From positions 744,001 through 808,000 of the forward strand of contig NZ_JAGGMR010000001.1 in assembly GCF_017875645.1 (NCBI RefSeq): a DNA stretch of 64,000 bases, given 5' to 3'. The notes under the pieces were generated by a model that worked only from the letters and a program-made list of their open reading frames with translations, had not been told where the DNA came from and made no database searches. Below, one piece after another: positions 1-64,000 of the stretch (position 1 is the first letter of the stretch; each line of letters opens with the position of its first letter). A program made the position numbers and the translations under genes. The stretch comes from Nocardia goodfellowii. GTDB taxonomy: Bacteria > Actinomycetota > Actinomycetes > Mycobacteriales > Mycobacteriaceae.

Positions 1-1
1 C

Positions 2-427
2 ATGGCATCTGTCTTCAGCGCGATCATCGAAGGTCAGCTCCCCGGCCGATTCGTTTGGGCGGACGACGAATTCGTCGCCTTTCTGACCATCGCCCCGGTC
101 ACTCCGGGGCACACCCTGATCGTTCCGCGCAAGGAAATCGATCAGTGGCAGGACGTCGACGGCGACACGTTCGCCCGCCTCAACGGTGTCGCTCAGCTCA
201 TCGGCAAGGCGGTACGCCAGGCCTGGGACGCTCCCCGCGCCGGCCTGCTGATCGCCGGTCTGGAGGTGCCGCACCTGCACGTGCACGTCTTCCCGGCGTT
301 CTCGATGGGCGATTTCGACATCTCCGGCGCCGACCCGAACCCGTCGTCCGAGTCGCTCGACGAAGCGCAGGCCAAGATCAAGCAGGCCCTGCGCGACCTC
401 GGCCACGGCGCGAACGTCCCGGAGTGA
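2..427 (+). CDS. HIT (histidine triad) family nucleotide-binding hydrolase
   Basis: A complete 141-residue HIT-superfamily protein. The family motif HLHVHV lies at residues 91-96, with the three histidines at 91, 93 and 95; in this family the middle histidine attacks the alpha-phosphate of a nucleotide conjugate. The N-terminal strand-helix segment with [12 protein letters not shown] is typical. The ATG at position 2 is the first base pair but one of the window, so any upstream ribosome site is out of view; the N-terminus matches normal HIT proteins, so I take it as complete. Specific substrate cannot be told. It is not part of the sterol cluster. Confidence 0.9.
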
Positions 428-504
428 GCCACTAGCCGGGGGTCCGGGGGGCGAATGCCCCGCCGGGCGGGGCTTGGGGGCTGCGCCCCCAAAAACACGC
501 GAAA

Positions 505-543
505 GCCGAACTCTGCGGATGCTTTCCATCCGCAGAGTTCGGC
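505..543 (-). terminator. Hairpin terminator downstream of tRNA-Thr
   Basis: A perfect 17-bp inverted repeat (505-521 with 527-543) with a 5-base loop. Read on the minus strand it lies just after the tRNA and is followed by a T-rich run (TTTCGCGTGTTTTT). It probably terminates the tRNA transcript, and may also stop transcription from the HIT gene on the other strand. Confidence 0.8.
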
Positions 544-548
544 GAGGG

Positions 549-623
549 TGGAGCCCCCTGTCAGGATTGAACTGACGACCTTCGCTTTACAAGAGCGGTG
601 CTCTACCACTGAGCTAAGGAGGC
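549..623 (-). tRNA. tRNA-Thr (anticodon UGU)
   Basis: The minus strand folds as a cloverleaf of 75 bases including an encoded CCA. The acceptor stem is GCCTCCT paired with AGGGGGC, the D stem is GCTC/GAGC, the anticodon loop is CTTGTAA giving UGU (reads ACA threonine codons), and the T arm is GTCAG-TTCAATC-CTGAC. The first anticodon-stem pair is a C-A mismatch. A TATGAT hexamer on the minus strand (640-645) lies 16 bases upstream and could be its -10 element. Confidence 0.96.
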
Positions 624-740
624 GGGTCCGGCGGAAGACATCATAGACCGGGCGCGCCGCCCGCACGACACCGAGTTATCGGTGCCGCGCACGGCGGCGG
701 CTCAGCATCAAGTCCCCTGCGCAGTATTCAGATACCGCCG

Positions 741-989
741 TCAGGACTGGGCGCCCTGTCGGGCCGCGTCATCGGCGGCCATCGCATCACGCAGGCTCTT
801 CGGACGCATATCCGTCCAGTTCTTCTCGACGTACTCGACGCAGGCGGCACGGCTGTCCTCGCCGAACACGACTCGCCATCCGGCCGGGACCTCGGCAAAT
901 GCCGGCCACAGAGAATGCTGCTCTTCGTCGTTGACCAAGACGAAGAAGCGGCCGTCTTCGTCATCGAAGGGGTTGGTGCTCAATTTCAC
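741..989 (-). CDS. MbtH-like protein (orphan)
   Basis: An 82-residue MbtH-family protein. The typical order is visible: [16 protein letters not shown], then HSLWPAF, VPAGW, and the C-terminal signature [10 protein letters not shown]. MbtH proteins bind and activate adenylation domains of non-ribosomal peptide synthetases (siderophores, glycopeptides, glycopeptidolipids). No synthetase is in this window, so it must act on enzymes encoded elsewhere if it is functional. The ATG at 989 fits the family's usual start. Family assignment is firm; the partner is unknown. Confidence 0.9.
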
Positions 990-1135
990 CTCACTGGATA
1001 CTGGCGCTGTGTACGGGATCGGCTCTGGGCCCGTCCGGCGCCACGCTTGTGCCGGAGCGCAAGGGAGAAGCGCCGGATGACTCCCCGAGCGTGTGTCGAC
1101 CCTAGCAAGGCAGACGTTACCTGTTGGGTGTTACC

Positions 1136-1969
1136 TCACGCGGCGAAGAAATCGAGCAGAATCTTGTTGACCGCCTCGGGTCGTTCCAGGTAACCGAAGT
1201 GCCCGGCATCTGGAATCTCCTGGTACCGCGCGCCGGGAATGGCGTCGGCAACCTCCCTGGACAGATAGGGCGGAATCATCCGGTCATCGGCGAACCCGAC
1301 GGCCAGGCACGGGACGGTGATGGCGCGGTAGGCCTGGACCCGGTCGAAGTCGTGGTCCATGCGGCGCTGGGCGCGGATACCGGGTGTGACGGGGCCGCCG
1401 GTGAATTCGAACAGATCCAGCCAGTCCCGAGCGGAATTGGTGTTGGCCATGGTGGCCGGGGACAGGTTCATCACCGCGGTCAGCGCCGCCTCGTATTTCG
1501 CGGGCAGCTTCACCCCGCTGGCGTCGAGTTCGTGCTCGCCGAGCGAGAGCGTCTTCTGGAACTGGTCGAGCCGGCCGTGCCCGGCCATGAACACCGCTTT
1601 GCGCACCAGATCGGGTCTGGCCAGCGCCAGTTCCTGGGCCACCCGCGCACCCATCGAGGTGCCGACGACCAGCGCCGGACCCTCGTCGAGCAGTTCGATC
1701 AGGCCCGCGGTGTCGGCCACCATATCGCCGATGGTGATGCCGGAGGCGGACTCGAAGGACGGCGCGATACCGCGGTTGTCGAAGGTGCAGACCCGATAAC
1801 CGGCGGCGACCAGGGCGGGCACCTGATGCAATTCCCAGACCCGGCCCGGGCTGCCGGTGCCCATGATCATCACGACCAGCGGACCACCGCCCTTGCCGTC
1901 CGTGCCCTTGGCCCGGTCACCCTTGACCTGGTAGTTGAGGGGAATTCCGTTTACCGTGGCCAGCGGCAT
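1136..1969 (-). CDS. Alpha/beta hydrolase
   Basis: A 277-residue alpha/beta-hydrolase fold protein. The nucleophile elbow is GTSMG (GxSxG type), the oxyanion region is VVMIMGTGSPG, a FADDRMIPP loop supplies the likely acid and DAGHFGYLERP the catalytic histidine. I place the start at the ATG at 1969 (MPLATVNGIPL), preceded by GAAAGGG at a suitable distance; the reading frame stays open upstream to 2062, but that extension is arginine-rich and not hydrolase-like. No signal peptide. The substrate cannot be told. It is transcribed away from the small gene at 2114. Confidence 0.85.
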   Translation of the reverse strand: MPLATVNGIPLNYQVKGDRAKGTDGKGGGPLVVMIMGTGSPGRVWELHQVPALVAAGYRVCTFDNRGIAPSFESASGITIGDMVADTAGLIELLDEGPALVVGTSMGARVAQELALARPDLVRKAVFMAGHGRLDQFQKTLSLGEHELDASGVKLPAKYEAALTAVMNLSPATMANTNSARDWLDLFEFTGGPVTPGIRAQRRMDHDFDRVQAYRAITVPCLAVGFADDRMIPPYLSREVADAIPGARYQEIPDAGHFGYLERPEAVNKILLDFFAA

Positions 1970-2113
1970 TGTCGACCCTTTCGTGGAGTTAGATGCTGGC
2001 CACCACGGTAGCGTCCGGCCCGCCCCCACTGCATGGGACCCACGAGAGGCCACCGAGGCCATATACCATTGACTATTCGCAGGTACGAGCGTATGAGCCG
2101 GGAGGACAAGAAG

Positions 2114-2287
2114 ATGGCCGCGAAGGGCAGCGCGAACGACATCGCGGACGACGAACTGGAGCCACTCGCCGACGAGACCGCACGTCAGGCCCAGCGCGTA
2201 GTCGCGGCGTACGCCGAGGACGCGGACGAGTGCCGGATGCTGCTGTCGATGCTCGGCATCGGCCCGGCCTTGCGCGCGGGCGAATAA
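2114..2287 (+). CDS. Small hypothetical protein
   Basis: A 57-residue acidic, probably helical protein (rich in Ala, Asp and Glu; ends LLSMLGIGPALRAGE). I chose the ATG at 2114 because GGGAGG lies about 8 bases upstream; an in-frame ATG at 2093 would add seven residues. It stands alone between the divergent hydrolase and otsA, with 111 bases to otsA. I do not recognise the family. The good ribosome site and ordinary actinobacterial codon use make it a probable real gene. Confidence 0.55.
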   Translation: MAAKGSANDIADDELEPLADETARQAQRVVAAYAEDADECRMLLSMLGIGPALRAGE

Positions 2288-2398
2288 CGGACTGGGCGGG
2301 CGGGTAAGACCCGACCACCGTTCGACGACAACGGCGCCGTCGACCTATCCATTGTGTTCACCCGTATGGGCAAACCGCGACGCGCGAAGGATGCGTGA

Positions 2399-3958
2399 AT
2401 GGACCAGATGACCGACCAGCCGTCCGACGATTCCGAGCACCCCGACCCCAGCTCCGGCCTGGAGCCGGTCGAGTCCAACGGCGCCGGCTCCGGCTTCGTT
2501 GTCGTCGCCAACCGGCTGCCCGTCGATTTGGAGCGACTACCCGACGGCACCTCCCGCTGGAAGCGCAGTCCCGGTGGCCTGGTCACCGCGCTGGAGCCGG
2601 TGCTCCGGATGAACAAGGGTTCCTGGGTGGGCTGGGCGGGGGTGCCGGACGCCGATGTCGATCCGATCATCGAGGACGGCCTGGAACTGCATCCGGTGCC
2701 GTTGAGTTCGGGGGAAGTCGCCGACTACTACGAGGGCTTCTCCAACGGCACGCTGTGGCCGCTCTACCACGATGTGATCGTCCGCCCCACCTATGACCGC
2801 AAATGGTGGGCCGCCTATGTCAACGTGAACCGGCGCTTCGCCGAGGCCGCCGCCAAGGTGGCCGCCGAGGGCGCCACCGTCTGGGTGCAGGACTACCAGT
2901 TGCAGTTGGTGCCGAAGATGCTGCGCATGCTCCGGCCCGATCTGACCATCGGCTTCTTCCTGCACATTCCGTTCCCACCGGTCGAACTGTTCATGCAGAT
3001 GCCGTGGCGGACGGAGATCATCGAGGGCCTGCTCGGCGCGGATCTGATCGGCTTCCATCTGCCCGGCGGCGCACAGAACTTCCTGTACCTGGCGCGCCGG
3101 CTCGCGGGTCAGCCCACCTCGCGCGGCAATGTCGGGGTGCGTTCCAAACTGGGCGTGGTGCAGGTCGGTTTCCGCACCGTGCGGGTCGGCGCGTTCCCGA
3201 TCTCGATTGCCTCGGCCGAGCTGGACGAGCTGTCCCGGCGCAAGTCGGTGCGCGACCGGGCCGCGAAAATCCGTGCGGAGCTCGGCAATCCGAAGCACAT
3301 CATGCTGGGCGTGGACCGGCTCGATTACACCAAGGGCATCGATATCCGGCTCAACGCGCTGGAGGAACTGCTCATCGAGCGCCGCATCGATCCGGCGGAC
3401 ACGGTGATGGTGCAGCTGGCCACCCCGAGCCGGGAGCGCGTCGAGTCCTACATTCAGATGCGCGGCGATATCGAGCGCCAGGTGGGCCGGATCAACGGTG
3501 AGTTCGCCGAGGTCGGACATCCGGTCGTGCACTATCTGCACCGCCCGATCCCGCGTGACGAGCTGGTCGCGTTCTTCGTGGCGGCAGACGTCATGCTGGT
3601 GACGCCGCTGCGCGACGGCATGAACCTGGTCGCCAAGGAGTACGTGGCCTGTCACAGCGGGCTGAACGGCGCCCTGGTGCTGAGCGAATTCACCGGCGCG
3701 GCAGCGGAATTGCGGCAGTCCTATCTGTGCAATCCGCACGATCTGGACAGTGTGAAGGACGCCATCGTGTCCGCCATCGAGGACGAACGCGATACTCAGC
3801 GCCGCCGGATGCGGTCGCTGCGCCGGCAGGTGCTGGCGCACGACGTGGACCGGTGGGCGCGCTCGTTCCTCGAGGCGCTGGCGCAGGATCAGGTCGCGGG
3901 CAGCGCGCTGCTCACCGATGACGATGTCTACCCGGAGTCGCGCACACCGCGCCGCTAG
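2399..3958 (+). CDS. otsA: Trehalose-6-phosphate synthase
   Basis: A 519-residue glycosyltransferase family 20 enzyme that makes trehalose-6-phosphate from a nucleotide-activated glucose and glucose-6-phosphate in the cytoplasm. Hallmarks: VVVANRLPV at about residue 34, the SPGGLVTAL loop, [30 protein letters not shown], the nucleotide-sugar site [11 protein letters not shown], and [13 protein letters not shown] near the C-terminus. Length matches actinobacterial OtsA. In M. tuberculosis otsA also lies beside the mce4 operon, so its position here is conserved synteny rather than a sign of a joint function. The N-terminal ~30 residues are low-complexity and variable. Confidence 0.96.
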
Positions 3959-4025
3959 TTCGTTCACAGGAACCTCCCAGCGAGCATCCAGGGACTTCGC
4001 AGAGCCGTGGCGCAGGATGTAGGCC

Positions 4026-4718
4026 ATGACAGAAGCGCGGGTGCTGGTCGTCGACGACGAGCCGATGATCGTCGAGTTGCTCGCGGTGAGCTTGCGCTAT
4101 CAGGGTTTCGAGGTGGAGACGGCGGCCGACGGAGCGCAGGCACTCGACCGGGCGCGGGTCTTCCGCCCGGACGCCCTGATCGTCGACGTCATGATGCCCG
4201 GCATGGACGGTTTCGGTCTGCTTCCGCGGCTGCGCGCCGACGGCATCGACGCGCCGGTGCTCTTCCTGACCGCCCGTGACGAGGTGCAGGACAAGGTGGC
4301 CGGGCTGACCCTGGGCGCCGACGACTACATCACCAAGCCGTTCAGCTTGGAGGAAGTGGTGGCCCGGCTACGCGTGGTGCTGCGCCGCGCGGGGCACGGC
4401 GCGCCCGAACCGGCGCGGACCCGCCTCCACTTCGAGGACATCGAACTGGATGACGACACCCATGAGGTGTGGAAGGCGGGCGAACCAGTCGCGTTGTCCC
4501 CCACCGAGTTCACGCTGCTGCGATATTTCATGGTGAACGCGGGCACGGTACTGAGCAAGCCGCGCATTCTGGATCACGTGTGGCGCTACGACTTCGGCGG
4601 CGAGGTCGGAGTGGTGGAGACCTATGTGTCGTATCTGCGCAAGAAGGTCGACACCGGCGAGCAACGCTTGATCCACACCCTGCGCGGCGTCGGCTATGTG
4701 ATGCGGAAACCGCGCTGA
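4026..4718 (+). CDS. OmpR-family response regulator
   Basis: A 230-residue two-domain regulator. The receiver domain (1-120) has the acidic pair D10/D11, the phosphoacceptor D54 in IVDVMMPGMDG, the switch threonine in LFLTARDE and the conserved lysine in YITKPFS. A winged-helix DNA-binding domain follows (about 130-230, with SPTEFTLLRYFM and VVETYVSYLRKKV). Its stop codon shares one base with the ATG of the histidine kinase (TGATG), so the two are translationally coupled and form a pair. It resembles the TrcR/TcrX-type regulators of mycobacteria; the target genes are not evident. Confidence 0.93.
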   Translation: MTEARVLVVDDEPMIVELLAVSLRYQGFEVETAADGAQALDRARVFRPDALIVDVMMPGMDGFGLLPRLRADGIDAPVLFLTARDEVQDKVAGLTLGADDYITKPFSLEEVVARLRVVLRRAGHGAPEPARTRLHFEDIELDDDTHEVWKAGEPVALSPTEFTLLRYFMVNAGTVLSKPRILDHVWRYDFGGEVGVVETYVSYLRKKVDTGEQRLIHTLRGVGYVMRKPR

Positions 4719-6241
4719 TGCCCCCCGAACTGGCATCGAAGCCGAAGTCCTACGGCGCCAAGGCGGTTCAGGCACATCCGAGCCGAATCCGGCGGGCCCG
4801 AGACGCGATCGGACGTCGCCTCGCCTCGATTCCCCTGCGCGTCACCCTGGTATTGGCCCTGGTCGCGCTCTCGGCCCTGGGGCTGCTCGCCTCCGGGGCG
4901 GCTGTCACCTCCGCGTTCGAACAATCGCTGCTCGACCAAACCGATCAGCAACTGCGCGAGGCCGGAATGTCGCGCATGACCGTCGCCCGGCCGCCCCTGC
5001 CCTTCGATCAGCGCATGCCGCCGAGCCCGTTCTACATCGTCACCGAGAATGAAAGCGGCCCAGGCACTCTCGTGCTCAAACCGTTCGATGTCGACGCCCG
5101 GCCCGACCTCACCGAGGTCCACAGCCCCCGGGCCGTGACGATCGGCTCGCTCGACGACTCACCCGTGCGATGGCGGGCCCTCAGCCTGCGCGCCGGCGAC
5201 ACCACGACCACGGTGGCGGTGCCGCTCACCAAGAACGCCGACACCGTCAACCGGCTCATCAAGCTGCAGTTGATGATCGGCGCGGTGGTCCTGGCCGTGC
5301 TCGCGGTCCTCGCCTACTTCGTCATCCAGCGCAGTCTGCGCCCGCTGAGCCGGGTGGAGAACATCGCCGCCGCGATCGCGCGCGGCGATCTGTTCCGCCG
5401 AGTCCCGGTGCGCGGCACCAACACCGAGGTCGATCGGCTCTCCCAATCGCTGAACGGCATGCTCGCGCAGATCCAATCGGCCTTCGCCGCCACCGAGGCG
5501 TCCGAGGCGTCGGCCCGCGAATCAGAGGCCACCATGCGCCGTTTCGTCGCCGACGCCAGCCACGAACTCCGCACGCCGATCACCACGATCCGCGGCTTCG
5601 CCGAGCTGTACCGCCAGACGGGGATGGCCGGGCACGGCGCCACAGACGACCCCGCGCGCTTCATAGATCGCATCGAGCACGAAGCCCAGCGCATGGGCCT
5701 GCTCGTCGAGGATCTGCTGATGCTGGCCCGCCTCGACGCCCAGCGCCCGCTGGAACTCGGCCCGGTCGACCTGCTCACCGTCGCCAGCGACGCCGTCCAC
5801 AATGCCCGCGCGCGGGCCGCGGCGGCGGATCCGGAGGGCCCACGCCGTCCGATCGAACTCGAAATCCACTCGGGTGCGGGCACCTTGGAGATCACCGGCG
5901 ACGAGATGCGGCTACGCCAGGTGCTGGCGAACCTGATCGAGAACGCGCTGACGCACACACCGCCGGAGGCTTCGGTCACCGTCCATCTCACCCCGCGGTC
6001 CGACGACGTGCTGCTCGCGGTCGCCGATACCGGCCCCGGGCTGCCCGCCGAGCAGGCGGCCCGCATCTTCGAGCGCTTCTACCGCACCGACACCTCACGC
6101 ACCCGCACCAGCGGCGGTACCGGCCTGGGCCTGTCCATCGTCCAAGCCCTCGTCACCGCGCACCGGGGCACGGTGACGGTCGACAGCGTCGAGGGCGAAG
6201 GCACCACCTTCACCGTCCGGCTGCCCCGCGAGCCCGACTAG
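4718..6241 (+). CDS. Sensor histidine kinase, partner of the preceding regulator
   Basis: A 507-residue membrane kinase. A basic N-terminus is followed by TM1 (about 41-65), an extracytoplasmic sensor region (66-180), TM2 (184-204), a HAMP linker (205-257), the dimerisation domain with H282 in DASHELRTPITTIRG, and the ATPase domain with the N box (NLIENALTH), VADTGPGLP and GGTGLGLSIV. The frame is open upstream to 4469, but the ATG at 4718 overlapping the regulator stop gives the normal architecture. Its stop overlaps the stop of the convergent mce-associated gene by 4 bases. The signal sensed is unknown. Confidence 0.93.
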   Translation: MPPELASKPKSYGAKAVQAHPSRIRRARDAIGRRLASIPLRVTLVLALVALSALGLLASGAAVTSAFEQSLLDQTDQQLREAGMSRMTVARPPLPFDQRMPPSPFYIVTENESGPGTLVLKPFDVDARPDLTEVHSPRAVTIGSLDDSPVRWRALSLRAGDTTTTVAVPLTKNADTVNRLIKLQLMIGAVVLAVLAVLAYFVIQRSLRPLSRVENIAAAIARGDLFRRVPVRGTNTEVDRLSQSLNGMLAQIQSAFAATEASEASARESEATMRRFVADASHELRTPITTIRGFAELYRQTGMAGHGATDDPARFIDRIEHEAQRMGLLVEDLLMLARLDAQRPLELGPVDLLTVASDAVHNARARAAAADPEGPRRPIELEIHSGAGTLEITGDEMRLRQVLANLIENALTHTPPEASVTVHLTPRSDDVLLAVADTGPGLPAEQAARIFERFYRTDTSRTRTSGGTGLGLSIVQALVTAHRGTVTVDSVEGEGTTFTVRLPREPD

Positions 6242-6732
6242 ATCGGCGTGACCGCGTCCACCAGCCAGCGCTCGCCGGCCTTGTCCAGGGTGACGCGCAC
6301 GCGGCTGCCGGTGGTGGTGCCCTGCGGGCTGTCCTTGCTGGTGGTGATCTGATTCAGGAACAGCAGCACCACGGCGTGCTCCGGGTCGGCCGAGACGACG
6401 CCGCCGGCCTGGGCGGTGGCGCGGACGGTGAGCTGCTTGTCCTTGGCGCCCGGGGCGATGGCCTGGCTGATCAGCTTCAGGTAGTCCTCGCGGAACTTGG
6501 GCGAGAGGGCCTCGGCGGCCTTCGGCAGCTCCTGGTCGACGGTGTTGAAGTCGTAGGTGAACATGGCCGACACCGAACGGCTCGCCACATCGACGACCTC
6601 GGTGCGGGATTGTTCGGCGCGCTGGTCGTCCCAGTAGCGGTAGCCGTTGATGCCCATGACGACCAGCGACGCGGCCACCAGCACTCCGGCGACGGCGGCG
6701 GCGATCAAGCCGCGCGTTCCGAGTTTTCTCAT
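6238..6732 (-). CDS. Mce-associated membrane protein (Mam4B type)
   Basis: A 164-residue protein and the last gene of the mce4 operon. One N-terminal transmembrane helix (about 8-30) anchors an outward NTF2-like domain of about 130 residues. This matches Mce-associated (Mam) proteins, here the Rv3492c position; Mam proteins are thought to stabilise Mce complexes. The ATG at 6732 overlaps the stop of the upstream gene (ATGA). The frame runs open far upstream but that part is the shadow of the neighbouring gene. Confidence 0.85.
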   Translation of the reverse strand: MRKLGTRGLIAAAVAGVLVAASLVVMGINGYRYWDDQRAEQSRTEVVDVASRSVSAMFTYDFNTVDQELPKAAEALSPKFREDYLKLISQAIAPGAKDKQLTVRATAQAGGVVSADPEHAVVLLFLNQITTSKDSPQGTTTGSRVRVTLDKAGERWLVDAVTPI

Positions 6733-7496
6733 GCCACGAACTCCACATTCGACGCGGACATCCCGGAATCCGTGCGGTTCACGGTGATCCGGAACCGATA
6801 GAACCGGGTCTGCGGCTCGGTCGAGCCCGCGTTGGTCAGGGTCTGCTTGGCGGCCACCAGCACGGTCGCCGAGTTCTCGTCGTCGCGTACCAGCGCGGCC
6901 TCGATGATCTCTCCGTTGGAGACGACCTTGGCCTGCTGCACGATCTGCAGGAACGGGTCGACCCGGCCGTCGAACTCGGTCTTGAATTTGCCCGAGGCGG
7001 TGGCCAGGATCCGGTCGACGTCTTCCTTGGCGGAGTCGGCGCGGATGGTGGTCAGGTTCAGCACCGCCTGGCGGGCGGCCTGCACGTACTCGGTGCGGCG
7101 GTCCTCGCGCACCGAATTGTTGTGGGTCAGATAGACCGAGACACCGGCGCCGGCCATCAGGGCCAGGACCAGCACCGCGCAGGCGGCCAGGGCCACGATC
7201 CGCCCGGCTCCCGGCTTGCCGGTGGACTCCGGTGCTTCCAGGGAGTCGGCGGCGTCCGGGGCGGTGGCGGCTCGCACCACCGTGGGCGCGTCGGCGGCGG
7301 TCTGGTCCGATTTCTTGGTGAGCGCCACTTTCTCGGTGACCTGCTCGGTGGTAGCTGCGGGCTGGGCCGCGGCGGCCGTGACAACGACGGGACTTTTCAC
7401 CGTGACCTCGCCGGCCGCGGTCTCTTCGACCGGAGGCCCCGCTGGACGGCCCGCCCGGCGGCGCGTGCGGTGGTTCTCGCCGTTGTTCTGGGTCAT
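6729..7496 (-). CDS. Mce-associated membrane protein (Mam4A type)
   Basis: A 255-residue protein at the Rv3493c position. The first ~95 residues are low-complexity and Ala/Thr/Pro-rich, presumably cytoplasmic; one transmembrane helix follows at about 99-123, then a 130-residue outward domain with RTEYVQAARQAVLNLTTIR, like other Mam proteins. Start ATG at 7496 overlaps the mce4F stop by 4 bases, and its own stop overlaps the next start by 4 bases. A role as accessory subunit of the Mce4 importer is inferred from family and operon. Confidence 0.85.
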   Translation of the reverse strand: MTQNNGENHRTRRRAGRPAGPPVEETAAGEVTVKSPVVVTAAAAQPAATTEQVTEKVALTKKSDQTAADAPTVVRAATAPDAADSLEAPESTGKPGAGRIVALAACAVLVLALMAGAGVSVYLTHNNSVREDRRTEYVQAARQAVLNLTTIRADSAKEDVDRILATASGKFKTEFDGRVDPFLQIVQQAKVVSNGEIIEAALVRDDENSATVLVAAKQTLTNAGSTEPQTRFYRFRITVNRTDSGMSASNVEFVA

Positions 7497-8920
7497 CGTT
7501 GCTGCTCCTCGAACATTGCCTGCCAGCTCGACGGAATCGCGCCCGATCCGCCGGGCCCGACATCGCCTTGACGGTAGGTTCGACCGTCGGTACCGATGTA
7601 CACCCCGGTGTCCGGGTCGTAGCTTCGGGCTGCCGCGGGTGTCTCGCCACCATAGGACGCCGGTGCGACCGGAGTCACGTCCGGGTTTTGCGGCTCGGTT
7701 GCGGGCTGCGGCGGAGCGTCCGCACCGAAGGCCGGGTTGGTGCCCTCCGGCGAGTAGCCCGTCCGGCACAGTTCGGGGGTCGGCGCACGTCGCCCGGGGA
7801 ACTCGGCGCACGGCGTGTTGCGGATGCCGCGGACGCTGATCGGTGAATCCTGCGGCACCTTGCAGTACAGGCCGGGCGGAGTATCGGTGAACGACATGTC
7901 GGCCGGCGAACGCCGCTGGTCCGCGGGCAGGAAGCCGGTGGTGCAGGCGGGCGGATCATTGACCACCGCTTGGAAATTCACCATCGCGCCGTATTTGGAC
8001 GGTCCGCGGATGATGGTCTTGAGTGCCGCGATCAGCGGCGGGAATACCACCAGGATCTGTTCCAGCCCAGCGTGATACGTCACACCGACCTGGCCGAGGC
8101 TGACCAGGTTGTTCAGCAGCAGCGGCAGCGTCGGACGCAGCGACTCGAACTGCGCGCTCACCGTCTGCATGGCCGACGGCCCATCACGCAAGATACTGCG
8201 CAGCGCCGGATCATGTTGGCGCAGTTGATCGGTCACGGTCGCGAGATCCTGGGTCCAGGAGCGGATCGCGGCGTCGGATTCGATCTGGGTGTCCAGCAGC
8301 GGGCCGATCTGATCGAGCAGCTTCTTGGTCGGTTCCGCGCTGTTGTTCGCCTCCTGGATCAGCAGCGCCGCCGAATCGAGGAACCGCTGCAGATCCGGCC
8401 CCGCGCCGTTGAACGCGTGGAACGCCTCGTCGATGACCTGCCGCAGCCGGGTGTCGGCGACGGTGGACAGCAGCTTGTCGGTCTGGTCCAGCAGTGCCCC
8501 GACATCCTGCGGCAGCCGGGTCCGATCCTGTGCGATCACCGCGCCGTCTGACAGGTTGCCGCCCTTGGGATCGTCCGCCGGCACCAGGTCGACGTACTGC
8601 TCACCGATCGCGGACACGCTGCGCACCCACGCCACCACGTCGAGCGGGATCTTCTGGTCGCTGTCGATGGACAGTTTCGCCTCGACCCCGTCCGGGGTGA
8701 GCACGACCTGTTCCACCTTGCCGACGTTCGTGCCGCGGAAGGCGACGTTCGCGGTCTCGTAGAGCCCGCCGGTCGCGGCGAGCCGGACCGTCACGTCGTA
8801 GCGGCCGATGCCGAGCATGGCCGGCACCTGCACATACACCCCGCCCATGACCACCAGCCCGACCACGGTGAGTACGGCGAAGATGGTCAGCTGGATCCGG
8901 ACGAACCGCGTCAGGGTCAT
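7493..8920 (-). CDS. mce4F: Mce family protein Mce4F
   Basis: A 475-residue Mce protein. It has an N-terminal membrane helix (about 9-31), an MlaD/Mce beta-barrel domain (about 38-120, with TVRLAATGGLYETANVAFRGTNVGKV), long helical needle segments, and a C-terminal region rich in Pro and Cys (YCKVPQDSP, PCAEFPG, LCRTGYSPEG) typical of F-type subunits. The order A-F identifies it as the last Mce subunit. Mce4A-F are thought to form a hexameric tunnel that shuttles sterols from the mycomembrane to the YrbE permease. Overlaps of 4 bases on both sides. Confidence 0.93.
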   Translation of the reverse strand: MTLTRFVRIQLTIFAVLTVVGLVVMGGVYVQVPAMLGIGRYDVTVRLAATGGLYETANVAFRGTNVGKVEQVVLTPDGVEAKLSIDSDQKIPLDVVAWVRSVSAIGEQYVDLVPADDPKGGNLSDGAVIAQDRTRLPQDVGALLDQTDKLLSTVADTRLRQVIDEAFHAFNGAGPDLQRFLDSAALLIQEANNSAEPTKKLLDQIGPLLDTQIESDAAIRSWTQDLATVTDQLRQHDPALRSILRDGPSAMQTVSAQFESLRPTLPLLLNNLVSLGQVGVTYHAGLEQILVVFPPLIAALKTIIRGPSKYGAMVNFQAVVNDPPACTTGFLPADQRRSPADMSFTDTPPGLYCKVPQDSPISVRGIRNTPCAEFPGRRAPTPELCRTGYSPEGTNPAFGADAPPQPATEPQNPDVTPVAPASYGGETPAAARSYDPDTGVYIGTDGRTYRQGDVGPGGSGAIPSSWQAMFEEQQR

Positions 8921-10203
8921 CGTGCACCTCCCTGGGGGACGGTATCCGCCGGAGCCTGCGTAGGCGGCGGGGCGGGTGAGCTGAGCGGCGCCGGGTTTTC
9001 CAGCGGCACGGTCAGGCCGGGGATCGCGGGCAGCCCCGGAATCGAGGGCAGGCCGGGAATGGACGGAGCCGGTGCCGCGGGCGCGGGCGTGGCCAGCGGC
9101 GCGGTGGCCGGATTGCCGCCGTCGGTGGCCGTGCTGGGGGCGAAGCTACCGACCACGCCTTCCGGACCACCGAACCGGCCGCCGAGCGGCGTACCGGAGA
9201 GCCAGTTGGCGTCCAGTCGCTTGCCGGTCAGGTCCACGGTGATCCACAGGTTCAGGTAGTCGCCCTTGATCGCCTTGGTGATGTTCTTCATCGGGAAGGG
9301 GAAGGTCGGCAGGATCTTCAGCGCCTCGATGAGGTTGGTGCCGGTATCGGCGAGCGTGTTCAGAATCGGTGCGAGGTTGGCGAGGTTGGTCTTCAGGTCC
9401 TCGCCGCTGGCGTCGACGATCCGGTCGGCCACATCGCTCAGATCACCGAGCGCGGTGACCGCGTCGGTGATGCTGCGCGTGCGGTCGGCCAGCACGGTGA
9501 GCGCCGGATGGATCTCGTCGATCGCCTTGCCGATGACATCGCGCTGCTCGGCCAGCTGACCGCCCAGGTAGTCCAGGCCCTCCATCGCCCTGATGATGTC
9601 GGCGGTCTGCTGGTTCAGTCCGGTGGTCAGCGTGTTCAACTGCGGCAGCAGGTCGCGGATATCGTTCTCGCGTCCGTGCAGCGCCGTATTGAGCTCGCGG
9701 GTAATGGTTTCCAGTTGCGAGATGCCGCCGCCGTTGAGCACCACCGACAGCGAGGACAGCACCTGCTCGGTGGTGGGGTAGGCCCCGGCTCGCTCCAGCG
9801 GAATGACGTCCCCGGCCTTCAGCCGGCCCACCGGCGCCGCCTCAGTCGGCTCGGCCAGCTCGAGGTGATTGCTGCCGAGCAAACTGGTCTGCCCGATCTT
9901 GGCCACCGCGTTGGCGGGCAGGTGGACATCGGGATGCAACGCGACGGTGACCAGCGCGTGCCAGCCCTCCACCGTGATCTCGGTGACGGTCCCGACCACC
10001 ACATCCGAGACGCGCACCGGCGAATTCCGGGTCAGGGTGGTGACATTCGGCATCTGGATGCGCACTTCGTAGGCGTTCTCGGCGACCTCGGCGCCGGGCA
10101 GCGGCATCGAATTCAGTCCGTCCCACTCGCAACCAGAGACCGTCAGCGTCACCGCGACGCCGAGCGCGAGCGCGATGCCGCGTCTGCGCGATTTGCCGAT
10201 CAT
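8917..10203 (-). CDS. mce4E: Mce family lipoprotein Mce4E
   Basis: A 428-residue Mce protein and the lipoprotein subunit of the complex: a basic start and hydrophobic stretch end in the lipobox VSGC with lipid-modified Cys25. The MlaD/Mce domain follows (about 45-125, VRIQMPNVTTLTRNSPVRV), then coiled helical segments and a Pro/Ala-rich tail after residue 350 (IPGLPSIPGLPAIPGL). E-type Mce subunits are always lipoproteins, so this supports the subunit order. Overlaps mce4D and mce4F by 4 bases each. Confidence 0.93.
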   Translation of the reverse strand: MIGKSRRRGIALALGVAVTLTVSGCEWDGLNSMPLPGAEVAENAYEVRIQMPNVTTLTRNSPVRVSDVVVGTVTEITVEGWHALVTVALHPDVHLPANAVAKIGQTSLLGSNHLELAEPTEAAPVGRLKAGDVIPLERAGAYPTTEQVLSSLSVVLNGGGISQLETITRELNTALHGRENDIRDLLPQLNTLTTGLNQQTADIIRAMEGLDYLGGQLAEQRDVIGKAIDEIHPALTVLADRTRSITDAVTALGDLSDVADRIVDASGEDLKTNLANLAPILNTLADTGTNLIEALKILPTFPFPMKNITKAIKGDYLNLWITVDLTGKRLDANWLSGTPLGGRFGGPEGVVGSFAPSTATDGGNPATAPLATPAPAAPAPSIPGLPSIPGLPAIPGLTVPLENPAPLSSPAPPPTQAPADTVPQGGAR

Positions 10204-11495
10204 CGCGTTCCTCCTGGAATGGCAAGGCCGGCCACGTCACTGGGGACCGAGACCTCGGGCGCGGCCGCACCGGCCAGACTCGGCGGGCTGTAGACGAGCT
10301 GGTCCGGGAAGGCGTGCACGCCGGTGGCCGGGTTGGTCAGGATCGGCGCGTAGTTCATGGCGACCGAGCTGATCACCGGCGCGACCATCTGCGCGCAGAG
10401 TTCGGCGCTGCGCCGGGAATCGTTGTCCTCGAGCGCGTCGATCGAGCCGCACAACCAGCTCATCGGATCGGCGGGCTGGTTCAGCGCCAGCGCGCCGCCG
10501 AGCGTGCCCTGGGCGGGGCTGTAGATCTGATAGAAGTTCACCAGCGCGGTGGGCCCGGAATGCAGCACCCGCTCGATCTCGGGTCGCTTGTCCAGCAGGA
10601 TCTGGGTGACATCGGCGAGCCGGGACACGCCCTCGGTGAGTTCGCTGCCACTGCCCTCGATGAACCGCTGCACATCGGCCAGTGCGACATCCAGATTGTC
10701 CAGTCCCGCACCGAGATCGGCGGACGTGTCGGCCAGGACGTCGGAGACCGAAGCCAACCGCCCGCCGAACTGCACGATCTGCTCGTTGCTGGCCGAAAGC
10801 ACCTCGACGAACTTCTGCAGGTTGCGGATGGTGCCGAAAAGATCGGTGCGGCCGTCGGACAGCGTGGTCAGCGTCGCGGACAGCTCACGCAGGGTGTCGC
10901 GGAACTTCTGCCCGTTGCCGTCGATATTGTCGGCGGCGGTATTGACGAACCGCCCGAACGACCCCTGGGAGTCGTCGCCGACCGGGCCCAAAGCCGTGGT
11001 CAACTTGGCCAATTCGGCCTTGATGTCATCCCATTCGACCGGCACCGCGGTGCGCTCGATCGGGATCGCGGCATTGTCGGCGAGTTTCGGCCCGCCGGTG
11101 TAGGCGGGCGCCAGCTGAATGAACCGGGCCGACACCAGTGACGGCGAGATGATCACCGCTTTCGCGTCGGCGGGAACATCGATACCGCGATTCAGGGTGA
11201 TCTCGACCTTGACCTGGTCCCGGCCGGGCTCGATCTTGTCGATCCGGCCCACCTCGACGCCGAGCACCCGCACCTCATCGCCCTCGTACAGGCCATTGGT
11301 GGACGGGAAGTAGGCGGTGAGGTTGGTTTTGCCGATCCGATCGACACCGTTGTACACCCCGACCACGACCAGCGCCGCGACCAGCGCACCGGCAGTCATC
11401 AGCACCCAGCGCGGCAGCTTCGCGATCTTGTTCTGCCGGGGGACGACAGCCGTCGGAGCCTGCGGAGACGGCGGGGCGGGTGAGCTCTGCGTCAT
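10200..11495 (-). CDS. mce4D: Mce family protein Mce4D
   Basis: A 431-residue Mce subunit. The cytoplasmic N-terminus (1-30) is Pro/Ala-rich, a transmembrane helix lies at about 33-53, and the MlaD/Mce domain starts at TNLTAYFPSTNGLYEGDEV; long amphipathic helices and a Pro/Ala C-terminus complete it. I chose the ATG at 11495 because it overlaps the mce4C stop (ATGA); the open frame upstream to 11654 is the shadow of mce4C. It is part of the sterol-import tunnel. Confidence 0.93.
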   Translation of the reverse strand: MTQSSPAPPSPQAPTAVVPRQNKIAKLPRWVLMTAGALVAALVVVGVYNGVDRIGKTNLTAYFPSTNGLYEGDEVRVLGVEVGRIDKIEPGRDQVKVEITLNRGIDVPADAKAVIISPSLVSARFIQLAPAYTGGPKLADNAAIPIERTAVPVEWDDIKAELAKLTTALGPVGDDSQGSFGRFVNTAADNIDGNGQKFRDTLRELSATLTTLSDGRTDLFGTIRNLQKFVEVLSASNEQIVQFGGRLASVSDVLADTSADLGAGLDNLDVALADVQRFIEGSGSELTEGVSRLADVTQILLDKRPEIERVLHSGPTALVNFYQIYSPAQGTLGGALALNQPADPMSWLCGSIDALEDNDSRRSAELCAQMVAPVISSVAMNYAPILTNPATGVHAFPDQLVYSPPSLAGAAAPEVSVPSDVAGLAIPGGTR

Positions 11496-12607
11496 CGCGG
11501 CGGATCCTCTTCTGACGGGCGGATGGTGGTGAACGGGTTCGGGTCGAGGAACATCTTGCGGAGATCCTCCGGCAGGTGCTGCGGCCAGGTGATCGAGTCC
11601 GAAAGGATCTGCAGGGCGGGCGAATTCAGATTCACGGCGTAGGCGTTGAACCACGGACCGCTGCCGACCTGCTCGCCGAGCGCGGCCGCGTAGGGCCCCA
11701 GATTGTCCATCGCGTCATACAGGTTCTGCTTGTTGCGCTCGAGCACCCCCAGCACCGAATTCAGCCGGTCCAGCGTGTTCTTCAACTGCGGCTCGTTGTC
11801 GTTGACCAATCCGGTCAGCTGCTGGGCGATCCCGTTGACGTTGACGATCAGCTGGCCGATGGCGGCGCGGCGCCGGTCCAGCTCGCCGAGCAGATTGTTG
11901 CCGTCGAGCAGCAGCGCGTTGATCTGATTGCCGCGGTCGGCCAGGACCTTGGTGACGCTCTGGGCCCGGGTGAGCAGTTGGGTCAACGCCTCGTCGCGAG
12001 TGTTGATGCTGCGCGACAATGCCGTAACTCCGTCCAACGCGGATCGCAGCGGCGCCGGGGTGTCGGCGAAGGTCTCGGAGAGGGCGTCCAGCGTCTTGTC
12101 GACCTGCTGCATATCCAGGCCCTGCACCGTCGCGCCCAGCTCGCTCAGCGCGTCGTTGAGCGAATACGGCGACGTGGTGCGCTCCAGCGGAATCGTGTCC
12201 TCTTTGCGCAACGCTCCGTGGCCGGTCGGCGTGACCTCCAGCGACTTGCGCCCGAGCACCGTGTTCGTCTTGATCGCGGCGGAAGTCTTGTCCCCCAGCA
12301 CGATCGCCTCGTCGAGACTGAACTTGACCAGCACCTTCGCGCCGTCCAGTTCCACCTTGTCGACCTGGCCGGAGCGCACACCCGCGACCTGTACCGCGTC
12401 GCCCGGCACCAGCCCGCCCGCGTCCGCGAAGTAGGCGGTGAAGTTCGCGCCGCCCCGGATAAACGGCAGCTGGGTGAACTGCAACGCGGTCAGCGAGATA
12501 CACAGCGCCACCACGATGCCGACCACACCGATGGTGATCGCCGGTGACTTCTGCGGGACGGCGGGAGGCGCGGCCGCCGAAGCGGATGAGTTCTGTGTGT
12601 CAGCCAT
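11492..12607 (-). CDS. mce4C: Mce family protein Mce4C
   Basis: A 371-residue Mce subunit with a short cytoplasmic N-terminus, a transmembrane helix (about 25-47), an MlaD/Mce domain (about 55-135, with ANFTAYFADAGGLVPGDAV) and helical segments. The start at 12607 (ATGGCTGA) overlaps the mce4B stop by 8 bases. An in-frame codon at 12637 would add ten residues inside mce4B and is less likely. Confidence 0.92.
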   Translation of the reverse strand: MADTQNSSASAAAPPAVPQKSPAITIGVVGIVVALCISLTALQFTQLPFIRGGANFTAYFADAGGLVPGDAVQVAGVRSGQVDKVELDGAKVLVKFSLDEAIVLGDKTSAAIKTNTVLGRKSLEVTPTGHGALRKEDTIPLERTTSPYSLNDALSELGATVQGLDMQQVDKTLDALSETFADTPAPLRSALDGVTALSRSINTRDEALTQLLTRAQSVTKVLADRGNQINALLLDGNNLLGELDRRRAAIGQLIVNVNGIAQQLTGLVNDNEPQLKNTLDRLNSVLGVLERNKQNLYDAMDNLGPYAAALGEQVGSGPWFNAYAVNLNSPALQILSDSITWPQHLPEDLRKMFLDPNPFTTIRPSEEDPPR

Positions 12608-13628
12608 CAGACGAGCACCTCCCCGTATCCTGCCCACCGGGCAGGGACATCTCGATCGGCCTGCCGTCCGGTCCGTCCACGAGCAACCAGGTTCCGCAGA
12701 TGTAGAGCTGCAGGAACGAGCCGTACGCGCCGATCCGGATCAGCTTCTTGTAGGTTTCGGGCAGGCGCTCGAGCACCCACTGCAGGGTGTCCTGGCCGTT
12801 GTCCAGGTTGGTGGACAACCGTCCGAGCCCGTTGATGGTCCCGGCCAGGTCCGGCCGGGCCTGGGCGAGCAGGTCGGTCAGGTCACCGGTGGCGCCGGCG
12901 ATCCGTGGGATCGCGTCGCCGATCGGATCCTTGTTCTCGGCCAAACCGGTGATCAGGCGCTGCAATTCGTCGAGTGTGGTGGCGAATTGATCACCGCGCT
13001 GATCGATGGTCGCGAGCACCGTGTTCAGGTTGTTGATCACGTTGCCGATCAGTTGGTCGCGCTCGGACAGCGTCTTGGCGAACGAGCCGCCGCTGTTCAG
13101 CAGCGAGACCAGCGTGCCGCCCTGGCCTTGGAAGATATGCAGCAGCGCGTTGGTCAGATCGTTGACCTGACCCGGATCCAGCCCGCGCAGCAGTGGTTTG
13201 AACCCGCCGAGCAGCATGTCCAGATCCAGGGCGGGCGCGGTCTTCTCCTTGCCGATGGTGCCGCCCTCGCGCAGGGTTTCCGCGTCGCCCGGCCCCTCCC
13301 GCAGTTCCAGGTAGCGATCGCCGACCAGGTTTTCGTATTTGATCGTCGCGCGGGTGCTGGTGAGCAATCGGTGGCGCCGGTCCACATCGAACTCGACGTG
13401 GGCGAGGTTGTCCTTGCCGACCTTCACCTCGGTGACCGAGCCGACCGGTACGCCGGCGATGCGGACCTTCGCGCCGGGCAGCATGCCCGAGGAACTGGTG
13501 AACACCGCGTGGTAGGCGTATTCGCGCGAGAAACGCATCTGGCTGAACACGACCACCAGCCCGGCGAAGATCAGCGTCATCACCAGCGTGAAGATCGTCA
13601 GTTTGACTGTCGTGGCGGTGTTTTTCAC
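12600..13628 (-). CDS. mce4B: Mce family protein Mce4B
   Basis: A 342-residue Mce subunit. It starts with GTG at 13628, which overlaps the mce4A stop in a GTGA; the frame is open further up but that is the shadow of mce4A. Residues 9-29 form a membrane helix (KLTIFTLVMTLIFAGLVVV), the MlaD/Mce domain spans about 38-120 (VFTSSSGMLPGAKVRIAGVP), helical needle follows, and the C-terminus carries LYICGTWLLVDGPDG. Third gene of the importer after the two permeases and mce4A. Confidence 0.92.
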   Translation of the reverse strand: MKNTATTVKLTIFTLVMTLIFAGLVVVFSQMRFSREYAYHAVFTSSSGMLPGAKVRIAGVPVGSVTEVKVGKDNLAHVEFDVDRRHRLLTSTRATIKYENLVGDRYLELREGPGDAETLREGGTIGKEKTAPALDLDMLLGGFKPLLRGLDPGQVNDLTNALLHIFQGQGGTLVSLLNSGGSFAKTLSERDQLIGNVINNLNTVLATIDQRGDQFATTLDELQRLITGLAENKDPIGDAIPRIAGATGDLTDLLAQARPDLAGTINGLGRLSTNLDNGQDTLQWVLERLPETYKKLIRIGAYGSFLQLYICGTWLLVDGPDGRPIEMSLPGGQDTGRCSSDG

Positions 13629-14797
13629 AGCTTGGGGACCCCCGGCAGACCAGAGAAGAGGATTTGCAGGACCTTGGGCGGGTTGTCGTGCAGCCGCAGC
13701 GGCGTCGCGTTCGGCACGAACGGCGCGCCCGCGCTGGTGTCGGTGACGACGTAGTCGGCATGGCTGTCCGGCGCCCGGTTCGTCACGCCCGAGCAATGCG
13801 GTCCGCCGGTGGCGTTCACCTTCGGCAGGTCGTCCGGGTAGGTGTAGGGCTTGGACCCCATCTGGAAGTTGGTGTTCATGCCGACGCCGTCGTACATGCC
13901 GCCGAAGATCTCCTCGGCCAGCGGCATCAGTTCGCCGATGCCGTTGATCAAGCATTCGGTGCCCGAGTTGTAGTCGTAGAGCAACTGCACGGTCGGGGTC
14001 ATCAGGTCCAGCGCCGTGATCAGGCGGGTTTCGTTCTCGCGCAGCACCGAACCGGTGGTGTCGGCCAGGCCGATCACGTTGGTCAGCAGCTCGTCGACGT
14101 TGCCGGCTTCCTCGGCGAAGGTGCGGCTGGTCGTGGTGGCGTTGTTCATCACGGCCAGGAAGTCCTGGGCGGTGTCGCCGTAGATCCCGGTCACCTCGGC
14201 GGTCTTGCCCAGATCCTGTTGCAGGGTGGGCAGATACGGGTTGACCGGGTCGCGCAGGTAGGAGTTGCTGGTGCTCAGCAGCTCGCCCAGTTGCTGTCCA
14301 CGACCCTGCAGCGCGGTACCCAGCGCCGCCATGGTCGCGTTCAGCTTGTCCGGCTCCACCTTGGCCAGCAGATCGGACAGGTGCTGGAACAGGGTGTTGA
14401 ATTCGACCGTCACCTTCGACGCGGCGATGCTCGCGCCGGGCTTCAGCGCGGTCTTCGACGGCTGTTCCGGGACAATGAAATTGACGTACTTGGCGCCGAA
14501 CACCGTGGTGGAGCGAATGTCCACGCCCGCGTTGTCGGGCACCAGCTTCAGCTGGTCGGGATCGATCTCCAGGCTCAGCCGGGCCGACTCGGCGGAGTGC
14601 TCGACCGAGGCGACCCGTCCGATCTCGACGCCGCGCACCTTCACCTTGGCGTCGGTGTCGAGCACCAGGCCGCTGCGCGGCGCGGTCACGGTGATGGTCT
14701 CGGTCGAGGTGAACCCGCCGACGAACATGACCATCGCCACCGCGACGAGGGCGGCCAGCGTGAGCACCATTGCGGCGCCGGCCAATTTGAGCTTCAT
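13625..14797 (-). CDS. mce4A: Mce family protein Mce4A
   Basis: A 390-residue Mce subunit, first of the six. A signal-anchor helix occupies about residues 4-28, the MlaD/Mce domain lies at 35-115 (TITVTAPRSGLVLDTDAKV, then VRSTTVFGAKYVNF-type strands), and long helices lead to a C-terminal domain with Cys (TECLINGIGELMP, GPHCSGVTN). Start ATG at 14797, 14 bases after the yrbE4B stop. In mycobacteria and rhodococci Mce4 imports cholesterol and other sterols; the neighbouring sterol genes support the same substrate here. Confidence 0.93.
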   Translation of the reverse strand: MKLKLAGAAMVLTLAALVAVAMVMFVGGFTSTETITVTAPRSGLVLDTDAKVKVRGVEIGRVASVEHSAESARLSLEIDPDQLKLVPDNAGVDIRSTTVFGAKYVNFIVPEQPSKTALKPGASIAASKVTVEFNTLFQHLSDLLAKVEPDKLNATMAALGTALQGRGQQLGELLSTSNSYLRDPVNPYLPTLQQDLGKTAEVTGIYGDTAQDFLAVMNNATTTSRTFAEEAGNVDELLTNVIGLADTTGSVLRENETRLITALDLMTPTVQLLYDYNSGTECLINGIGELMPLAEEIFGGMYDGVGMNTNFQMGSKPYTYPDDLPKVNATGGPHCSGVTNRAPDSHADYVVTDTSAGAPFVPNATPLRLHDNPPKVLQILFSGLPGVPKL

Positions 14798-14811
14798 CGT
14801 TCGTATACCGC

Positions 14812-15663
14812 TTATCCGGAGAGGTGGAAGTTGCCGGAGGTGCCGTAGATGGCCAGCGACACCAGCAGGGTCACCGTGACCACCGCGACCAGCGAGGCGC
14901 GCACCGCGTTGCCGACCGCGATGCCGACGCCCACCGGGCCGCCCGCGGCCGTAAAGCCGTAGTAGGTGTGAATCATCATGACCGCCAGGGCCATCAAGAT
15001 GGCCTGCGCGAACGACCACAGGATGTCGCTCGGGATCAGGAAGGTCGAGAAGTAGTGGTCGTAGACGCCGGCGGACTGCCCGTAGATGACCACGGTGGCG
15101 AACCGCGCGGCCAGGAAGGACGCGATCACCGCGAGCGCGTACAGCGGAATGATCGCGATCATCCCGGCCAGCACCCGGGTGCCGACCAGGTACGGCACCG
15201 GCCGGATGGCCATGGTCTCGAGCGCGTCGATCTCCTCGGAGACCCGCATGGCGCCCAGCTGCGCGGTCGAACCCGCGCCGATGGTGGCCGCCAGGCCGAT
15301 TCCGGAGATCACCGGCGCCGCGATGCGCACATTGATGAACGCGGAGAAGAAGCCGGTCAGCGCCTCGACGCCGATATTGCCGAGCGAGCTGTAGCCCTGC
15401 ACCGCGATGGTGCCGCCGGCGAACAGCGTGAGGAATCCGACGATCACCACGGTGCCGCCGATCACCGCCAAAGCGCCTGTGCCCATGCTGATCTCGGCGA
15501 TCAGGCGGATGGTCTCGGTGCGGTAGTGCAGCAGCGCGCGCGGCAGCGAGGCCACCGTCTCGCCATAGAACATCGCCTGCTTGCCGATCGAGTCCAGCGA
15601 GTCCGACATGCGCCGGACGCGACGCGTCGCCTTCGGGAACCGGGAACTGATTACGAAAGCCAC
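14812..15663 (-). CDS. yrbE4B: YrbE4B, MlaE-family permease
   Basis: A 283-residue multi-pass inner-membrane protein of the MlaE/YrbE permease family. The coupling region AATIGAGSTAQLGAMRVSEEIDALE is clear (G-rich loop contacting the ATPase), as are YSSLGNIGVEALTGFFSAF and the C-terminal HTYYGFTAAGGPVGVG. I use the GTG at 15663, four bases after yrbE4A, giving the same length class as the mycobacterial protein; an internal ATG at 15609 would lose 18 residues. It pairs with YrbE4A; the shared MceG-type ATPase is not in this window. Confidence 0.92.
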   Translation of the reverse strand: MAFVISSRFPKATRRVRRMSDSLDSIGKQAMFYGETVASLPRALLHYRTETIRLIAEISMGTGALAVIGGTVVIVGFLTLFAGGTIAVQGYSSLGNIGVEALTGFFSAFINVRIAAPVISGIGLAATIGAGSTAQLGAMRVSEEIDALETMAIRPVPYLVGTRVLAGMIAIIPLYALAVIASFLAARFATVVIYGQSAGVYDHYFSTFLIPSDILWSFAQAILMALAVMMIHTYYGFTAAGGPVGVGIAVGNAVRASLVAVVTVTLLVSLAIYGTSGNFHLSG

Positions 15664-15667
15664 CGGA

Positions 15668-16432
15668 TCACCGCGCCGCGAACTTGATACCGACCGCGGT
15701 CGCGACGACGTTCACCACGAACAACGCCATGAACGCGAAGACGACGGTCTGGTTCACCGCGTCACCGACGCTCTTGGGTCCACCTTTGACGTTCAATCCG
15801 AGATAACAGGCGACCAGTCCGGCGATCAGCCCGAACAGCCCGGCCTTCACCTCGGAGATGATCAGCTCGGGCAGATGGGTCAGCAGGGTGATGCCGTTGA
15901 CGAAGGAACCGGGGTTGACGTCCTGCAGATACACCGAGAACAGGAATCCGCCGACGATGCCGATGGTGCACACCAGGCTGTTCAGCAGCAGGGCCACGAA
16001 CATCGAGGCCAGGACCCGCGGCACCACGAGTCGGTGGATCGGGTCGATGCCGAGCACCTTCATGGCGTCGATTTCTTCGCGAATGGTGCGGGCTCCCAGG
16101 TCCGCGCAGACCGCGGTAGCGCCCGCGCCGGCCACGATCAGCACGGTGACCATCGGGCCGATCTGCGTGACGGCGCCGAAGGCCGCGCCCGCTCCGCTGA
16201 GGTCGGCGGCGCCGATCTCACGAAGCAGGATGTTCAGCGTGAAGCTCACCAGTACGGTGAACGGAATCGCGACCAGCAGGGTCGGCACAATCGAGACGCG
16301 CGCGATGAACCAGGACTGATCGATGAACTCACGCGCTTGGAAGGGCCTGCGGATGCTCGCTCGGGCGACGTCGGCGACAAGTTCGAAGAACCCCCCGACT
16401 GCCCGCAACGGCACGGCAAGGACCTCGTTCAT
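15668..16432 (-). CDS. yrbE4A: YrbE4A, MlaE-family permease
   Basis: A 254-residue multi-pass MlaE-family permease and the first gene of the mce4 operon. Motifs: GAGATAVCADLGARTIREEIDAM (coupling loop) and CYLGLNVKGGPKSVGDAVN near the C-terminus. The ATG at 16432 has a strong ribosome site (AAGGAGGA), and a KstR-type box (16510-16523) lies 77 bases upstream, fitting sterol-induced transcription of the whole operon. Confidence 0.93.
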   Translation of the reverse strand: MNEVLAVPLRAVGGFFELVADVARASIRRPFQAREFIDQSWFIARVSIVPTLLVAIPFTVLVSFTLNILLREIGAADLSGAGAAFGAVTQIGPMVTVLIVAGAGATAVCADLGARTIREEIDAMKVLGIDPIHRLVVPRVLASMFVALLLNSLVCTIGIVGGFLFSVYLQDVNPGSFVNGITLLTHLPELIISEVKAGLFGLIAGLVACYLGLNVKGGPKSVGDAVNQTVVFAFMALFVVNVVATAVGIKFAAR

Positions 16433-16509
16433 ACGCGATCCTCCTTGCTCAACGTGCTCGTATTGCTGACGGCACGGCCCCACCCAGGAGCCGCGTCGCT
16501 CGGAATGAT

Positions 16510-16523
16510 TAGAACATGTTCAC
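16510..16523. promoter_or_regulatory. KstR-type operator upstream of mce4
   Basis: TAGAACATGTTCAC matches the KstR consensus TnnAACnnGTTnnA except for the last base; the core GAACATGTTC is a perfect palindrome. It lies 77 bases before yrbE4A in a 278-base gap. KstR is the TetR repressor of upper sterol catabolism in mycobacteria and rhodococci. Confidence 0.75.
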
Positions 16524-16671
16524 CTAGCGGGCGTCAGGTTTTGGCCACTATTGAACTGCACTTATCCCCTGAATCAGCCTATGTATTTGCAACGTGTGTC
16601 AGTTTTGCTGGCTTAAGGCCTTGTGAGCCGTCACACACACCGACACCCATGTCTAACAAAGTCGAGTGCGG

Positions 16672-16696
16672 TGATCAACAATTGGTCAGTTGATCA
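16672..16696. repeat. Inverted repeat between hsd4A and yrbE4A
   Basis: TGATCAAC (16672-16679) and GTTGATCA (16689-16696) form a perfect 8-bp inverted repeat separated by 9 bases, just beyond the hsd4A stop. It could be a weak terminator or a second operator; there is no T run after it on the minus strand. Confidence 0.45.
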
Positions 16697-16710
16697 GGTA
16701 GGGCGGCCGG

Positions 16711-17613
16711 TCAGCCCAACTCGCTCAGTGCCGGGCCCGCGGAAAAGGTCTGGTCGGCCGGGCGGTCGGCGAAGTAGCCGCCGAGAGTCGAAGCCAGATC
16801 GCCGGCACTCCATTCGGCACCGTCGGCGTCGAAGCGCTGCTCCACCACCGGCGCGGCCATGAGCGCGACCATCGGCCCGTAGACCACGAACAACTGACCG
16901 CTCACCTGCTCGGACGCGGGCGAAGCCAAGAAGGCGACCAGGCGGGCCACATGCTCGGGCGCGAGCGGGTCCACCGACCCTTCCGGAGCGTCGGAGAACA
17001 CGGCCGCGGTCATCGCGGTCCGCGCGCGGGGGGCGATCGCGTTGGCGCGCACGCCATATTGGGCCAGGGCCCGCGCGGCCGTCAGCGTCAGCGCGGTGAT
17101 ACCGGCCTTGGCGGCGCCGTAGTTCGCCTGGCCCGCCGGACCCAGCAGACCCGCCTCCGAGGAGGTGTTGATCAACCGGCCGTAGATCGGCGCGCCCGCC
17201 GCCTTCGACTCGGCGCGCCAGTAGGCCGCGGCATTGCGGGTCAGCAGGAAGTGCCCGCGCAGGTGCACGGCGATCACCGCGTCGAATTCCTCGTCGGACA
17301 TGTTGAACAACATCTTGTCCCGGGTGATGCCCGCGTTGTTCACCACGATGTCGACGCCGCCGAAGGAATCCGCCGCGGTCCGAATCAACGCGTCGGCGGT
17401 GCTCCGCTCGGCGATGCTGCCCGCGACGAACTCCGCCTTCGCGCCCAAAGCCCGGATTTCGCCGAGGGTTTCGGCTACCGCGTCGCTCTCGGCGAGATCA
17501 TTGACCACCACCGAGGCGCCCGCGGCCGCCAAGGCGAGCGCCTCGGCCTTACCCAATCCGGCACCGGAACCGGTGACGATAGCTACCTTGCCGGCCAACT
17601 CGAGTTCAGTCAC
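16711..17613 (-). CDS. hsd4A: 17-beta-hydroxysteroid dehydrogenase-like SDR (Hsd4A)
   Basis: A 300-residue short-chain dehydrogenase at the Rv3502c position. It shows the NAD site GSGAGLG (about residue 15), VNDL, NNAGI, the catalytic serine in NTSSEAG and the YGAAK motif. Hsd4A-type enzymes oxidise the beta-hydroxyacyl-CoA during sterol side-chain shortening. The GTG start at 17613 has no ribosome site; instead TAGAGT on the minus strand (17620-17625) ends 6 bases upstream, suggesting a leaderless mRNA. A KstR box begins 10 bases upstream of the start. Confidence 0.9.
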   Translation of the reverse strand: MTELELAGKVAIVTGSGAGLGKAEALALAAAGASVVVNDLAESDAVAETLGEIRALGAKAEFVAGSIAERSTADALIRTAADSFGGVDIVVNNAGITRDKMLFNMSDEEFDAVIAVHLRGHFLLTRNAAAYWRAESKAAGAPIYGRLINTSSEAGLLGPAGQANYGAAKAGITALTLTAARALAQYGVRANAIAPRARTAMTAAVFSDAPEGSVDPLAPEHVARLVAFLASPASEQVSGQLFVVYGPMVALMAAPVVEQRFDADGAEWSAGDLASTLGGYFADRPADQTFSAGPALSELG

Positions 17614-17623
17614 GGGCCGACTC

Positions 17624-17637
17624 TAGAACGTGTTCCT
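17624..17637. promoter_or_regulatory. KstR-type operator at hsd4A
   Basis: TAGAACGTGTTCCT fits TnnAACnnGTTnnA at every fixed base but the last. It starts 10 bases from the hsd4A GTG and overlaps its inferred -10 hexamer, so binding would block polymerase directly. It is on the far side of fdxD (stop at 17657). Confidence 0.75.
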
Positions 17638-17656
17638 GTTAGCTGGCAAGCATCGG

Positions 17657-17845
17657 TCAGATGAGCTTGAGCGCCGCCTTCGGGCATTGCGCGACCGCGT
17701 CCTTGACATCCTCGAGCTGCTCGGCCGGGATGTCGTCCACCAGGACGTGCAGCTGATCCTCGTCATCGAGTTCGAACACGTCGGGGGCGAATCCGACGCA
17801 AATCCCGTTGGCCTCGCACTGGTCGAAATCGACTGCGACCTTCAT
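17657..17845 (-). CDS. fdxD: 3Fe-4S-type ferredoxin FdxD
   Basis: A 62-residue ferredoxin at the Rv3503c position. Cysteines at 10, 16 and 54 (CEANGIC and AVAQCPKAAL) give the three-Cys pattern of the mycobacterial 3Fe-4S or unusual-ligand ferredoxins, with Asn13 where a fourth Cys would sit. Such ferredoxins feed electrons to P450s and oxygenases of sterol breakdown. The ATG at 17845 has a good AAGGAG site. It may be transcribed with hsd4A from the KstR-box promoter at 17933, although hsd4A appears to have its own promoter. Confidence 0.9.
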   Translation of the reverse strand: MKVAVDFDQCEANGICVGFAPDVFELDDEDQLHVLVDDIPAEQLEDVKDAVAQCPKAALKLI

Positions 17846-17932
17846 GGTTACTCCTTCACTCGAGCCTCGCCGGAAGCCTACAAGCGATGGCGGCGGGCTG
17901 TGCCGGCATCGATCGGATTCCGAATCCAATAC

Positions 17933-17946
17933 TGGAACATGTTTCA
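17933..17946. promoter_or_regulatory. KstR-type operator between fdxD and fadE26
   Basis: TGGAACATGTTTCA is a perfect match to TnnAACnnGTTnnA. It sits in the divergent promoter, 87 bases from the fdxD start and 54 bases from the fadE26 start. Confidence 0.85.
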
Positions 17947-18000
17947 GTCGATATGCAATCATCGGTCTTACTCGATTCGAACGAAGGCGGAGGTAATGCC

Positions 18001-19194
18001 ATGCGCATTGCGTACACGCAGCAGCAGGAGGAGCTTCGCGCCGAACTGCGCGACTACTTCGCGCGGCTGATCACACCGGAGCGCCGGGCGGCGCTGAGCT
18101 CCACCACCGGTGAGTACGGCGAAGGCAATGTCTACCGCGAAGTGGTCCAGCAGATGGGCAAGGACGGCTGGCTCACCATGGCCTGGCCGAAAGAATACGG
18201 CGGCCAGGACCGGACCACCATGGATCAGCTGATCTTCACCGACGAAGCCGCCATCGCCGGCGCTCCGGTGCCGTTCCTGACCATCAACTCGGTCGCGCCG
18301 ACGATCATGCACTACGGCACCGAGGAGCAGAAGAAGTTCTTCCTGCCGAAGATCGCCGCGGGCGAATTGCATTTCGCCATCGGCTATTCCGAGCCGGGCT
18401 CGGGCACCGACCTGGCCAGCCTGCGCACCTCCGCCGTGCGCGACGGCGACGAGTACGTCATCAACGGCCAGAAGATGTGGACCAGCCTCATCGCCTACGC
18501 CGACTACGTATGGCTGGCCGTGCGCACCGACCCGGCCGCCAAGAAGCACAAGGGCATCAGCATGCTCATCGTGCCGACCACCGCCGAGGGCTTCTCCTGG
18601 ACACCCGTGCACACCATGGCCGGCCCCGACACCAGCGCCACCTACTACCAGGACGTGCGCGTACCGGTGAGCGCGCTGGTCGGCCCGGAGAACGGCGGCT
18701 GGTCGCTGGTCACCAACCAGCTGAACCACGAGCGCGTCGCGCTGACCTCCGCCGGTCCGCTGCTGGTCGCGCTGAACCAGACCATCGAATGGGCCCGGGA
18801 TACCAAGGCCGCCAACGGTAATCGCGTCATCGACCAGGAGTGGGTGCAGATCAACCTGGCCAAGGTGTACGCCAAGGCGGAATACCTGAAGCTGCTCAAC
18901 TGGCAGGTCGCCAGCGGCGCCGACCACGGCGGCGAGGCCGCGCCCAAGATGTGGGACGCCTCCACCTGCAAGGTCTACGGCACCGAACTCGCGACCGAGG
19001 CCTACCGTCTGCTCATGGAAGTGCTCGGTCCCCAGGCCTATCTGCGCCAGGACTCCCCCGGCGCCGAACTGCGCGGCCGGCTGGAGCGCTTCCACCGGGC
19101 CGCTCTCATCCTGACCTTCGGCGGCGGCACCAACGAAGTCCAGCGCGACATCATCGCGATGACCGCGCTGCGCCAGCCCGCCTCGGCGCGCTGA
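18001..19194 (+). CDS. fadE26: Acyl-CoA dehydrogenase FadE26 (ChsE4-like)
   Basis: A 397-residue FAD acyl-CoA dehydrogenase subunit at the Rv3504 position. It has AIGYSEPGSGTDLASLRT (flavin and substrate region), GQKMWTS, and the C-terminal FGGGTNEVQRDIIAM. In M. tuberculosis FadE26 and FadE27 form an alpha2-beta2 enzyme (ChsE4-ChsE5) that dehydrogenates sterol CoA thioesters during side-chain beta-oxidation. The ATG at 18001 has GGAGG about 8 bases upstream; the open frame to 17887 is spurious. fadE27 follows after 65 bases. Confidence 0.93.
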   Translation: MRIAYTQQQEELRAELRDYFARLITPERRAALSSTTGEYGEGNVYREVVQQMGKDGWLTMAWPKEYGGQDRTTMDQLIFTDEAAIAGAPVPFLTINSVAPTIMHYGTEEQKKFFLPKIAAGELHFAIGYSEPGSGTDLASLRTSAVRDGDEYVINGQKMWTSLIAYADYVWLAVRTDPAAKKHKGISMLIVPTTAEGFSWTPVHTMAGPDTSATYYQDVRVPVSALVGPENGGWSLVTNQLNHERVALTSAGPLLVALNQTIEWARDTKAANGNRVIDQEWVQINLAKVYAKAEYLKLLNWQVASGADHGGEAAPKMWDASTCKVYGTELATEAYRLLMEVLGPQAYLRQDSPGAELRGRLERFHRAALILTFGGGTNEVQRDIIAMTALRQPASAR

Positions 19195-19259
19195 GACACG
19201 GCGCTGCTCCGCATCGCGAATCGTGGCCCGGATGGGCCCCTCAGAACAGGTGAACACCA

Positions 19260-20363
19260 ATGGATTTCACTCCTACCGAAGCGCAGAACGACCTGGCGGG
19301 CCTGACCGCCGAGGTGTGCGGCAAGTTGATCACCGCCGACCGCCTGCGCGAACTCGACGCCGAAGGCCGTTACGACGGGGCGCTGTGGAACTCGCTCGCC
19401 GAGACCGGCATTCTGGCGGCGGCGCTGCCGGAGGCCCTGGGCGGCGGCGGTTTCGGCATTCTGGAACAGACCGCGGTGCTGCGCGAACTCGGCAAAGCCG
19501 TGGCGGCGGTGCCGTATCTGTCCTCCATCGTGATCGGTGCGGGCGCGCTGGCCGCGTACGGTTCCGCGGCACAGCGGGAATGGGCCGGTAAGGCCGCGAC
19601 CGGCGAGGTCGTGCTGACCGCCGCGCTGTCCGAGGTACACAACTGGGAGCCCGCCGAACCCGCCACCGTGGCCCGCGAAGCGGACGGCGGCTGGCGACTG
19701 GCCGGCCACAAGACCACCGTGCCCTACGCCGATCGCGCCGCGCGAATCCTGGTGCCCGCCAGCGTTTCCGGCACTCCCGCGGTGTTCCTGGTCGACCCGT
19801 CCGACGACTCGGTGGAACTGACCGCGCAGCGCGTCGTCGATCTCAGCGCCGAGTTCGAAGTCGAATTGCACGACACCCCAGCGGAATTGATCGGCACGGT
19901 CGAGTCCGGCGCGGAGATCCTGGACTGGATCCTCAGCCGCGCCTGGACCGGCCTGGCAGCACAGCAGCTCGGCACCCTGGAGAGGGCGCTGGAACTGGTT
20001 GCCGACTACGCCCGCGAACGCGAGCAGTTCGGCAAGCCCATCGGCGCCTTCCAGGCCGTCGCGCAGCGCCTCGCCGACGCCTACATCGACATCCAGGGCC
20101 TGCGCCTGGCGGTCACCCAGGCTGCCTGGCGGCTGTCCGAGGGACTGCCCAGCACCGAAGCGGTGCACACCGCCAAGTTCTGGGCCGCCGACGCCGGTCA
20201 CCGCGTCGCGCACACCGTCGTCCACGTGCACGGCGGCGTCGGCATCGACCGTGACCACATCGTGCACAATTACTTCACGGCGGCCAAGCACAATGAATTC
20301 GCGCTGGGCGGCGGCACGGACCACCTCCGCGCGATCGGCGCGGCGCTGGCCGCATCGGCCTGA
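19260..20363 (+). CDS. fadE27: Acyl-CoA dehydrogenase FadE27 (ChsE5-like)
   Basis: A 367-residue acyl-CoA dehydrogenase-like partner of FadE26. It keeps the fold (PEALGGGGFGILEQ, YAREREQFGKPIGAFQAVAQ, VHVHGGVGIDRDH) but lacks the usual NEVQRN C-terminal flavin motif found in FadE26, as expected for the beta subunit of a heterotetramer in which each FAD site is shared. The ATG at 19260 has an ACAGGTGAA ribosome site. A strong hairpin terminator follows. Confidence 0.92.
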   Translation: MDFTPTEAQNDLAGLTAEVCGKLITADRLRELDAEGRYDGALWNSLAETGILAAALPEALGGGGFGILEQTAVLRELGKAVAAVPYLSSIVIGAGALAAYGSAAQREWAGKAATGEVVLTAALSEVHNWEPAEPATVAREADGGWRLAGHKTTVPYADRAARILVPASVSGTPAVFLVDPSDDSVELTAQRVVDLSAEFEVELHDTPAELIGTVESGAEILDWILSRAWTGLAAQQLGTLERALELVADYAREREQFGKPIGAFQAVAQRLADAYIDIQGLRLAVTQAAWRLSEGLPSTEAVHTAKFWAADAGHRVAHTVVHVHGGVGIDRDHIVHNYFTAAKHNEFALGGGTDHLRAIGAALAASA

Positions 20364-20377
20364 TCGTTCGAAACCCG

Positions 20378-20409
20378 AGCGGCCCGGCGGTTTCCACCGC
20401 CGGGCCGCT
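20378..20409. terminator. Bidirectional hairpin terminator after fadE27
   Basis: A perfect 14-bp inverted repeat (AGCGGCCCGGCGGT with ACCGCCGGGCCGCT) and a 4-base loop sit between the convergent fadE27 and the cupin gene. No long T run follows, as is common in high-G+C actinobacteria. Confidence 0.75.
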
Positions 20410-20416
20410 GTCGTTG

Positions 20417-20962
20417 CTACATCCGGGAATGCACCGGCGGCAGCCAGCGGCGCTCGTATCCGAGCCGCCGGGCGAGCCGGGCGAGACTGCCGAAAACCGC
20501 GCGCTGCAATCCGGCCGGGATACCGCCGAGATAGCCGTCCTGGTAATCCCACAACAGCGCCAGCGCGAGCGGATCGCGCGGCACGCCGCCCTTGGTGGTC
20601 TTCCCGGCGGCATCCAGCGCCTGCCAGAGCCGGAACATCTCCCAGTGCCGCAGCGGTGGGCGGATCTCGTGGTCGATGATCGTGCCCGGTTCCTCGCTCC
20701 AGAACTCGTGCACCACGCCCGCGGCGGCTTCCGCCGAATCACCCTGTTCCGCGGCAACTTCGGTGCCGTCGATGCGAAAGCGCAGCCGCCCGCGCCGCAC
20801 CGTCCAGCGTTCGGCGAGCACGGGATGCCAATGCGGCCCGGCCTGCCGTCCCGCCTCGGGGAGCACGTGCTCGAGCCGCAGGTAGCGACCGCGCTCATCC
20901 GCGCCTTCTTCGACGAAGGTGACGCGATGGCCATTGCGGAATGTCAGGCTCGGGCTGTTCAT
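20417..20962 (-). CDS. Cupin-domain protein
   Basis: A 181-residue protein with one cupin beta-barrel (about residues 8-105) containing GPHWHPVLAERWTVRRG, whose His-X-His and Glu are typical metal ligands, and a second motif around GVVHEFWSEE. The C-terminal 70 residues are helical. Substrate unknown. It is divergent from a MarR regulator, with a 29-base gap that holds an inverted repeat, so it is the probable target of that regulator. It breaks the sterol gene order and is probably unrelated to it. Confidence 0.8.
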   Translation of the reverse strand: MNSPSLTFRNGHRVTFVEEGADERGRYLRLEHVLPEAGRQAGPHWHPVLAERWTVRRGRLRFRIDGTEVAAEQGDSAEAAAGVVHEFWSEEPGTIIDHEIRPPLRHWEMFRLWQALDAAGKTTKGGVPRDPLALALLWDYQDGYLGGIPAGLQRAVFGSLARLARRLGYERRWLPPVHSRM

Positions 20963-20973
20963 GCCTCCAATAT

Positions 20974-20986
20974 GAAGGTAGCCTTC
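20974..20986. promoter_or_regulatory. Probable MarR operator
   Basis: GAAGG-TAG-CCTTC is an inverted repeat in the 29-base gap between the divergent cupin and marR genes. It overlaps a TAGCCT hexamer (20979-20984) that ends 7 bases before the marR GTG, so the operator would cover the -10 region of a leaderless marR transcript. Confidence 0.55.
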
Positions 20987-20991
20987 CTATT

Positions 20992-21450
20992 GTGTCAATA
21001 GACCCGTCCGCCACCTTGTTGAAGCTGCTCGTCCAGACCACCCGAGCCTTCGAGCAGGAGCTCAACAGCCGGTTACGCGCCGAATCGCATGGCGACCTGC
21101 GCCCCGCCCACTACGCGGTCTTCCGCTACCTCGACCCCGCGGGTTCGCGCGTCACCACCCTTGCCGAGGCCGCGGGCATGACACAGCAGTCGATGGGCGA
21201 GTTGATCACCCACCTGGAGCGTTGCGGATATGTCGAGCGTCGCGTCGATCCCGCCGATCGGCGCGGTCGCTTGGTCGTCCTCACCGAGTCCGGTCACGCC
21301 GTCCTCCGGGTGGCCGCCGGGCACATTCGGTCGATCGAGGAGCAGCTCCGTCGCGCCCTCGGCGCCGAGGGTCTCGTCGACCTCCGCGAACTCCTCGCCC
21401 GTTCCGGCGAAAGCCTCACCGCCATCGGTGATTCCGTCCGCACGCCCTAA
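20992..21450 (+). CDS. MarR-family transcriptional regulator
   Basis: A 152-residue winged-helix regulator with the recognition region TTLAEAAGMTQQSMGELITHLERCGYVERR and the wing DPADRRGRLVVLTESG. I take the GTG at 20992 as start: it gives the normal length, avoids overlap with the divergent cupin gene, and is preceded by TAGCCT-N7 with no ribosome site (leaderless type). The in-frame ATG at 20941 would lie inside the cupin gene. It probably regulates itself and the cupin gene; the ligand is unknown. Confidence 0.85.
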   Translation: MSIDPSATLLKLLVQTTRAFEQELNSRLRAESHGDLRPAHYAVFRYLDPAGSRVTTLAEAAGMTQQSMGELITHLERCGYVERRVDPADRRGRLVVLTESGHAVLRVAAGHIRSIEEQLRRALGAEGLVDLRELLARSGESLTAIGDSVRTP

Positions 21451-21507
21451 CGGAATCCGTCGACCGGCTGCGATGTCCGGGAGGTCGCATCGCCCCGGAC
21501 GTCACAA

Positions 21508-22092
21508 CTAGCCGGGCCGCGAGGTCAAATAACCCTGCAGCGTCGGACCGATGTCGGCGACGATCCGATCCGGAGTCATCGCCAGCACCGGGGGCAACCG
21601 GAGAACGTAGCGACAGAGGGCGAGACCGAGGAGCTGGCTGGCGACGAGCCCACTGCGCCGGGGCGCGTCCGCGGGGTCGCCGTAGCGCAGGACAGCGGGC
21701 AGAACCTGCTCGGCGAACACCGCGCGGGCGCGATCGGCGAGCGCGTCGTCGGTGATCGCGGTACGGAGCAGCGTGAGCATGACCTCGTTGCCCGGCGGCT
21801 CCTCCCAGATCGCGAGGAAGCGGCGAATGAGCAAGTCGCCCAGGGTTTCCGGGTCGGCGGCCGACAGGTCGGGCAGTTCCAGGGAGATGTCGACGGCGGC
21901 GGCGAAGAGGCCGTCCTTGTTGCCGTAGTACCGCATCACCATGGACGGGTCGATACCGGCGTCGGCCGCGATGGCACGCACGGTCGCCTTGCGGAAGCCT
22001 TCGGCGGCGAACCGCGCCCGCGCGGCCTCGAGAATCTTGGCGCGGGTGGCATCCGAGCGACGCGCGGGGGTCTGATCAGGCTCGTCAGTCAT
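21508..22092 (-). CDS. TetR-family transcriptional regulator
   Basis: A 194-residue TetR regulator with the helix-turn-helix at about residues 20-60 (AAEGFRKATVRAIAADAGIDPSMVMRYYGNKDGLF) and a TetR_C-type ligand domain. The ATG at 22092 is preceded by TACACT-N7 on the minus strand and has no clear ribosome site, suggesting a leaderless message. Two 30-base operators in the gap to the divergent monooxygenase gene indicate that it controls itself and that gene. It is not KstR or KstR2. Confidence 0.9.
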   Translation of the reverse strand: MTDEPDQTPARRSDATRAKILEAARARFAAEGFRKATVRAIAADAGIDPSMVMRYYGNKDGLFAAAVDISLELPDLSAADPETLGDLLIRRFLAIWEEPPGNEVMLTLLRTAITDDALADRARAVFAEQVLPAVLRYGDPADAPRRSGLVASQLLGLALCRYVLRLPPVLAMTPDRIVADIGPTLQGYLTSRPG

Positions 22093-22122
22093 GTCAACGA
22101 GTGTATGCCAACAACTGTTGAC
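22093..22122. promoter_or_regulatory. TetR operator, copy 1
   Basis: A 30-base element beginning GTCAAC and ending GTTGAC, made of two facing copies of a 17-base motif related to GTCAACA-N4-GTTGGCA (22093-22109 forward, 22106-22122 reverse). It directly abuts the tetR ATG and covers its inferred -10. Confidence 0.7.
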
Positions 22123-22151
22123 TTCAGCGGTCGCGAGGGCCTACAGTTCAA

Positions 22152-22181
22152 GTCAACAAGCGTTGGCAAACAGATGTTGAC
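22152..22181. promoter_or_regulatory. TetR operator, copy 2
   Basis: A second 30-base element of the same design, also beginning GTCAAC and ending GTTGAC (22152-22168 forward, 22165-22181 reverse), 59 bases from the first. It ends 14 bases before the monooxygenase start. Confidence 0.7.
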
Positions 22182-22195
22182 TTTAGGAGTTCATC

Positions 22196-23377
22196 GTGAA
22201 CACCACCCCGCTCCCCCGGACCACCACCATCGCCATCGTGGGCGCCGGTCCGGCCGGTCTCACCGCCGCGATCACCCTCGCCGACGCGGGGATCGATTTC
22301 GTCCTCCTGGATCGACTCGCGCAGGGCGCCAACACTTCTCGCGCCGCCGTGGTGCATGCCCGGACGCTGGAGGTGCTCGCGGAGCTCGGCCTCGACACGG
22401 AGTTGATCCCCCGCGGGATCCAGGTGCCGATCTTCCGCGTGCACGACGGAGCGCGGACGCTGGCCAAGATTCAGTTCGGCGGGCTACCCACCGCGTACCC
22501 CTACACCCTGATGGTGCCGCAGGACACCACCGAGGAAGTGCTGCTGGAGCGGCTGCACCGGGCGGGCGGACAAGTGCACCGGCCCTACCAGGTAACCCGG
22601 ATCACCGACGAAAATGACGGCGTCACAATCGAATACACCGATGCTGTCGGTGTCGCGGGGACCATCCGGGCCGACTACGTGATCGGCGCGGACGGCATGC
22701 ACAGCGTCGTCCGCGACCAGGCGGGCATCGGCTTCACCGGCGCCGCCTACCCGGAATCGTTCGTCCTGGCCGACGTCCGGATGACCTGGCCGATCGCCAG
22801 GGACGAAGTCGCGCTGCATCTTTCGCCGGAGGGCGTCACCGTCGTGGCTCCGCTCCCCGATGCCGATCAGCCCGACCGCTACCGGGTGGTGGCCACCCTG
22901 GACGACGCTCCGGAGCATCCCACGGTCGCCGACATCCAGACGATCCTCGACACCCGCGGCCCCGGCGGCGACGTGAAAGTCACCGAGGTGCTGTGGAGCT
23001 CGCGCTTCCGGGTGCATCACCGGGTAGCCGACCGGTACCGCGCGGGCCGCATCCTGCTCGCCGGTGACGCCGCCCATGTGCACAGCCCCGCCGGCGGCCA
23101 GGGCATGAACACCGGCATCCAGGACGCCGCTTTCCTCGGCCCGCTGCTGGCTCGCGTCGTCCGGGGCGAGCCCGAGACGCTCCTCGATACCTACGAAACC
23201 ACCCGCCGCCCGGTCGCTCTGGAGGTAGTCGCCTTCACCGACCGGATGACGCGGATGGCCACCCTGCGCCCCCGCCCGGCCCGCCTGCTCCGCAACACCG
23301 TGCTGTCGCTGGCCACCCGCATCCCCGCGGTTCGCACCCGGCTGGCGTTTCGCATCGCCGAACTCCAGACCCGTTGA
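22196..23377 (+). CDS. FAD-dependent aromatic-type monooxygenase
   Basis: A 393-residue group A flavoprotein hydroxylase. It shows the dinucleotide motif AIVGAGPAGLTAAITL at about residue 12, the DG motif GADGMHSVVRDQAGI, and the second FAD motif ILLAGDAAHVHSPAGGQGMN. Such enzymes hydroxylate phenolic or aromatic compounds with NAD(P)H and oxygen; antibiotic-modifying members also exist. GTG start with a good TTTAGGAG site. The divergent TetR and its paired operators point to substrate-induced expression. The substrate is unknown. Confidence 0.88.
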   Translation: MNTTPLPRTTTIAIVGAGPAGLTAAITLADAGIDFVLLDRLAQGANTSRAAVVHARTLEVLAELGLDTELIPRGIQVPIFRVHDGARTLAKIQFGGLPTAYPYTLMVPQDTTEEVLLERLHRAGGQVHRPYQVTRITDENDGVTIEYTDAVGVAGTIRADYVIGADGMHSVVRDQAGIGFTGAAYPESFVLADVRMTWPIARDEVALHLSPEGVTVVAPLPDADQPDRYRVVATLDDAPEHPTVADIQTILDTRGPGGDVKVTEVLWSSRFRVHHRVADRYRAGRILLAGDAAHVHSPAGGQGMNTGIQDAAFLGPLLARVVRGEPETLLDTYETTRRPVALEVVAFTDRMTRMATLRPRPARLLRNTVLSLATRIPAVRTRLAFRIAELQTR

Positions 23378-23390
23378 CTTCGGCACACCC

Positions 23391-23421
23391 TCGGCCCGCA
23401 GGACCTGATCCCGCGGGCCGA
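23391..23421. terminator. Hairpin terminator between convergent genes
   Basis: TCGGCCCGC (23391-23399) pairs with GCGGGCCGA (23413-23421) between the convergent monooxygenase and thioesterase genes. Confidence 0.6.
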
Positions 23422-23436
23422 AGCTATGTCCAACTC

Positions 23437-24273
23437 CTACTGCGCGGCGATTTCCGCGGGGTGCCGGTAGCCCTTACCGAAGTTGACGGCCCGCTGCGCG
23501 TTCGACAGCGCCGTCACCAGACAGGTGCCGAACGCGCCGCGACGATCGAACAGGGTCGCGCTGCCGACGGCGACGCCGTCCGCGCTGAGGTGATTGTCGG
23601 CCTCGAGACCGATTTCCAGGCCCTCGGCCGGGCGGGCCAGCGCGATGGTGAGATCGGCGTTGATGAACCCGACGCCTTCGGTCCCCCAATTGGTCAGCAG
23701 GCTGGTCGATTCCCCGATGACGGCCGCGCCCACGAAGGGGGACGGCACCTCGCCCAGGACCGCGGCCAGCGGTGTCTGCCACATCTTCTTGTGGCCCTCG
23801 TTCTGATGGTCACTGATGCGATTGGTCCAGCCGTCGGGCCGGTCGCTGCTGTTCCACCACGGAACGGTCGGGCCCTCGGCGGGTGGGACATCGGGCGGCT
23901 GCGGAGCCTCGGCCCGGGTCCACCGCTCGCCCGGCGGCTGCTCGGAGAGCTTCAGGAAGACCGCACTGGCCCGCGCCATGTCCTGGCCGTCCTGCCGTAA
24001 GATCGCGTCGGCGACCACGATTCGATTGCCTTGCCGGACCAGCTCGGTCACCACGGTGGCGGTCTGCTTCAGCGGCGGCCGGAACATGTCGACCGTGAGC
24101 CGGGACGGCAGGAAGCCCTCGGGGCAGTACTGGTTCTCCAGTTCCCGGGCCAGCAGGCCACACACCGCCGGGCCGTTGATCATGGTGGGCGACCAGGCGC
24201 TCTGCGCGAACGGCAGCGGTTCGAAACCAGCCGAGGTGGCCTCGAAGAAGGCCAGGGGCGGCATCTCTTCCAT
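23437..24273 (-). CDS. Acyl-CoA thioesterase-like protein (double hotdog)
   Basis: A 278-residue protein with two hotdog-type halves like the TesB/acyl-CoA thioesterase superfamily: the first half includes GFLPSRLTVDMFRP and the second LLTNWGTEGVGFINADLTIALARP. The ATG at 24273 has GGAG upstream. It lies 83 bases after fadD19 on the same strand, probably co-transcribed from the KstR-controlled promoter, so it may hydrolyse or edit sterol-derived acyl-CoA. Family assignment is fair; the substrate is inferred. Confidence 0.75.
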   Translation of the reverse strand: MEEMPPLAFFEATSAGFEPLPFAQSAWSPTMINGPAVCGLLARELENQYCPEGFLPSRLTVDMFRPPLKQTATVVTELVRQGNRIVVADAILRQDGQDMARASAVFLKLSEQPPGERWTRAEAPQPPDVPPAEGPTVPWWNSSDRPDGWTNRISDHQNEGHKKMWQTPLAAVLGEVPSPFVGAAVIGESTSLLTNWGTEGVGFINADLTIALARPAEGLEIGLEADNHLSADGVAVGSATLFDRRGAFGTCLVTALSNAQRAVNFGKGYRHPAEIAAQ

Positions 24274-24356
24274 TCAGATCTCCAGTTCCGGGCAGCGAAA
24301 AGCCGAAAGGGCCGCCGCTCACGCGACAGCCCTTGGCCGGTGATACTTAGCCGAAC

Positions 24357-26006
24357 TTACTTGCTGCCCGCATCGGCATGCTCGTCGGCCGGTCGCGACT
24401 CGGTCTGCTCCTTGGCCCAGCGGTAGTCCGGCTTACCGGCCGGCGACCGCTTGATCTCGTCGACGAACCACAGGCTGCGCGGCAGCTTGTAGGCCGAGAT
24501 CTCCTTGTTCAGGATCGGGCGCAGGTCCTCGAGCGTCGGGCGCTGGTCGCCGCGACACTGCACGACCGCCGAAACGCGTTGTCCCCAGCGCTCGTCCGGC
24601 ACGCCTACGACCAGAGCGTCGAAGATGTCCGGGTGCATCTTCAGCGCACCCTCCACCTCTTCGGGATAGATCTTCTCGCCCCCGCTGTTGATGCTGACCG
24701 AACCGCGGCCCAGCATGGTGACGGTGCCGTCCTCCTCCACCCGGGCGTAATCGCCGGGAATGGAATAGCGGATCCCGTTGAACTCCTTGAACGTCGCCTT
24801 GGTCTTGGCCTCGTCGCCGTAATAACCGAGCGGGATGTGTCCCTTGCGCGCGATGAAGCCGATTTCGCCCGAGCCCGGCCGCACCGGATTGCCCTCGTCG
24901 TCGAGCACCTCGGTGGAGGCGTCGATCTTCACGCGCGGGCCGCCGGTGTGGGTCTGCCCCTTGGTGACCACGGCCAGACCGCCGAAACCGGTCTCCGAGG
25001 AGCCGATCGAGTCGGTGATCATGGTGTTCGGCAGCTCTTCCATGAACTGGTCCTTGAGCGTGGGCGAGAACAGCGCCGCGCTCGAGGCCATCGCCCACAG
25101 CGTCGAATGCTGGTAGGGCGCACCGGTTTCCGGATTGCCCTGCTTCAGCGCGTCCAGCATGGGCCGGGCCATGGCGTCACCCGTGATGAAGATCAGGTTC
25201 ACGTTGTGCTGATCGATGGCCTGCCAGACGCCGTGTCCGCTGAACTCCGGCAGCATGATCGCCTTGCCGCCGTCGAAAAGCGAGTGGAAGACCGCGCACT
25301 GCGAGCCGCCGTGGATCAGCGGCGGAATCGGGTAGCGCACCAGTTGGTTGTTGCCCGCGCCGGTCTTGGCCTGCTGCCACTCGTCCTCGATGCGATCACC
25401 GGTGACGAAGTTGATGCCGCCGCCGAGTACCCGCCACCAGTCCTCCTGACGCCACATCACGCCCTTGGGCATGCCGGTGGTGCCGCCGGTGTAGAGCATG
25501 AAGATGTCGTCCCCGGAGCGTTCGCCGAAGTCGCGCGCACCGGAGGACTCCGCCAGCACCGTGGCGAAATCCACGGAATCGGCTGCGGTCTCGATCGTTC
25601 CGGTCGTATCGTCGTCGAGGACGATGACGGTTCCCAGCTTGGGGGTGTTCGACCGGACCGCGGCCACCTTGTCGCTGTAGCGGCGCTCGTGAATCAGCGC
25701 GACCATGTCCGAATTGTCGAAGATGTATTGCAACTCGTTCTCGACGTATCGGAAGTTCACGTTGATCAACACCGCGCGCGCCTTGAAGACCGCGACCATG
25801 GCGATCACGGCCTCGATGGTGTTGCGCGAGTAGAGACCCACCTTGTCACCCTGCTGGACACCATGTTCCAGCAGGTAGTGGGCCAGTTTATTGGCTTGCT
25901 CCTCCAGCTGCGCGTAAGTCACCTCGCGGACGTCGTCGACCAGCGCGACGCGATCCGGCATGAGGTCGATGGCGTGTTCGACAAGGTCCGCTATGTTGTA
26001 GCTCAC
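24357..26006 (-). CDS. fadD19: Steroid acyl-CoA ligase FadD19
   Basis: A 549-residue adenylate-forming CoA ligase. The AMP signature is [15 protein letters not shown]; later come GSSETGFG and [20 protein letters not shown]. In M. tuberculosis and Rhodococcus FadD19 activates the C26 carboxyl of oxidised sterol side chains and is needed for C24-branched sterols. It faces echA19 as in M. tuberculosis. The start is GTG at 26006, with TATTTT (26013-26018, minus) 6 bases before it and a KstR box from 26017; the frame open to 26876 is the shadow of echA19. Confidence 0.93.
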
Positions 26007-26016
26007 AGCCCTAAAA

Positions 26017-26030
26017 TAGAACGTGTTACT
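26017..26030. promoter_or_regulatory. KstR-type operator between fadD19 and echA19
   Basis: TAGAACGTGTTACT fits TnnAACnnGTTnnA except at the last base. It starts 10 bases from the fadD19 GTG, overlapping its inferred -10, and lies 33 bases from the echA19 ATG. Confidence 0.78.
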
Positions 26031-26063
26031 GTTCCTGGCAAGCACGAAAGTCAGGAGATTTCC

Positions 26064-26840
26064 ATGCCGGATTGCCTCGTCGAGAAGCGCGATCACGTTC
26101 TCATCGTCACGATGAATCGCCCCGAGGCTCGCAATGCCCTGTCCGCCGAGATGATGGCGATCATGCGCGACGCCTGGGACCAGGTCGACAACGACCCGGA
26201 CATCCGGACGGCCATCCTCACCGGCGCGGGCGGCGCGTTCTGCGCGGGCATGGATCTCAAGGCGATGAGCGCCAACCATCCGGGCGACAACGAGTCCAGT
26301 TTCGACCCCGCCAATCTCCCCGCTCTGCTCAAGGGCCGTCGCCTGACCAAGCCGCTGATCGCGGCGGTAGAGGGCGCGGCCATCGCCGGCGGCACCGAGA
26401 TCCTGCAAGGCACCGATATCCGGGTGGCGGCCCAGAGCGCGAAATTCGGCGTCTCCGAGGCGCGCTGGGGCCTGTTCCCGCTCGGCGGGTCGGCGGTACG
26501 CCTGGTGCGCCAGATTCCCTACACCGTCGCCGCCGAGATCCTGCTGACCGGCCGGCACATCACCGCCGCCGAGGCCAAGGAGTACGGGCTGGTCGGGCAC
26601 GTGGTGCCGGACGGCACCGCGCTGGACAAGGCGCTGGAATTGGCCCAGCAGATCGCGAACAACGGTCCACTCGCGGTGCAGGCGATCCTGCGCACCCTCC
26701 GGGAAACCGAGGCGATGCACGAGCTGGACGCTTTCCAGATCGAAGCGAAGATCGGCATGTCGGTGTTCCGGTCCGCGGACGCCAAGGAAGGCCCGAAGGC
26801 CTTCGCCGAGAAGCGCAAGCCGAACTTCACCGGCAAGTAG
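26064..26840 (+). CDS. echA19: Steroid enoyl-CoA hydratase EchA19
   Basis: A 258-residue crotonase-fold enzyme with [10 protein letters not shown], the oxyanion segment [12 protein letters not shown], and [20 protein letters not shown] plus [12 protein letters not shown] carrying the usual acid residues. EchA19 in M. tuberculosis hydrates side-chain enoyl-CoA intermediates of cholesterol. ATG at 26064 with AGGAG at 26053-26057. The far longer frame upstream (to 24378) is antisense to fadD19 and not real. Confidence 0.92.
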
Positions 26841-26853
26841 AACGACTGCGCCC

Positions 26854-26870
26854 CAGCCCTTTCCGGGCTG
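26854..26870. terminator. Short hairpin between convergent echA19 and VOC gene
   Basis: CAGCCC pairs with GGGCTG around a 5-base loop in a 46-base convergent gap. It is a modest, possibly bidirectional terminator. Confidence 0.45.
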
Positions 26871-26886
26871 AGGCACAGTGCCGCGC

Positions 26887-27309
26887 TCAGGCGGGAACCG
26901 GCTGATAGTCCATGAAGAACGGCTCCCACTGGTGCCCGTCGGGATCGATGAAGGTGCGGCCGTGCATGCCGACCTGGGCCTCCTGCGCCCGCTTGTCCGC
27001 GTTGACCTCCTCGGTCCCGCCCGCGGCGACGGCCGCGTCGGCCAGCGCGTCGACTTCCTGTGCGCTGGCCAGCGAGAGCGCGTAGGCGGCCGCGGTGGCG
27101 GCGACCGTATCGGCGATCGGCCGCTTGCTGAACGTCGTGAAGAAATTCTTGGTCAGCAGCATCAGCAGGATGTTGTCGTCGACCACGATGCAGGCGGCGT
27201 TCTCATCGGTGAAATCGGCATTCACCTTCCAGCCCAGCGCCTCGTAGAAGGCCTTGGACCGGTTCAGATCGTCGACCGGAAGGTTGATGAAAATCATCTT
27301 GCTGCTCAT
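26887..27309 (-). CDS. VOC-superfamily (glyoxalase-like) protein
   Basis: A 140-residue protein with two beta-alpha-beta-beta-beta modules: FINLPVDDLNRSKAFYEALGW at the start and GMHGRTFIDPDGHQWEPFFMD at the end. This is the PhnB/extradiol-dioxygenase-like VOC fold; Glu and His near the C-terminus could bind metal. It is divergent from a SigG-like sigma factor gene. Such sigma factors are often paired with VOC genes, so co-regulation is likely. Substrate unknown. Confidence 0.85.
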   Translation of the reverse strand: MSSKMIFINLPVDDLNRSKAFYEALGWKVNADFTDENAACIVVDDNILLMLLTKNFFTTFSKRPIADTVAATAAAYALSLASAQEVDALADAAVAAGGTEEVNADKRAQEAQVGMHGRTFIDPDGHQWEPFFMDYQPVPA

Positions 27310-27519
27310 GGTTTCGTCCTCTCGAGCGCGTCAGCGGGTTCACAGATGAAGACGGCCGCCCGTACCGGAATTCATCGCTGTTTTCACGATCGTTCGCGAA
27401 GGCAAAGATCCTGCGCCGATCAATGATCTTGAAACCGCTGGTGGGGGCGCCGGAAGGCGGTCCGCTTCGGACAAATTGCCCTCTGGGACTTGTCGGTGGG
27501 CTGTGGCAGGGTGACACCC

Positions 27520-28515
27520 ATGAACGACTCGGCCAGATCCGCAACCCTCACTCCCGACGTGCTCGCGTCGTTCGAGGGACACCGGCGGGAGTTATGCGCC
27601 TACGCCTACCGCATGCTCGGTTCGTCCTTCGAAGCCGAGGATGCCGTCCAGGAGACCTTCACCCGCGCCTGGAAGTCCTACGACTCGTTCGAGGGCCGCG
27701 CCAGTCTGCGCTCCTGGCTGTACCGGATCGCCACCAATGTCTGTCTGGACATGCTCGACGGTCCGCAGCGCCGGGCACGCCCGATGGATCTCAACGGCCC
27801 CGGCAGCCCCGATTCCCCGCTGCCGCCGCCGCAACCCGACTATGTCTGGATCGAGCCGATCCCGAACGCCCTGGCCTTCGGTGCCGATCCGGCCGAGCAC
27901 GCCTCCACCAAGGACACCCTGCGCCTGGCCTTCGTCGCCGCCTGTCAGCACCTGCCGGCCACCCAGCGCGCCATCCTGATCATGCGCGAGGTGCTGCGTT
28001 TCTCGGCCAACGAGACAGCCGAGGCCCTCACCATGTCCCCCGCCTCGGTGAACAGCGCTTTGCAGCGCGCCCGCGCCACCATGTCGAAAGTGCAGCCCAG
28101 CGATTTCGACGACTTCGACGAGTCCGACGAGAACCAGCGCAAGCTCGTCGACAATTTCGTCTCCGCCTTCGAGGCCTACGATATGGACGCGCTCACCACC
28201 CTGCTGAAAGCCGATGTGGCGCTGTCCATGCCGCCGTTCGACCTGTGGGTCTCCGGCCCCGCCAATGTCGCCGAGTTCATGCTCGGCACCGGCAGCGCGT
28301 GCAAGGGCTCCAAGATGATCCGGCTGGAAGGCGCCAACGGCCACGCCGCCTTCGGCCACTACAAGCCGAGCGAGGAACCGGGCGTCTACGTTCCGTGGTC
28401 GATCACGGTGCTGGAACTCGACGGTGAGACCATCGCCGGGCTCAATTTCTTCCTCGACACCGACAAGCTGTTCCCGCTCTTCGACCTGCCGATGGAGCTG
28501 CGCGAAAGCGCCTGA
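27520..28515 (+). CDS. ECF sigma factor, SigG type with SnoaL-like C-terminus
   Basis: A 331-residue RNA polymerase sigma factor. Region 2 is YAYRMLGSSFEAEDAVQETF and WLYRIATNVCLD; region 4 is LPATQRAILIMREVL followed by ETAEALTMSPASVNSALQRA. From about residue 205 a SnoaL/NTF2-like domain replaces a separate anti-sigma factor, as in SigG and SigJ of mycobacteria, and probably senses a small ligand. The ATG at 27520 gives the usual N-terminus; an upstream in-frame codon at 27490 is less likely. Confidence 0.88.
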   Translation: MNDSARSATLTPDVLASFEGHRRELCAYAYRMLGSSFEAEDAVQETFTRAWKSYDSFEGRASLRSWLYRIATNVCLDMLDGPQRRARPMDLNGPGSPDSPLPPPQPDYVWIEPIPNALAFGADPAEHASTKDTLRLAFVAACQHLPATQRAILIMREVLRFSANETAEALTMSPASVNSALQRARATMSKVQPSDFDDFDESDENQRKLVDNFVSAFEAYDMDALTTLLKADVALSMPPFDLWVSGPANVAEFMLGTGSACKGSKMIRLEGANGHAAFGHYKPSEEPGVYVPWSITVLELDGETIAGLNFFLDTDKLFPLFDLPMELRESA

Positions 28516-28530
28516 GTCAGCACAGGTTAC

Positions 28531-28573
28531 GGAATCCGCCCCCTGTCCCGGCTCGGGACAGAGGGCGGATTCC
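28531..28573. terminator. Strong bidirectional hairpin terminator
   Basis: Two 20-base arms (28531-28550 and 28554-28573) pair with a single mismatch around a GCT loop, between the convergent sigma factor and CoA ligase genes. Confidence 0.8.
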
Positions 28574-28611
28574 TACGGGACGACCCGACCACCGAGCCGC
28601 CCGCAGCTGGG

Positions 28612-30219
28612 TCAGGCGATGCCGAGGCGCTCGTTCGCGAGTACCCGGATCGCCTTCTTGTCCGGCTTGCCCAGGCCGGTCAGCGGCAGCTGTTCGACGA
28701 CGATGTAGTGCTTGGGCACCTGTACCGAGCCCTTGCGCTGCTTCACGGTCCCCGAGATCTCGCCGGTCACCCGCTCGACCGCGGCGGGATCCCCGGCGAC
28801 CGCCGGATCGAGCACCACCACGGCGGTCACCGCCTCGCCCCACTGTGGATCCGGGACGCCGACGACGGCGACGCCCAGCACGCTGTCATGTTCGGCGACA
28901 ACGTCTTCCACCTCGCGTGGGAAGACATTGAATCCGCCGGTGACGACCATGTCCTTGCTGCGGCCGACGATGTGCAGGAAGCCGTCCTCGTCCTGGCGCG
29001 CCAGGTCGCCGGTGCGCAGCCAGCCGTTCCGGAACGTCTCGGCCGTCACCTCCGGCAGATTCAAATAGCCGGCGGCCAAAAGTGGTCCAGAGACACAGAT
29101 TTCGCCGACCTCCCCCGGGCCGACATCGTTGTCCTCGGCGTCGATCAGCGCGACCCGCAACGCCGCGGAGGGCCGCCCGCAGGACGTCAGCCGCGCCTTG
29201 TCGTGCTCGTCCTTGGCCAGGTAGCTGATCGCCATCGGGGCCTCGGACTGCCCGAAGTACTGCGCGAAGATCGGCCCGAACTTCTCGATGGCCTGCGTCA
29301 AACGGGTGGGATCGATCGCGGACGCGCCGTAGTACACCGTTTCCAGCGATGACAGGTCGTACTTGTCCACGTCGGGGTGGTCGAGCAGGGCGTAGATCAT
29401 CGACGGCACCAGCATGGTGGCGCTGATCTTGTAGGCCTCGATGGCCTTCAGCACCTCGCCCGCGTCGAAACGCGGCACCACGATGCACTCGCCGCCGAGC
29501 AGGACCACGGGCAGGAAGAACGCCGCGCCCGCGTGCGACAGCGGCGTGCAGATCAGGAATTTCGGGCGCTTCGGCCACTCCCATTCCGAGAGCTGGATCT
29601 GGGTCATGGTGGCCATCGCCTGGGCGGTGCCGACGACGCCTTTGGGCTTGCCGGTGGTGCCGCCGGTGTAGCTCACCGAGATGACGTCCTCGGGCCGCAG
29701 TTCCACGGCCTGCACCGGTCGCGGCTCGTACTTCGCCACCTCGGCGAGGAAATCCACACCGACATCGGACAATTCGTCCGGCACCGGACCGAGCACCAGC
29801 ACCTTGTTCAGGCCCTCGACGCGGTCCACCAGGTCGCGGGCCCGCTGTACGAACATCGGCACCGGATCCAGGATGAGCGTCGAAATGCCCGCGTCCGCAA
29901 GCACATACGCGTGATCGTCGAGACCGCCGATGGGGTGCAGCGCGGTCCGCCGATGCCCGCGTACCTGCCCGGCCGCGATCGTGAACAGCACCTCGGGCCG
30001 ATTCAGCGCGAGAACCCCTACCGGAGAACCGGTTTCGATACCGTTGGCCTCGAACGCGGACACGTACCGGCTGACGGCGTCCAGCACGTCGGCACCGGTG
30101 AGCACGGTATCCCCGAGCGTGACCACCGGAGAATTCTTGTGCCGCCGGAGTCCGGCGAGCAGGCTGAACCCGTTGTGCACAGGCATCCGCAGGCGGGTAT
30201 CGGGGTCGATAGTGGTCAT
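28612..30219 (-). CDS. Acyl-CoA synthetase (FadD family), KstR-box controlled
   Basis: A 535-residue adenylate-forming ligase. AMP signature SYTGGTTGKPKGVV, then YYGASAIDPTRL, YFGQSEAPM, and GRSKDMVVTGGFNVFPREVE with the hinge. The C-terminal catalytic lysine lies in LTGLGKPDKKAI. I cannot map it safely to a named FadD; it does not read like FadD17 or FadD19. The ATG at 30219 has a GAGGTGA site, and a perfect KstR box lies 17 bases upstream, so it is very probably part of the sterol regulon, activating a steroid or side-chain acid. Confidence 0.88.
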   Translation of the reverse strand: MTTIDPDTRLRMPVHNGFSLLAGLRRHKNSPVVTLGDTVLTGADVLDAVSRYVSAFEANGIETGSPVGVLALNRPEVLFTIAAGQVRGHRRTALHPIGGLDDHAYVLADAGISTLILDPVPMFVQRARDLVDRVEGLNKVLVLGPVPDELSDVGVDFLAEVAKYEPRPVQAVELRPEDVISVSYTGGTTGKPKGVVGTAQAMATMTQIQLSEWEWPKRPKFLICTPLSHAGAAFFLPVVLLGGECIVVPRFDAGEVLKAIEAYKISATMLVPSMIYALLDHPDVDKYDLSSLETVYYGASAIDPTRLTQAIEKFGPIFAQYFGQSEAPMAISYLAKDEHDKARLTSCGRPSAALRVALIDAEDNDVGPGEVGEICVSGPLLAAGYLNLPEVTAETFRNGWLRTGDLARQDEDGFLHIVGRSKDMVVTGGFNVFPREVEDVVAEHDSVLGVAVVGVPDPQWGEAVTAVVVLDPAVAGDPAAVERVTGEISGTVKQRKGSVQVPKHYIVVEQLPLTGLGKPDKKAIRVLANERLGIA

Positions 30220-30236
30220 CGTCACCTCAATGAATC

Positions 30237-30250
30237 TAGAACGTGTTCTA
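30237..30250. promoter_or_regulatory. KstR-type operator, perfect palindrome
   Basis: TAGAACGTGTTCTA is fully palindromic and a perfect match to TnnAACnnGTTnnA. It lies 17 bases upstream of the CoA ligase start and just after the stop of the oxidoreductase gene (30269). Confidence 0.88.
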
Positions 30251-30268
30251 TCAATGAACAAGGGGTAG

Positions 30269-31303
30269 TCATCCGGCCAGCGCGGCCAATTGCCGCACCT
30301 GCTCGGCATCGGCGGCCGACACCAGCATCATGGTGACGCCGGCCGCCTCCCAGATCTTGATCTGTTCACGGACATGCTCGGCGTCGCCGATGATCGCGGT
30401 ATCGAGAATGAGCTCGTCCGGCACCACCGCGGCGGCTTCGGCCTTCTTGCCCGACAAGAAGAGCTTGCCGATCTCGTCGACCTCGCGCTCATAACCCATG
30501 CGCCGGTAGACCTGGGCGTGGAAATTCTGCTCGGGCGCGCCCATACCGCCGATGTAGAGCGCCATGATCCAGCGCATCCGCTCCAGCTCGGCACGCGGGT
30601 CATCGGTGATCACCACCTGGCAGCTCGCGGCGATCTCGAAGGTCTCCCGAGTGCGGCGGGCACCGGCCCGCGCGAAACCCTCGTCGAGCCAGTCGTTGTA
30701 CATGTTCGCCAGCCGCGGCGCGTAGTAGATGGCCAGCCAGCCGTCCGCGATCTCGGCGGTCAGCGCGACGTTCTTCGGACCTTCGGCGCCCAGCCAGATC
30801 GGCAAATCCGCACGTAGCGGGTGCACGATCGGCTTCAACGGTTTACCGAGACCGACCGAGCCCGGCCCGGTGTACGGCAGCGGGTAGTGCGGCCCGTCAT
30901 TGGTCACCGGCGCCTCCCGCGCCAGCACCTTGCGGATGACGTCCACGTACTCCCGGGTGCGCGCCAGCGGCTTGGCGAACGGCTGGCCGTACCAGCCCTC
31001 GACCACCTGCGGTCCGGAGACGCCGAGGCCGAGCACGGCGCGGCCACCGCTGAGGTGGTCGAGGGTGAGCGCGTGCATGGCGGTCGCGGCCGGAGTGCGC
31101 GCGGACATCTGGACCACCGAGGTGCCGAGCCGCACCCGTTCGGTCTGCGACCCCCACCAGGTGAGCGGACCGAAGGCATCCGAACCCCATGATTCGGCGG
31201 CGAAGACGGCATCGAAGCCCGCGGCCTCGGCGGCCCGCACCAACTCTCCGGCGTTCGCCGGCGGCTGCGCCATCCAGTACCCGAGCTGCAATCCGAACTT
31301 CAT
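30269..31303 (-). CDS. LLM-class F420-dependent oxidoreductase (Rv3520c-like)
   Basis: A 344-residue luciferase-like monooxygenase-fold protein. Typical features: KFGLQLGYW start, AAEAAGFDAVFAAESW, RVRLGTSVVQMSARTP, LTLDHLSGGRAVLGLGVSGPQV and PIWLGAEGPKNVALTAEIADGW. It matches the Rv3520c position beside the DUF35-ltp4-ltp3 genes, a KstR-controlled locus. Family members use F420 or FMN; which one, and the reaction, are unknown. ATG at 31303 with a GAAGGAGA site; a KstR-type box lies 86 bases upstream. Confidence 0.88.
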   Translation of the reverse strand: MKFGLQLGYWMAQPPANAGELVRAAEAAGFDAVFAAESWGSDAFGPLTWWGSQTERVRLGTSVVQMSARTPAATAMHALTLDHLSGGRAVLGLGVSGPQVVEGWYGQPFAKPLARTREYVDVIRKVLAREAPVTNDGPHYPLPYTGPGSVGLGKPLKPIVHPLRADLPIWLGAEGPKNVALTAEIADGWLAIYYAPRLANMYNDWLDEGFARAGARRTRETFEIAASCQVVITDDPRAELERMRWIMALYIGGMGAPEQNFHAQVYRRMGYEREVDEIGKLFLSGKKAEAAAVVPDELILDTAIIGDAEHVREQIKIWEAAGVTMMLVSAADAEQVRQLAALAG

Positions 31304-31388
31304 CAGGTGTCTCCTTCTCCGTCGCCCACTGCCGGCGTGGCTGAGCTCACAACGGACCCTAGGCGGTCCCGATGCTTGCCACCAGAAT

Positions 31389-31402
31389 AAGAACCTGTTC
31401 TA
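31389..31402. promoter_or_regulatory. KstR-type operator between Rv3520c-like gene and DUF35 gene
   Basis: AAGAACCTGTTCTA matches TnnAACnnGTTnnA except for the first base; the core AGAACCTGTTCT is a near-perfect palindrome. It sits in the divergent promoter of the oxidoreductase and the DUF35-ltp4-ltp3 operon. Confidence 0.75.
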
Positions 31403-31465
31403 CTCGATGGCGTGACTCAGGGGAATACCGCATCCGGCGTGATTACGGATGAGAAAGGGGCGGAA

Positions 31466-32431
31466 TTGAACACAGCGACGCCCGATGTACTCAGTGCGCC
31501 CCTTCGGATGCACTTCGATTACACCCGCTCGGTCGGGCCGACCATCGGCAAGTTCCTGACCGGTCTGCGCGCGCATCAGGTGATCGGCGTGCGCGGGTCG
31601 GATGGGCGCGTGCTGGTGCCGCCACCCGAATACGATCCGGTGACCGCCGCGCCGTTGACCGAGTTCGTGACCGTCGCCGACGTCGGCACGGTCGAATCCT
31701 GGACCTGGGTGGCCGACGTACTGCCCGGCCAGCCGTTCGACCGCCCCTTCGCCTACGCGCTCATCCGCCTCGACGGCGCCGACACCGCGCTGCTGCACGC
31801 CGTGGATGTCGCTGCCCCGCAAGACATTTCGACCGGTATGCGGGTGCGTGCCCGCTGGGCCGCCGAAACCACCGGCAGCATCAAGGACATCGCCTGCTTC
31901 GAGCCCGGCGAGACCTCCACCGCGCCAACCGATTCCACCGACGACCGGGAACCGATCACCCAGATCGTCACCCCGGTCGACCTGCACTACAGCCACAACG
32001 CGTCCCCACAGGAGACCGTCTACCTGCGCGGCCTGGCCGAGGGCAAGCTCCTGGGCGCCCGCTCCGGCGACGGTGACAAGGTGTATTTCCCGCCGCGCGG
32101 CGCGAATCCGACCAACGGCCTGCCGACCAACGACTACGTCGAGTTGTCCGACCACGGCACCGTCACCACGTTCTGCATCGTGAATGTGCCGTTCCTGGGG
32201 CAGCGCATCAAACCGCCGTACGTGGCCGCCTACGTGCTGCTCGACGGCGCCGACATTCCGGTGCTGCACCTCGTACTCGGTTGCGAGGCAAGCGAAGTGC
32301 GCATGGGTATGCGCGTGAAAGCGGTGTGGAAGCCGCGCGAGGAGTGGGGTTTCGGCCTGTCCAACGTGGACCACTTCGAGCCGTCCGGCGAACCCGACGC
32401 CGACTACGACACCTACAAGCATCACCTCTGA
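31466..32431 (+). CDS. Tandem DUF35/OB-fold protein (Rv3521-like)
   Basis: A protein of 321 residues made of two DUF35-like halves. Each has an entry helix and a PP-containing loop (VLVPPPEYDP and VYFPPRGANP), then an OB barrel (VESWTWV, VTTFCIV). The zinc-ribbon cysteines normally found before the PP loop are absent in both halves. DUF35 proteins bind acyl-CoA and pair with thiolase-like enzymes; ltp4 and ltp3 follow directly. I prefer the TTG at 31466 because GAAAGGGG precedes it; a GTG at 31412 would add 18 residues but has no ribosome site and lies 10 bases from the KstR box. Confidence 0.82.
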   Translation: MNTATPDVLSAPLRMHFDYTRSVGPTIGKFLTGLRAHQVIGVRGSDGRVLVPPPEYDPVTAAPLTEFVTVADVGTVESWTWVADVLPGQPFDRPFAYALIRLDGADTALLHAVDVAAPQDISTGMRVRARWAAETTGSIKDIACFEPGETSTAPTDSTDDREPITQIVTPVDLHYSHNASPQETVYLRGLAEGKLLGARSGDGDKVYFPPRGANPTNGLPTNDYVELSDHGTVTTFCIVNVPFLGQRIKPPYVAAYVLLDGADIPVLHLVLGCEASEVRMGMRVKAVWKPREEWGFGLSNVDHFEPSGEPDADYDTYKHHL

Positions 32432-32444
32432 GAGGCCGCGGACG

Positions 32445-33479
32445 TTGACTGACCATTCCACCGACATCGCGGTCGTGGGTTTCGCCCACGCACCGCACGT
32501 GCCGGAAACCTTCGGCACCACCAATGGTGTCGAGATGCTGGTGCCCTGCTTCCAGCAGCTCTACGACCAGCTCGGCATCACCAAGTCCGATATCGACTTC
32601 TGGTGCTCGGGATCCTCGGATTACCTTGCCGGGCGTGCCTTTTCGTTCATCTCCGCGGTCGACGCGATCGGCGCGGTACCGCCGATCAACGAATCGCATG
32701 TCGAGATGGACGCTGCCTGGGCACTCTACGAAGCGTTCGTGAAGCTGAAGTCCGGCCAGGCGCACACCGCGCTGGTGTACGGCTTCGGCAAATCCTCGGC
32801 GGGCACGCTGCGCCAGGTCCTGACCATGCAGCTCGACCCGTACACCGTCACGCCGCTGTGGCCGGATGCCCACGCCATCGCCGGATTGCAGGCTCGCGCC
32901 GGGCTCGCGGCGGGCAAATGGACCGAGCGGGATATGGCCGCGGTCGCGGCCGGCACCGACGGCGATGTCGAATCCTTGCTCGCCACACCGTATGTGGCCG
33001 ACCCGCTGCGAGCGCACGATATCGCGCCCGTCACCGACGGTGCGGCCGCGATTGTGCTGGCAGTGGGCGATCGGGCCAAGGAACTGTGCGAGCGCCCGGC
33101 CTGGATCACCGGGATGGCGCACTACGTCGACACCCCGATGCTCGGCGCGCGCGACCTCACCGCCTCCCCCTCCACCACCGCGGCGGCGCAGTCGGTCACC
33201 GGTGGTGACACCGCCGGATTCGATATCGCCGAGTTGCACGCGCCGTTCAGCCATCAGCAGTTGATCCTCGCCGAAGCGATCGGCTTGCGGCCCGAAACCC
33301 GGGTCAACCCGTCCGGTGGCGCACTGGCAGCAAACCCGATGTTCGCCGCCGGATTGGAGCGAATCGGATTCGCCGCGCAGGCCATTATGGGCGGCTCAGC
33401 AAATCGCGCACTCGCCCATGCGACGAGCGGCCCGGCGCTGCAACAGAACTTGGTTACCGTCCTGGAGGGCACCCGATGA
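32445..33479 (+). CDS. ltp4: Thiolase-like lipid-transfer protein Ltp4
   Basis: A 344-residue SCP-x-type thiolase-fold protein at the Rv3522 position. The fold is clear (AVVGFAH start, IDFWCSGSSDYLAG, DGAAAIVLAVGDRA, ELHAPFSHQQL, NPSGGALAANPMFAAGLERI). No cysteine occurs at the usual nucleophile position (region INESHVEMDAAW), which fits retro-aldolase-like Ltp proteins rather than true thiolases. In Rhodococcus Ltp3 and Ltp4 are needed for C24-branched sterol side chains. It starts with TTG (GAGAGG site upstream) 13 bases after the DUF35 gene and overlaps ltp3 by 4 bases. Confidence 0.88.
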   Translation: MTDHSTDIAVVGFAHAPHVPETFGTTNGVEMLVPCFQQLYDQLGITKSDIDFWCSGSSDYLAGRAFSFISAVDAIGAVPPINESHVEMDAAWALYEAFVKLKSGQAHTALVYGFGKSSAGTLRQVLTMQLDPYTVTPLWPDAHAIAGLQARAGLAAGKWTERDMAAVAAGTDGDVESLLATPYVADPLRAHDIAPVTDGAAAIVLAVGDRAKELCERPAWITGMAHYVDTPMLGARDLTASPSTTAAAQSVTGGDTAGFDIAELHAPFSHQQLILAEAIGLRPETRVNPSGGALAANPMFAAGLERIGFAAQAIMGGSANRALAHATSGPALQQNLVTVLEGTR

Positions 33480-34663
33480 CGTCTTTCCCTGGGCCCGGCC
33501 CCGCCGCGGTGCTGGGCACCGGCCAAACCCATCACGTGACGAAACGAACCGACGTGTCGATGTCGGGGATGTGTCGCGAAGCGATCGATCGTGCGCTCGA
33601 CGACGCCGGCCTCACCATGGCCGATATCGACGCGGTCGTCGTCGGTAAGGCGCCGGACATGTTCGAGGGCGTCATGATGCCCGAGCTCATGATGGCCGAC
33701 GCCCTGGGCGCGACCGGGAAGCCGCTGCTGCGCGTGCACACTGCCGGCTCGGTCGGCGGCTCCACCGGTGTCGTGGCCGCCAACCTGGTACAGGCGGGCA
33801 TGCACAAGCGGGTACTCGCGGTGGCCTGGGAGAAGCAGTCCGAATCGAATGCCATGTGGGCACTGTCGATTCCCGTGCCGTTCACCATGCCGGTCGGCGC
33901 GGGCGCGGGCGGCTACTTCGCACCGCACGTGCGCTCCTATATCCGCAGGTCCAGCGCCCCCACCCACATCGGCGCGCTGGTCGCGGTCAAGGACCGCCGC
34001 AACGGCGCGAAGAATCCGCTCGCGCATCTGCGTCAGCACGACATCACCGTCGAGAAGGTGCTGGCCTCGCAGATGCTGTGGGACCCGATCCGCTTCGACG
34101 AGACCTGCCCGTCCTCGGACGGTGCCTGCGCGATCGTCATCGGTGACGCCGACGCCGCCGCCGCGATCGAGGCCGAGGGCAAGAAGGTCGCGTGGGTGCA
34201 CGGCACCGCCATGCGCACCGAGCCGACCACCTTCGCCGGACGTGATCAGGTCAACCCGCAAGCGGGCCAGGACGCGGCCGCCGCGCTGTGGAAAGCCGCG
34301 GGCATCACCAACCCGATCGAAGAGATCGACGCCGCCGAGATCTACGTCCCGTTCTCCTGGTTCGAGCCGATGTGGCTGGAGAACCTCGGCTTCGCCGCGC
34401 CCGGCGAGGGCTGGAAGCTCACCGACAAGGGTGAGACCGAAATCGGCGGCAAGATCCCGGTGAACCCGTCGGGCGGCGTGCTCTCCTCGAATCCGATCGG
34501 CGCCTCCGGCCTGATCCGGTTCGCCGAGGCGGCCAAGCAGGTCATGGACCGGGCCGGGGACTACCAGGTCAAGGACGCGCGCAAGGCGTTGGGTCATGCG
34601 TACGGCGGTGGCTCGCAGTACTTCTCGATGTGGGTCGTGGGCTCCGAGAAGCCGAAAGGGTAG
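33476..34663 (+). CDS. ltp3: Thiolase-like lipid-transfer protein Ltp3
   Basis: A 395-residue thiolase-fold protein at the Rv3523 position, ATGA-coupled to ltp4. The segment that would carry the thiolase cysteine reads VHTAGSVGGSTGV, so the nucleophile is missing. His residues in the C-terminal part and NPSGGVLSSNPIGASGLIRF resemble the SCP-x family. With Ltp4 and the DUF35 protein it probably forms a side-chain-cleaving aldolase-type complex for C24-branched (plant) sterols. Function by analogy to Rhodococcus; family assignment is firm. Confidence 0.9.
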   Translation: MTSFPGPGPAAVLGTGQTHHVTKRTDVSMSGMCREAIDRALDDAGLTMADIDAVVVGKAPDMFEGVMMPELMMADALGATGKPLLRVHTAGSVGGSTGVVAANLVQAGMHKRVLAVAWEKQSESNAMWALSIPVPFTMPVGAGAGGYFAPHVRSYIRRSSAPTHIGALVAVKDRRNGAKNPLAHLRQHDITVEKVLASQMLWDPIRFDETCPSSDGACAIVIGDADAAAAIEAEGKKVAWVHGTAMRTEPTTFAGRDQVNPQAGQDAAAALWKAAGITNPIEEIDAAEIYVPFSWFEPMWLENLGFAAPGEGWKLTDKGETEIGGKIPVNPSGGVLSSNPIGASGLIRFAEAAKQVMDRAGDYQVKDARKALGHAYGGGSQYFSMWVVGSEKPKG

Positions 34664-34665
34664 CG

Positions 34666-35082
34666 ATGACCAGCACCGAACATCCGGCGCGGGCCGCCGG
34701 CAAGGCATCCCAGGCAGCCGTGCGGGCGCGTGACAAGGACGCCTGGGTCGCCCTGTTCGCCGCGGACGGGATCGTCGAAGATCCCATCGGGCCCTCGGGA
34801 TTCGACCCCGAAGGCAAGGGACACCGGGGCCACGAGGCGATCGCCGCGTTCTGGGACAAGGCGATCGCGAAAACCGATTCGATCGAGTTCCTGTTCGGTG
34901 ACTCGTTCGCCTGCGGTCACGAGGTGGCCTACACCGGCATGATCCGCACCCGCATCGCCGGGCAGCAGATCGATGCCGAAGGGGTCTTCACCTACAAGGT
35001 GGACGACGCCGGGAAAATCGCGGCGCTGCGCGCGTTCTGGGAAACCGACCGCGCCATGGCCACCATGAAGCCCGCCGAATAA
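34666..35082 (+). CDS. NTF2/ketosteroid-isomerase-like protein
   Basis: A 138-residue NTF2-fold protein and last gene of the DUF35-ltp4-ltp3 operon, two bases after ltp3. The motif FAADGIVEDPIG resembles the delta5-3-ketosteroid isomerase segment with the catalytic Asp (here Asp39), and FTYKVDDAGKIAALRAFW is the usual C-terminal strand. The tyrosine that completes the oxyanion hole in classic isomerases is not seen in the first 35 residues. It may isomerise steroids or bind sterol acyl-CoA; the activity is inferred. Start ATG 34666 with GAAAGGG upstream. Confidence 0.82.
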   Translation: MTSTEHPARAAGKASQAAVRARDKDAWVALFAADGIVEDPIGPSGFDPEGKGHRGHEAIAAFWDKAIAKTDSIEFLFGDSFACGHEVAYTGMIRTRIAGQQIDAEGVFTYKVDDAGKIAALRAFWETDRAMATMKPAE

Positions 35083-35110
35083 GGACCGCTGACCTCTGGT
35101 CAGCATGGAA

Positions 35111-35150
35111 AAGGCCCCGAACCGCCAGGGACGTGCCGGTTCGGGGCCTT
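35111..35150. terminator. Bidirectional hairpin terminator
   Basis: AAGGCCCCGAACCG (35111-35124) pairs perfectly with CGGTTCGGGGCCTT (35137-35150); A's precede and TCTCGTTGCT follows. It separates the convergent ltp operon and cyp125. Confidence 0.85.
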
Positions 35151-35209
35151 CTCGTTGCTCAGTGCGCGCTCATGCGTGGAGCGCGAATGTGCTCACCGCG
35201 CGAACGTGC

Positions 35210-36475
35210 TCAGTGCGCGACCGGACAGCCGCCGCCCTTGGTCCGGTAGTCCACCGGGAACTCCTTGATGCCGTTCAGCCAACCGGAGCGCAGGCGCTTC
35301 GGATCACCGAGTTTGGTGATGTCGGGCAGATGATCGGCGATGGCGTTGAAGATCAGCTCGATCTCCAGCCGGGCCAGATTGGCGCCGATGCAGAAGTGCG
35401 CGCCCGTGCCGCCGAAGGACAGGTGGTCGTTGTTCTCGCGCAGGATGTTGAACTGCTCCGGGTTCTCGAAGACGTCCTCGTCGAAATTGGCCGAGCGGTA
35501 GAGCATGACGACCCGCTGGCCCTTCTTGATCCGCACTCCCCCGAGTTCGGTGTCCTCGAGCGCGGTGCGCTGGAACGAGGTGACCGGGGTGGCCCAGCGG
35601 ATGATCTCGTCGTAGGTGGTGGCGGGGCGTTCCTTCTTGAACAGTTCCCACTGCTCCGGATTGTCCAGGAACGCCATCATGCCGTGCGTGATGGCGTTGC
35701 GAGTGGTCTCGTTGCCCGCGACCGCCAGCATGATCACGAAGAAGCCGAATTCCTCCGGCTTGAGGTGGTCGCCGTCGATATCGGCTTCGATCAGCTTGGT
35801 GACCAGGTCGTCGGCCGGGCATTCCTTGCGGGCGGTGGCCATTTCGTAGGCGTAGCCGAGGATTTGAGTGGTCGAGGCGAGCGGGTCGACATCGGCGAAC
35901 TCGGGGTCGTCGTATCCGGTCATCTCGTTGGACCACTGGAACAGCTTCATCCGGTCTTCCTGCGGCACACCGATCAGATCGGCGATGGCCTGCAGGGGAA
36001 GTTCACACGACACCTGGGTGACGAAATCGCCCGCGCCTTCCTCGGCGGCGCGCTGGACGATCTCGGCGGCGCGCGCGGACAGTTCGGCGCGCATTCCGTT
36101 GATCACGCGCGGGGTGAAGCCGCGCGAGATGATCTTGCGCAGTTTGGTGTGCTCGGGCGCGTCCATGTTCAGCAGCACCACCCGCTGCATCTCGATGTTC
36201 TCGCGCGGGATGTCGTCGTTGAAGCGCGGGAGCGCGGTGTTCTCCGAACTGGAGAAGACATCGCTGCGCCGGGACACCTCTTTGACTTCGGCGTGCTTGC
36301 TGACGACCCAGAAGCCCTCGTCCTGGAAACCGCCGACTTCCTTGGACTGCGGGTTCCACCAGATCGGCGCGGACTTGCGTAGTTCCGCGTACTCCTCGAC
36401 CGGGACTCGTTGCGCGTAGATGTCCGGGTCCGTGACGTCGAAACCTTCGGGCAGATCGGGACGAGTATGAACCAC
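35210..36475 (-). CDS. cyp125: Cytochrome P450 CYP125, sterol C26/C27 hydroxylase
   Basis: A 421-residue soluble P450. The I-helix motif is AVAGNETTRNA, the K-helix ExxR is EIIRWA, and the haem loop FGGTGAHFCIGANLAR supplies the cysteine ligand. CYP125 oxidises the terminal methyl of the sterol side chain to the carboxylate that FadD19 then activates. The GTG at 36475 has a strong AAAGGAGA site, and a perfect KstR box lies 20 bases upstream. It is divergent from fadA5. Downstream is a terminator, not the igr genes found after cyp125 in M. tuberculosis. Confidence 0.94.
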   Translation of the reverse strand: MVHTRPDLPEGFDVTDPDIYAQRVPVEEYAELRKSAPIWWNPQSKEVGGFQDEGFWVVSKHAEVKEVSRRSDVFSSSENTALPRFNDDIPRENIEMQRVVLLNMDAPEHTKLRKIISRGFTPRVINGMRAELSARAAEIVQRAAEEGAGDFVTQVSCELPLQAIADLIGVPQEDRMKLFQWSNEMTGYDDPEFADVDPLASTTQILGYAYEMATARKECPADDLVTKLIEADIDGDHLKPEEFGFFVIMLAVAGNETTRNAITHGMMAFLDNPEQWELFKKERPATTYDEIIRWATPVTSFQRTALEDTELGGVRIKKGQRVVMLYRSANFDEDVFENPEQFNILRENNDHLSFGGTGAHFCIGANLARLEIELIFNAIADHLPDITKLGDPKRLRSGWLNGIKEFPVDYRTKGGGCPVAH

Positions 36476-36495
36476 CAGCTGTCTCCTTTGAGAAC

Positions 36496-36509
36496 TGAAA
36501 CACGTTCTA
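36496..36509. promoter_or_regulatory. KstR-type operator between cyp125 and fadA5
   Basis: TGAAACACGTTCTA is a perfect match to TnnAACnnGTTnnA. It lies 20 bases from the cyp125 start and 96 bases from the fadA5 start. Confidence 0.85.
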
Positions 36510-36542
36510 CACTCATTGCAGCACAGGCGGTATTACTAGTAA

Positions 36543-37772
<1,230 letters not shown>

Positions 37773-38133
37773 CTCTCAAGCCTTTTCGCCCCCGGAGGTT
37801 GAACGTTCATCCCAGAACGGCCAAAACGTGTCGTACGCCACACAATCGGCAGTACAGAGAACTAGATGAGACGTCAGCTATCTTATGGCTATCATGAGTC
37901 GATCGCGGAAGACCTCTGCGACGGGCCAGAACCTGTGCTTGTCACGTCTCCACCAGAGACCTTGGGGTGACCCGCAAACGCTGCGGTCCCAGTGACTTCG
38001 CTTGAGCCACACCTAGAAGCTTCAAGGAAATCCGGAATCAGGCGTAGGTTTTCAGTTACTGAGCCGCTAATATCAATGATACGTATCCGAGATAACGACT
38101 GTTAGTACAGCGAAGGGAATTGGGCGGCTCACA
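37773..38133. other. 361-base intergenic region upstream of the EspR-like gene
   Basis: No credible gene. It is visibly richer in A+T than its surroundings, especially 38030-38110, and holds a perfect palindrome GATACGTATC at 38078-38087, 47 bases before the regulator gene. No KstR or KstR2 box is seen. It marks the left edge of the island between fadA5 and the Rv3548c-like SDR. Confidence 0.6.
38078..38087. promoter_or_regulatory. Palindrome in the EspR-like gene promoter
   Basis: GATACGTATC is a perfect 10-base palindrome in an A+T-rich stretch 47 bases upstream of the regulator ATG. It is a candidate autoregulatory site, but there is only one clear copy. Confidence 0.4.
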
Positions 38134-38550
38134 ATGGCTGATTTCGCGGCGCGGCTGAACAAGCTGTTCGAAACCGTGCATCCCCCGGGGCGCAAGCCGC
38201 ACACCAACGCGGAGGTTGCGGCTGCGCTGACAGCCTCCGGGCATCCGATCTCGAAACCGTATCTCTCGCAGTTGCGGTCGGGACAACGGACGAACCCGTC
38301 GGACGAAACGGTGGCTGCACTGGCCAAGTTCTTCAAGGTCAAGCCGGACTACTTCTTCAACGACATCTATGCCGCCAAGATCGATCACGATCTGGAGCTG
38401 CTGTCCCAGCTGCAGGGCTATGGACTGCGACGGCTGTCGAGTAGAGCGTTCGACCTGTCCGAAGAATCACAGAACCTCCTCACCTCGATGGCGGAGAAGC
38501 TTCGGGCCAGTGAAGGCTTGCCCGAAATCCCGCCGGACGGAACGGAATAG
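38134..38550 (+). CDS. EspR-like helix-turn-helix regulator
   Basis: A 138-residue protein strongly resembling mycobacterial EspR along its whole length: FAARLNKLFETVHPPGRKPHTNAEV at the start, PYLSQLRSGQRTNPS in the helix-turn-helix, ALAKFFKVKPDYF, and a C-terminal dimerisation region with LRRLSSRAFDLSEESQNLL. EspR binds DNA as a dimer of dimers, bridges distant sites, and regulates ESX-1 and cell-wall lipid genes. Here it sits beside an ImmA-type protease, as XRE repressors often do, and converges on that operon. No esx genes are visible. ATG at 38134; the ribosome site is weak (GGGAATTGGG). Confidence 0.88.
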   Translation: MADFAARLNKLFETVHPPGRKPHTNAEVAAALTASGHPISKPYLSQLRSGQRTNPSDETVAALAKFFKVKPDYFFNDIYAAKIDHDLELLSQLQGYGLRRLSSRAFDLSEESQNLLTSMAEKLRASEGLPEIPPDGTE

Positions 38551-38707
38551 GACCAGTAAGGTCACCGCTCGACGGCCCTCGGGGCGTCGGCGGTGGTGTG
38601 CGCAAGGCGGGCTCCTTGGGGATGCCCGACGTGTTACCCCATGCTTTGAAGTGTCAGAGCTCTACGAACTCAGTTGGCCAGGGGGGTATACGTCGTAAGC
38701 AGCTGAG

Positions 38708-38738
38708 TCCGGCTCGGCCATAGGCCGTGCCGGATTTT
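38708..38738 (+). terminator. Hairpin terminator after the EspR-like gene
   Basis: TCCGGCTCGGCC (38708-38719) pairs with GGCCGTGCCGGA (38723-38734) with one T-T mismatch and an ATA loop, followed by TTTT. It lies 157 bases after the stop, in a 281-base gap that otherwise shows nothing convincing. Confidence 0.6.
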
Positions 38739-38831
38739 CTGCTGCCCGAGTCGAATTCGATTCCGACGCGGTAATCAGACCAATTGGGTTGTTCCGGCAA
38801 ACTCCGACGAATGTACTTGCAAATGAAATCG

Positions 38832-39863
38832 TCACCCGCGCGCGGAGTTCCGCGCGGGCGCCTCCATACCGCTGTAAGCGTCGAAGGAGCGCGCGATGGC
38901 CTGCACCCAGCCACGCGGACTGATGCCCTCCGGCGGCGCGATCCAGCGGGAGTCGCACACGATGTCCCCCAAAGGGTTTCGCGCCCACTCCGCCACCAGG
39001 TCGGCCCGCTCCACGATCGAGGCGGGCGGCTTACCCGCCGCTGTCAACTCGACGCCGCCGCCGGACTGCAGGTACAGCGCGTCCATGATCTGCGCGACCT
39101 GGTCGGACGCCTTGAGCTGGGTGGAGGTTCCGGTCTGATCGTGCGCCAGCACCTCCGGAAAACGGCCGATCATCAAACGGTGCAGTTCCCGGATCTGGCG
39201 CAGCAGCACCCGGGCGCGCAGCCACAGCTCCACCACGATCCAGATCGCGCCGAAAGCGATTAGCAGCGCGGCGATTTCCCACATCGGCCAGCCCCACGTC
39301 GGCTGACCCGCCGGAGCGCGCGGAGCTTCGATGATCGCGCGCCGAATGTTCAAGGCGGACAACACCGCGACGAGCGCCGTACCGGTCGTGTAGAGGGCGA
39401 TACCGCGCCCCAGGGTGGTCCAGTCGAGATTGCGCACGCCCGTGGTGATGATGAACAGACAGGCGATCACCACATAGGCCCAGCCGAGGGTGTAGGACCA
39501 GGCGAGCACGGCGATCATCGTGACGACGCCGCCGGCGTAGATATAAGACGCGATGCGCCCCAGATTCCGCCGCGAGACCACCGGCCAGGCGGCCGCCGCG
39601 ACCACCGCCGTGGCGGTCGTGAACAGGATCCACGCGGACACCACCACACCGTCGGACAACAGCCCGGCGTGCAGCCCCCGCGGTCGCAAATTGTCTATGG
39701 CCAAGGCGACTTCGGGCACGGCGACGGTGGCGCCGAGCGCGACCGACGCGACCGCGACCACGATCGCCACCCGCGCCGTGGTCGCCGGTTTGACCAGCAC
39801 GCGGCCCACCCGCGCACCGGCGGCCATCCACACGAGCATGGCTGTCAACCACAAGGTCATCAT
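38832..39863 (-). CDS. Multi-pass membrane protein (MAB_1171c-like)
   Basis: A 343-residue protein with about seven hydrophobic helices in the first 240 residues (start MMTLWLTAMLVWMAAGARVG; then VAIVVAVASVALGATVAV and so on) and a cytoplasmic C-terminal part with LRQIRELHRLMIGRFPEVL and a charged tail. The layout recalls the MAB_1171c family of putative transporters, which often accompany ImmA-type peptidase and XRE genes in actinobacteria; this is from memory and tentative. The ATG at 39863 overlaps the peptidase stop by 4 bases, so the two are coupled. Confidence 0.8.
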   Translation of the reverse strand: MMTLWLTAMLVWMAAGARVGRVLVKPATTARVAIVVAVASVALGATVAVPEVALAIDNLRPRGLHAGLLSDGVVVSAWILFTTATAVVAAAAWPVVSRRNLGRIASYIYAGGVVTMIAVLAWSYTLGWAYVVIACLFIITTGVRNLDWTTLGRGIALYTTGTALVAVLSALNIRRAIIEAPRAPAGQPTWGWPMWEIAALLIAFGAIWIVVELWLRARVLLRQIRELHRLMIGRFPEVLAHDQTGTSTQLKASDQVAQIMDALYLQSGGGVELTAAGKPPASIVERADLVAEWARNPLGDIVCDSRWIAPPEGISPRGWVQAIARSFDAYSGMEAPARNSARG

Positions 39864-40375
39864 CCGAGTGCCTCGTCGAATCGAAGGACCGAGACGCCTG
39901 CGCCCCGGGTGTTGAACACGCGCAGCCGCGTCAGGAGCATGGCCGCGAACGTCTCCGCCTCCCATTCGGCCTGGTCATCGGCGCCGTCGTCCAGGATCTG
40001 CTGATGCGCCCGCTGACTGAGCATGTAGGCGATCAGGTCGTCGCTGGCCTCCAGCGTGACCTCGGGAGCCGGAGCACCCTCGTGGTCGAAGACGATGTGG
40101 CCGAGTTCGTGCGCGAGGGTGTGCTCGCGGCTGGGCAGCGCCGAGGCCAGCACGATCACATCCCGGTCCGGATAGAGCCGCCGCTGCCCGCAGACACCGG
40201 GACCCAAATGCGCGCTGGCGATTTCGATCTCGCGGTCCCGCTCCTGCGCGATCGCCGCGACCACCTCGTCGAGGGTGCACGCGTCGAAATCGGCGGCGAC
40301 GGCGCACACCGCGTCCACCGCGGCGGCGACCCGCCGGTAGGACCGCGCGCTGTTCTGCGTCTTGCTCTCACTCAT
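39860..40375 (-). CDS. ImmA/IrrE-type metallopeptidase
   Basis: A 171-residue zinc peptidase of the M78 type. The metal site HTLAHELGHIVFDHEG contains HELGH (HExxH), and a downstream glutamate region AEWEAETFAAMLL supplies the third ligand. In ICE and phage systems such enzymes cut an XRE repressor encoded next to them; here the EspR-like regulator is the nearby candidate. ATG at 40375 with GAGGGG upstream; a GTG at 40390 is possible. It follows the repeat protein gene by 11 bases and overlaps the membrane protein gene, so all three form one operon. Confidence 0.87.
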   Translation of the reverse strand: MSESKTQNSARSYRRVAAAVDAVCAVAADFDACTLDEVVAAIAQERDREIEIASAHLGPGVCGQRRLYPDRDVIVLASALPSREHTLAHELGHIVFDHEGAPAPEVTLEASDDLIAYMLSQRAHQQILDDGADDQAEWEAETFAAMLLTRLRVFNTRGAGVSVLRFDEALG

Positions 40376-40386
40376 GCCACTGCCCC

Positions 40387-41676
40387 TCACGACCTCGGTC
40401 CGAAGAACTCGGCACGTGCGGCGTCGACGCGCGCCTGAGCGGCCGACGCACTCTGGAAACTGACTGCGCCGGAGCCGGTTCCGGCCAGTGCGAGCGCGAT
40501 CAGGCCACCGATGACGGTCAGCACGTTCGGCTCGGGCAGCCCGTCATCGGCGGAAGTCGGGCGCACATCGGGATTCGGCTTCGCCGGGGCGGCGGGCGGC
40601 GCCGGTGGTGGCGGCGGAGGCGGTGCGGGAGCTTCGGGCGGAGCCTGCTGCGGCGCGGGCGCGGCTACCACGGGCACCGGGAGCTGTGGAACCACCGGCG
40701 CGGGCACGGACGGTGCGGGCGGAATCGCCATCGGCACGCTCGGCGCGGGCGGGGCCGGCACCGGGATCGGCGGGATCGGAATCAACAGCAGGAGAAGCGG
40801 AGTCGCGGAACCGACAGCCGCCGAACCGACAGCGGCCGAACCGACAGCCGCGGAGCCGACAGCGGCGGAGCCGGTGCCGAGAACAGCCGAGCCCGTCCCG
40901 GCGAGCGCCGCCGAACCGGTACCGAGCAGCACGCCCAACCCAGCGGACCCTGAACCGAGCACCACGCCCAGCCCGGCCGAACCAGTCCCCAGCGCCGCGC
41001 CCAAACCAGCCGAACCCGTACCGAGGACGACGCCGAGACCCGCCGAACCCGTGCCGAGCAGCACGCCTAACCCGGCCGATCCGGTGCCGAGTGCCACACC
41101 TAAACCAGCCGAACCGGTGCCGAGTACCGCACCGAGGCCCGCCGATCCGGTGCCGAGCCCGAGTGCCAAGCCGGCCGAGCCGGTGCCGAGTACCGCTGCC
41201 GCACCGGCCGATCCGGTTGCGAGGGCGGCGGACCCGGTGCCGAGCACGGTGCCGACACCGGCGGAACCGGTGCCCAATACCGCGGACCCGGCGGCGGACC
41301 CGGTACCCAGGATTACTCCGAGGCCCGCGGACCCGGTGCCGAGCAGTGCGCCCAGGCCGGCGGCCGATCCCGAGCCGACCGCCTGCGTCGGCTGGATCGG
41401 AGGCTGCGCGACCTCGACGGGTTGGGGCTGGACGGGCGTTCGCTGTCCGGGAATGGTCATCGGCGTCCACTGTTCCGCGACCTCGGGAACCGCATCGGAC
41501 TCCGGGCAACCCGCACTCAATGAACAACCGGGCTGCGCCAGCACGTCGGCCTGTGCGGGCGCCGCCGGTCTGGCATAGCCGTCAGGCTGCGCGAAAGCGG
41601 CCATGGGACCGAGTAGCGCGAAGCCGGAAACCAGCCCGGCTACCGCGAATACCCGGAACATGCGACCAATGGCCAT
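40387..41676 (-). CDS. Secreted GTGSAGLG-repeat, Pro-rich protein
   Basis: A 429-residue protein of unknown family. A signal peptide (1-29, ending AAFA) is followed by a segment with two Cys (51, 57), then residues 101-291 made of imperfect 11-residue repeats GTGSAGLGxxL and, at the end, four pentapeptides close to AVGSA. A hydrophobic stretch (LLLLLIPIPPIPVP) and a Pro/Ala region (300-370) follow, and the C-terminus has a possible membrane helix (385-400) and a short charged tail. ATG at 41676 with AAGGGGAAGG upstream. It looks exported and surface- or wall-spanning. It leads the operon with the metallopeptidase and membrane protein. Confidence 0.85.
   Translation of the reverse strand: MAIGRMFRVFAVAGLVSGFALLGPMAAFAQPDGYARPAAPAQADVLAQPGCSLSAGCPESDAVPEVAEQWTPMTIPGQRTPVQPQPVEVAQPPIQPTQAVGSGSAAGLGALLGTGSAGLGVILGTGSAAGSAVLGTGSAGVGTVLGTGSAALATGSAGAAAVLGTGSAGLALGLGTGSAGLGAVLGTGSAGLGVALGTGSAGLGVLLGTGSAGLGVVLGTGSAGLGAALGTGSAGLGVVLGSGSAGLGVLLGTGSAALAGTGSAVLGTGSAAVGSAAVGSAAVGSAAVGSATPLLLLLIPIPPIPVPAPPAPSVPMAIPPAPSVPAPVVPQLPVPVVAAPAPQQAPPEAPAPPPPPPPAPPAAPAKPNPDVRPTSADDGLPEPNVLTVIGGLIALALAGTGSGAVSFQSASAAQARVDAARAEFFGPRS
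40804..41376 (-). repeat. Tandem 33-bp coding repeats (GTGSAGLGxxL)
   Basis: About 15 imperfect 33-base units inside the secreted protein gene, each encoding an 11-residue GTGSA-type module, with three or four shortened units and a final run of four 15-base units. The translated repeats are well conserved while third bases vary, so the array is selected as protein and not freshly expanded. Confidence 0.88.
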
Positions 41677-41845
41677 GCGCCAGCCTTCCCCTTCATCACA
41701 TACAGCGCAGTTCTCATGCCCGGTCGCAACACTCTCCGGGACTTATACGGACGAGATATAAGAGTAAACGGCGTCGCGATCTTGCGCAGAGAGACTGCGG
41801 AACTGTGACAGGGCCCTCGAGCTGAGGAGTAGCTGGCGAAGGTGC

Positions 41846-42772
41846 TCAGGCGCCGTAGACCGGCTCCGGCGGCACGGCTTTGGCGAGCAGATCCTGGACC
41901 ACCGGGCCCAGTTCGGCGGGATTCCAGCGGGCGCCCTTGTCCACCGCCGCGCCGTGCCGCCAGCCGTCGGCCACCGCGACTTTGCCGGCTTCGACCTCGA
42001 ACATCCGTCCGGTGATACCGGCGGACTCGGCGCTACCGAGCCAAACCACCAGCGGTGACACGTTTTCCGGCGCCATGGCGTCGAATCCGCCGTCCTCGGG
42101 CGCGGCCATCGTCTCGGCGAACACGGTCTCGGTCATGCGCGTGCGCGCGGCGGGCGCGATCGCGTTCACGGTGACGCCGTAGCGCGCGAATTCGGCGGCG
42201 GCCGTGAGCGTCAGGCCCGCGATGCCCGCCTTGGCTGCCCCGTAGTTGCTCTGGCCGACGCTGCCCTGCAGGCCCGCCCCGGAGCTGGTGTTGATGATGC
42301 GCGCGTCGACCGGGTTGCCCGCTTTGCTTTCCGCGCGCCAGTATTCGATCGCGTGCCGCATGGTGGCGAAGTGGCCCTTGAGGTGTACGCGAATCACCGC
42401 GTCCCACTCGTCCTCGGACAGGTTGGCCAGCATCCGGTCGCGCACAAAACCGGCATTGTTGACGAGCACGTCCAGGCGGCCGAAGGTGTCGACGGCGGTG
42501 CGGATCAGGTTGCGGGCGCCCGCCCAGTCGGCGACGTCGTCACCGTTGGCCACGGCTTCGCCGCCGAGCGCCTTGATCTCCGAAACCACTTGCTGGGCCG
42601 GGGTTTCGGCGGTGGGGTCGCCGTTCAGCGCCGAGCCCAGGTCGTTCACCACGACCTTCGCGCCGGCGGCCGCGAAAGCCAGCGCGTGTGCCCGGCCGAT
42701 GCCGCGGCCCGCGCCGGTGACGATGACGACGCGCCCGGCGCAGAGCTGGGCGTCCTTGCTCACTTCAGCCAT
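41846..42772 (-). CDS. Short-chain dehydrogenase (Rv3548c-like)
   Basis: A 308-residue SDR at the Rv3548c position. NAD site GAGRGIG, VNDLGSALNGD, NNAGFVRD, NTSSGAGLQG and the catalytic NYGAAKAG are all present. The extended C-terminus (after residue 280) resembles Hsd4A-type proteins. It lies 30 bases after the Rv3549c-like SDR, in the KstR2-controlled part of the cluster, so a role in oxidation of a hydroxyacyl-CoA during C/D ring breakdown is likely but not shown. ATG at 42772. Confidence 0.87.
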   Translation of the reverse strand: MAEVSKDAQLCAGRVVIVTGAGRGIGRAHALAFAAAGAKVVVNDLGSALNGDPTAETPAQQVVSEIKALGGEAVANGDDVADWAGARNLIRTAVDTFGRLDVLVNNAGFVRDRMLANLSEDEWDAVIRVHLKGHFATMRHAIEYWRAESKAGNPVDARIINTSSGAGLQGSVGQSNYGAAKAGIAGLTLTAAAEFARYGVTVNAIAPAARTRMTETVFAETMAAPEDGGFDAMAPENVSPLVVWLGSAESAGITGRMFEVEAGKVAVADGWRHGAAVDKGARWNPAELGPVVQDLLAKAVPPEPVYGA

Positions 42773-42802
42773 ACCTGTTGTCCCTCTTTCGGATTGGTGA
42801 GT

Positions 42803-43582
42803 TCAGCGCAGCGCGGCGGTAGAGGCCGCGAGGAAGGCCGGGCGCTCGCCGCCCCCGTGCACCAGCAGGGTCGCGCCGCTGACGTAGGCGGCCAGCGGCG
42901 AGGCGAGGAAGGCTGCGCAGCGGCCGATGTCCTCGGGGTCGGCCATCCGGCCCAGCGGAATGGTCTCGGCGACCGCGGCGATGCCGTTCTGATCCCCGTA
43001 GTGCAGTTCGCTCTGCTCGGTTCGGACCATGCCGACGACCAGCGAATTGACCCGCACCTTCGGCGCCCACTCCACCGAGAGCGACTGGGTCAGGCTGTCG
43101 ATGCCCGCCTTGGCCGCGCCGTAGGCCGCGGTGCCCGGCGAGGGCCGGTGCCCGCTGACGCTGGACACCATGACGATCGAGCCGCCGTCCGGCTGCTGCT
43201 GCATCACCGCGTTGGCCACCTGCGAAACCAGCAGCGGAGCAAGCAGATTCAGTTCCACGATCTTCGAATGAAAGTTCTTGCTGGCCTGCGCGGCGAGCGC
43301 GAACGGCGCGCCACCGGCATTGTTGACGACGTGGTCGAGGCGGCCGTGTTTGCGCACGATGGTCTCGATCAGTCCGTTGACCGAATCCCCGTCGCGCACA
43401 TCGCAGGGCAGGAACTCGATCTCCCGTCCGTCGCAGGACACCGGCGCCTCGGCCGGTCGGCGCGCGCACGCGATGACGGTCGCGCCCGCCGCCAGGAAGG
43501 CCTTGCTCACTCCGGCGCCGACGCCTCGCACACCGCCGGTGACGAGAACAACGCGGCCGGACAGGTCGATTTCGAGAGCCAC
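42803..43582 (-). CDS. Short-chain dehydrogenase (Rv3549c-like)
   Basis: A 259-residue SDR. NAD site GGVRGVG, NNAGGAPFAL, SSVSGHRPSPG and catalytic AYGAAKAG. It matches the Rv3549c position, divergent from echA20. The start is GTG at 43582 without a ribosome site; TAGGTT (43589-43594, minus) ends 6 bases before it, so the transcript is probably leaderless. A KstR2-type box begins 11 bases upstream of the start. Confidence 0.88.
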   Translation of the reverse strand: MALEIDLSGRVVLVTGGVRGVGAGVSKAFLAAGATVIACARRPAEAPVSCDGREIEFLPCDVRDGDSVNGLIETIVRKHGRLDHVVNNAGGAPFALAAQASKNFHSKIVELNLLAPLLVSQVANAVMQQQPDGGSIVMVSSVSGHRPSPGTAAYGAAKAGIDSLTQSLSVEWAPKVRVNSLVVGMVRTEQSELHYGDQNGIAAVAETIPLGRMADPEDIGRCAAFLASPLAAYVSGATLLVHGGGERPAFLAASTAALR

Positions 43583-43593
43583 CGTGCTAACCT

Positions 43594-43611
43594 ACCAAGC
43601 AACTGCTTGCT
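43594..43611. promoter_or_regulatory. KstR2-type operator between Rv3549c-like SDR and echA20
   Basis: ACCAAGCAACTGCTTGCT has the form ACCAAGCA-N2-TGCTTnnT seen at two other places in this window. It is 11 bases from the SDR start and 74 bases from the echA20 ATG. KstR2 controls the HIP (C/D ring) genes in mycobacteria. Confidence 0.8.
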
Positions 43612-43685
43612 TCGGCAATGATCGTGGCGATTGCCTACCGGTCGCCCGAAAAGGTCAGCTCATTCACAGCACGATGGGACATTCG

Positions 43686-44450
43686 ATGGGGATCAACCGT
43701 CACACCGAAACCGCAGGCGTCGAAGTCGTCACGGTCGACTATCCGCCGGTCAACGCCCTCCCCTCGGATGGCTGGTTCGCCCTCGCCGACGCGATCCGCG
43801 AAGCCGGGCGCAACCCGGAGACCCGGGTCGTCGTGCTGCGCGCCGAGGGCCGCGGGTTCAATGCGGGCGTCGACATCAAGGAAATGAACGAGGACATCGG
43901 GCACGCCAAGCTCATCGCCGCCAACCACGGCTGCTTCGAGGCCTTCGCGGCCGTCTACGACTGCCAGGTGCCGGTGGTCACCGCCGTCAACGGCTTCTGC
44001 CTCGGCGGCGGCATCGGCCTGGTCGGCAACTCCGATGTCATCGTCGCCTCCGACGACGCGACCTTCGGCCTGCCCGAGGTGGACCGCGGCGCCTTGGGCG
44101 CGGCCACTCATCTGGCGCGGCTCGTCCCCCAGCATCTGATGCGGACCATGTTCTACACCGCGGGCAAGCTCACCGCCCAGCAGCTGCACCATTTCGGCTC
44201 GGTGTACAAGGTGGTGCCGCGCGACGAACTCGACGCCGCGGCAATGGAAGTCGCGAAGAACATCGCGAGCAAGGACGGCCGCGTCATCCGCGCCGCCAAG
44301 CGCGCGCTCAACGGCATCGACGTGCAGGACGTGCACCGGTCCTACCGCTACGAGCAGGGTTTCACCATGGAACTCAACCTCGCCGGCGTGGCCGACGAGA
44401 TCCGGGCGCGCTTCGACGACGATCTGGCCGCACAGAAGAAGGGGAAGTAA
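43686..44450 (+). CDS. echA20: EchA20, enoyl-CoA hydratase-family ring hydrolase
   Basis: A 254-residue crotonase-fold enzyme. It shows FNAGVDIKEMNEDIGH, NGFCLGGGIGLVGNSDVIVA and FGLPEVDRGALGAATHL. EchA20 in M. tuberculosis opens the last steroid D ring hydrolytically during HIP breakdown. It leads the operon echA20-ipdA-ipdB-ipdC, with 3 bases to ipdA. I use the ATG at 43686 (GGGA about 7 bases upstream); an in-frame ATG at 43674 would add four residues. Confidence 0.92.
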   Translation: MGINRHTETAGVEVVTVDYPPVNALPSDGWFALADAIREAGRNPETRVVVLRAEGRGFNAGVDIKEMNEDIGHAKLIAANHGCFEAFAAVYDCQVPVVTAVNGFCLGGGIGLVGNSDVIVASDDATFGLPEVDRGALGAATHLARLVPQHLMRTMFYTAGKLTAQQLHHFGSVYKVVPRDELDAAAMEVAKNIASKDGRVIRAAKRALNGIDVQDVHRSYRYEQGFTMELNLAGVADEIRARFDDDLAAQKKGK

Positions 44451-44453
44451 GTC

Positions 44454-45329
44454 ATGCGCGACAAGCGAATGTCGCTCGACGATGTGGTCGGCGAGCTGCG
44501 CAGCGGGATGACGATCGGCATCGGCGGCTGGGGCTCCCGGCGCAAGCCGCTCGCCTTCGTCCGCGCCCTGTTGCGTTCGGATATCACCGATTTGACCGTC
44601 GTCACCTACGGCGGACCGGATCTGGGTCTGCTGTGTTCGGCGGGCAAGGTGCGAAAGGCCTACTACGGCTTCGTCTCCCTGGATTCCGCGCCGTTCTATG
44701 ATCCGTGGTTCGCCAAGGCGCGCACCGGCGGCGAGATCACCGTGCGCGAGATGGACGAGGGCATGGTCAAGTGTGGTTTGCAGGCGGCTGCCGCACGGCT
44801 GCCGTTCCTGCCGATTCGCGCCGGATTGGGTTCCGCCGTCCTCGATTTCTGGGACGGCGAGCTGAAGACCGTCGAGTCGCCGTACCCGACCGACGGCAAG
44901 ACCGAAACCCTCGTCGCCATGCCGGCGCTGCATCTCGATGCCGCGTTCGTGCACCTGGATCTCGCCGACAAGCACGGCAATGCCGCCTACACCGGCGTCG
45001 ATCCCTACTTCGACGACCTGTACTGCCTGGCCGCCGAGCGCCGCTACCTGTCGGTGGACCGGCTGGTGGAGACCGAGGAATTGGTGAAAGCCGTTCCACA
45101 CCAATCGATCATCCTCAATCGCATGATGGTCGACGGCGTGGTCGAGGCGCCGGGCGGCGCGCACTTCACCTTCTCGGGCAGCTACGGCCGCGACGAGAAG
45201 TTCCAGCGCCACTATGTCGAGGCCGCCAAGACGCCCGAATCGTGGGCCGAGTTCAAGGCGCGCTACCTGGACGTGTCCGAGGATGAATACCAGGCCGCCG
45301 TCCGCGCTTTCGCCGAGGAGCAGAAGTGA
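44454..45329 (+). CDS. ipdA: IpdA, CoA-transferase-family ring-opening hydrolase, alpha subunit
   Basis: A 291-residue family I CoA-transferase-like subunit (GMTIGIGGWGSRRKPLAFVRAL, VVTYGGPDLGLL, HLDLADKHGNAAYTGVDPYFDD). IpdAB hydrolyses the C ring of COCHEA-CoA in sterol breakdown and does not transfer CoA. It is coupled to ipdB by a GTGA overlap, which fits a stable heterocomplex. ATG at 44454. Confidence 0.93.
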   Translation: MRDKRMSLDDVVGELRSGMTIGIGGWGSRRKPLAFVRALLRSDITDLTVVTYGGPDLGLLCSAGKVRKAYYGFVSLDSAPFYDPWFAKARTGGEITVREMDEGMVKCGLQAAAARLPFLPIRAGLGSAVLDFWDGELKTVESPYPTDGKTETLVAMPALHLDAAFVHLDLADKHGNAAYTGVDPYFDDLYCLAAERRYLSVDRLVETEELVKAVPHQSIILNRMMVDGVVEAPGGAHFTFSGSYGRDEKFQRHYVEAAKTPESWAEFKARYLDVSEDEYQAAVRAFAEEQK

Positions 45330-46084
45330 GCAGTACTGAAACCATTACCCGGGCCGAGGTCTGCGTGGTCGCGGCGGCCGAAATCTTCCGCGGCGCGGGC
45401 GAGATCATGGCCAGCCCGATGTCCACCGTCACCACCATCGGCGCGCGTCTGGCCCGGCTCACCTTCGAGCCGGACCTGCTGCTCTCCGACGGTGAGGCGC
45501 TGTTCTTCGCCGAAGTTCCGGCGATCGGGGGCAAAGCGCCGATCGAGGGGTGGATTCCGTTCGCCAAGGTGTTCGACGTCGTCGCCTCCGGCCGCCGGCA
45601 CGTGGTGATGGGCGCGAATCAGATCGACAAGTACGGCAACCAGAATCTGTCGGCCTTCGGTGCGCTGCAACAGCCTTCCCGGCAGATGTTCGGTGTGCGC
45701 GGCGCGCCCGGCAACACCATCAACCACGCCACCAGCTACTTCGTGCCCAAGCACAACCGGCGGGTGTTCTGCGAGACCGTCGACATCGTCTCCGGGATCG
45801 GCTACGACAAGATCGATCCGGACAACCCGGCCTACCGCTTCCACCACCTGCACCGGGTGGTCTCCAACCTGGGCGTGTTCGACTTCAACGGCCCCGATCA
45901 CACGCTGCGCGCGCTGTCGCTGCACCCCGGGGTGACACCGGCCGAGGTCGCCGAGAACACCTCCTTCGAAATCGCGGATCTCGGCGAAGCGGGCGAAACC
46001 CGTTGGCCCACCGAAGAAGAGCTGCGGATCATCCGTACCGTGCTGGATCCCAAGGGTTTCCGGGAAAAGGAGGTGCAGGCATGA
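45326..46084 (+). CDS. ipdB: IpdB, CoA-transferase-family ring-opening hydrolase, beta subunit
   Basis: A 252-residue family I CoA-transferase-like beta subunit: DLLLSDGEALFFAEVPAIG, the region GANQIDKYGNQNLSAFG, and VSNLGVFDFNGPDH. It combines with IpdA to open the last carbocycle. GTG start at 45326 overlaps the ipdA stop by 4 bases, and its stop overlaps the ipdC ATG by 4 bases. Confidence 0.93.
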   Translation: MSSTETITRAEVCVVAAAEIFRGAGEIMASPMSTVTTIGARLARLTFEPDLLLSDGEALFFAEVPAIGGKAPIEGWIPFAKVFDVVASGRRHVVMGANQIDKYGNQNLSAFGALQQPSRQMFGVRGAPGNTINHATSYFVPKHNRRVFCETVDIVSGIGYDKIDPDNPAYRFHHLHRVVSNLGVFDFNGPDHTLRALSLHPGVTPAEVAENTSFEIADLGEAGETRWPTEEELRIIRTVLDPKGFREKEVQA

Positions 46085-47172
46085 GCGGACGGCTGCGCAC
46101 TCCGCTGACCGAGCTGGTCGGCATCGAGCATCCGATCGTGCAGACCGGGATGGGCTGGGTCGCCGGACCGGGGCTGGTCTCGGCGACCGCGAACGCGGGC
46201 GGGCTGGGCATTCTGGCCTCGGCCACCATGACTTTCGCCGAACTGGAAGCGGCCATCGCCAAGACCAAGGCGCAGACGGACAAGCCGTTCGGGGTGAATA
46301 TCCGCGCCGACGCGACCGATGCCCCGGAGCGCATCGAGTTGCTCATCCGGGAGCGGGTGCAGGTCGCGTCCTTCGCGCTCGCGCCCAAGAAGGAGCTCAT
46401 CGCTCGCCTGAAAGACGCGGGCGTGGTGGTTGTTCCGTCGATCGGCGCGGCCAAGCACGCGGTGAAGGTGGCGTCCTGGGGCGCCGACGCGGTGATCGTG
46501 CAGGGCGGCGAGGGCGGCGGCCACACCGGCCCGGTCGCGACCACGCTGCTGCTGCCGTCGGTGCTCGACGCCGTGGACATCCCGGTGGTGGCCGGCGGCG
46601 GCTTCTTCGACGGCCGCGGCCTGGCCGCCGCGCTGTCCTACGGTGCGGCCGGCGTGGCGATGGGCACCCGATTCCTGCTCACCCAGGAGAGCAGCGTGCC
46701 CGAGGCGGTCAAACGCGAGTATCTGGCGCGCGGCCTGCAAGACACCATCGTCTCCACCAAGGTCGACGGCATGCCGCACCGCGTACTCGACACCGAACTC
46801 GTGCGAAAGCTGGAACATTCGGGCCGGGCTCGCGGTTTCGCGGCCGCCGCCTCGAACGCGCTGAAGTTCAAGGGCATGACCGGCATGAAATGGTCGACCA
46901 TCGTCAAAGACGGCCTGGCCATGCGTAAACACAAGGACCTGACCTGGTCGCAGGTGATCATGGCCGCCAACACCCCGATGCTGCTGAAAGCCGGTCTGGT
47001 GGAAGGCGATACGCAGGCCGGAGTGCTGGCGGCCGGTCAGGTCACCGGCATCATCGAGGACCTGCCGACGGTCGAAGAACTGATCGACCGCATCATCACC
47101 GACGCGCTGGCCCGCATCAGCGCGGTCTCGGCGCTGCCGGTCGAATCCCCGGCGACCGTGACCCAGTCCTGA
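46081..47172 (+). CDS. ipdC: IpdC, flavin-dependent (2-nitropropane dioxygenase-like) enzyme
   Basis: A 363-residue FMN-binding TIM barrel of the nitronate monooxygenase/enoyl reductase family: VQTGMGWVAGPGLVSATANAGGLGIL, VIVQGGEGGGHTGPV and VVAGGGFFDGRGLAAALSYGAAGVAMGTRF. IpdC in M. tuberculosis is needed for HIP breakdown, acting on a ring-C CoA intermediate before IpdAB. It ends the operon and is followed by a hairpin. ATG 46081 overlaps the ipdB stop. Confidence 0.92.
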   Translation: MSGRLRTPLTELVGIEHPIVQTGMGWVAGPGLVSATANAGGLGILASATMTFAELEAAIAKTKAQTDKPFGVNIRADATDAPERIELLIRERVQVASFALAPKKELIARLKDAGVVVVPSIGAAKHAVKVASWGADAVIVQGGEGGGHTGPVATTLLLPSVLDAVDIPVVAGGGFFDGRGLAAALSYGAAGVAMGTRFLLTQESSVPEAVKREYLARGLQDTIVSTKVDGMPHRVLDTELVRKLEHSGRARGFAAAASNALKFKGMTGMKWSTIVKDGLAMRKHKDLTWSQVIMAANTPMLLKAGLVEGDTQAGVLAAGQVTGIIEDLPTVEELIDRIITDALARISAVSALPVESPATVTQS

Positions 47173-47179
47173 CGTTGCC

Positions 47180-47216
47180 GAACGCGCGCCTCCGTCCGGT
47201 GGACGGGGGCGCGTTC
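47180..47216. terminator. Hairpin terminator after ipdC
   Basis: GAACGCGCGCCTCCGTCC and GGACGGGGGCGCGTTC pair with a small bulge around a GGT loop, between the convergent ipdC and SDR genes. Confidence 0.65.
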
Positions 47217-47241
47217 CGGTCTCCGCCCGGCAGAACCGGAC

Positions 47242-47997
47242 CTACCAGGGCAGCTGCGCGTACACGGTGTCGTCCTCCGCACCCCAGCGATAGCCCCAGA
47301 GCTGGCCGGTCGGGCCGTCCGCGGGCAGGGTGGCGAGCGCGACGCTGACCTCCGCGCCCTGCTCAGCGGTGCGGAAGCCGCTGTTCCCGTTGAACTCGGT
47401 GGCGCAGTAGCCGGGATTGGCGGCGTTGACCTTGATCGGGGTGTCCCAGAGTTCCTTGGCGTACATGGCGGTGACCATGTTCAGCGCGGCCTTCGAGGCC
47501 GGGTAGGGAATGGCCGCGGCCGGCCACAGCGGGCTCGTCTGGTCCATGAGGAAACCGATGGAACCGACTTCACTGGACACCTGGACGATGCGGGCCGCCG
47601 GGGCGTTGCGCAGCAACGGCAGCAGCGCGTTGGTCACCGCGACCACACCGAAGACGTTGGTTTCGAAGACTTCTCGCATCGCGTTCAGAGCGGTTTCCGA
47701 GGGCTGACCGAAATCGCCCGCGATGCCCGCGTTGTTCACCAGGACGTCCAGGTGACCGAATTCCGCCGCGATCCAGTCGGCGGCTCGGGCGATGGAGCCG
47801 GCATCGGTGGCATCGATTTCCAGCGGGCGCGCGTCGATCCCCGCCGCGGCCAGTTTCGCCACCGCTTCGGCGCCGCGTTCGGCGGATCGGGCCCCCACCA
47901 GAACCGTCATACCGCGCTCGCCCAGCTGTCGGGCGGTTTCGTAGCCGATGCCCCTGTTGGCACCGGTGATCAGGGCAATCTGCTTCGTTGTCGTCAT
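47242..47997 (-). CDS. Short-chain dehydrogenase, MmyB-regulator linked
   Basis: A 251-residue classical SDR. NAD site TGANRGIG, NNAGIAGDFG, and the catalytic YPASKAAL. Start ATG at 47997; the open frame extending to 48930 is antisense to the regulator gene. It is divergent from a MmyB-like regulator with a shared palindromic operator, so it is probably that regulator's target. This SDR plus regulator pairing is common in actinobacteria; the substrate is unknown, and it is likely separate from the sterol regulon. Confidence 0.88.
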   Translation of the reverse strand: MTTTKQIALITGANRGIGYETARQLGERGMTVLVGARSAERGAEAVAKLAAAGIDARPLEIDATDAGSIARAADWIAAEFGHLDVLVNNAGIAGDFGQPSETALNAMREVFETNVFGVVAVTNALLPLLRNAPAARIVQVSSEVGSIGFLMDQTSPLWPAAAIPYPASKAALNMVTAMYAKELWDTPIKVNAANPGYCATEFNGNSGFRTAEQGAEVSVALATLPADGPTGQLWGYRWGAEDDTVYAQLPW

Positions 47998-48047
47998 GGG
48001 ATCGAGCCTGGCAGCGCCGAAACGGCCCGGGGAGGACCACTTCAGCC

Positions 48048-48064
48048 TGGTACAGGCTGTACCA
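48048..48064. promoter_or_regulatory. Operator between SDR and MmyB-like regulator
   Basis: TGGTACAGGCTGTACCA is a perfect inverted repeat (8-base arms TGGTACAG/CTGTACCA around one G) in the 102-base divergent gap. It lies 35 bases before the regulator GTG and 50 bases before the SDR ATG. Confidence 0.72.
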
Positions 48065-48099
48065 CCCACCGGATGGCCATCGCGCCCGATACTGGATGG

Positions 48100-49020
48100 G
48101 TGACCGATCGAACCGAGTTGGCGAAATTCCTGCGCGCCCGCCGCGGCAAGCTGCGCCCGGCCGACGTGGGCCTGCCCGAGATCGGGCAGCGCCGGACGCC
48201 GGGACTGCGCCGCCAAGAGGTGGCTCAGCTCGCCGGGATCTCGGTGGACTACTACATCCGGATGGAACAGGCGCGCGGGGCGAAGCCGTCCCGGCAGGTG
48301 CTGGCGGCGGTCGGCCGGGCACTGCTGCTCAGCACCGACGAACGCGAGTACCTGTTCCGGATCGCCGGCGAGAACCCGCCGCCGACCTCGGGACCGAATC
48401 GCATTGTCTCCCAAGCAGTCCGCGTATTGCTCGACAATACGACCGTGCCCGCCTACGTGGTGGACGCCTGCTACGAGATCCTGGCCTGGAACCGGATGGC
48501 CGTGCCGTTCGTCGGCGATCTCGCGCAGGTTCCCGCGGCCGACCGGAATATGGTGCGCTGGATGTTCCGGCTGCCCGACGACGCCGAACCCTGGTCGGAA
48601 CCCGCGTCGGTGGATTTCGCCCGCTCCACCGTCGCCGATCTGCGCGCGGTCTACGCGCGCTATCCCGGCAATCCGGCGCTGGCCGAGTTGGTCACCGAAT
48701 TGCTCGGCACCTCTGGACATTTCGCGCGGATGTGGGCCGATCACGATGTCGAGGTGCGCCGCGGGCACTACAAACGGGTCCAGCACCCGGAGCTCGGTCC
48801 GCTCGAATTCGACTGCCAGGTCCTGCACATCTCGGACAGCGATCAGCGCATCATCGTGTACTGCCCGGAACCCGGCTCGCCCACCGCCGCGGTGTTCGCA
48901 CGGCTCCGCGCGTCGGCCGAACCGCTGCACGGCTCGCTCATGTGCCCGAATATCGCCGCCGAAGCCCAGGTTTCGGCTCGACCAGAATCAGCTCAGGCAC
49001 GCTTGACGCACCTGAGCTGA
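48100..49020 (+). CDS. MmyB-like helix-turn-helix regulator
   Basis: A 306-residue regulator: an XRE helix-turn-helix (about residues 5-70, RRTPGLRRQEVAQLAGISVDYY then RMEQARGAKPS) and a PAS-like MmyB ligand domain from about residue 105 (VPAYVVDACYEILAWNRMA; HVEVRRGHYKR-type C-terminal strand). I use the GTG at 48100 (start VTDRTELAKFLRARR), the usual N-terminus; an ATG at 48073 is possible. GATACT ends 6 bases before the GTG, so this may also be leaderless. The ligand of MmyB-type regulators is often lipid-like. Confidence 0.87.
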   Translation: MTDRTELAKFLRARRGKLRPADVGLPEIGQRRTPGLRRQEVAQLAGISVDYYIRMEQARGAKPSRQVLAAVGRALLLSTDEREYLFRIAGENPPPTSGPNRIVSQAVRVLLDNTTVPAYVVDACYEILAWNRMAVPFVGDLAQVPAADRNMVRWMFRLPDDAEPWSEPASVDFARSTVADLRAVYARYPGNPALAELVTELLGTSGHFARMWADHDVEVRRGHYKRVQHPELGPLEFDCQVLHISDSDQRIIVYCPEPGSPTAAVFARLRASAEPLHGSLMCPNIAAEAQVSARPESAQARLTHLS

Positions 49021-49033
49021 CCTCAGCGGCGGA

Positions 49034-50215
49034 TCAGACGCGCTCGATGATGGTGACATTGGCGGTGCCGCCGCCCTCGCAGATGGTGAGCAGCCCGTAG
49101 CGGCCGTTCACCCGCTCCAGTTCGTTGAGCAGAGTCGCGAAGAGTTTCGCGCCGGTCGCGCCCAGCGGGTGGCCCAGGGCGATCGCGCCGCCGTTCACGT
49201 TCACCTTGTCCGGGTTGATGCCGGTTTCCTTGATCCAGGCCAGCACCACGGGCGCGAAAGCCTCGTTGATCTCGGCGACATCGATGTCGTCGATGGACAG
49301 GCCGGTCTTCTCCAGCGCCCACTTGGTCGCCGGAATCGGGCCGGTGAGCATCATGATCGGGTCGGCGCCCCGGGCGCTCACGTGATGAATGCGGGCGCGC
49401 GGCGTCAAGCCGTACTCCTGTACCGCCCACTCCGAGGCGAGCAGCGTGGCGCTCGCGCCGTCGGAGATCTGACTGGCGACGGCGGCGGTGAGCGAACCAC
49501 CCTCGGCCAGCACCTTCAGCCCCGCCATCTTCTCCAGGCTGGTTTCGCGCGGGCACTGGTCGATGCTGAAGTCGCCCACCGGGACGATCTCGTTGTCGAA
49601 GCGGCCGTTCTTGATCGCGTCACGCGCCCGGTCGTGGCTGCGCAGCGCCCACTGCTCCATTTCCAGCCGGCTGATGCCCCACTTGTCGGCGATCATCTGC
49701 GCGCCGTTGAACTGCGACACCTCGCCGGTGCCGTAGCGGTGGTCCCAGCCCGCCGCGCCGACGAACGGGGAATCGAACCCGTACTCCTTGCCCGCCAGCA
49801 TGGCGGCGGAGATCGGGATGGCGCTCATGTTCTGCACGCCACCCGCGACGATCACCTCGGCCGTGCCGCTCATAATGGCCTGCGCGCCGAAATTGATGGC
49901 CTGCTGGGAAGATCCGCACTGCCGGTCCACCGTCACACCCGGGACTTCCTCGGGGAAGCCCGCGGTCAGCCAGGCGGTGCGGCCGATATTGCCGGCTTGC
50001 GGACCGATGTTGTCGACGCAGCCCACAATCACGTCGTCGACATTGCCCGGGTCGATCGGGCTGCGGTCGAGCAGCCCCTTCAACACGGCCGCGCCGAGGT
50101 CCGCCGGGTGCACGGCGGCCAGCGCGCCGTTCTTCTTGCCGACCGGGGTGCGCACCGCGTCGATCACATAGGCGTCCCGGACCGGGGCGTACGGGCGGCG
50201 GGTGGGTGCAGACAT
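49034..50215 (-). CDS. fadA6: Thiolase FadA6
   Basis: A 393-residue acetyl-CoA acetyltransferase-type thiolase at the Rv3556c position. Nucleophile in VDRQCGSSQQAINFG, NEAFAPVVLAW, and [17 protein letters not shown]. The C-terminal region reads TICEGGGTANV, supplying the second Cys. FadA6 acts in HIP (C/D ring) degradation. ATG at 50215 with TTGGAG upstream, 13 bases after kstR2, so kstR2-fadA6 form an operon. An in-frame ATG at 50227 would add four residues. Confidence 0.93.
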   Translation of the reverse strand: MSAPTRRPYAPVRDAYVIDAVRTPVGKKNGALAAVHPADLGAAVLKGLLDRSPIDPGNVDDVIVGCVDNIGPQAGNIGRTAWLTAGFPEEVPGVTVDRQCGSSQQAINFGAQAIMSGTAEVIVAGGVQNMSAIPISAAMLAGKEYGFDSPFVGAAGWDHRYGTGEVSQFNGAQMIADKWGISRLEMEQWALRSHDRARDAIKNGRFDNEIVPVGDFSIDQCPRETSLEKMAGLKVLAEGGSLTAAVASQISDGASATLLASEWAVQEYGLTPRARIHHVSARGADPIMMLTGPIPATKWALEKTGLSIDDIDVAEINEAFAPVVLAWIKETGINPDKVNVNGGAIALGHPLGATGAKLFATLLNELERVNGRYGLLTICEGGGTANVTIIERV

Positions 50216-50228
50216 GGGGAGCTCCAAA

Positions 50229-50849
50229 TCAACTGTGCTGCACGGTCAAACCGTCGAGCACGATGGTCAGATACTGCTTGGCGAGGTTTTCCACGGTGAT
50301 GGGACCGCCCGGCTGATACCAGCGGACCGCGACCCACACCGTGTCCCGCAGGAACCGGTAGGCCAGTTCGACATCGAGTTCGGCCCGGAAGCTGCCGTCG
50401 GCGACGCCGTTGGTGAGCACTTTGTGCCAGAGTTCGCGGAATTCGTTGTTGTATTCGTCGATGTAGGCGAAGCGTTCGGCGCCGCGCAGACGCTTGGCTT
50501 CGGCCTGGTAGATGGCTACCGCGGCGTGGAAGCGATCGAATGATTCGTAGGAGGCGAGGACCAGGGCTTCGAGGGTGTCGCGCGAGCTCAGGCCGGAGGT
50601 GACGATTTCCCGGTAGCGCCCGAACAGGTCGTCGAGGAAGCCGCGCAGGATCTCGTCCACCATGGATTCCTTGGAATCGAAGTGGTGGTAGAGGCTGCCG
50701 GATAGTATTCCGGCCGCGTCGGCGATATCGCGGACGGTTGTGGCACGCAGCCCGCGCTGGGCGAACAGATCGGCCGCCAGCAAGAGCAGTTCGTTGCGCC
50801 GTGCCGATTTCGAGGCTTCTGCTGATTTCGAGGCGTCAGGTGCGGTCAC
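50229..50849 (-). CDS. kstR2: KstR2, TetR repressor of the HIP genes
   Basis: A 206-residue TetR regulator at the Rv3557c position: helix-turn-helix AQRGLRATTVRDIADAAGILSGSLYHHFDSKESMV, then a ligand domain that in mycobacteria binds HIP-CoA. The GTG at 50849 gives the expected length; the ATG at 50873 would lie inside the operator. No ribosome site is seen, and TACGAT (50857-50862, minus) ends 7 bases before the GTG, suggesting a leaderless mRNA. The operator starts 15 bases upstream, so it is autoregulated. Confidence 0.93.
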   Translation of the reverse strand: MTAPDASKSAEASKSARRNELLLLAADLFAQRGLRATTVRDIADAAGILSGSLYHHFDSKESMVDEILRGFLDDLFGRYREIVTSGLSSRDTLEALVLASYESFDRFHAAVAIYQAEAKRLRGAERFAYIDEYNNEFRELWHKVLTNGVADGSFRAELDVELAYRFLRDTVWVAVRWYQPGGPITVENLAKQYLTIVLDGLTVQHS

Positions 50850-50864
50850 ATAGCCGATCGTACA

Positions 50865-50882
50865 ACCAAGCATTTGCTTGGT
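50865..50882. promoter_or_regulatory. KstR2-type operator at kstR2
   Basis: ACCAAGCATTTGCTTGGT is a perfect inverted repeat with 8-base arms ACCAAGCA/TGCTTGGT around TT. It is the best copy of the motif in the window and lies 15 bases upstream of the kstR2 GTG. Confidence 0.88.
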
Positions 50883-50924
50883 CCAGGGCGGTATAAATCA
50901 ACCCCCTTCTACCGGCGCGGATGC

Positions 50925-51656
50925 TCAGCGGAACGAGTAGCGTAAGGGCGAGGAGACGGACAGGTCGGCTAGCAGTCGATCACAGATGACGACCGGTGAT
51001 ATCCCCGCCCGCGCTAGCCGGGCGACCAGCGCCAATCGTCGTTCGGGACTGTCCCATTCGACAGTGAGTGGGCCGCGGCCAGGCCCGGCATCCACGGTCG
51101 CCAGCACGCGCGGCGGGCCGTCCGGCGTGGGTTCCTCGACGAGTTTGAGGATCATGCCGCGCTGCCACGCGCGGTAGGTGTCCATATCCGCGCCGATCAC
51201 CAATTTGTCGGTGGCGGCGCATAATCCCTGCGCGATCTCGTCGTCGATGGCGACTCGATCGAAGCGGAACTGGCGGCAGCGGCGCACCACCTCGAGCAGA
51301 TCGGCGCGCACCTCACACATCAGCTCGGCCTGCCGTTGCCGGCGCAGCTCGGGTTCGGTCTGCGCGATCGATGCGTGGTCCAGCCCGAGCCGCCTGGCGC
51401 GCTCGTGGTCGCGCTGCATATCCGCGCGTAGCGCACCGCGCGGATCGCGCGCGACCTCGCCTTCGTCGACCGCGTACTGCTCGAGTATCTGCGCGGCCCG
51501 GGAAGCTGTGATTCGCTCCGAACGATGGTCCATCAGCTCGGCGCCGAAAGTGAGCGCGGCGAGAACCATGCTGTCCAGTCTTCGCCTGGCCAGCACGACT
51601 TCGCGCACCAAATCGAGTTCCAGTTGTTCGCGGGCATGTGGGCGATCCAGGCCCAT
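50925..51656 (-). CDS. Hypothetical protein of unknown family
   Basis: A 243-residue, Arg-rich, largely helical protein without signal peptide or membrane helix. I see no family motif; residues 40-90 (RSERITASRAAQILEQYAVDEGEVARDPRG) could form helix-turn-helix-like elements, and the C-terminal half has alternating strands (PPRVLATVDAGPGRGPLTVEW). ATG at 51656 is 8 bases after GAGGGG; an ATG at 51662 is too close to it. It sits between kstR2 and ipdF, where M. tuberculosis has a short Rv3558-type gene. Function unknown. Confidence 0.65.
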   Translation of the reverse strand: MGLDRPHAREQLELDLVREVVLARRRLDSMVLAALTFGAELMDHRSERITASRAAQILEQYAVDEGEVARDPRGALRADMQRDHERARRLGLDHASIAQTEPELRRQRQAELMCEVRADLLEVVRRCRQFRFDRVAIDDEIAQGLCAATDKLVIGADMDTYRAWQRGMILKLVEEPTPDGPPRVLATVDAGPGRGPLTVEWDSPERRLALVARLARAGISPVVICDRLLADLSVSSPLRYSFR

Positions 51657-51907
51657 AGCCATCGCCCCTCACGGGAGTTTGCGGGATCCGACCTCCCCCA
51701 GCATGGCACACCGGAGGGGTCGACACGCAATGGTTTTTCACCGGAGCTCATGCCCGTAAGCAGCGCAAATAGCGGATGTACGGAGGCGTTCGCACTCTTG
51801 CGCGCGGAAGCGCCGCCGCCATCGGATGACAGACAGCAGGCGCACCGGGCGACCGCGGGCAGCGCACCCGCCGCCCGCGATCGAGCCCGGGAGCAAACGC
51901 TGTGAAA
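51657..51907. other. Intergenic region with no recognised gene
   Basis: About 250 bases between the unknown gene and ipdF. Several short frames are open but none has a ribosome site or a recognisable product, and no operator motif is visible. Confidence 0.6.
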
Positions 51908-52702
51908 TCAGGCGCGCTGACTGCTGATCGAAACGACCTCACCGGTCAGATAAGTCGTGTAATCGCTGGCGAGCATGGCGATGGTGGCCGCCACCTCCCA
52001 CGGTTCGGCGGCCCGGCCGAAGGCTTCGCGTTCGGACAACCGGTCCAGCAGTTCCGGTGAACTCACCTTGTCGAGGAACGCGTGGCGAGCGATGCTCGGC
52101 GAAACCGCGTTGATCCGAACACCCAATTCGGCGGCTTCCACGGCACTACACCGGGTCAGCGCCATGACGCCGGCCTTCGCGGCCGCATAGTGGGCTTGAC
52201 CGTATTGCGCCCGCCAGCCGAGCACACTCGCGTTGTTCACGATCACCCCGCCGTGTCCCGCGTCGCGGAAGTAGCCCAAAGCGGCCCGGGTGCAACGGAA
52301 GGTCCCGTTGAGGGTGATGTCCAGGACGCGGTCCCACTGTTCGTCGGTCATGTCGACGACCGGGGTCTCACCGCCGAGCCCGGCATTGTTCACCATGATG
52401 TCGACCCGGCCCAGCGCCTCGGCCGCCCCGCGCACCAGCGCGTTCACCTGTTCGGTGCTCTGCACGTCACACGCGATGGCCGCGACCCGGCGGTCCGGGA
52501 ATTCACCCTTGAGCTCGACTTCGGTTTCGGCCAGCCGTCTTTCGTGCCAGTCCGAGACCACGACGTCCGCGCCCTCGGCGAGCAGCCGGCGGGCGGTGGC
52601 GGATCCGATGCCGGTCCCCGCGGCGGCGGTGATGACAGCGGTGCGTCCGGTGAGCAGACCGTGCCCCGGAACGGGTTGCGGCGCAACGGAAAGATCAGCC
52701 AT
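51908..52702 (-). CDS. ipdF: IpdF, SDR of HIP degradation
   Basis: A 264-residue SDR at the Rv3559c position. The cofactor motif is TAAAGTGIG, then NNAGLGGETPV, NNASVLGWRAQ and the catalytic HYAAAKAG. IpdF oxidises a hydroxyl on HIP-CoA-derived intermediates in M. tuberculosis. The ATG at 52702 shares a base with the fadE30 stop (TAATG), so the two are coupled and both come from the KstR2-controlled promoter at 53.9 kb. Confidence 0.92.
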   Translation of the reverse strand: MADLSVAPQPVPGHGLLTGRTAVITAAAGTGIGSATARRLLAEGADVVVSDWHERRLAETEVELKGEFPDRRVAAIACDVQSTEQVNALVRGAAEALGRVDIMVNNAGLGGETPVVDMTDEQWDRVLDITLNGTFRCTRAALGYFRDAGHGGVIVNNASVLGWRAQYGQAHYAAAKAGVMALTRCSAVEAAELGVRINAVSPSIARHAFLDKVSSPELLDRLSEREAFGRAAEPWEVAATIAMLASDYTTYLTGEVVSISSQRA

Positions 52703-53892
52703 TATCGCGCCTCTCGCGGCAGACCGAGCACCCGCTCGGAGATGATGTTGCGCTGCACTTCGTTCGAACCTCCGTAGATCGTGTCGGCACGGGTGAACAG
52801 GTACATCCGCTGCCATTCGTTGAGATCGTCGTTGTCGTCGGCGATCAGGCCCTTGGGTCCGAGTACCGCCATGGCGAGTTCGCCGAGTCCGCGATGCCAG
52901 TTGGCCCACAGCAGTTTCGACACCGAGGCCTGCCCGCTGTCGTCCACCGCGGCGGTCGCCATGGTGCGCAGTGCGTGGGCGCGCATGACGCGCAGGCCGA
53001 CCCACGCCCGGTCGATCCGGTCCGCGATCAGCGGGTCCTCGGCCGCACCGGTACGCCGGGCCAGCGCCTCGATGTCGGCGAGCTCGCGCGCGAAACGGAT
53101 CTGCTGGCCGAGGGTGGAGACGCCGCGCTCGAAGGCCAGCGTGCCCATGGCGATGCGCCAGCCCTCCCCCGGTGCGCCGACCACGAGATCGGCGGCGGTG
53201 CGGGCATTGTCGAAGAAGACCTCGTTGAACTCCGAGGTCCCGGTGAGCTGGATGATCGGGCGCACCTCGATGCCCGGCTGATTCATCGGAACCAGCAGGT
53301 AGGAAAGGCCCTTGTGGCGCACCGAGCCCTTTTCGGTGCGGGCGATGACGAAGCACCAGTCCGCGACGTGTGCCAGCGAGGTCCAGATCTTCTGGCCGTT
53401 GACGGACCATTCGTCGCCGTCGAGGTGTGCGGAGGTGCTGACCGCGGCCAGGTCCGAGCCCGCGCCCGGTTCGGAGTAGCCCTGGCACCACAGTTCGGTG
53501 ACATTGCGGACCCCGGGCAGGAAGCGGTCCTTCTGCGCCTGGGTACCGAAGGCGAGCAGCGTGGGGCCGAGCAGTTCCTCACCGACATGCGAAACTCGCG
53601 CGGGCGCATCGGCTTTGGCGTATTCCTCGTGAAAGATCACCTGCTGGGCAACGGTCGCCTCGCGTCCGCCGTACTCCTTGGGCCAGCCCAGACACGTCCA
53701 CCCGGCCGCGGCCAGGTGCCGGTCCCAGGCCAGGCGCTCGTCGTGCGCCTCGTGTTCGCGGCCGGGGCCGCCGAGTCCGCGCAACTCGCGGAATTCGCCG
53801 TTGAGGTTCTCTTCCAGCCACTCCCGCACTTCCGCGGAAAAGGCCGCATCGGATGCGGCGGTACTGGAATCTGAGGTCTGGATCGCAACCAC
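52702..53892 (-). CDS. fadE30: Acyl-CoA dehydrogenase FadE30
   Basis: A 396-residue acyl-CoA dehydrogenase: CQGYSEPGAGSDLAAVST, NGQKIWTS, and YGGSNEVQRNIISERVLGLP. FadE30 dehydrogenates the propionyl side chain of 5-hydroxy-HIP-CoA in mycobacteria. The start is GTG at 53892; TATCCT (53899-53904, minus) ends 6 bases before it and there is no ribosome site, so a leaderless message is likely. The KstR2 box lies 16 bases upstream. Confidence 0.92.
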   Translation of the reverse strand: MVAIQTSDSSTAASDAAFSAEVREWLEENLNGEFRELRGLGGPGREHEAHDERLAWDRHLAAAGWTCLGWPKEYGGREATVAQQVIFHEEYAKADAPARVSHVGEELLGPTLLAFGTQAQKDRFLPGVRNVTELWCQGYSEPGAGSDLAAVSTSAHLDGDEWSVNGQKIWTSLAHVADWCFVIARTEKGSVRHKGLSYLLVPMNQPGIEVRPIIQLTGTSEFNEVFFDNARTAADLVVGAPGEGWRIAMGTLAFERGVSTLGQQIRFARELADIEALARRTGAAEDPLIADRIDRAWVGLRVMRAHALRTMATAAVDDSGQASVSKLLWANWHRGLGELAMAVLGPKGLIADDNDDLNEWQRMYLFTRADTIYGGSNEVQRNIISERVLGLPREAR

Positions 53893-53908
53893 GACGGTAG
53901 GATAACCT

Positions 53909-53926
53909 ACCAAGCACTTGCTTTGT
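53909..53926. promoter_or_regulatory. KstR2-type operator between fadE30 and fadD3
   Basis: ACCAAGCACTTGCTTTGT follows ACCAAGCA-N2-TGCTTnnT, and also contains a tighter CAAG-CA-CTTG form of the palindrome. It lies 16 bases from the fadE30 start and 77 bases from the fadD3 start. Confidence 0.82.
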
Positions 53927-54003
53927 TAGCCTCCAACGTAGCGACTGGTCGCAGGTCGCTCGAGAAGGTCAGCGGAACGGCCCAGCGGACGGTGAGGACA
54001 ACC

Positions 54004-55599
54004 GTGACAACCCCTGCACAGACGACCCCGATGGCACTGCACGACGCCGCGCGGACATATGGCGACGCACTCGCCCTCGCCGACGGCCCGGTCCGGCTCA
54101 CCTGGAACCAGCTGCTCGACGCGGTCCAGGAGGTCGCGCGCGCGTTGATCGCACGCGGGGTGCGGCCCGGCGACCGCGTCGCCATGTGGGCGCCCAATAC
54201 CCAGCACTGGGTGATCGCCGCGCTCGGCGCGCATTACGTGGGCGCGGCGCTGGTGCCGTTGAACACCCGGTATGTCGCCGAGGAAGCCGCCGACGTGCTG
54301 GCCCGGGTGCACGCGAAGGCGCTGTTCATCGCCGGCCCCTTCCTCGGCCGGGACCGGCTGACGGAATTGCGCGCCGCCGCACCGTCTTTGGCTATCGACA
54401 CGGTCGTCGTGATTCCGGTCGAGCCCGATACCTCGGTGCCGGCCGACGCGTACACGCTGAACTTCGCGGACCTGGCCGGCATCGCGTCCGAGGTATCGGT
54501 GGCCGACGCGTACAAGCGGGCCGAGGCCGTCGGCCCCGACGATGTGTCCGACATCCTGTTCACCTCCGGCACCACCGGGCGCAGCAAGGGGACGCTGATC
54601 GCGCACCGGCAGGCGCTGGCGGTGGTCCGCGCCTGGGCCGAGTGCACCACGCTGCATTCCGGTGACCGGTACCTCGTGGTGAGCCCGTTCTTCCACAACT
54701 TCGGTTACAAGGCGGGCATTCTCGCGTGCCTGGTGAGCGGCGCGACGATCGTGCCGCAGGCGACCTTCGACGTACCCCAGACGATGCGGCTGGTCGACGA
54801 GGAGAAGATCACCGTATTGCCGGGGCCGCCGACCATCTACCAGACGATCCTGGACTTTCCCCAGCGTGCCGAGTTCGATCTGAGTTCGCTGCGCGTGGCG
54901 GTGACCGGCGCGGCGACGGTGCCGGTCGTGCTGGTCGAGCGGATGCGGTCGGAGCTCCGGTTCGACGTCGTCATCACGGGTTACGGACTGTCCGAGGCCG
55001 CCGGGTTCGGCACGATGTGCCGCGCCGACGACGACGCCGAGACCATCGCCAACACCTGTGGACGACCGATCGCCGATTTCGAACTGCGGCTCGGCGGGGT
55101 GGGTGAGCACAGCGACGCCGGTGAGGTGCTGTTGCGCGGGCCGAACGTGATGCTCGGTTATCTGGACGATCCCGAAAGCACCGCCGAGACCATCGATGCC
55201 GACGGCTGGCTGCATACCGGTGACATCGGCACGCTCGACGAACGCGGTTACCTGAAGATCACCGACCGGCTCAAGGACATGTACATCTCGGGCGGGTTCA
55301 ACGTGTACCCGGCCGAGGTCGAACAGGCGCTGGCCCGGCTCGACGGTGTCGCCGAATCCGCGGTCATCGGCGTGCCCGATACCCGGATGGGCGAGGTCGG
55401 CAAGGCGTACGTGGTGCGCAAGCCGGGCGCCACGCTGACCGAGGAACAGGTGCGGGCGCACGCCTCGACCGTGCTCGCCAATTTCAAGGTGCCCCGGTTC
55501 GTCGAATTTCGCGATCAGCTGCCCTACAGCGCCGCCGGGAAAGTGCTCAAGCGGGAACTGCGCGCGAACTCGGCGCGCGGAGGCGGCAGCGGAGCGTAG
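54004..55599 (+). CDS. fadD3: HIP-CoA ligase FadD3
   Basis: A 531-residue adenylate-forming ligase. AMP signature FTSGTTGRSKGTLIA, GYGLSEAAGFGTM, RLKDMYISGGFNVYPAEVE and the C-terminal lysine in YSAAGKVLKREL. FadD3 attaches CoA to HIP, the propionate left after A/B ring removal, and starts C/D ring breakdown; HIP-CoA is also the inducer that releases KstR2. GTG at 54004 with GAGGA upstream; an ATG at 54031 is the alternative. It leads the operon fadD3-ech-fadE31-fadE32-fadE33. Confidence 0.93.
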   Translation: MTTPAQTTPMALHDAARTYGDALALADGPVRLTWNQLLDAVQEVARALIARGVRPGDRVAMWAPNTQHWVIAALGAHYVGAALVPLNTRYVAEEAADVLARVHAKALFIAGPFLGRDRLTELRAAAPSLAIDTVVVIPVEPDTSVPADAYTLNFADLAGIASEVSVADAYKRAEAVGPDDVSDILFTSGTTGRSKGTLIAHRQALAVVRAWAECTTLHSGDRYLVVSPFFHNFGYKAGILACLVSGATIVPQATFDVPQTMRLVDEEKITVLPGPPTIYQTILDFPQRAEFDLSSLRVAVTGAATVPVVLVERMRSELRFDVVITGYGLSEAAGFGTMCRADDDAETIANTCGRPIADFELRLGGVGEHSDAGEVLLRGPNVMLGYLDDPESTAETIDADGWLHTGDIGTLDERGYLKITDRLKDMYISGGFNVYPAEVEQALARLDGVAESAVIGVPDTRMGEVGKAYVVRKPGATLTEEQVRAHASTVLANFKVPRFVEFRDQLPYSAAGKVLKRELRANSARGGGSGA

Positions 55600-55648
55600 C
55601 CATGCGAGGCGCAGCGAGCACCGCAATCAAACATCGTGAGGAGAACAA

Positions 55649-56527
55649 ATGACCGAGGACGCGGTCCCCGACGAGGGCGAAGTCGTCACCTATGCGGTCC
55701 GGGGGCGAGTCGCGATCGTCACGCTGAATCGGCCGGACTACCGCAACGCCCAGAACTCGGTGATGACCTACGCCCTGGACGCCGCGTTCGAGCGCGCCGT
55801 CGAGGACCCCGAGGTCGGCGTGATCGTCTTGGCGGGCAACGGAAAACATTTCAGCGCTGGCCATGACATCGGCACGCCGGGCCGGGATCACCATGTGCGG
55901 TACCAGAACAAGGCCGCGCTGTGGTGGGACCATGTCGACAAGGCCGGCGGCGACCAGCGTTTCGCGCGTGAGACCGAGGTGTATCTCGGCATGTGCCGGC
56001 GCTGGCGCGAGATCCCGAAGCCGACCATCGCGATGGTGCAGGGCGCGTGCATCGCGGGCGGGCTCATGCTGGCCTGGGTGTGCGATCTGATCATCGCCGC
56101 CGACGACGCGTTCTTCTCCGATCCCGTGGTGCGCATGGGCATCCCCGGCGTCGAGTACTTCGCGCATCCGTGGGTGATGGGTCCGCGCGCGGCCAAGGAG
56201 TTCCTGTTCACCGGTGACCGGTTCGACGCGGCGCAAGCCAAAGAATGGGGCATGGTCAACCGCGTGGTGCCGCGTGCGGAACTCGAGGCCGAGACCCTGG
56301 CGCTGGCCGAAAAGATCGCCACCATGCCGCAATTCGGGCTCGCGCTGACCAAGAAGGCGGTCAACCAGGCCGAGGACCTGATGGGCATGCGCTCCGGCAT
56401 GGACTCGGTGTTCGGCCTGCACCACTTCGCGCACGCGCACAACGCCGAGGTCGGCGCGGACTCGCTGGGCGGAATGAACGCCAAGTCGATGAAGGCGACC
56501 GCGACTCAGCAGAACGGGACAACGTAA
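55649..56527 (+). CDS. Enoyl-CoA hydratase/isomerase family protein
   Basis: A 292-residue crotonase-fold protein: NRPDYRNAQNS, GKHFSAGHDIGTPG, QGACIAGGLMLAWVCDLIIA, and VRMGIPGVEYFAHPW. It lies between fadD3 and fadE31, where M. tuberculosis has no such gene, and its stop is directly followed by the fadE31 GTG, so it is an extra hydratase of the KstR2 operon. ATG at 55649 with GTGAGGAG upstream. The exact step is not known. Confidence 0.88.
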   Translation: MTEDAVPDEGEVVTYAVRGRVAIVTLNRPDYRNAQNSVMTYALDAAFERAVEDPEVGVIVLAGNGKHFSAGHDIGTPGRDHHVRYQNKAALWWDHVDKAGGDQRFARETEVYLGMCRRWREIPKPTIAMVQGACIAGGLMLAWVCDLIIAADDAFFSDPVVRMGIPGVEYFAHPWVMGPRAAKEFLFTGDRFDAAQAKEWGMVNRVVPRAELEAETLALAEKIATMPQFGLALTKKAVNQAEDLMGMRSGMDSVFGLHHFAHAHNAEVGADSLGGMNAKSMKATATQQNGTT

Positions 56528-57670
56528 GTGGATCTGGATTTCGATCAGGCGACACAGGATTTCCAGCGGGAAGTCCGTGAGTTCCTGGCCGCCAACACAC
56601 CGAAGACGCCCCTGGCCTCGATGGACACCAAGGCCGGATTCGAAGCGCACCGCGATTGGGAACGCACTCTCGCCGACGCCCGGCTGTCCGTGGTCTCCTG
56701 GCCAGGCGAATACGGCGGCCGGGACGCCTCGCTGCTGGAATGGGTGTTGTTCGAACAGGAGTACTACGCCGCGGGCGCACCCGGACGGGTCAGCCAGAAC
56801 GGCATCTTCCTGCTCGCGCCGACGCTGTTCGAGCACGGCACGCCCGAGCAGCTGGAGCGGATCATGCCGCGGATGGCGCGCGGCGACGACATCTGGGCGC
56901 AGGCCTGGTCCGAGCCCGAAGCGGGCAGCGACCTGGCCGGTATCCGCTCCACCGCCCGGCGCACCGACGGCGGCTGGCTGCTCAGCGGCCAGAAGACCTG
57001 GAGTTCACGAGCCGCGTTCGCGGACTGGGCCTTCGGACTCTTCCGCAGCGACCCGGAAGCCGAACGGCACCGCGGCCTCACCTATGTGATGTTCCCGCTG
57101 AACGCCGACGGGGTGTCGGTACGGCCGATACCGCAACTCGACGGTGAACCCGGGTTCGCCGAGATCTTCCTCGACGACGTGTTCGTACCCGACCGCGATG
57201 TGATCGGCGCGGTGAACGAGGGCTGGCGGGTGGCCATGAGCACCTCCAGCAACGAGCGCGGCCTGTCGCTGCGCAGCCCCGGCCGGTTCAGCGCGACCGC
57301 GCAGCGCCTGGTCGACCTGTGGCTGGAGGTCGGCGACCGCACCAATACCGCCCAGCGGGACGCGGTGGTGGACGCCTGGCTCGGCAGCGAGGCCTACCGG
57401 CTGCACACCTTCGGCACCGTCACCCGGCTCAACGAGGGCGGCAAGCTCGGCGCGGAATCCTCGATCACCAAGGTCTTCTGGTCCGAACTCGATATCGCCA
57501 TGCACGAAACCGCCCTGGACGTCCTGGGTTCCGCGGGCGAACTGACCGGGCCGTGGACCGACGGCTACCTGTTCTCGCTGTCCGGCCCGATCTACGCCGG
57601 CACCAACGAGATTCAGCGCAATATCATCGCCGAGCGGCTGCTCGGACTACCGAGAGGGAGCAGCCGATGA
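56528..57670 (+). CDS. fadE31: Acyl-CoA dehydrogenase FadE31
   Basis: A 380-residue acyl-CoA dehydrogenase alpha-type subunit: AQAWSEPEAGSDLAGIRS, SGQKTWSS, and YAGTNEIQRNIIAERLLGLP. In M. tuberculosis FadE31-33 act late in HIP breakdown and FadE31 pairs with a short partner chain. The GTG start at 56528 touches the ech stop; fadE32 starts in a 4-base ATGA overlap. Confidence 0.92.
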   Translation: MDLDFDQATQDFQREVREFLAANTPKTPLASMDTKAGFEAHRDWERTLADARLSVVSWPGEYGGRDASLLEWVLFEQEYYAAGAPGRVSQNGIFLLAPTLFEHGTPEQLERIMPRMARGDDIWAQAWSEPEAGSDLAGIRSTARRTDGGWLLSGQKTWSSRAAFADWAFGLFRSDPEAERHRGLTYVMFPLNADGVSVRPIPQLDGEPGFAEIFLDDVFVPDRDVIGAVNEGWRVAMSTSSNERGLSLRSPGRFSATAQRLVDLWLEVGDRTNTAQRDAVVDAWLGSEAYRLHTFGTVTRLNEGGKLGAESSITKVFWSELDIAMHETALDVLGSAGELTGPWTDGYLFSLSGPIYAGTNEIQRNIIAERLLGLPRGSSR

Positions 57671-58698
57671 GGTTCGCGCTCAGCCCGGAACAACTCGACT
57701 TCGGCACCAGCGTCCGCAAGTTGCTCGACGCCGGGCAGACGCCCGCCGTGGTGCGCGCGTGGGCCGCCGGTGACGCGCGCGCCGGACGGGGCTTGATTCG
57801 TCAGCTCGCGAATTCCGGTGTGCTCGGGCTCGCCATCGACGAGGACAACGGCGGCGTCGGCGCGGAGCCGATCGATCTGGTGGTCGCGTTCCTGGAGATC
57901 GGCCGGGCCGGTGTTCCCGGCCCGCTGGTCGAGACCGCCGCCGCGATTCCCGCCCTGTTGCAAGCGCTGCCGGACACCGAACTGGCGCAGCGCTGGCTGC
58001 CCGGATTCGCCGAGGGCACCGCGCTCGGCACGATCGCTTTCGCCGCCCCGGACCAGGAACCCGTTGTCCTGGACGCGGATACGGCGGAGGTCGTGCTGGT
58101 GGTGGACGGGGCCGAACTGTGTCAGGCCGAGCACCGGACGCTCGTGCGTTCGATCGACCCCGCCCGGCGATTGTTCACCGTCAGCCCGGGTGAGCCGGTC
58201 GCCGAGGGTGCCGCGGTGGTCGAGGCCGCGGCCATCGCTTTCGACACCGGCGCGCTCGCCGGTGCGGCCCAGTTGCTCGGCGCGGGCCGTGCTCTGCTGC
58301 ACCAGGCCACCGAATACGCCAAGCAGCGCAAGCAGTTCGGTAAACCGATCGGCGAATTCCAGGCGGTGAAGCAGAAGCTCGCCGACGTGCTGATCGCCCT
58401 GGACCTGGCCGAACCGCTGCTCTACCGAGCCGCCCTCACCATGGGCGAACCCACCCGCGGCCGTGACGTCTCGGCCGCCGTAATCACCTGTGGGGACGCC
58501 GCTTACGGAGCTGCGAGGGCCGCCCTGCAAGTGCACGGAGCCATCGGATACACCGCCGAATACGACCTGTCCCTGTGGCTGACCAAGGTGACTGCGCTTC
58601 GTTCCGCCTGGGGCACGCCGGATATGCACCGATCCCGAATCGCCCGCGCGCTACGCGACGAAGCGATCCAGGACCGCGCCCTCCGAGGGGAAGCATGA
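57667..58698 (+). CDS. fadE32: Acyl-CoA dehydrogenase FadE32
   Basis: A 343-residue acyl-CoA dehydrogenase-like subunit. It keeps EYAKQRKQFGKPIGEFQAVKQ and VHGAIGYTAEYDL but lacks the NEVQRN-type flavin motif, as expected for the partner chain of a FadE31-type heterotetramer. ATG at 57667 overlaps the fadE31 stop. The long frame upstream is the shadow of fadE31. Confidence 0.91.
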   Translation: MRFALSPEQLDFGTSVRKLLDAGQTPAVVRAWAAGDARAGRGLIRQLANSGVLGLAIDEDNGGVGAEPIDLVVAFLEIGRAGVPGPLVETAAAIPALLQALPDTELAQRWLPGFAEGTALGTIAFAAPDQEPVVLDADTAEVVLVVDGAELCQAEHRTLVRSIDPARRLFTVSPGEPVAEGAAVVEAAAIAFDTGALAGAAQLLGAGRALLHQATEYAKQRKQFGKPIGEFQAVKQKLADVLIALDLAEPLLYRAALTMGEPTRGRDVSAAVITCGDAAYGAARAALQVHGAIGYTAEYDLSLWLTKVTALRSAWGTPDMHRSRIARALRDEAIQDRALRGEA

Positions 58699-58832
58699 AT
58701 TCCGCCGTCATCTCGCGCTCCCGCACCGCCGCGCACACCCTGGCGGCCGCATCGAATCCCGCTACACCCGCACACGCTCCCGTCATCCCGGCGAACACCC
58801 GGACCCATCGTTACCAGGGAGGCAGGGTATGA
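58695..58832 (+). CDS. Possible 45-residue ORF bridging fadE32 and fadE33
   Basis: A short frame whose ATG overlaps the fadE32 stop (ATGA) and whose TGA overlaps the fadE33 ATG (ATGA). The product is Ala/Thr/Pro/Arg-rich with no motif. It could serve only to carry ribosomes across a 130-base spacer in an otherwise gap-free operon, or be chance. fadE33 has its own GGGAGGCAGGGT site. Confidence 0.3.
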   Translation: MNSAVISRSRTAAHTLAAASNPATPAHAPVIPANTRTHRYQGGRV

Positions 58833-59881
58833 CCAGCGCGGAACACCAGGAGTTCACCGCCTCGGTGCGTGCGTTACTCACCAAGCACGCGGGCAGCGCG
58901 GCCGTGCGCGCCGCGATCGACACCGACGTCGGTTACGACGCCGCGTTGTGGCAGCGCCTCTGCGAACAGATCGGTGTCGCGGCCCTCGCTATTCCGGAGG
59001 AGTACGACGGCATCGGCGCCTCCCTGCTCGAATCCCTGTTGGTGGTCGGGGAATTGGGCCGCACCCTGGCCGACGTGCCGATGCTCGGCTCCGCCGTGCT
59101 GGGCGCGCAGGCCGTGCTGCTCTCCGGTGACACCGAAGCGTGCGCCCGGCTGCTGCCGGGCGTGGCCGAGGGCAGCCGGACGATCGCCCTGTGCTGGGCC
59201 GGCGCGGACGGCTGGGACGTGTTCGGCGTCCAGGCCGAAGGCGAAACACTCGGCGGCACAGCGCATTATGTACTCGGCGCGCACGCCGACACGCTGATCG
59301 TGATCACCGCGGACGGATTGTTCGAGGTCGCGCCCGACGCCGCGGGTGTCACCCGGCGGGCGGTCGCCACCATGGACCCCACTCGCAAACTCGCCGAGAT
59401 CACCTTCGACGGTGTAACCGGTCACCGCCTCGGTGCTGCGGATCCCGCCGCGATCAGTACGCGCCTGCGCGAAATCGCCTGGGCCGCGGTGGCCGCCGAG
59501 CAGGTCGGCGCCATGCGGCAGTGCCTGGAGATCACCGTCGAATACACCAAGTCCCGAGTCCAGTTCGGCCGCGCCATCGGCGGCTTCCAAGCGCTCAAGC
59601 ACCGGATGGCCGATATGTATGTGCTGCTGGAGTCGGCCCAGTCGGCCGCGCTCGCGGCAGCCGTCGCGGTCGCGGAGCACAGCCCGTCGGCGGCCGAGGA
59701 CGTGTGGGCGGCCCGCCTGCACTGCTCGGAGGCCTTCACCCAGATCGTCGCCGAAACCGTGCAGCTGCACGGCGGCATCGCGATCACCTGGGAACACGAC
59801 GCGCACCTGTTCTTCAAGCGCGCCCACGGGGACGCGCAGCTGTTCGGGAACCCGCGCAGACCGCTCGCCCGGACCGCGTGA
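58829..59881 (+). CDS. fadE33: Acyl-CoA dehydrogenase FadE33
   Basis: A 350-residue acyl-CoA dehydrogenase-like protein: IPEEYDGIGASLLE, EYTKSRVQFGRAIGGFQALKHRM and LHGGIAITWEHDAHLFFKRA. Like FadE32 it lacks the NEVQRN motif and is probably a partner chain. Last gene of the fadD3 operon, followed by a strong hairpin. ATG at 58829 with GGAGG upstream. Confidence 0.91.
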   Translation: MTSAEHQEFTASVRALLTKHAGSAAVRAAIDTDVGYDAALWQRLCEQIGVAALAIPEEYDGIGASLLESLLVVGELGRTLADVPMLGSAVLGAQAVLLSGDTEACARLLPGVAEGSRTIALCWAGADGWDVFGVQAEGETLGGTAHYVLGAHADTLIVITADGLFEVAPDAAGVTRRAVATMDPTRKLAEITFDGVTGHRLGAADPAAISTRLREIAWAAVAAEQVGAMRQCLEITVEYTKSRVQFGRAIGGFQALKHRMADMYVLLESAQSAALAAAVAVAEHSPSAAEDVWAARLHCSEAFTQIVAETVQLHGGIAITWEHDAHLFFKRAHGDAQLFGNPRRPLARTA

Positions 59882-59885
59882 CTTC

Positions 59886-59923
59886 CCCGTCGTCCCGGCT
59901 GTCGCTTGCGCCGGGACGACGGG
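59886..59923. terminator. Hairpin terminator after fadE33
   Basis: CCCGTCGTCCCGGC (59886-59899) pairs perfectly with GCCGGGACGACGGG (59910-59923) around a 10-base loop, right after the fadE33 stop. Confidence 0.75.
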
Positions 59924-59946
59924 CCGGAAGCGTACGGTCGAGAGGT

Positions 59947-60696
59947 ATGAGCGATCCGACAGGACCGGTGCAGATCGAGACCAGTCACAAGCGGGTCCGG
60001 GCCTATCTCGGCGGACATCTGGTCGCCGACAGCCTCCGGCCCGCGCTGGTCTGGGAGCACCCCTACTACCCGACCTATTACCTGCCCGCGGTAGACCTGC
60101 GCGCGAAACTCGAACCCAGCAACGGCGTCAGCCACTCCCCCGCACTGGGCACCGGCACCGGCTACGACGTGGTCGTCAACGGCATCACCGCGGAGAATGC
60201 CGCACTGCGCTACCACGATTCCCCCGTGCCGGGGTTGACCGAGCTGGTACGGCTGGCGTGGGAGTCGATGGACGAATGGTTCGAGGAGGACGAACCCGTC
60301 TATGTGCACCCGCGTGATCCGTATTCGCGGGTCGATATCCTGGCCGGCTCGCGCCATGTCCGGGTGGAGATCGACGGCGTCACCGTCGCCGATTCGCACT
60401 CGCCGCGAATTCTTTTCGAAACAGGCCTGCCGCCACGGTATTACCTGCCGTTGACCGATGTGCGCATGGATCTGCTCCAGGATTCCGATACGCACAGCAG
60501 TTGCCCGTACAAAGGCAATGCCGATTATTGGCATGTGCGCATCGGCGCCAACGAATACACCGATTACGTGTGGATCTATCGCACACCCGTACCGGAGAGT
60601 CAGAAGATCCAGGGTTTGGCGTGCTTCTACAACGAGAAGGTCGACATCTATCTCGACGGCGAGCTACAGGATCGCCCGCACAGCCCGTTCAGCTGA
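59947..60696 (+). CDS. DUF427-family protein with two domains
   Basis: A 249-residue protein with two DUF427 beta-rich modules: VRAYLGGHLVADSLRPALVWEHPYYP (about 14-40) and its repeat VRVEIDGVTVADSHSPRILFE at about residue 139, each followed by YYLP and a segment with a conserved WH/YHD-type motif (YWHVRIG; DYVWIY). No signal peptide. DUF427 proteins are common in actinobacteria and of unknown function. ATG at 59947 with a GAGAGGT site; it stands alone after the sterol operon. Confidence 0.87.
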   Translation: MSDPTGPVQIETSHKRVRAYLGGHLVADSLRPALVWEHPYYPTYYLPAVDLRAKLEPSNGVSHSPALGTGTGYDVVVNGITAENAALRYHDSPVPGLTELVRLAWESMDEWFEEDEPVYVHPRDPYSRVDILAGSRHVRVEIDGVTVADSHSPRILFETGLPPRYYLPLTDVRMDLLQDSDTHSSCPYKGNADYWHVRIGANEYTDYVWIYRTPVPESQKIQGLACFYNEKVDIYLDGELQDRPHSPFS

Positions 60697-60937
60697 ACCA
60701 GCGCCGTCGTCGTCGCGGGCGTGCGGGCCGCCGGTAGACGTCCGCGGTGATCCGAGCGCCGAGCGAATCGGTCACGTGGAAGTACTGGCCCCCGATGTCG
60801 GCCGCGGCTCGGGCGATCTCCTCGATGGAACCGTGGAAGTCACCGGCGCCGATCGGGGTCAGCTTCATCTCGACCGCACCTACTCGATCGAGGCCGCTCT
60901 CCGGCGCCCGGTCGAGCTCTTCCGCTATCGCACGCAT
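60689..60937 (-). CDS. Small hypothetical protein
   Basis: A possible 82-residue protein. The segment MKLTPIGAGDFHGSIEEIARAAADIGGQYFHVTDSL... resembles small stress-type domains (alpha-beta, DUF1471-like), and the tail is Arg-rich. ATG at 60937; the ribosome site is weak and the true start is uncertain. Its stop overlaps the end of the DUF427 gene by 8 bases on the other strand. It may be real, but this is a weak call. Confidence 0.4.
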   Translation of the reverse strand: MRAIAEELDRAPESGLDRVGAVEMKLTPIGAGDFHGSIEEIARAAADIGGQYFHVTDSLGARITADVYRRPARPRRRRRWFS

Positions 60938-60991
60938 CGATCCACTGTCGACCGAATGCCGTACACCGTCAAGTGTTTCGGGTGGCAAGCT

Positions 60992-61023
60992 CGAGGTCCC
61001 GTCGATCGCGCGACGGGACCTCG
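60992..61023 (-). terminator. Hairpin terminator of the secreted protein gene
   Basis: CGAGGTCCCGTCG (60992-61004) and CGACGGGACCTCG (61011-61023) pair perfectly around a 6-base loop, 17 bases after the stop at 61041 on the minus strand. Confidence 0.7.
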
Positions 61024-61040
61024 GCTTGTCGGATGGCGAG

Positions 61041-62336
61041 TCAGATCTCGGGCAGCGGTGCCGGCAATTCCAGCGTCTGGGCCTGGCCGGACTGTTCGGC
61101 CAGCCACGGAAACACCGGCGCCAGCTGTTCGGACAGCCCGCTGACGGCGACCGTGCGCGCCACGTCACCCTGGAGCTTCAGCGTGTTGTAAGCGTTGATG
61201 CCCGAGGCGATTCCCACCGGGACACCGAGAATGAGCGCGCCCGCCGTCGTGCCGATCGTGCCGAGCAGCGCGGCGCCGGCCAGACAGCCGCCGAGCGTGC
61301 CGGCCGCGATACCCGGGATGGACGACAGGCTGCCCGCTCCCGCGCCGCCGAACAGACCGATCAGGCACCCGACGGACAGGCCGGCAGCGCCACCGATGAG
61401 ACCGCCGATGCTGACCGCCAAACCGAACTGGGTCGCGACGGCGCTGTAGGCATCGTTGATGTCCTTCTGCCGCTGCACGGCCGGATCGTCATCGATCTCC
61501 TGATTGCCGCTGAGCGGAACCGTGGCCGGAACCTGACAGATCGGCGGCGGCAGTTCATCCGCCGTCAGCGCGGCCTCCAGATTCTCCCTCGTCAGCTGCG
61601 ACACCGGCACGGTGCCGGGCGGGCACGGCACCGCCGCGTTCGGCCAAATGGCCATCGGCGCACCCAGGGTCAGCGTATTGCCGAGCACGTAGCGGCCCTG
61701 CGCGTCGAGCACCTGGAAATTGTTGATCGGTTGCCATCGGCGTTCCCCGCCGGGACCGGGCATCAGGTGATCCGGGTCCGGCCCGGTGCCCGGTGCCTGC
61801 ACGGTGACGCTGCCCATCGGCGTAGTGAGGAAGGCCGAGTTGTCCGAGAGGTCACCGGTGTAGTCCCAGCCCGGCAGCGGCGAAACCTGAACCCGGGACA
61901 AACCTTCGCGCACCGCTCGATCGTGGGGCGACTCCTCCGGCAGCACCTGCGGCAACGGCGGCGGCACCTCATGGCCGAACGGCAGATGATGCAGATCCTG
62001 GCCCTGCTCACCGAGCAGCACGGTGCCCGCGCGGTCGCGCACCTGGAAATGCTCGCTGCCGACGAAGGTGACCGAGCCGTCCGGACCGTAGATCGTGGAC
62101 ACCCGGTTGTAAGCGTCGCTGCGCATCCGGATTCCGGGCAGGAGCTCCCAGTCGTTCTCGCCGCATTCCGGGGGCCGGGGCGGAATCGGTTCGCCGGGGT
62201 TGCCCCAATCCGCCAGCGGCGGGCAGTCGATCGACGTCGGACCGGTAATCGGCGGCGCCGCGTAGGCGGGTGCGGTCGCGACGGTAATAGCCGCGGCGGT
62301 CATCGCCGCGATACCGATAGCTGGAGCAATTCTCAA
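61041..62336 (-). CDS. Exported protein of unknown function
   Basis: A protein of about 431 residues. I use the TTG at 62336 (GAGG upstream), giving a signal peptide of about 26 residues that ends APAYA; an ATG at 62303 would shorten it. The outer part has Cys pairs and repeated beta-type strands (VSTIYGPDGSVTFVGSEHFQV; VLDAQGRYVLGNTL), and residues 320-390 are a Gly/Ala-rich hydrophobic region (GGLIGGAAGLSVGCLIGLFG) that may insert in a membrane. I do not recognise the family; it may be genus-specific. Confidence 0.72.
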   Translation of the reverse strand: MRIAPAIGIAAMTAAAITVATAPAYAAPPITGPTSIDCPPLADWGNPGEPIPPRPPECGENDWELLPGIRMRSDAYNRVSTIYGPDGSVTFVGSEHFQVRDRAGTVLLGEQGQDLHHLPFGHEVPPPLPQVLPEESPHDRAVREGLSRVQVSPLPGWDYTGDLSDNSAFLTTPMGSVTVQAPGTGPDPDHLMPGPGGERRWQPINNFQVLDAQGRYVLGNTLTLGAPMAIWPNAAVPCPPGTVPVSQLTRENLEAALTADELPPPICQVPATVPLSGNQEIDDDPAVQRQKDINDAYSAVATQFGLAVSIGGLIGGAAGLSVGCLIGLFGGAGAGSLSSIPGIAAGTLGGCLAGAALLGTIGTTAGALILGVPVGIASGINAYNTLKLQGDVARTVAVSGLSEQLAPVFPWLAEQSGQAQTLELPAPLPEI

Positions 62337-62436
62337 CGGAACCTCGCATTCATTACGCAGTGGGAGAAACCTCGAGCGGAACGAACTGAAGAAACACCGG
62401 AGAAGGATGTCGGCGACGGTACCGCACAATCCACTG

Positions 62437-63348
62437 TCAGACCGCGATCAAGGGCGGTTTGTCCTCGGCGCGTCGGTATTGTCCTGGTGCCAGGCCGTAT
62501 TCACGTTTGAAGGCTTTGGCGAATGCGAATTCGGAGGTGTAGCCGACCTTTCGGGCCACGGTGGCGAGCGAGTCGCCGGTTTCGCGCAGTAGCTTCGCGG
62601 CGGTGAGCAGACGCCAGCGCGTGAGATAGGCCAGCGGCGGTTCGCCGACGGTCGCGCTGAACCGCCGGGCGAGGGTGGCGCGTGAGACTCCGGCGCGCGC
62701 ACTGAGTTCCGGCACGGTCCAGGCCCGAGCCGGATCCGCGTGAACGGCGCGCAGCGCGGCGGCGACGGCGGGGTCGGCGAACGCCCCGGCCCATCCGGTG
62801 GCCGCCTCCTGTTCGTCGAACCACGCCCGCAAGATGTAGAGCAGCAACGTTTCCAGCAATGCGGGCACGGCGGCGTCGCTCCCGAGGCGCGACTCGGAGA
62901 TTTCGGCGGCGAGCAGATCGACCACCGCCCGCAGCGCTGGATGCCGCCCGAGACGTGCTGGGAGATGGATGAATTCGGGCAGTTCGTCCAGCAGCGGATG
63001 GCTGCGCTGCCGGCCGAGTTCGTAAGCGCCGCACAGCAGCGCGGCCCGGACGCCCGGCCCGGCGATTTCGCGCGGCTCCCCCGGTCGCGCGTGTTCGGTG
63101 ACCGGGGTGTCCAGCTGGTCGACCAGATCGTGGTCCGCGCCGCGCGGCATGAAGACCACATCCCCGACGCCGAGCGCCAGCGGATCACCACTCGGCGGAA
63201 CCAGCCAGCAGGAACCCTGTAGCACCACATGGAAACCCGCGCCTGGGACCACCGGATACCGCCGCCCCCAGGGCGCGTGCCGGACAAACATGCCCGAGGT
63301 CGGATGTCCGGTACGGATGGCCGCGATGGTTTCGCTCAGAAGATCCAC
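62437..63348 (-). CDS. AraC-family transcriptional regulator
   Basis: A 303-residue regulator: an N-terminal cupin-like ligand domain (about 10-180, with VLQGSCWLVPPSGDPLALGVGD and MPRGADHDL) and a C-terminal double helix-turn-helix (about 195-290, VPELSARAGVSRATLARRFS and ATVARKVGYTSEFAFAKAFKREY). GTG start at 63348. It faces the saccharopine-dehydrogenase-like gene and probably regulates it; the 91-base gap shows no clear operator. Confidence 0.9.
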   Translation of the reverse strand: MDLLSETIAAIRTGHPTSGMFVRHAPWGRRYPVVPGAGFHVVLQGSCWLVPPSGDPLALGVGDVVFMPRGADHDLVDQLDTPVTEHARPGEPREIAGPGVRAALLCGAYELGRQRSHPLLDELPEFIHLPARLGRHPALRAVVDLLAAEISESRLGSDAAVPALLETLLLYILRAWFDEQEAATGWAGAFADPAVAAALRAVHADPARAWTVPELSARAGVSRATLARRFSATVGEPPLAYLTRWRLLTAAKLLRETGDSLATVARKVGYTSEFAFAKAFKREYGLAPGQYRRAEDKPPLIAV

Positions 63349-63439
63349 GATCCGACCCTACGTCACCTGAGCGTTGCTGACATAAACGAGAGCAATCAAG
63401 CCATTCATTCACTCACCAGAAGGTCATAGCGTTCTTCTC

Positions 63440-64000
63440 ATGACGAACCCGAACTCCACCGAGACCATCGCCGTCTACGGCGCGACCGGCATCACCGGTG
63501 GCTACCTCCTGGCCGAACTGCGCCGCCGCGACCGCACGCCGATCCTGGTCGGTCGCGATGCCGCTCGTATGCGAGCCGCCGCCACCGCCGCGGGACTACC
63601 CGAAGCCGACATCAGGATCGCCGACCTCACCGACCACGACGCCCTCACCGCCGCCTTCGCGGACGCCGATGTGGTGATCAGCAGCCTGCCCGCCTACGTC
63701 GACCACGGTGCACCGGTGCTGGCCGCCGCCATCGCGGCGGGCGCGCACTACACCGACCTGTCCGGCGAACAACTGTTCCTGCGCAAGGTTTACGACGATT
63801 ACAGCGCCGCCGCCGAAGCGGCCGGGGTCACCGTCGTCTCCGGAATCACCGACAGCAATCTCCCCGGTGACCTCCTCGGTTATCTGACCTCGCGGCGCGT
63901 GCCCGGACCGGCCGAGTTGCGACTCAGCCACCTGAGCAAGGGCAGCGGGCACGGCTCGAAAGGCAGCGCGAAAACCGTTCTCGCCAGCTTCGACTGGTTC
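63440..64000 (+). CDS. Saccharopine dehydrogenase-like NAD(P)-binding protein (partial)
   Basis: The first 187 residues of a protein that runs off the window. A Rossmann motif YGATGITGGYLLAELRRR opens it, then LVGRDAARM, DVVISSLPAYVDHG, YTDLSGEQLFLRK and VVSGITDSNLPGDLLGYL, typical of saccharopine-dehydrogenase-like trans-acting reductases. ATG at 63440; no good ribosome site nearby. Divergent from the AraC regulator. The full function cannot be told from the part seen. Confidence 0.82.
   Translation, partial: MTNPNSTETIAVYGATGITGGYLLAELRRRDRTPILVGRDAARMRAAATAAGLPEADIRIADLTDHDALTAAFADADVVISSLPAYVDHGAPVLAAAIAAGAHYTDLSGEQLFLRKVYDDYSAAAEAAGVTVVSGITDSNLPGDLLGYLTSRRVPGPAELRLSHLSKGSGHGSKGSAKTVLASFDWF

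What the first reader, a model, noticed from the sequence alone, without database searches (positions are those of the whole stretch)
37773..41845. Island with EspR-like regulator, ImmA/IrrE peptidase, multi-pass membrane protein and secreted repeat protein inside the sterol cluster
Seen: a four-gene block lies between fadA5 and the Rv3548c-like SDR. In M. tuberculosis this gap holds only Rv3547 (ddn). The minus-strand operon is secreted GTGSAGLG protein - HELGH metallopeptidase - membrane protein (11-base gap, then a 4-base overlap), converging on an EspR-like gene. Known: ImmA-type peptidases cleave XRE-family repressors, and EspR regulates secretion and cell-wall genes in mycobacteria. Inference: a possible envelope-sensing system in which a membrane protein and peptidase control a DNA-bridging regulator and expose a repeat protein. 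I know of no description of this combination.
Basis: partly seen in the sequence, partly recalled or inferred. Interest (0 to 1): 0.75.

Follow-up and report, generated by a model that had tools for sequence, protein, structure and literature searches.

The report
EspR with a peptidase and receptor
Next to a well-known DNA-organising regulator, these bacteria keep a protein-cutting enzyme, a seven-helix membrane protein and usually a surface protein; the set has stayed together in many relatives, and in mycobacteria without it the regulator's pairing domain seems to change faster, which suggests, but does not prove, that the enzyme acts on the regulator.

Summary
The block is real and is not a local island. 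In Nocardia it is four genes: espR, converging on an operon of rep (surface protein with one C-terminal membrane helix and a conserved tail), pep (M78 metallopeptidase, HExxH intact) and memb (7-TM protein). In 251 genomes of the family, 68 of 68 strong pep hits have espR within 3 kb, in several chromosomal settings, including GDT1-espR-[memb-pep-rep]-DUF6474 in mycobacteria. memb is a remote relative of the MAB_1171c family; 20 of the 20 best MAB_1171c loci in the family carry an EspR-type HTH gene and an HExxH ORF beside it. EspR thus looks like one branch of a wider HTH-M78-7TM cassette. In mycobacteria pep and memb lie beside 12 of 20 EspR genes. Where they are absent, EspR's C-terminal (dimerisation) domain differs about three times more between species, while the DNA-binding domain and a neighbour gene hardly do; this rests on one or two losses. 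Best reading: the peptidase, gated by the 7-TM protein and sometimes rep, inactivates EspR through that domain. Cleavage and sensing are inferred. No paper held names EspR with ImmA or IrrE. New variant of the known XRE-M78 kind.

The parts
38134..38550 (+). espR: XRE/HTH regulator, full-length EspR homologue (138 aa)
   Evidence: PDB EspR 3qf3/3r1f/4ndw E 6e-38, residues 3-129; HTH_3 30.9 bits vs cut-off 23; over 96 Nocardia loci mean aa difference 0.4% against 32% at 4-fold sites
38035..38133 (+). almost invariant leader/promoter region of espR
   Evidence: alignment of 78 rows (window locus plus loci L002-L081 with enough sequence): nearly every column of the last ~95 bp at 97% or more; no Rfam match
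38055..38071 (+). candidate EspR operator 1 (GTTACT-N5-GCTAAT type)
   Evidence: highest PWM score in the window, but part of the training set
37877..37893 (+). candidate EspR operator 2, 178 bp upstream of the first
   Evidence: second-best PWM score in 64 kb, not in the training set: 15.7 bits against 11.4-14.6 for the best of each of 3 shuffled windows. Two sites upstream of espR are reported for M. tuberculosis (PMC3315491, passages)
38832..39863 (-). memb: membrane protein, 7 predicted TM helices plus helical C-terminal part; remote MAB_1171c relative
   Evidence: AF2 model, mean pLDDT 79.6; NF042915 11.8 bits vs cut-off 100; profile-profile probability 89.8%, E 1.8e-6 over 240 columns
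39860..40375 (-). pep: M78 (ImmA/IrrE-type) metallopeptidase
   Evidence: PF06114 28.1 bits vs cut-off 22; HExxH in 150 of 150 loci (some are the same locus fetched twice), Glu137/Glu141 in the 146 whose alignment reaches them; best fold matches CapP and PprI, E above 0.001
40387..41676 (-). rep: hydrophobic N-terminus (signal by eye), GTGSAG repeat and Pro-rich part, C-terminal membrane helix, conserved tail
40908..41363 (-). 33-base (11-residue) repeat array of rep
   Evidence: Tandem Repeats Finder
40456..40524 (-). C-terminal hydrophobic segment of rep (residues 385-407)
   Evidence: hydropathy; a protein with such a segment and a basic tail, as my filter asks, lies upstream of pep in 114 of 150 loci
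40390..40455 (-). conserved C-terminal tail of rep (QARVDAARAEFF type)
   Evidence: tail pattern in 90 of the 114

Best explanation
The block is a conserved one-way signalling module. EspR, a DNA-bridging HTH regulator, is the output. pep, an M78 metallopeptidase, is the switch. The 7-TM protein memb, translationally coupled to pep, and in many genera the anchored surface protein rep, are the input. On a signal at the envelope the peptidase is released or activated and cuts or trims the C-terminal dimerisation domain of EspR, so that cooperative DNA binding and bridging are lost and EspR targets, including espR itself, change expression. Shown here: gene linkage across lineages and layouts, intact catalytic motif, full-length EspR homology, 7-TM prediction, anchored rep with conserved tail, and C-terminal-domain-specific divergence of mycobacterial EspR where the module is absent. 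Inferred: that EspR is the substrate, the cut site, the signal, and the roles of memb and rep.
For: Linkage: 68 of 68 strong pep hits have espR within 3 kb (61 convergent, 7 codirectional) and 56 of 56 strong memb hits within 5 kb, in 251 genomes. Different settings: sterol cluster in Nocardia, GDT1/DUF6474 in Mycobacterium, a third setting, by eye, in g30. The block stays with fadA5 where the SDR-ipdAB part is inverted (L074, L077). Wider cassette: 20 of the 20 best NF042915 loci of the family hold an EspR-type HTH plus an HExxH ORF, the HTH matching model positions 3-134 of 137. HTH and M78 divergence are congruent: r 0.91 over 75 loci, 0.60 for distant pairs, permuted maximum 0.11. The other genes are absent as one block beside a kept espR: L196 in the sterol cluster, eight mycobacteria; on the EspR tree pep presence changes 7 times (6-8), at least 3 forced by strong branches. 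In 12 mycobacteria with and 8 without pep, mean EspR C-terminal-domain distance is 0.086 vs 0.295, DNA-binding domain 0.044 vs 0.059, DUF6474 0.210 vs 0.225; the shift is seen inside both orphan groups of the DUF6474 tree (CTD/DUF6474 1.48 and 1.60, against 0, 0.33 and 0.58 inside three pep+ groups). M. tuberculosis EspR with the last residues removed (EspR-Delta-10) is called dimerisation-deficient, with reduced DNA protection (PMC3315491, passage; that the 10 are C-terminal is recalled), so C-terminal trimming could be enough. That M78 enzymes cut XRE repressors (ImmR-ImmA, DdrO-IrrE, CapH-CapP) is recalled.
Against: No cleavage, binding or expression data. EspR is kept without pep in 68 of 150 listed rows. 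Outside Mycobacterium the C-terminal effect is weak: C/N ratio 0.83 with pep, 1.20 without. Variable-site counts alone are not significant (Fisher p 0.22 in Mycobacterium, 0.84 outside). The mycobacterial orphans form two groups on the DUF6474 tree but three of them form one group on the EspR tree (93/78), so there are at most two independent losses, perhaps one. A new role of EspR in those lineages could also explain the shift. Total distance to Nocardia EspR is equal in both groups. No EspR-type operator lies upstream of rep. The 7-TM fold matches are not significant.
Confidence: 0.5

Rival explanations
1. EspR interacts with the module without being cut: pep works as a peptide-binding adaptor or chaperone, or memb tethers EspR to the membrane through the C-terminal domain.
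For: Explains linkage and the C-terminal constraint without proteolysis; EspR is called a relatively abundant protein (PMC3315491, passage), which a site-specific switch fits poorly.
Against: No locus with a broken HExxH among 150, so activity seems to be selected.
Confidence: 0.2
2. The peptidase acts on rep or memb (processing of a surface protein), and EspR is only a neighbour or a transcriptional regulator of the operon.
For: rep-pep-memb are one tight operon (11-base gap, 4-base overlap) and rep has a conserved tail.
Against: rep was not found in several pep-bearing lineages whereas an espR is beside every strong pep hit; EspR-type HTH also sits beside MAB_1171c/HExxH pairs; no EspR-type operator upstream of rep.
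Confidence: 0.15
3. A DNA-damage or defence switch like CapH-CapP or DdrO-IrrE, sensing DNA rather than the envelope.
For: PADLOC capP E 2e-9 and capH E 7e-5; best fold matches CapP 7t5t and PprI 8slm/8sln.
Against: memb lies next to pep at all 68 strong pep hits (55 within 200 bp; one, G065, 227 bp off by its coordinates; the 12 mycobacteria); the flanks tested are fadA5, SDR, GDT1 and DUF6474. A wider search for defence genes was not made.
Confidence: 0.1
4. Genes kept together by inheritance only, with no common function.
For: Most Nocardia loci are simply syntenic; convergent neighbours need not cooperate.
Against: Linkage persists through rearrangement, different chromosomal settings, convergent and codirectional layouts, and absence as a block.
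Confidence: 0.05

Closest known systems
EspR of Mycobacterium tuberculosis (Rv3849), nucleoid-associated protein
   Same: Full-length sequence homology; two candidate operators upstream of its own gene, as reported for M. tuberculosis (PMC3315491, passages)
   Different: Here it has an adjacent M78 peptidase, a 7-TM protein and rep. In M. tuberculosis rv3848 ends just upstream of espR (PMC3315491, passage); that Rv3850 follows downstream is recalled, and that state resembles the orphan loci L118-L120
XRE repressor with M78 antirepressor pairs (ImmR-ImmA, DdrO-IrrE/PprI, CapH-CapP; mechanisms recalled)
   Same: HTH regulator plus small HExxH M78 peptidase; best fold matches are CapP and PprI
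   Different: Coupled 7-TM protein, optional anchored surface protein, and a nucleoid-protein-type regulator
MAB_1171c family putative transporter (NF042915) loci
   Same: HTH, HExxH ORF and 7-TM gene side by side; EspR-type HTH in 20 of the 20 best loci of the family
   Different: memb scores 11.8 bits against a cut-off of 100; those 20 loci are codirectional, the window's is convergent with rep added

Membership tests
EspR | homology over HTH and C-terminal domain | tested here: met
   residues 3-129 to PDB EspR, E 6e-38
EspR | autoregulation from two upstream sites | tested here: inconclusive
   two best PWM hits of the window upstream of espR, one of them a training site
EspR | DNA bridging, nucleoid association | not testable with these tools
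   needs protein and ChIP
Peptidase M78 (ImmA/IrrE) | PF06114 above gathering score | tested here: met
   28.1 vs 22 bits for the window protein; distant relatives L122, L124, L161 below cut-off and L114, L131 without a match
Peptidase M78 (ImmA/IrrE) | HExxH and downstream Glu ligand | tested here: met
   HExxH 150 of 150; Glu137/Glu141 in 146, 4 alignments too short; which Glu is the ligand was not tested
Peptidase M78 (ImmA/IrrE) | cuts a partner XRE regulator | not testable with these tools
   needs enzyme assay
MAB_1171c family (NF042915) | score over the curated cut-off | tested here: not met
   11.8 vs 100 bits; remote relation only
MAB_1171c family (NF042915) | gene beside EspR-type HTH and HExxH ORF | tested here: met
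CapH-CapP of CBASS | beside CBASS genes | tested here: inconclusive
   only the four genes were scanned with PADLOC; the two immediate flanks are thiolase and SDR

The most novel reading that the evidence does not exclude
EspR, known as a free nucleoid-associated protein and ESX-1 regulator of M. tuberculosis, descends from the cognate substrate of a membrane-coupled M78 peptidase. The mycobacterial lineages that lost peptidase, 7-TM protein and rep were left with an EspR freed from that control, and its dimerisation domain then diversified.
Probability: 0.35. Interest if true: 0.85.

Novelty: new variant of a known kind. Interest (0 to 1): 0.7.

Why it matters
EspR is a studied global regulator whose sites in M. 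tuberculosis lie mostly near cell-wall genes (PMC3315491, passages). This gives it a likely evolutionary origin and candidate regulators in relatives that still hold them, and predicts that the regulator is controlled by proteolysis from the membrane. It also gives a functional hypothesis for the MAB_1171c family, named only as putative transporters in NCBIfam, and a testable prediction on one protein domain.

Tried and rejected
Sterol regulon: a KstR-like motif (recalled consensus, one mismatch) gives 20 matches in the window against 5.1 expected, the nearest at 36496, 36563 and 37038, none in 37773-41845, so no sign of KstR control of the block. RNA element in the block: no Rfam match at E 0.1. 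EspR operator upstream of rep: best score 1.0 bit, 289 window positions score higher, rejected. Solved structures by sequence for pep: none. 7-TM fold search: the best 50 listed are GPCRs or GPCR-like designs, E 0.03 or worse, TM-score to the query 0.43 or less, taken as topology only. Cleavage-site signature in non-mycobacterial EspR: only T53, S102, T117, M119 are more variable in 20 orphans than in 25 pep+ loci, inconclusive. Distance to Nocardia EspR does not separate mycobacterial pep+ (0.45-0.50) from orphans (0.46-0.51), a result against a general rate change.

Class-wide NF042915 loci: of 27 loci outside Mycobacterium (L151-L171, L174-L179), 24 show an HExxH-containing ORF (some, such as L175, may be chance) and 14 an EspR-HMM hit at E below 1e-14 within the ~4 kb, 11 of these immediately upstream on the same strand; the others show no or only a weak EspR-type HTH.

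Rows left out: one search was given 128 of the 150 espR rows listed and 95 of the 109 pep rows (68 strong, 27 of 41 weak). One search checked the rest: none of 22 espR rows has pep near, none of 14 weak pep rows has a listed espR near; 6 of these 14 lie within 1 kb of an NF042915 match. One search's own list was cut by the tool. Several loci are the same place fetched twice (for example L001 and the window, L112 and L172), so locus counts are not all independent. The frame-picking script chose wrong frames in many rows; one search replaced it; of its 36 misses many are cut by locus ends, some (L103, L214, L114-L116, L121-L125) seem to lack rep, and L002 and L128 are misses of the filter. The M. 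tuberculosis genome was not knowingly searched; its gene order rests on one passage and recall. (939 papers, 20 listed) matched unrelated words and one search listed 15 of 193, so both say little.
Full report
What is there. The window is 64 kb of a 7.98 Mb Nocardia-type genome (a 94% identical membrane protein is in Nocardia sp. XZ_19_385). Between fadA5 and an SDR of the sterol cluster lie espR (38134-38550, +) and, converging on it, an operon of rep (40387-41676), pep (39860-40375) and memb (38832-39863) on the minus strand.

The regulator. It aligns over residues 3-129 with the M. tuberculosis EspR structures at E 6e-38. In 96 Nocardia loci it differs from the window protein by 0.4% of residues on average (maximum 1.5%) while 4-fold degenerate sites differ by 32%, so the protein is under very strong purifying selection. 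The ~95 bp before its start are almost invariant in an alignment of 78 rows. Leaders of other lineages share GTTA(Y)C-N5-GTTA(Y)C-like repeats (judged by eye); a matrix from 20 of them puts its two best scores of the whole window upstream of espR, at 38055 (a training site) and 37877 (not one), and nothing upstream of rep. Two EspR sites flank the espR promoter in M. tuberculosis and a loop was proposed there (PMC3315491, passages).

The peptidase. Pfam M78 above its cut-off; HExxH in 150 of 150 loci that match it, with Glu137 and Glu141 in the 146 whose alignment reaches them. A model (mean pLDDT 78) has CapP, PprI and two M. tuberculosis transcriptional regulators as its best PDB matches, none below E 0.001. 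PADLOC gives capP at 2e-9.

The membrane proteins. memb has seven predicted TM helices and a helical C-terminal part (mean pLDDT 79.6). It is a remote relative of the MAB_1171c family: far below the cut-off by sequence, profile-profile E 1.8e-6, and the corresponding genes in three Mycobacterium genomes, six g30 genomes, one g14 genome and one Rhodococcus-like genome are hit weakly by that family model at the same places. rep is not simply secreted: upstream of pep in 114 of 150 loci there is a protein with a C-terminal hydrophobic segment and a short basic tail (features my filter asks for), the tail matching a common pattern in 90 of 114. Its outer part varies from GTGSAG repeats in Nocardia to Pro- or Thr-rich stretches in mycobacteria.

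Distribution. Of 80 named loci, 78 hold espR with pep, the two others being cut by locus ends. In N. concava and N. terrae (L074, L077) the SDR-ipdAB segment is inverted but rep-pep-memb-espR-fadA5 is intact; in N. nova and N. elegans (L054, L056) about 3 kb lies between memb and espR. In 251 genomes of the family, espR matched in 179, pep in 94, memb in 62 at E 1e-5. All 68 strong pep hits have espR within 3 kb, 61 convergent and 7 codirectional, and all 56 strong memb hits have one within 5 kb. Of 41 weaker pep rows 14 have a listed espR near; of 150 listed espR rows 68 have no pep near. So in this family pep and memb go with EspR, not the reverse. In genus g29 (Mycobacterium, by contig-length matches to sp. 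TNTM28 and sp. IDR2000157661) the locus is GDT1-espR-[memb-pep-rep]-DUF6474 with three states: full, without rep, and without all three. In L196 the sterol cluster has espR directly beside the SDR with the three genes missing.

A wider cassette. 20 of the 20 best MAB_1171c loci in the family have an EspR-type HTH and an HExxH ORF beside the 7-TM gene. The HTH match covers EspR model positions 3-134 of 137, and one such HTH from another family of the class hits PDB EspR at 2.6e-27. Class-wide the picture is mixed: of 27 loci outside Mycobacterium 24 have an HExxH ORF and 14 a strong EspR-type HTH. HTH and M78 distances agree over 75 loci (r 0.91; distant pairs 0.60; permuted at most 0.11); part of this is shared species history and near-duplicate loci.

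What happens to EspR without the module. On an EspR tree of 66 rows pep presence changes 7 times (6-8), at least 3 forced by strong branches. Among the 20 mycobacterial (g29) genomes with a listed EspR, 12 have pep and memb beside it (7 of them with rep) and 8 have none. Mean pairwise distance with and without pep: DNA-binding part 0.044 and 0.059, C-terminal part 0.086 and 0.295, neighbour DUF6474 0.210 and 0.225; 200 random sets of 8 pep+ loci never exceeded 11 variable C-terminal sites, the 8 orphans have 29 of 51. The shift is present inside each of the two orphan groups of the DUF6474 tree. Against it: counts of variable sites by domain are not significant by Fisher test (0.22), outside Mycobacterium the effect is weak (C/N 0.83 against 1.20), total distance to Nocardia EspR is equal in both groups, and the losses in Mycobacterium are two at most and perhaps one, since three orphans join on the EspR tree. 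I read this as moderate evidence that a product of the module contacts the EspR C-terminal domain, the domain needed for dimers; EspR-Delta-10 of M. tuberculosis is described as dimerisation-deficient (PMC3315491, passage).

Mechanism. Most likely the peptidase, coupled to a 7-TM input and often to a surface protein, inactivates EspR through its C-terminal domain, as M78 enzymes do to XRE repressors (recalled). Probability about one half. The signal is unknown; envelope stress is a guess from the membrane partners and from EspR sites lying mostly near cell-wall genes in M. tuberculosis (PMC3315491, passages).

Known or new. Whole-word searches of the held library for EspR with ImmA and with IrrE found no paper; EspR with Nocardia and ESX-1 gave 3 and with Rhodococcus 7, seen as listings only; Rv3848 with EspR 3, Rv3847 alone 4. 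MAB_1171c appears in one paper, where a mutant made less biofilm (PMC8707978, passages). In a mouse study mutants of both Rv3848 and espR mapped host loci, on different chromosomes (PMC10468300, passages). The library holds open-licence papers only, so absence is not proof. I file the set as a new variant of XRE-M78 regulation.

Noticed in passing
G000:C1:2773087-2773494 (outside the window; locus L180): A second EspR copy, 88% identical, with no peptidase found nearby, in the same genome.
   Followed up: partly
G065:C2:72362-72757 and 146594-146989: Two further EspR copies (77% identical to the window's) on the second contig of another Nocardia genome.
   Followed up: no
window 8409-61190: KstR-like palindromes (one mismatch) are enriched in the window, 20 against 5.1 expected, as would be expected for a sterol cluster.
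   Followed up: no
L054, L056: About 3 kb of extra DNA between memb and espR in N. nova and N. elegans, in L056 with an SDR-like match.
   Followed up: no
L111:1739-2587: The gene upstream of mycobacterial espR (the Rv3848 position) is a GDT1 divalent cation/proton antiporter family member.
   Followed up: no
G000:C1:432065-436236: Three MAB_1171c-family matches clustered in the window's own genome.
   Followed up: no
window 38035-38133: The espR leader is more conserved among Nocardia than the synonymous sites of espR itself; why is unexplained.
   Followed up: partly
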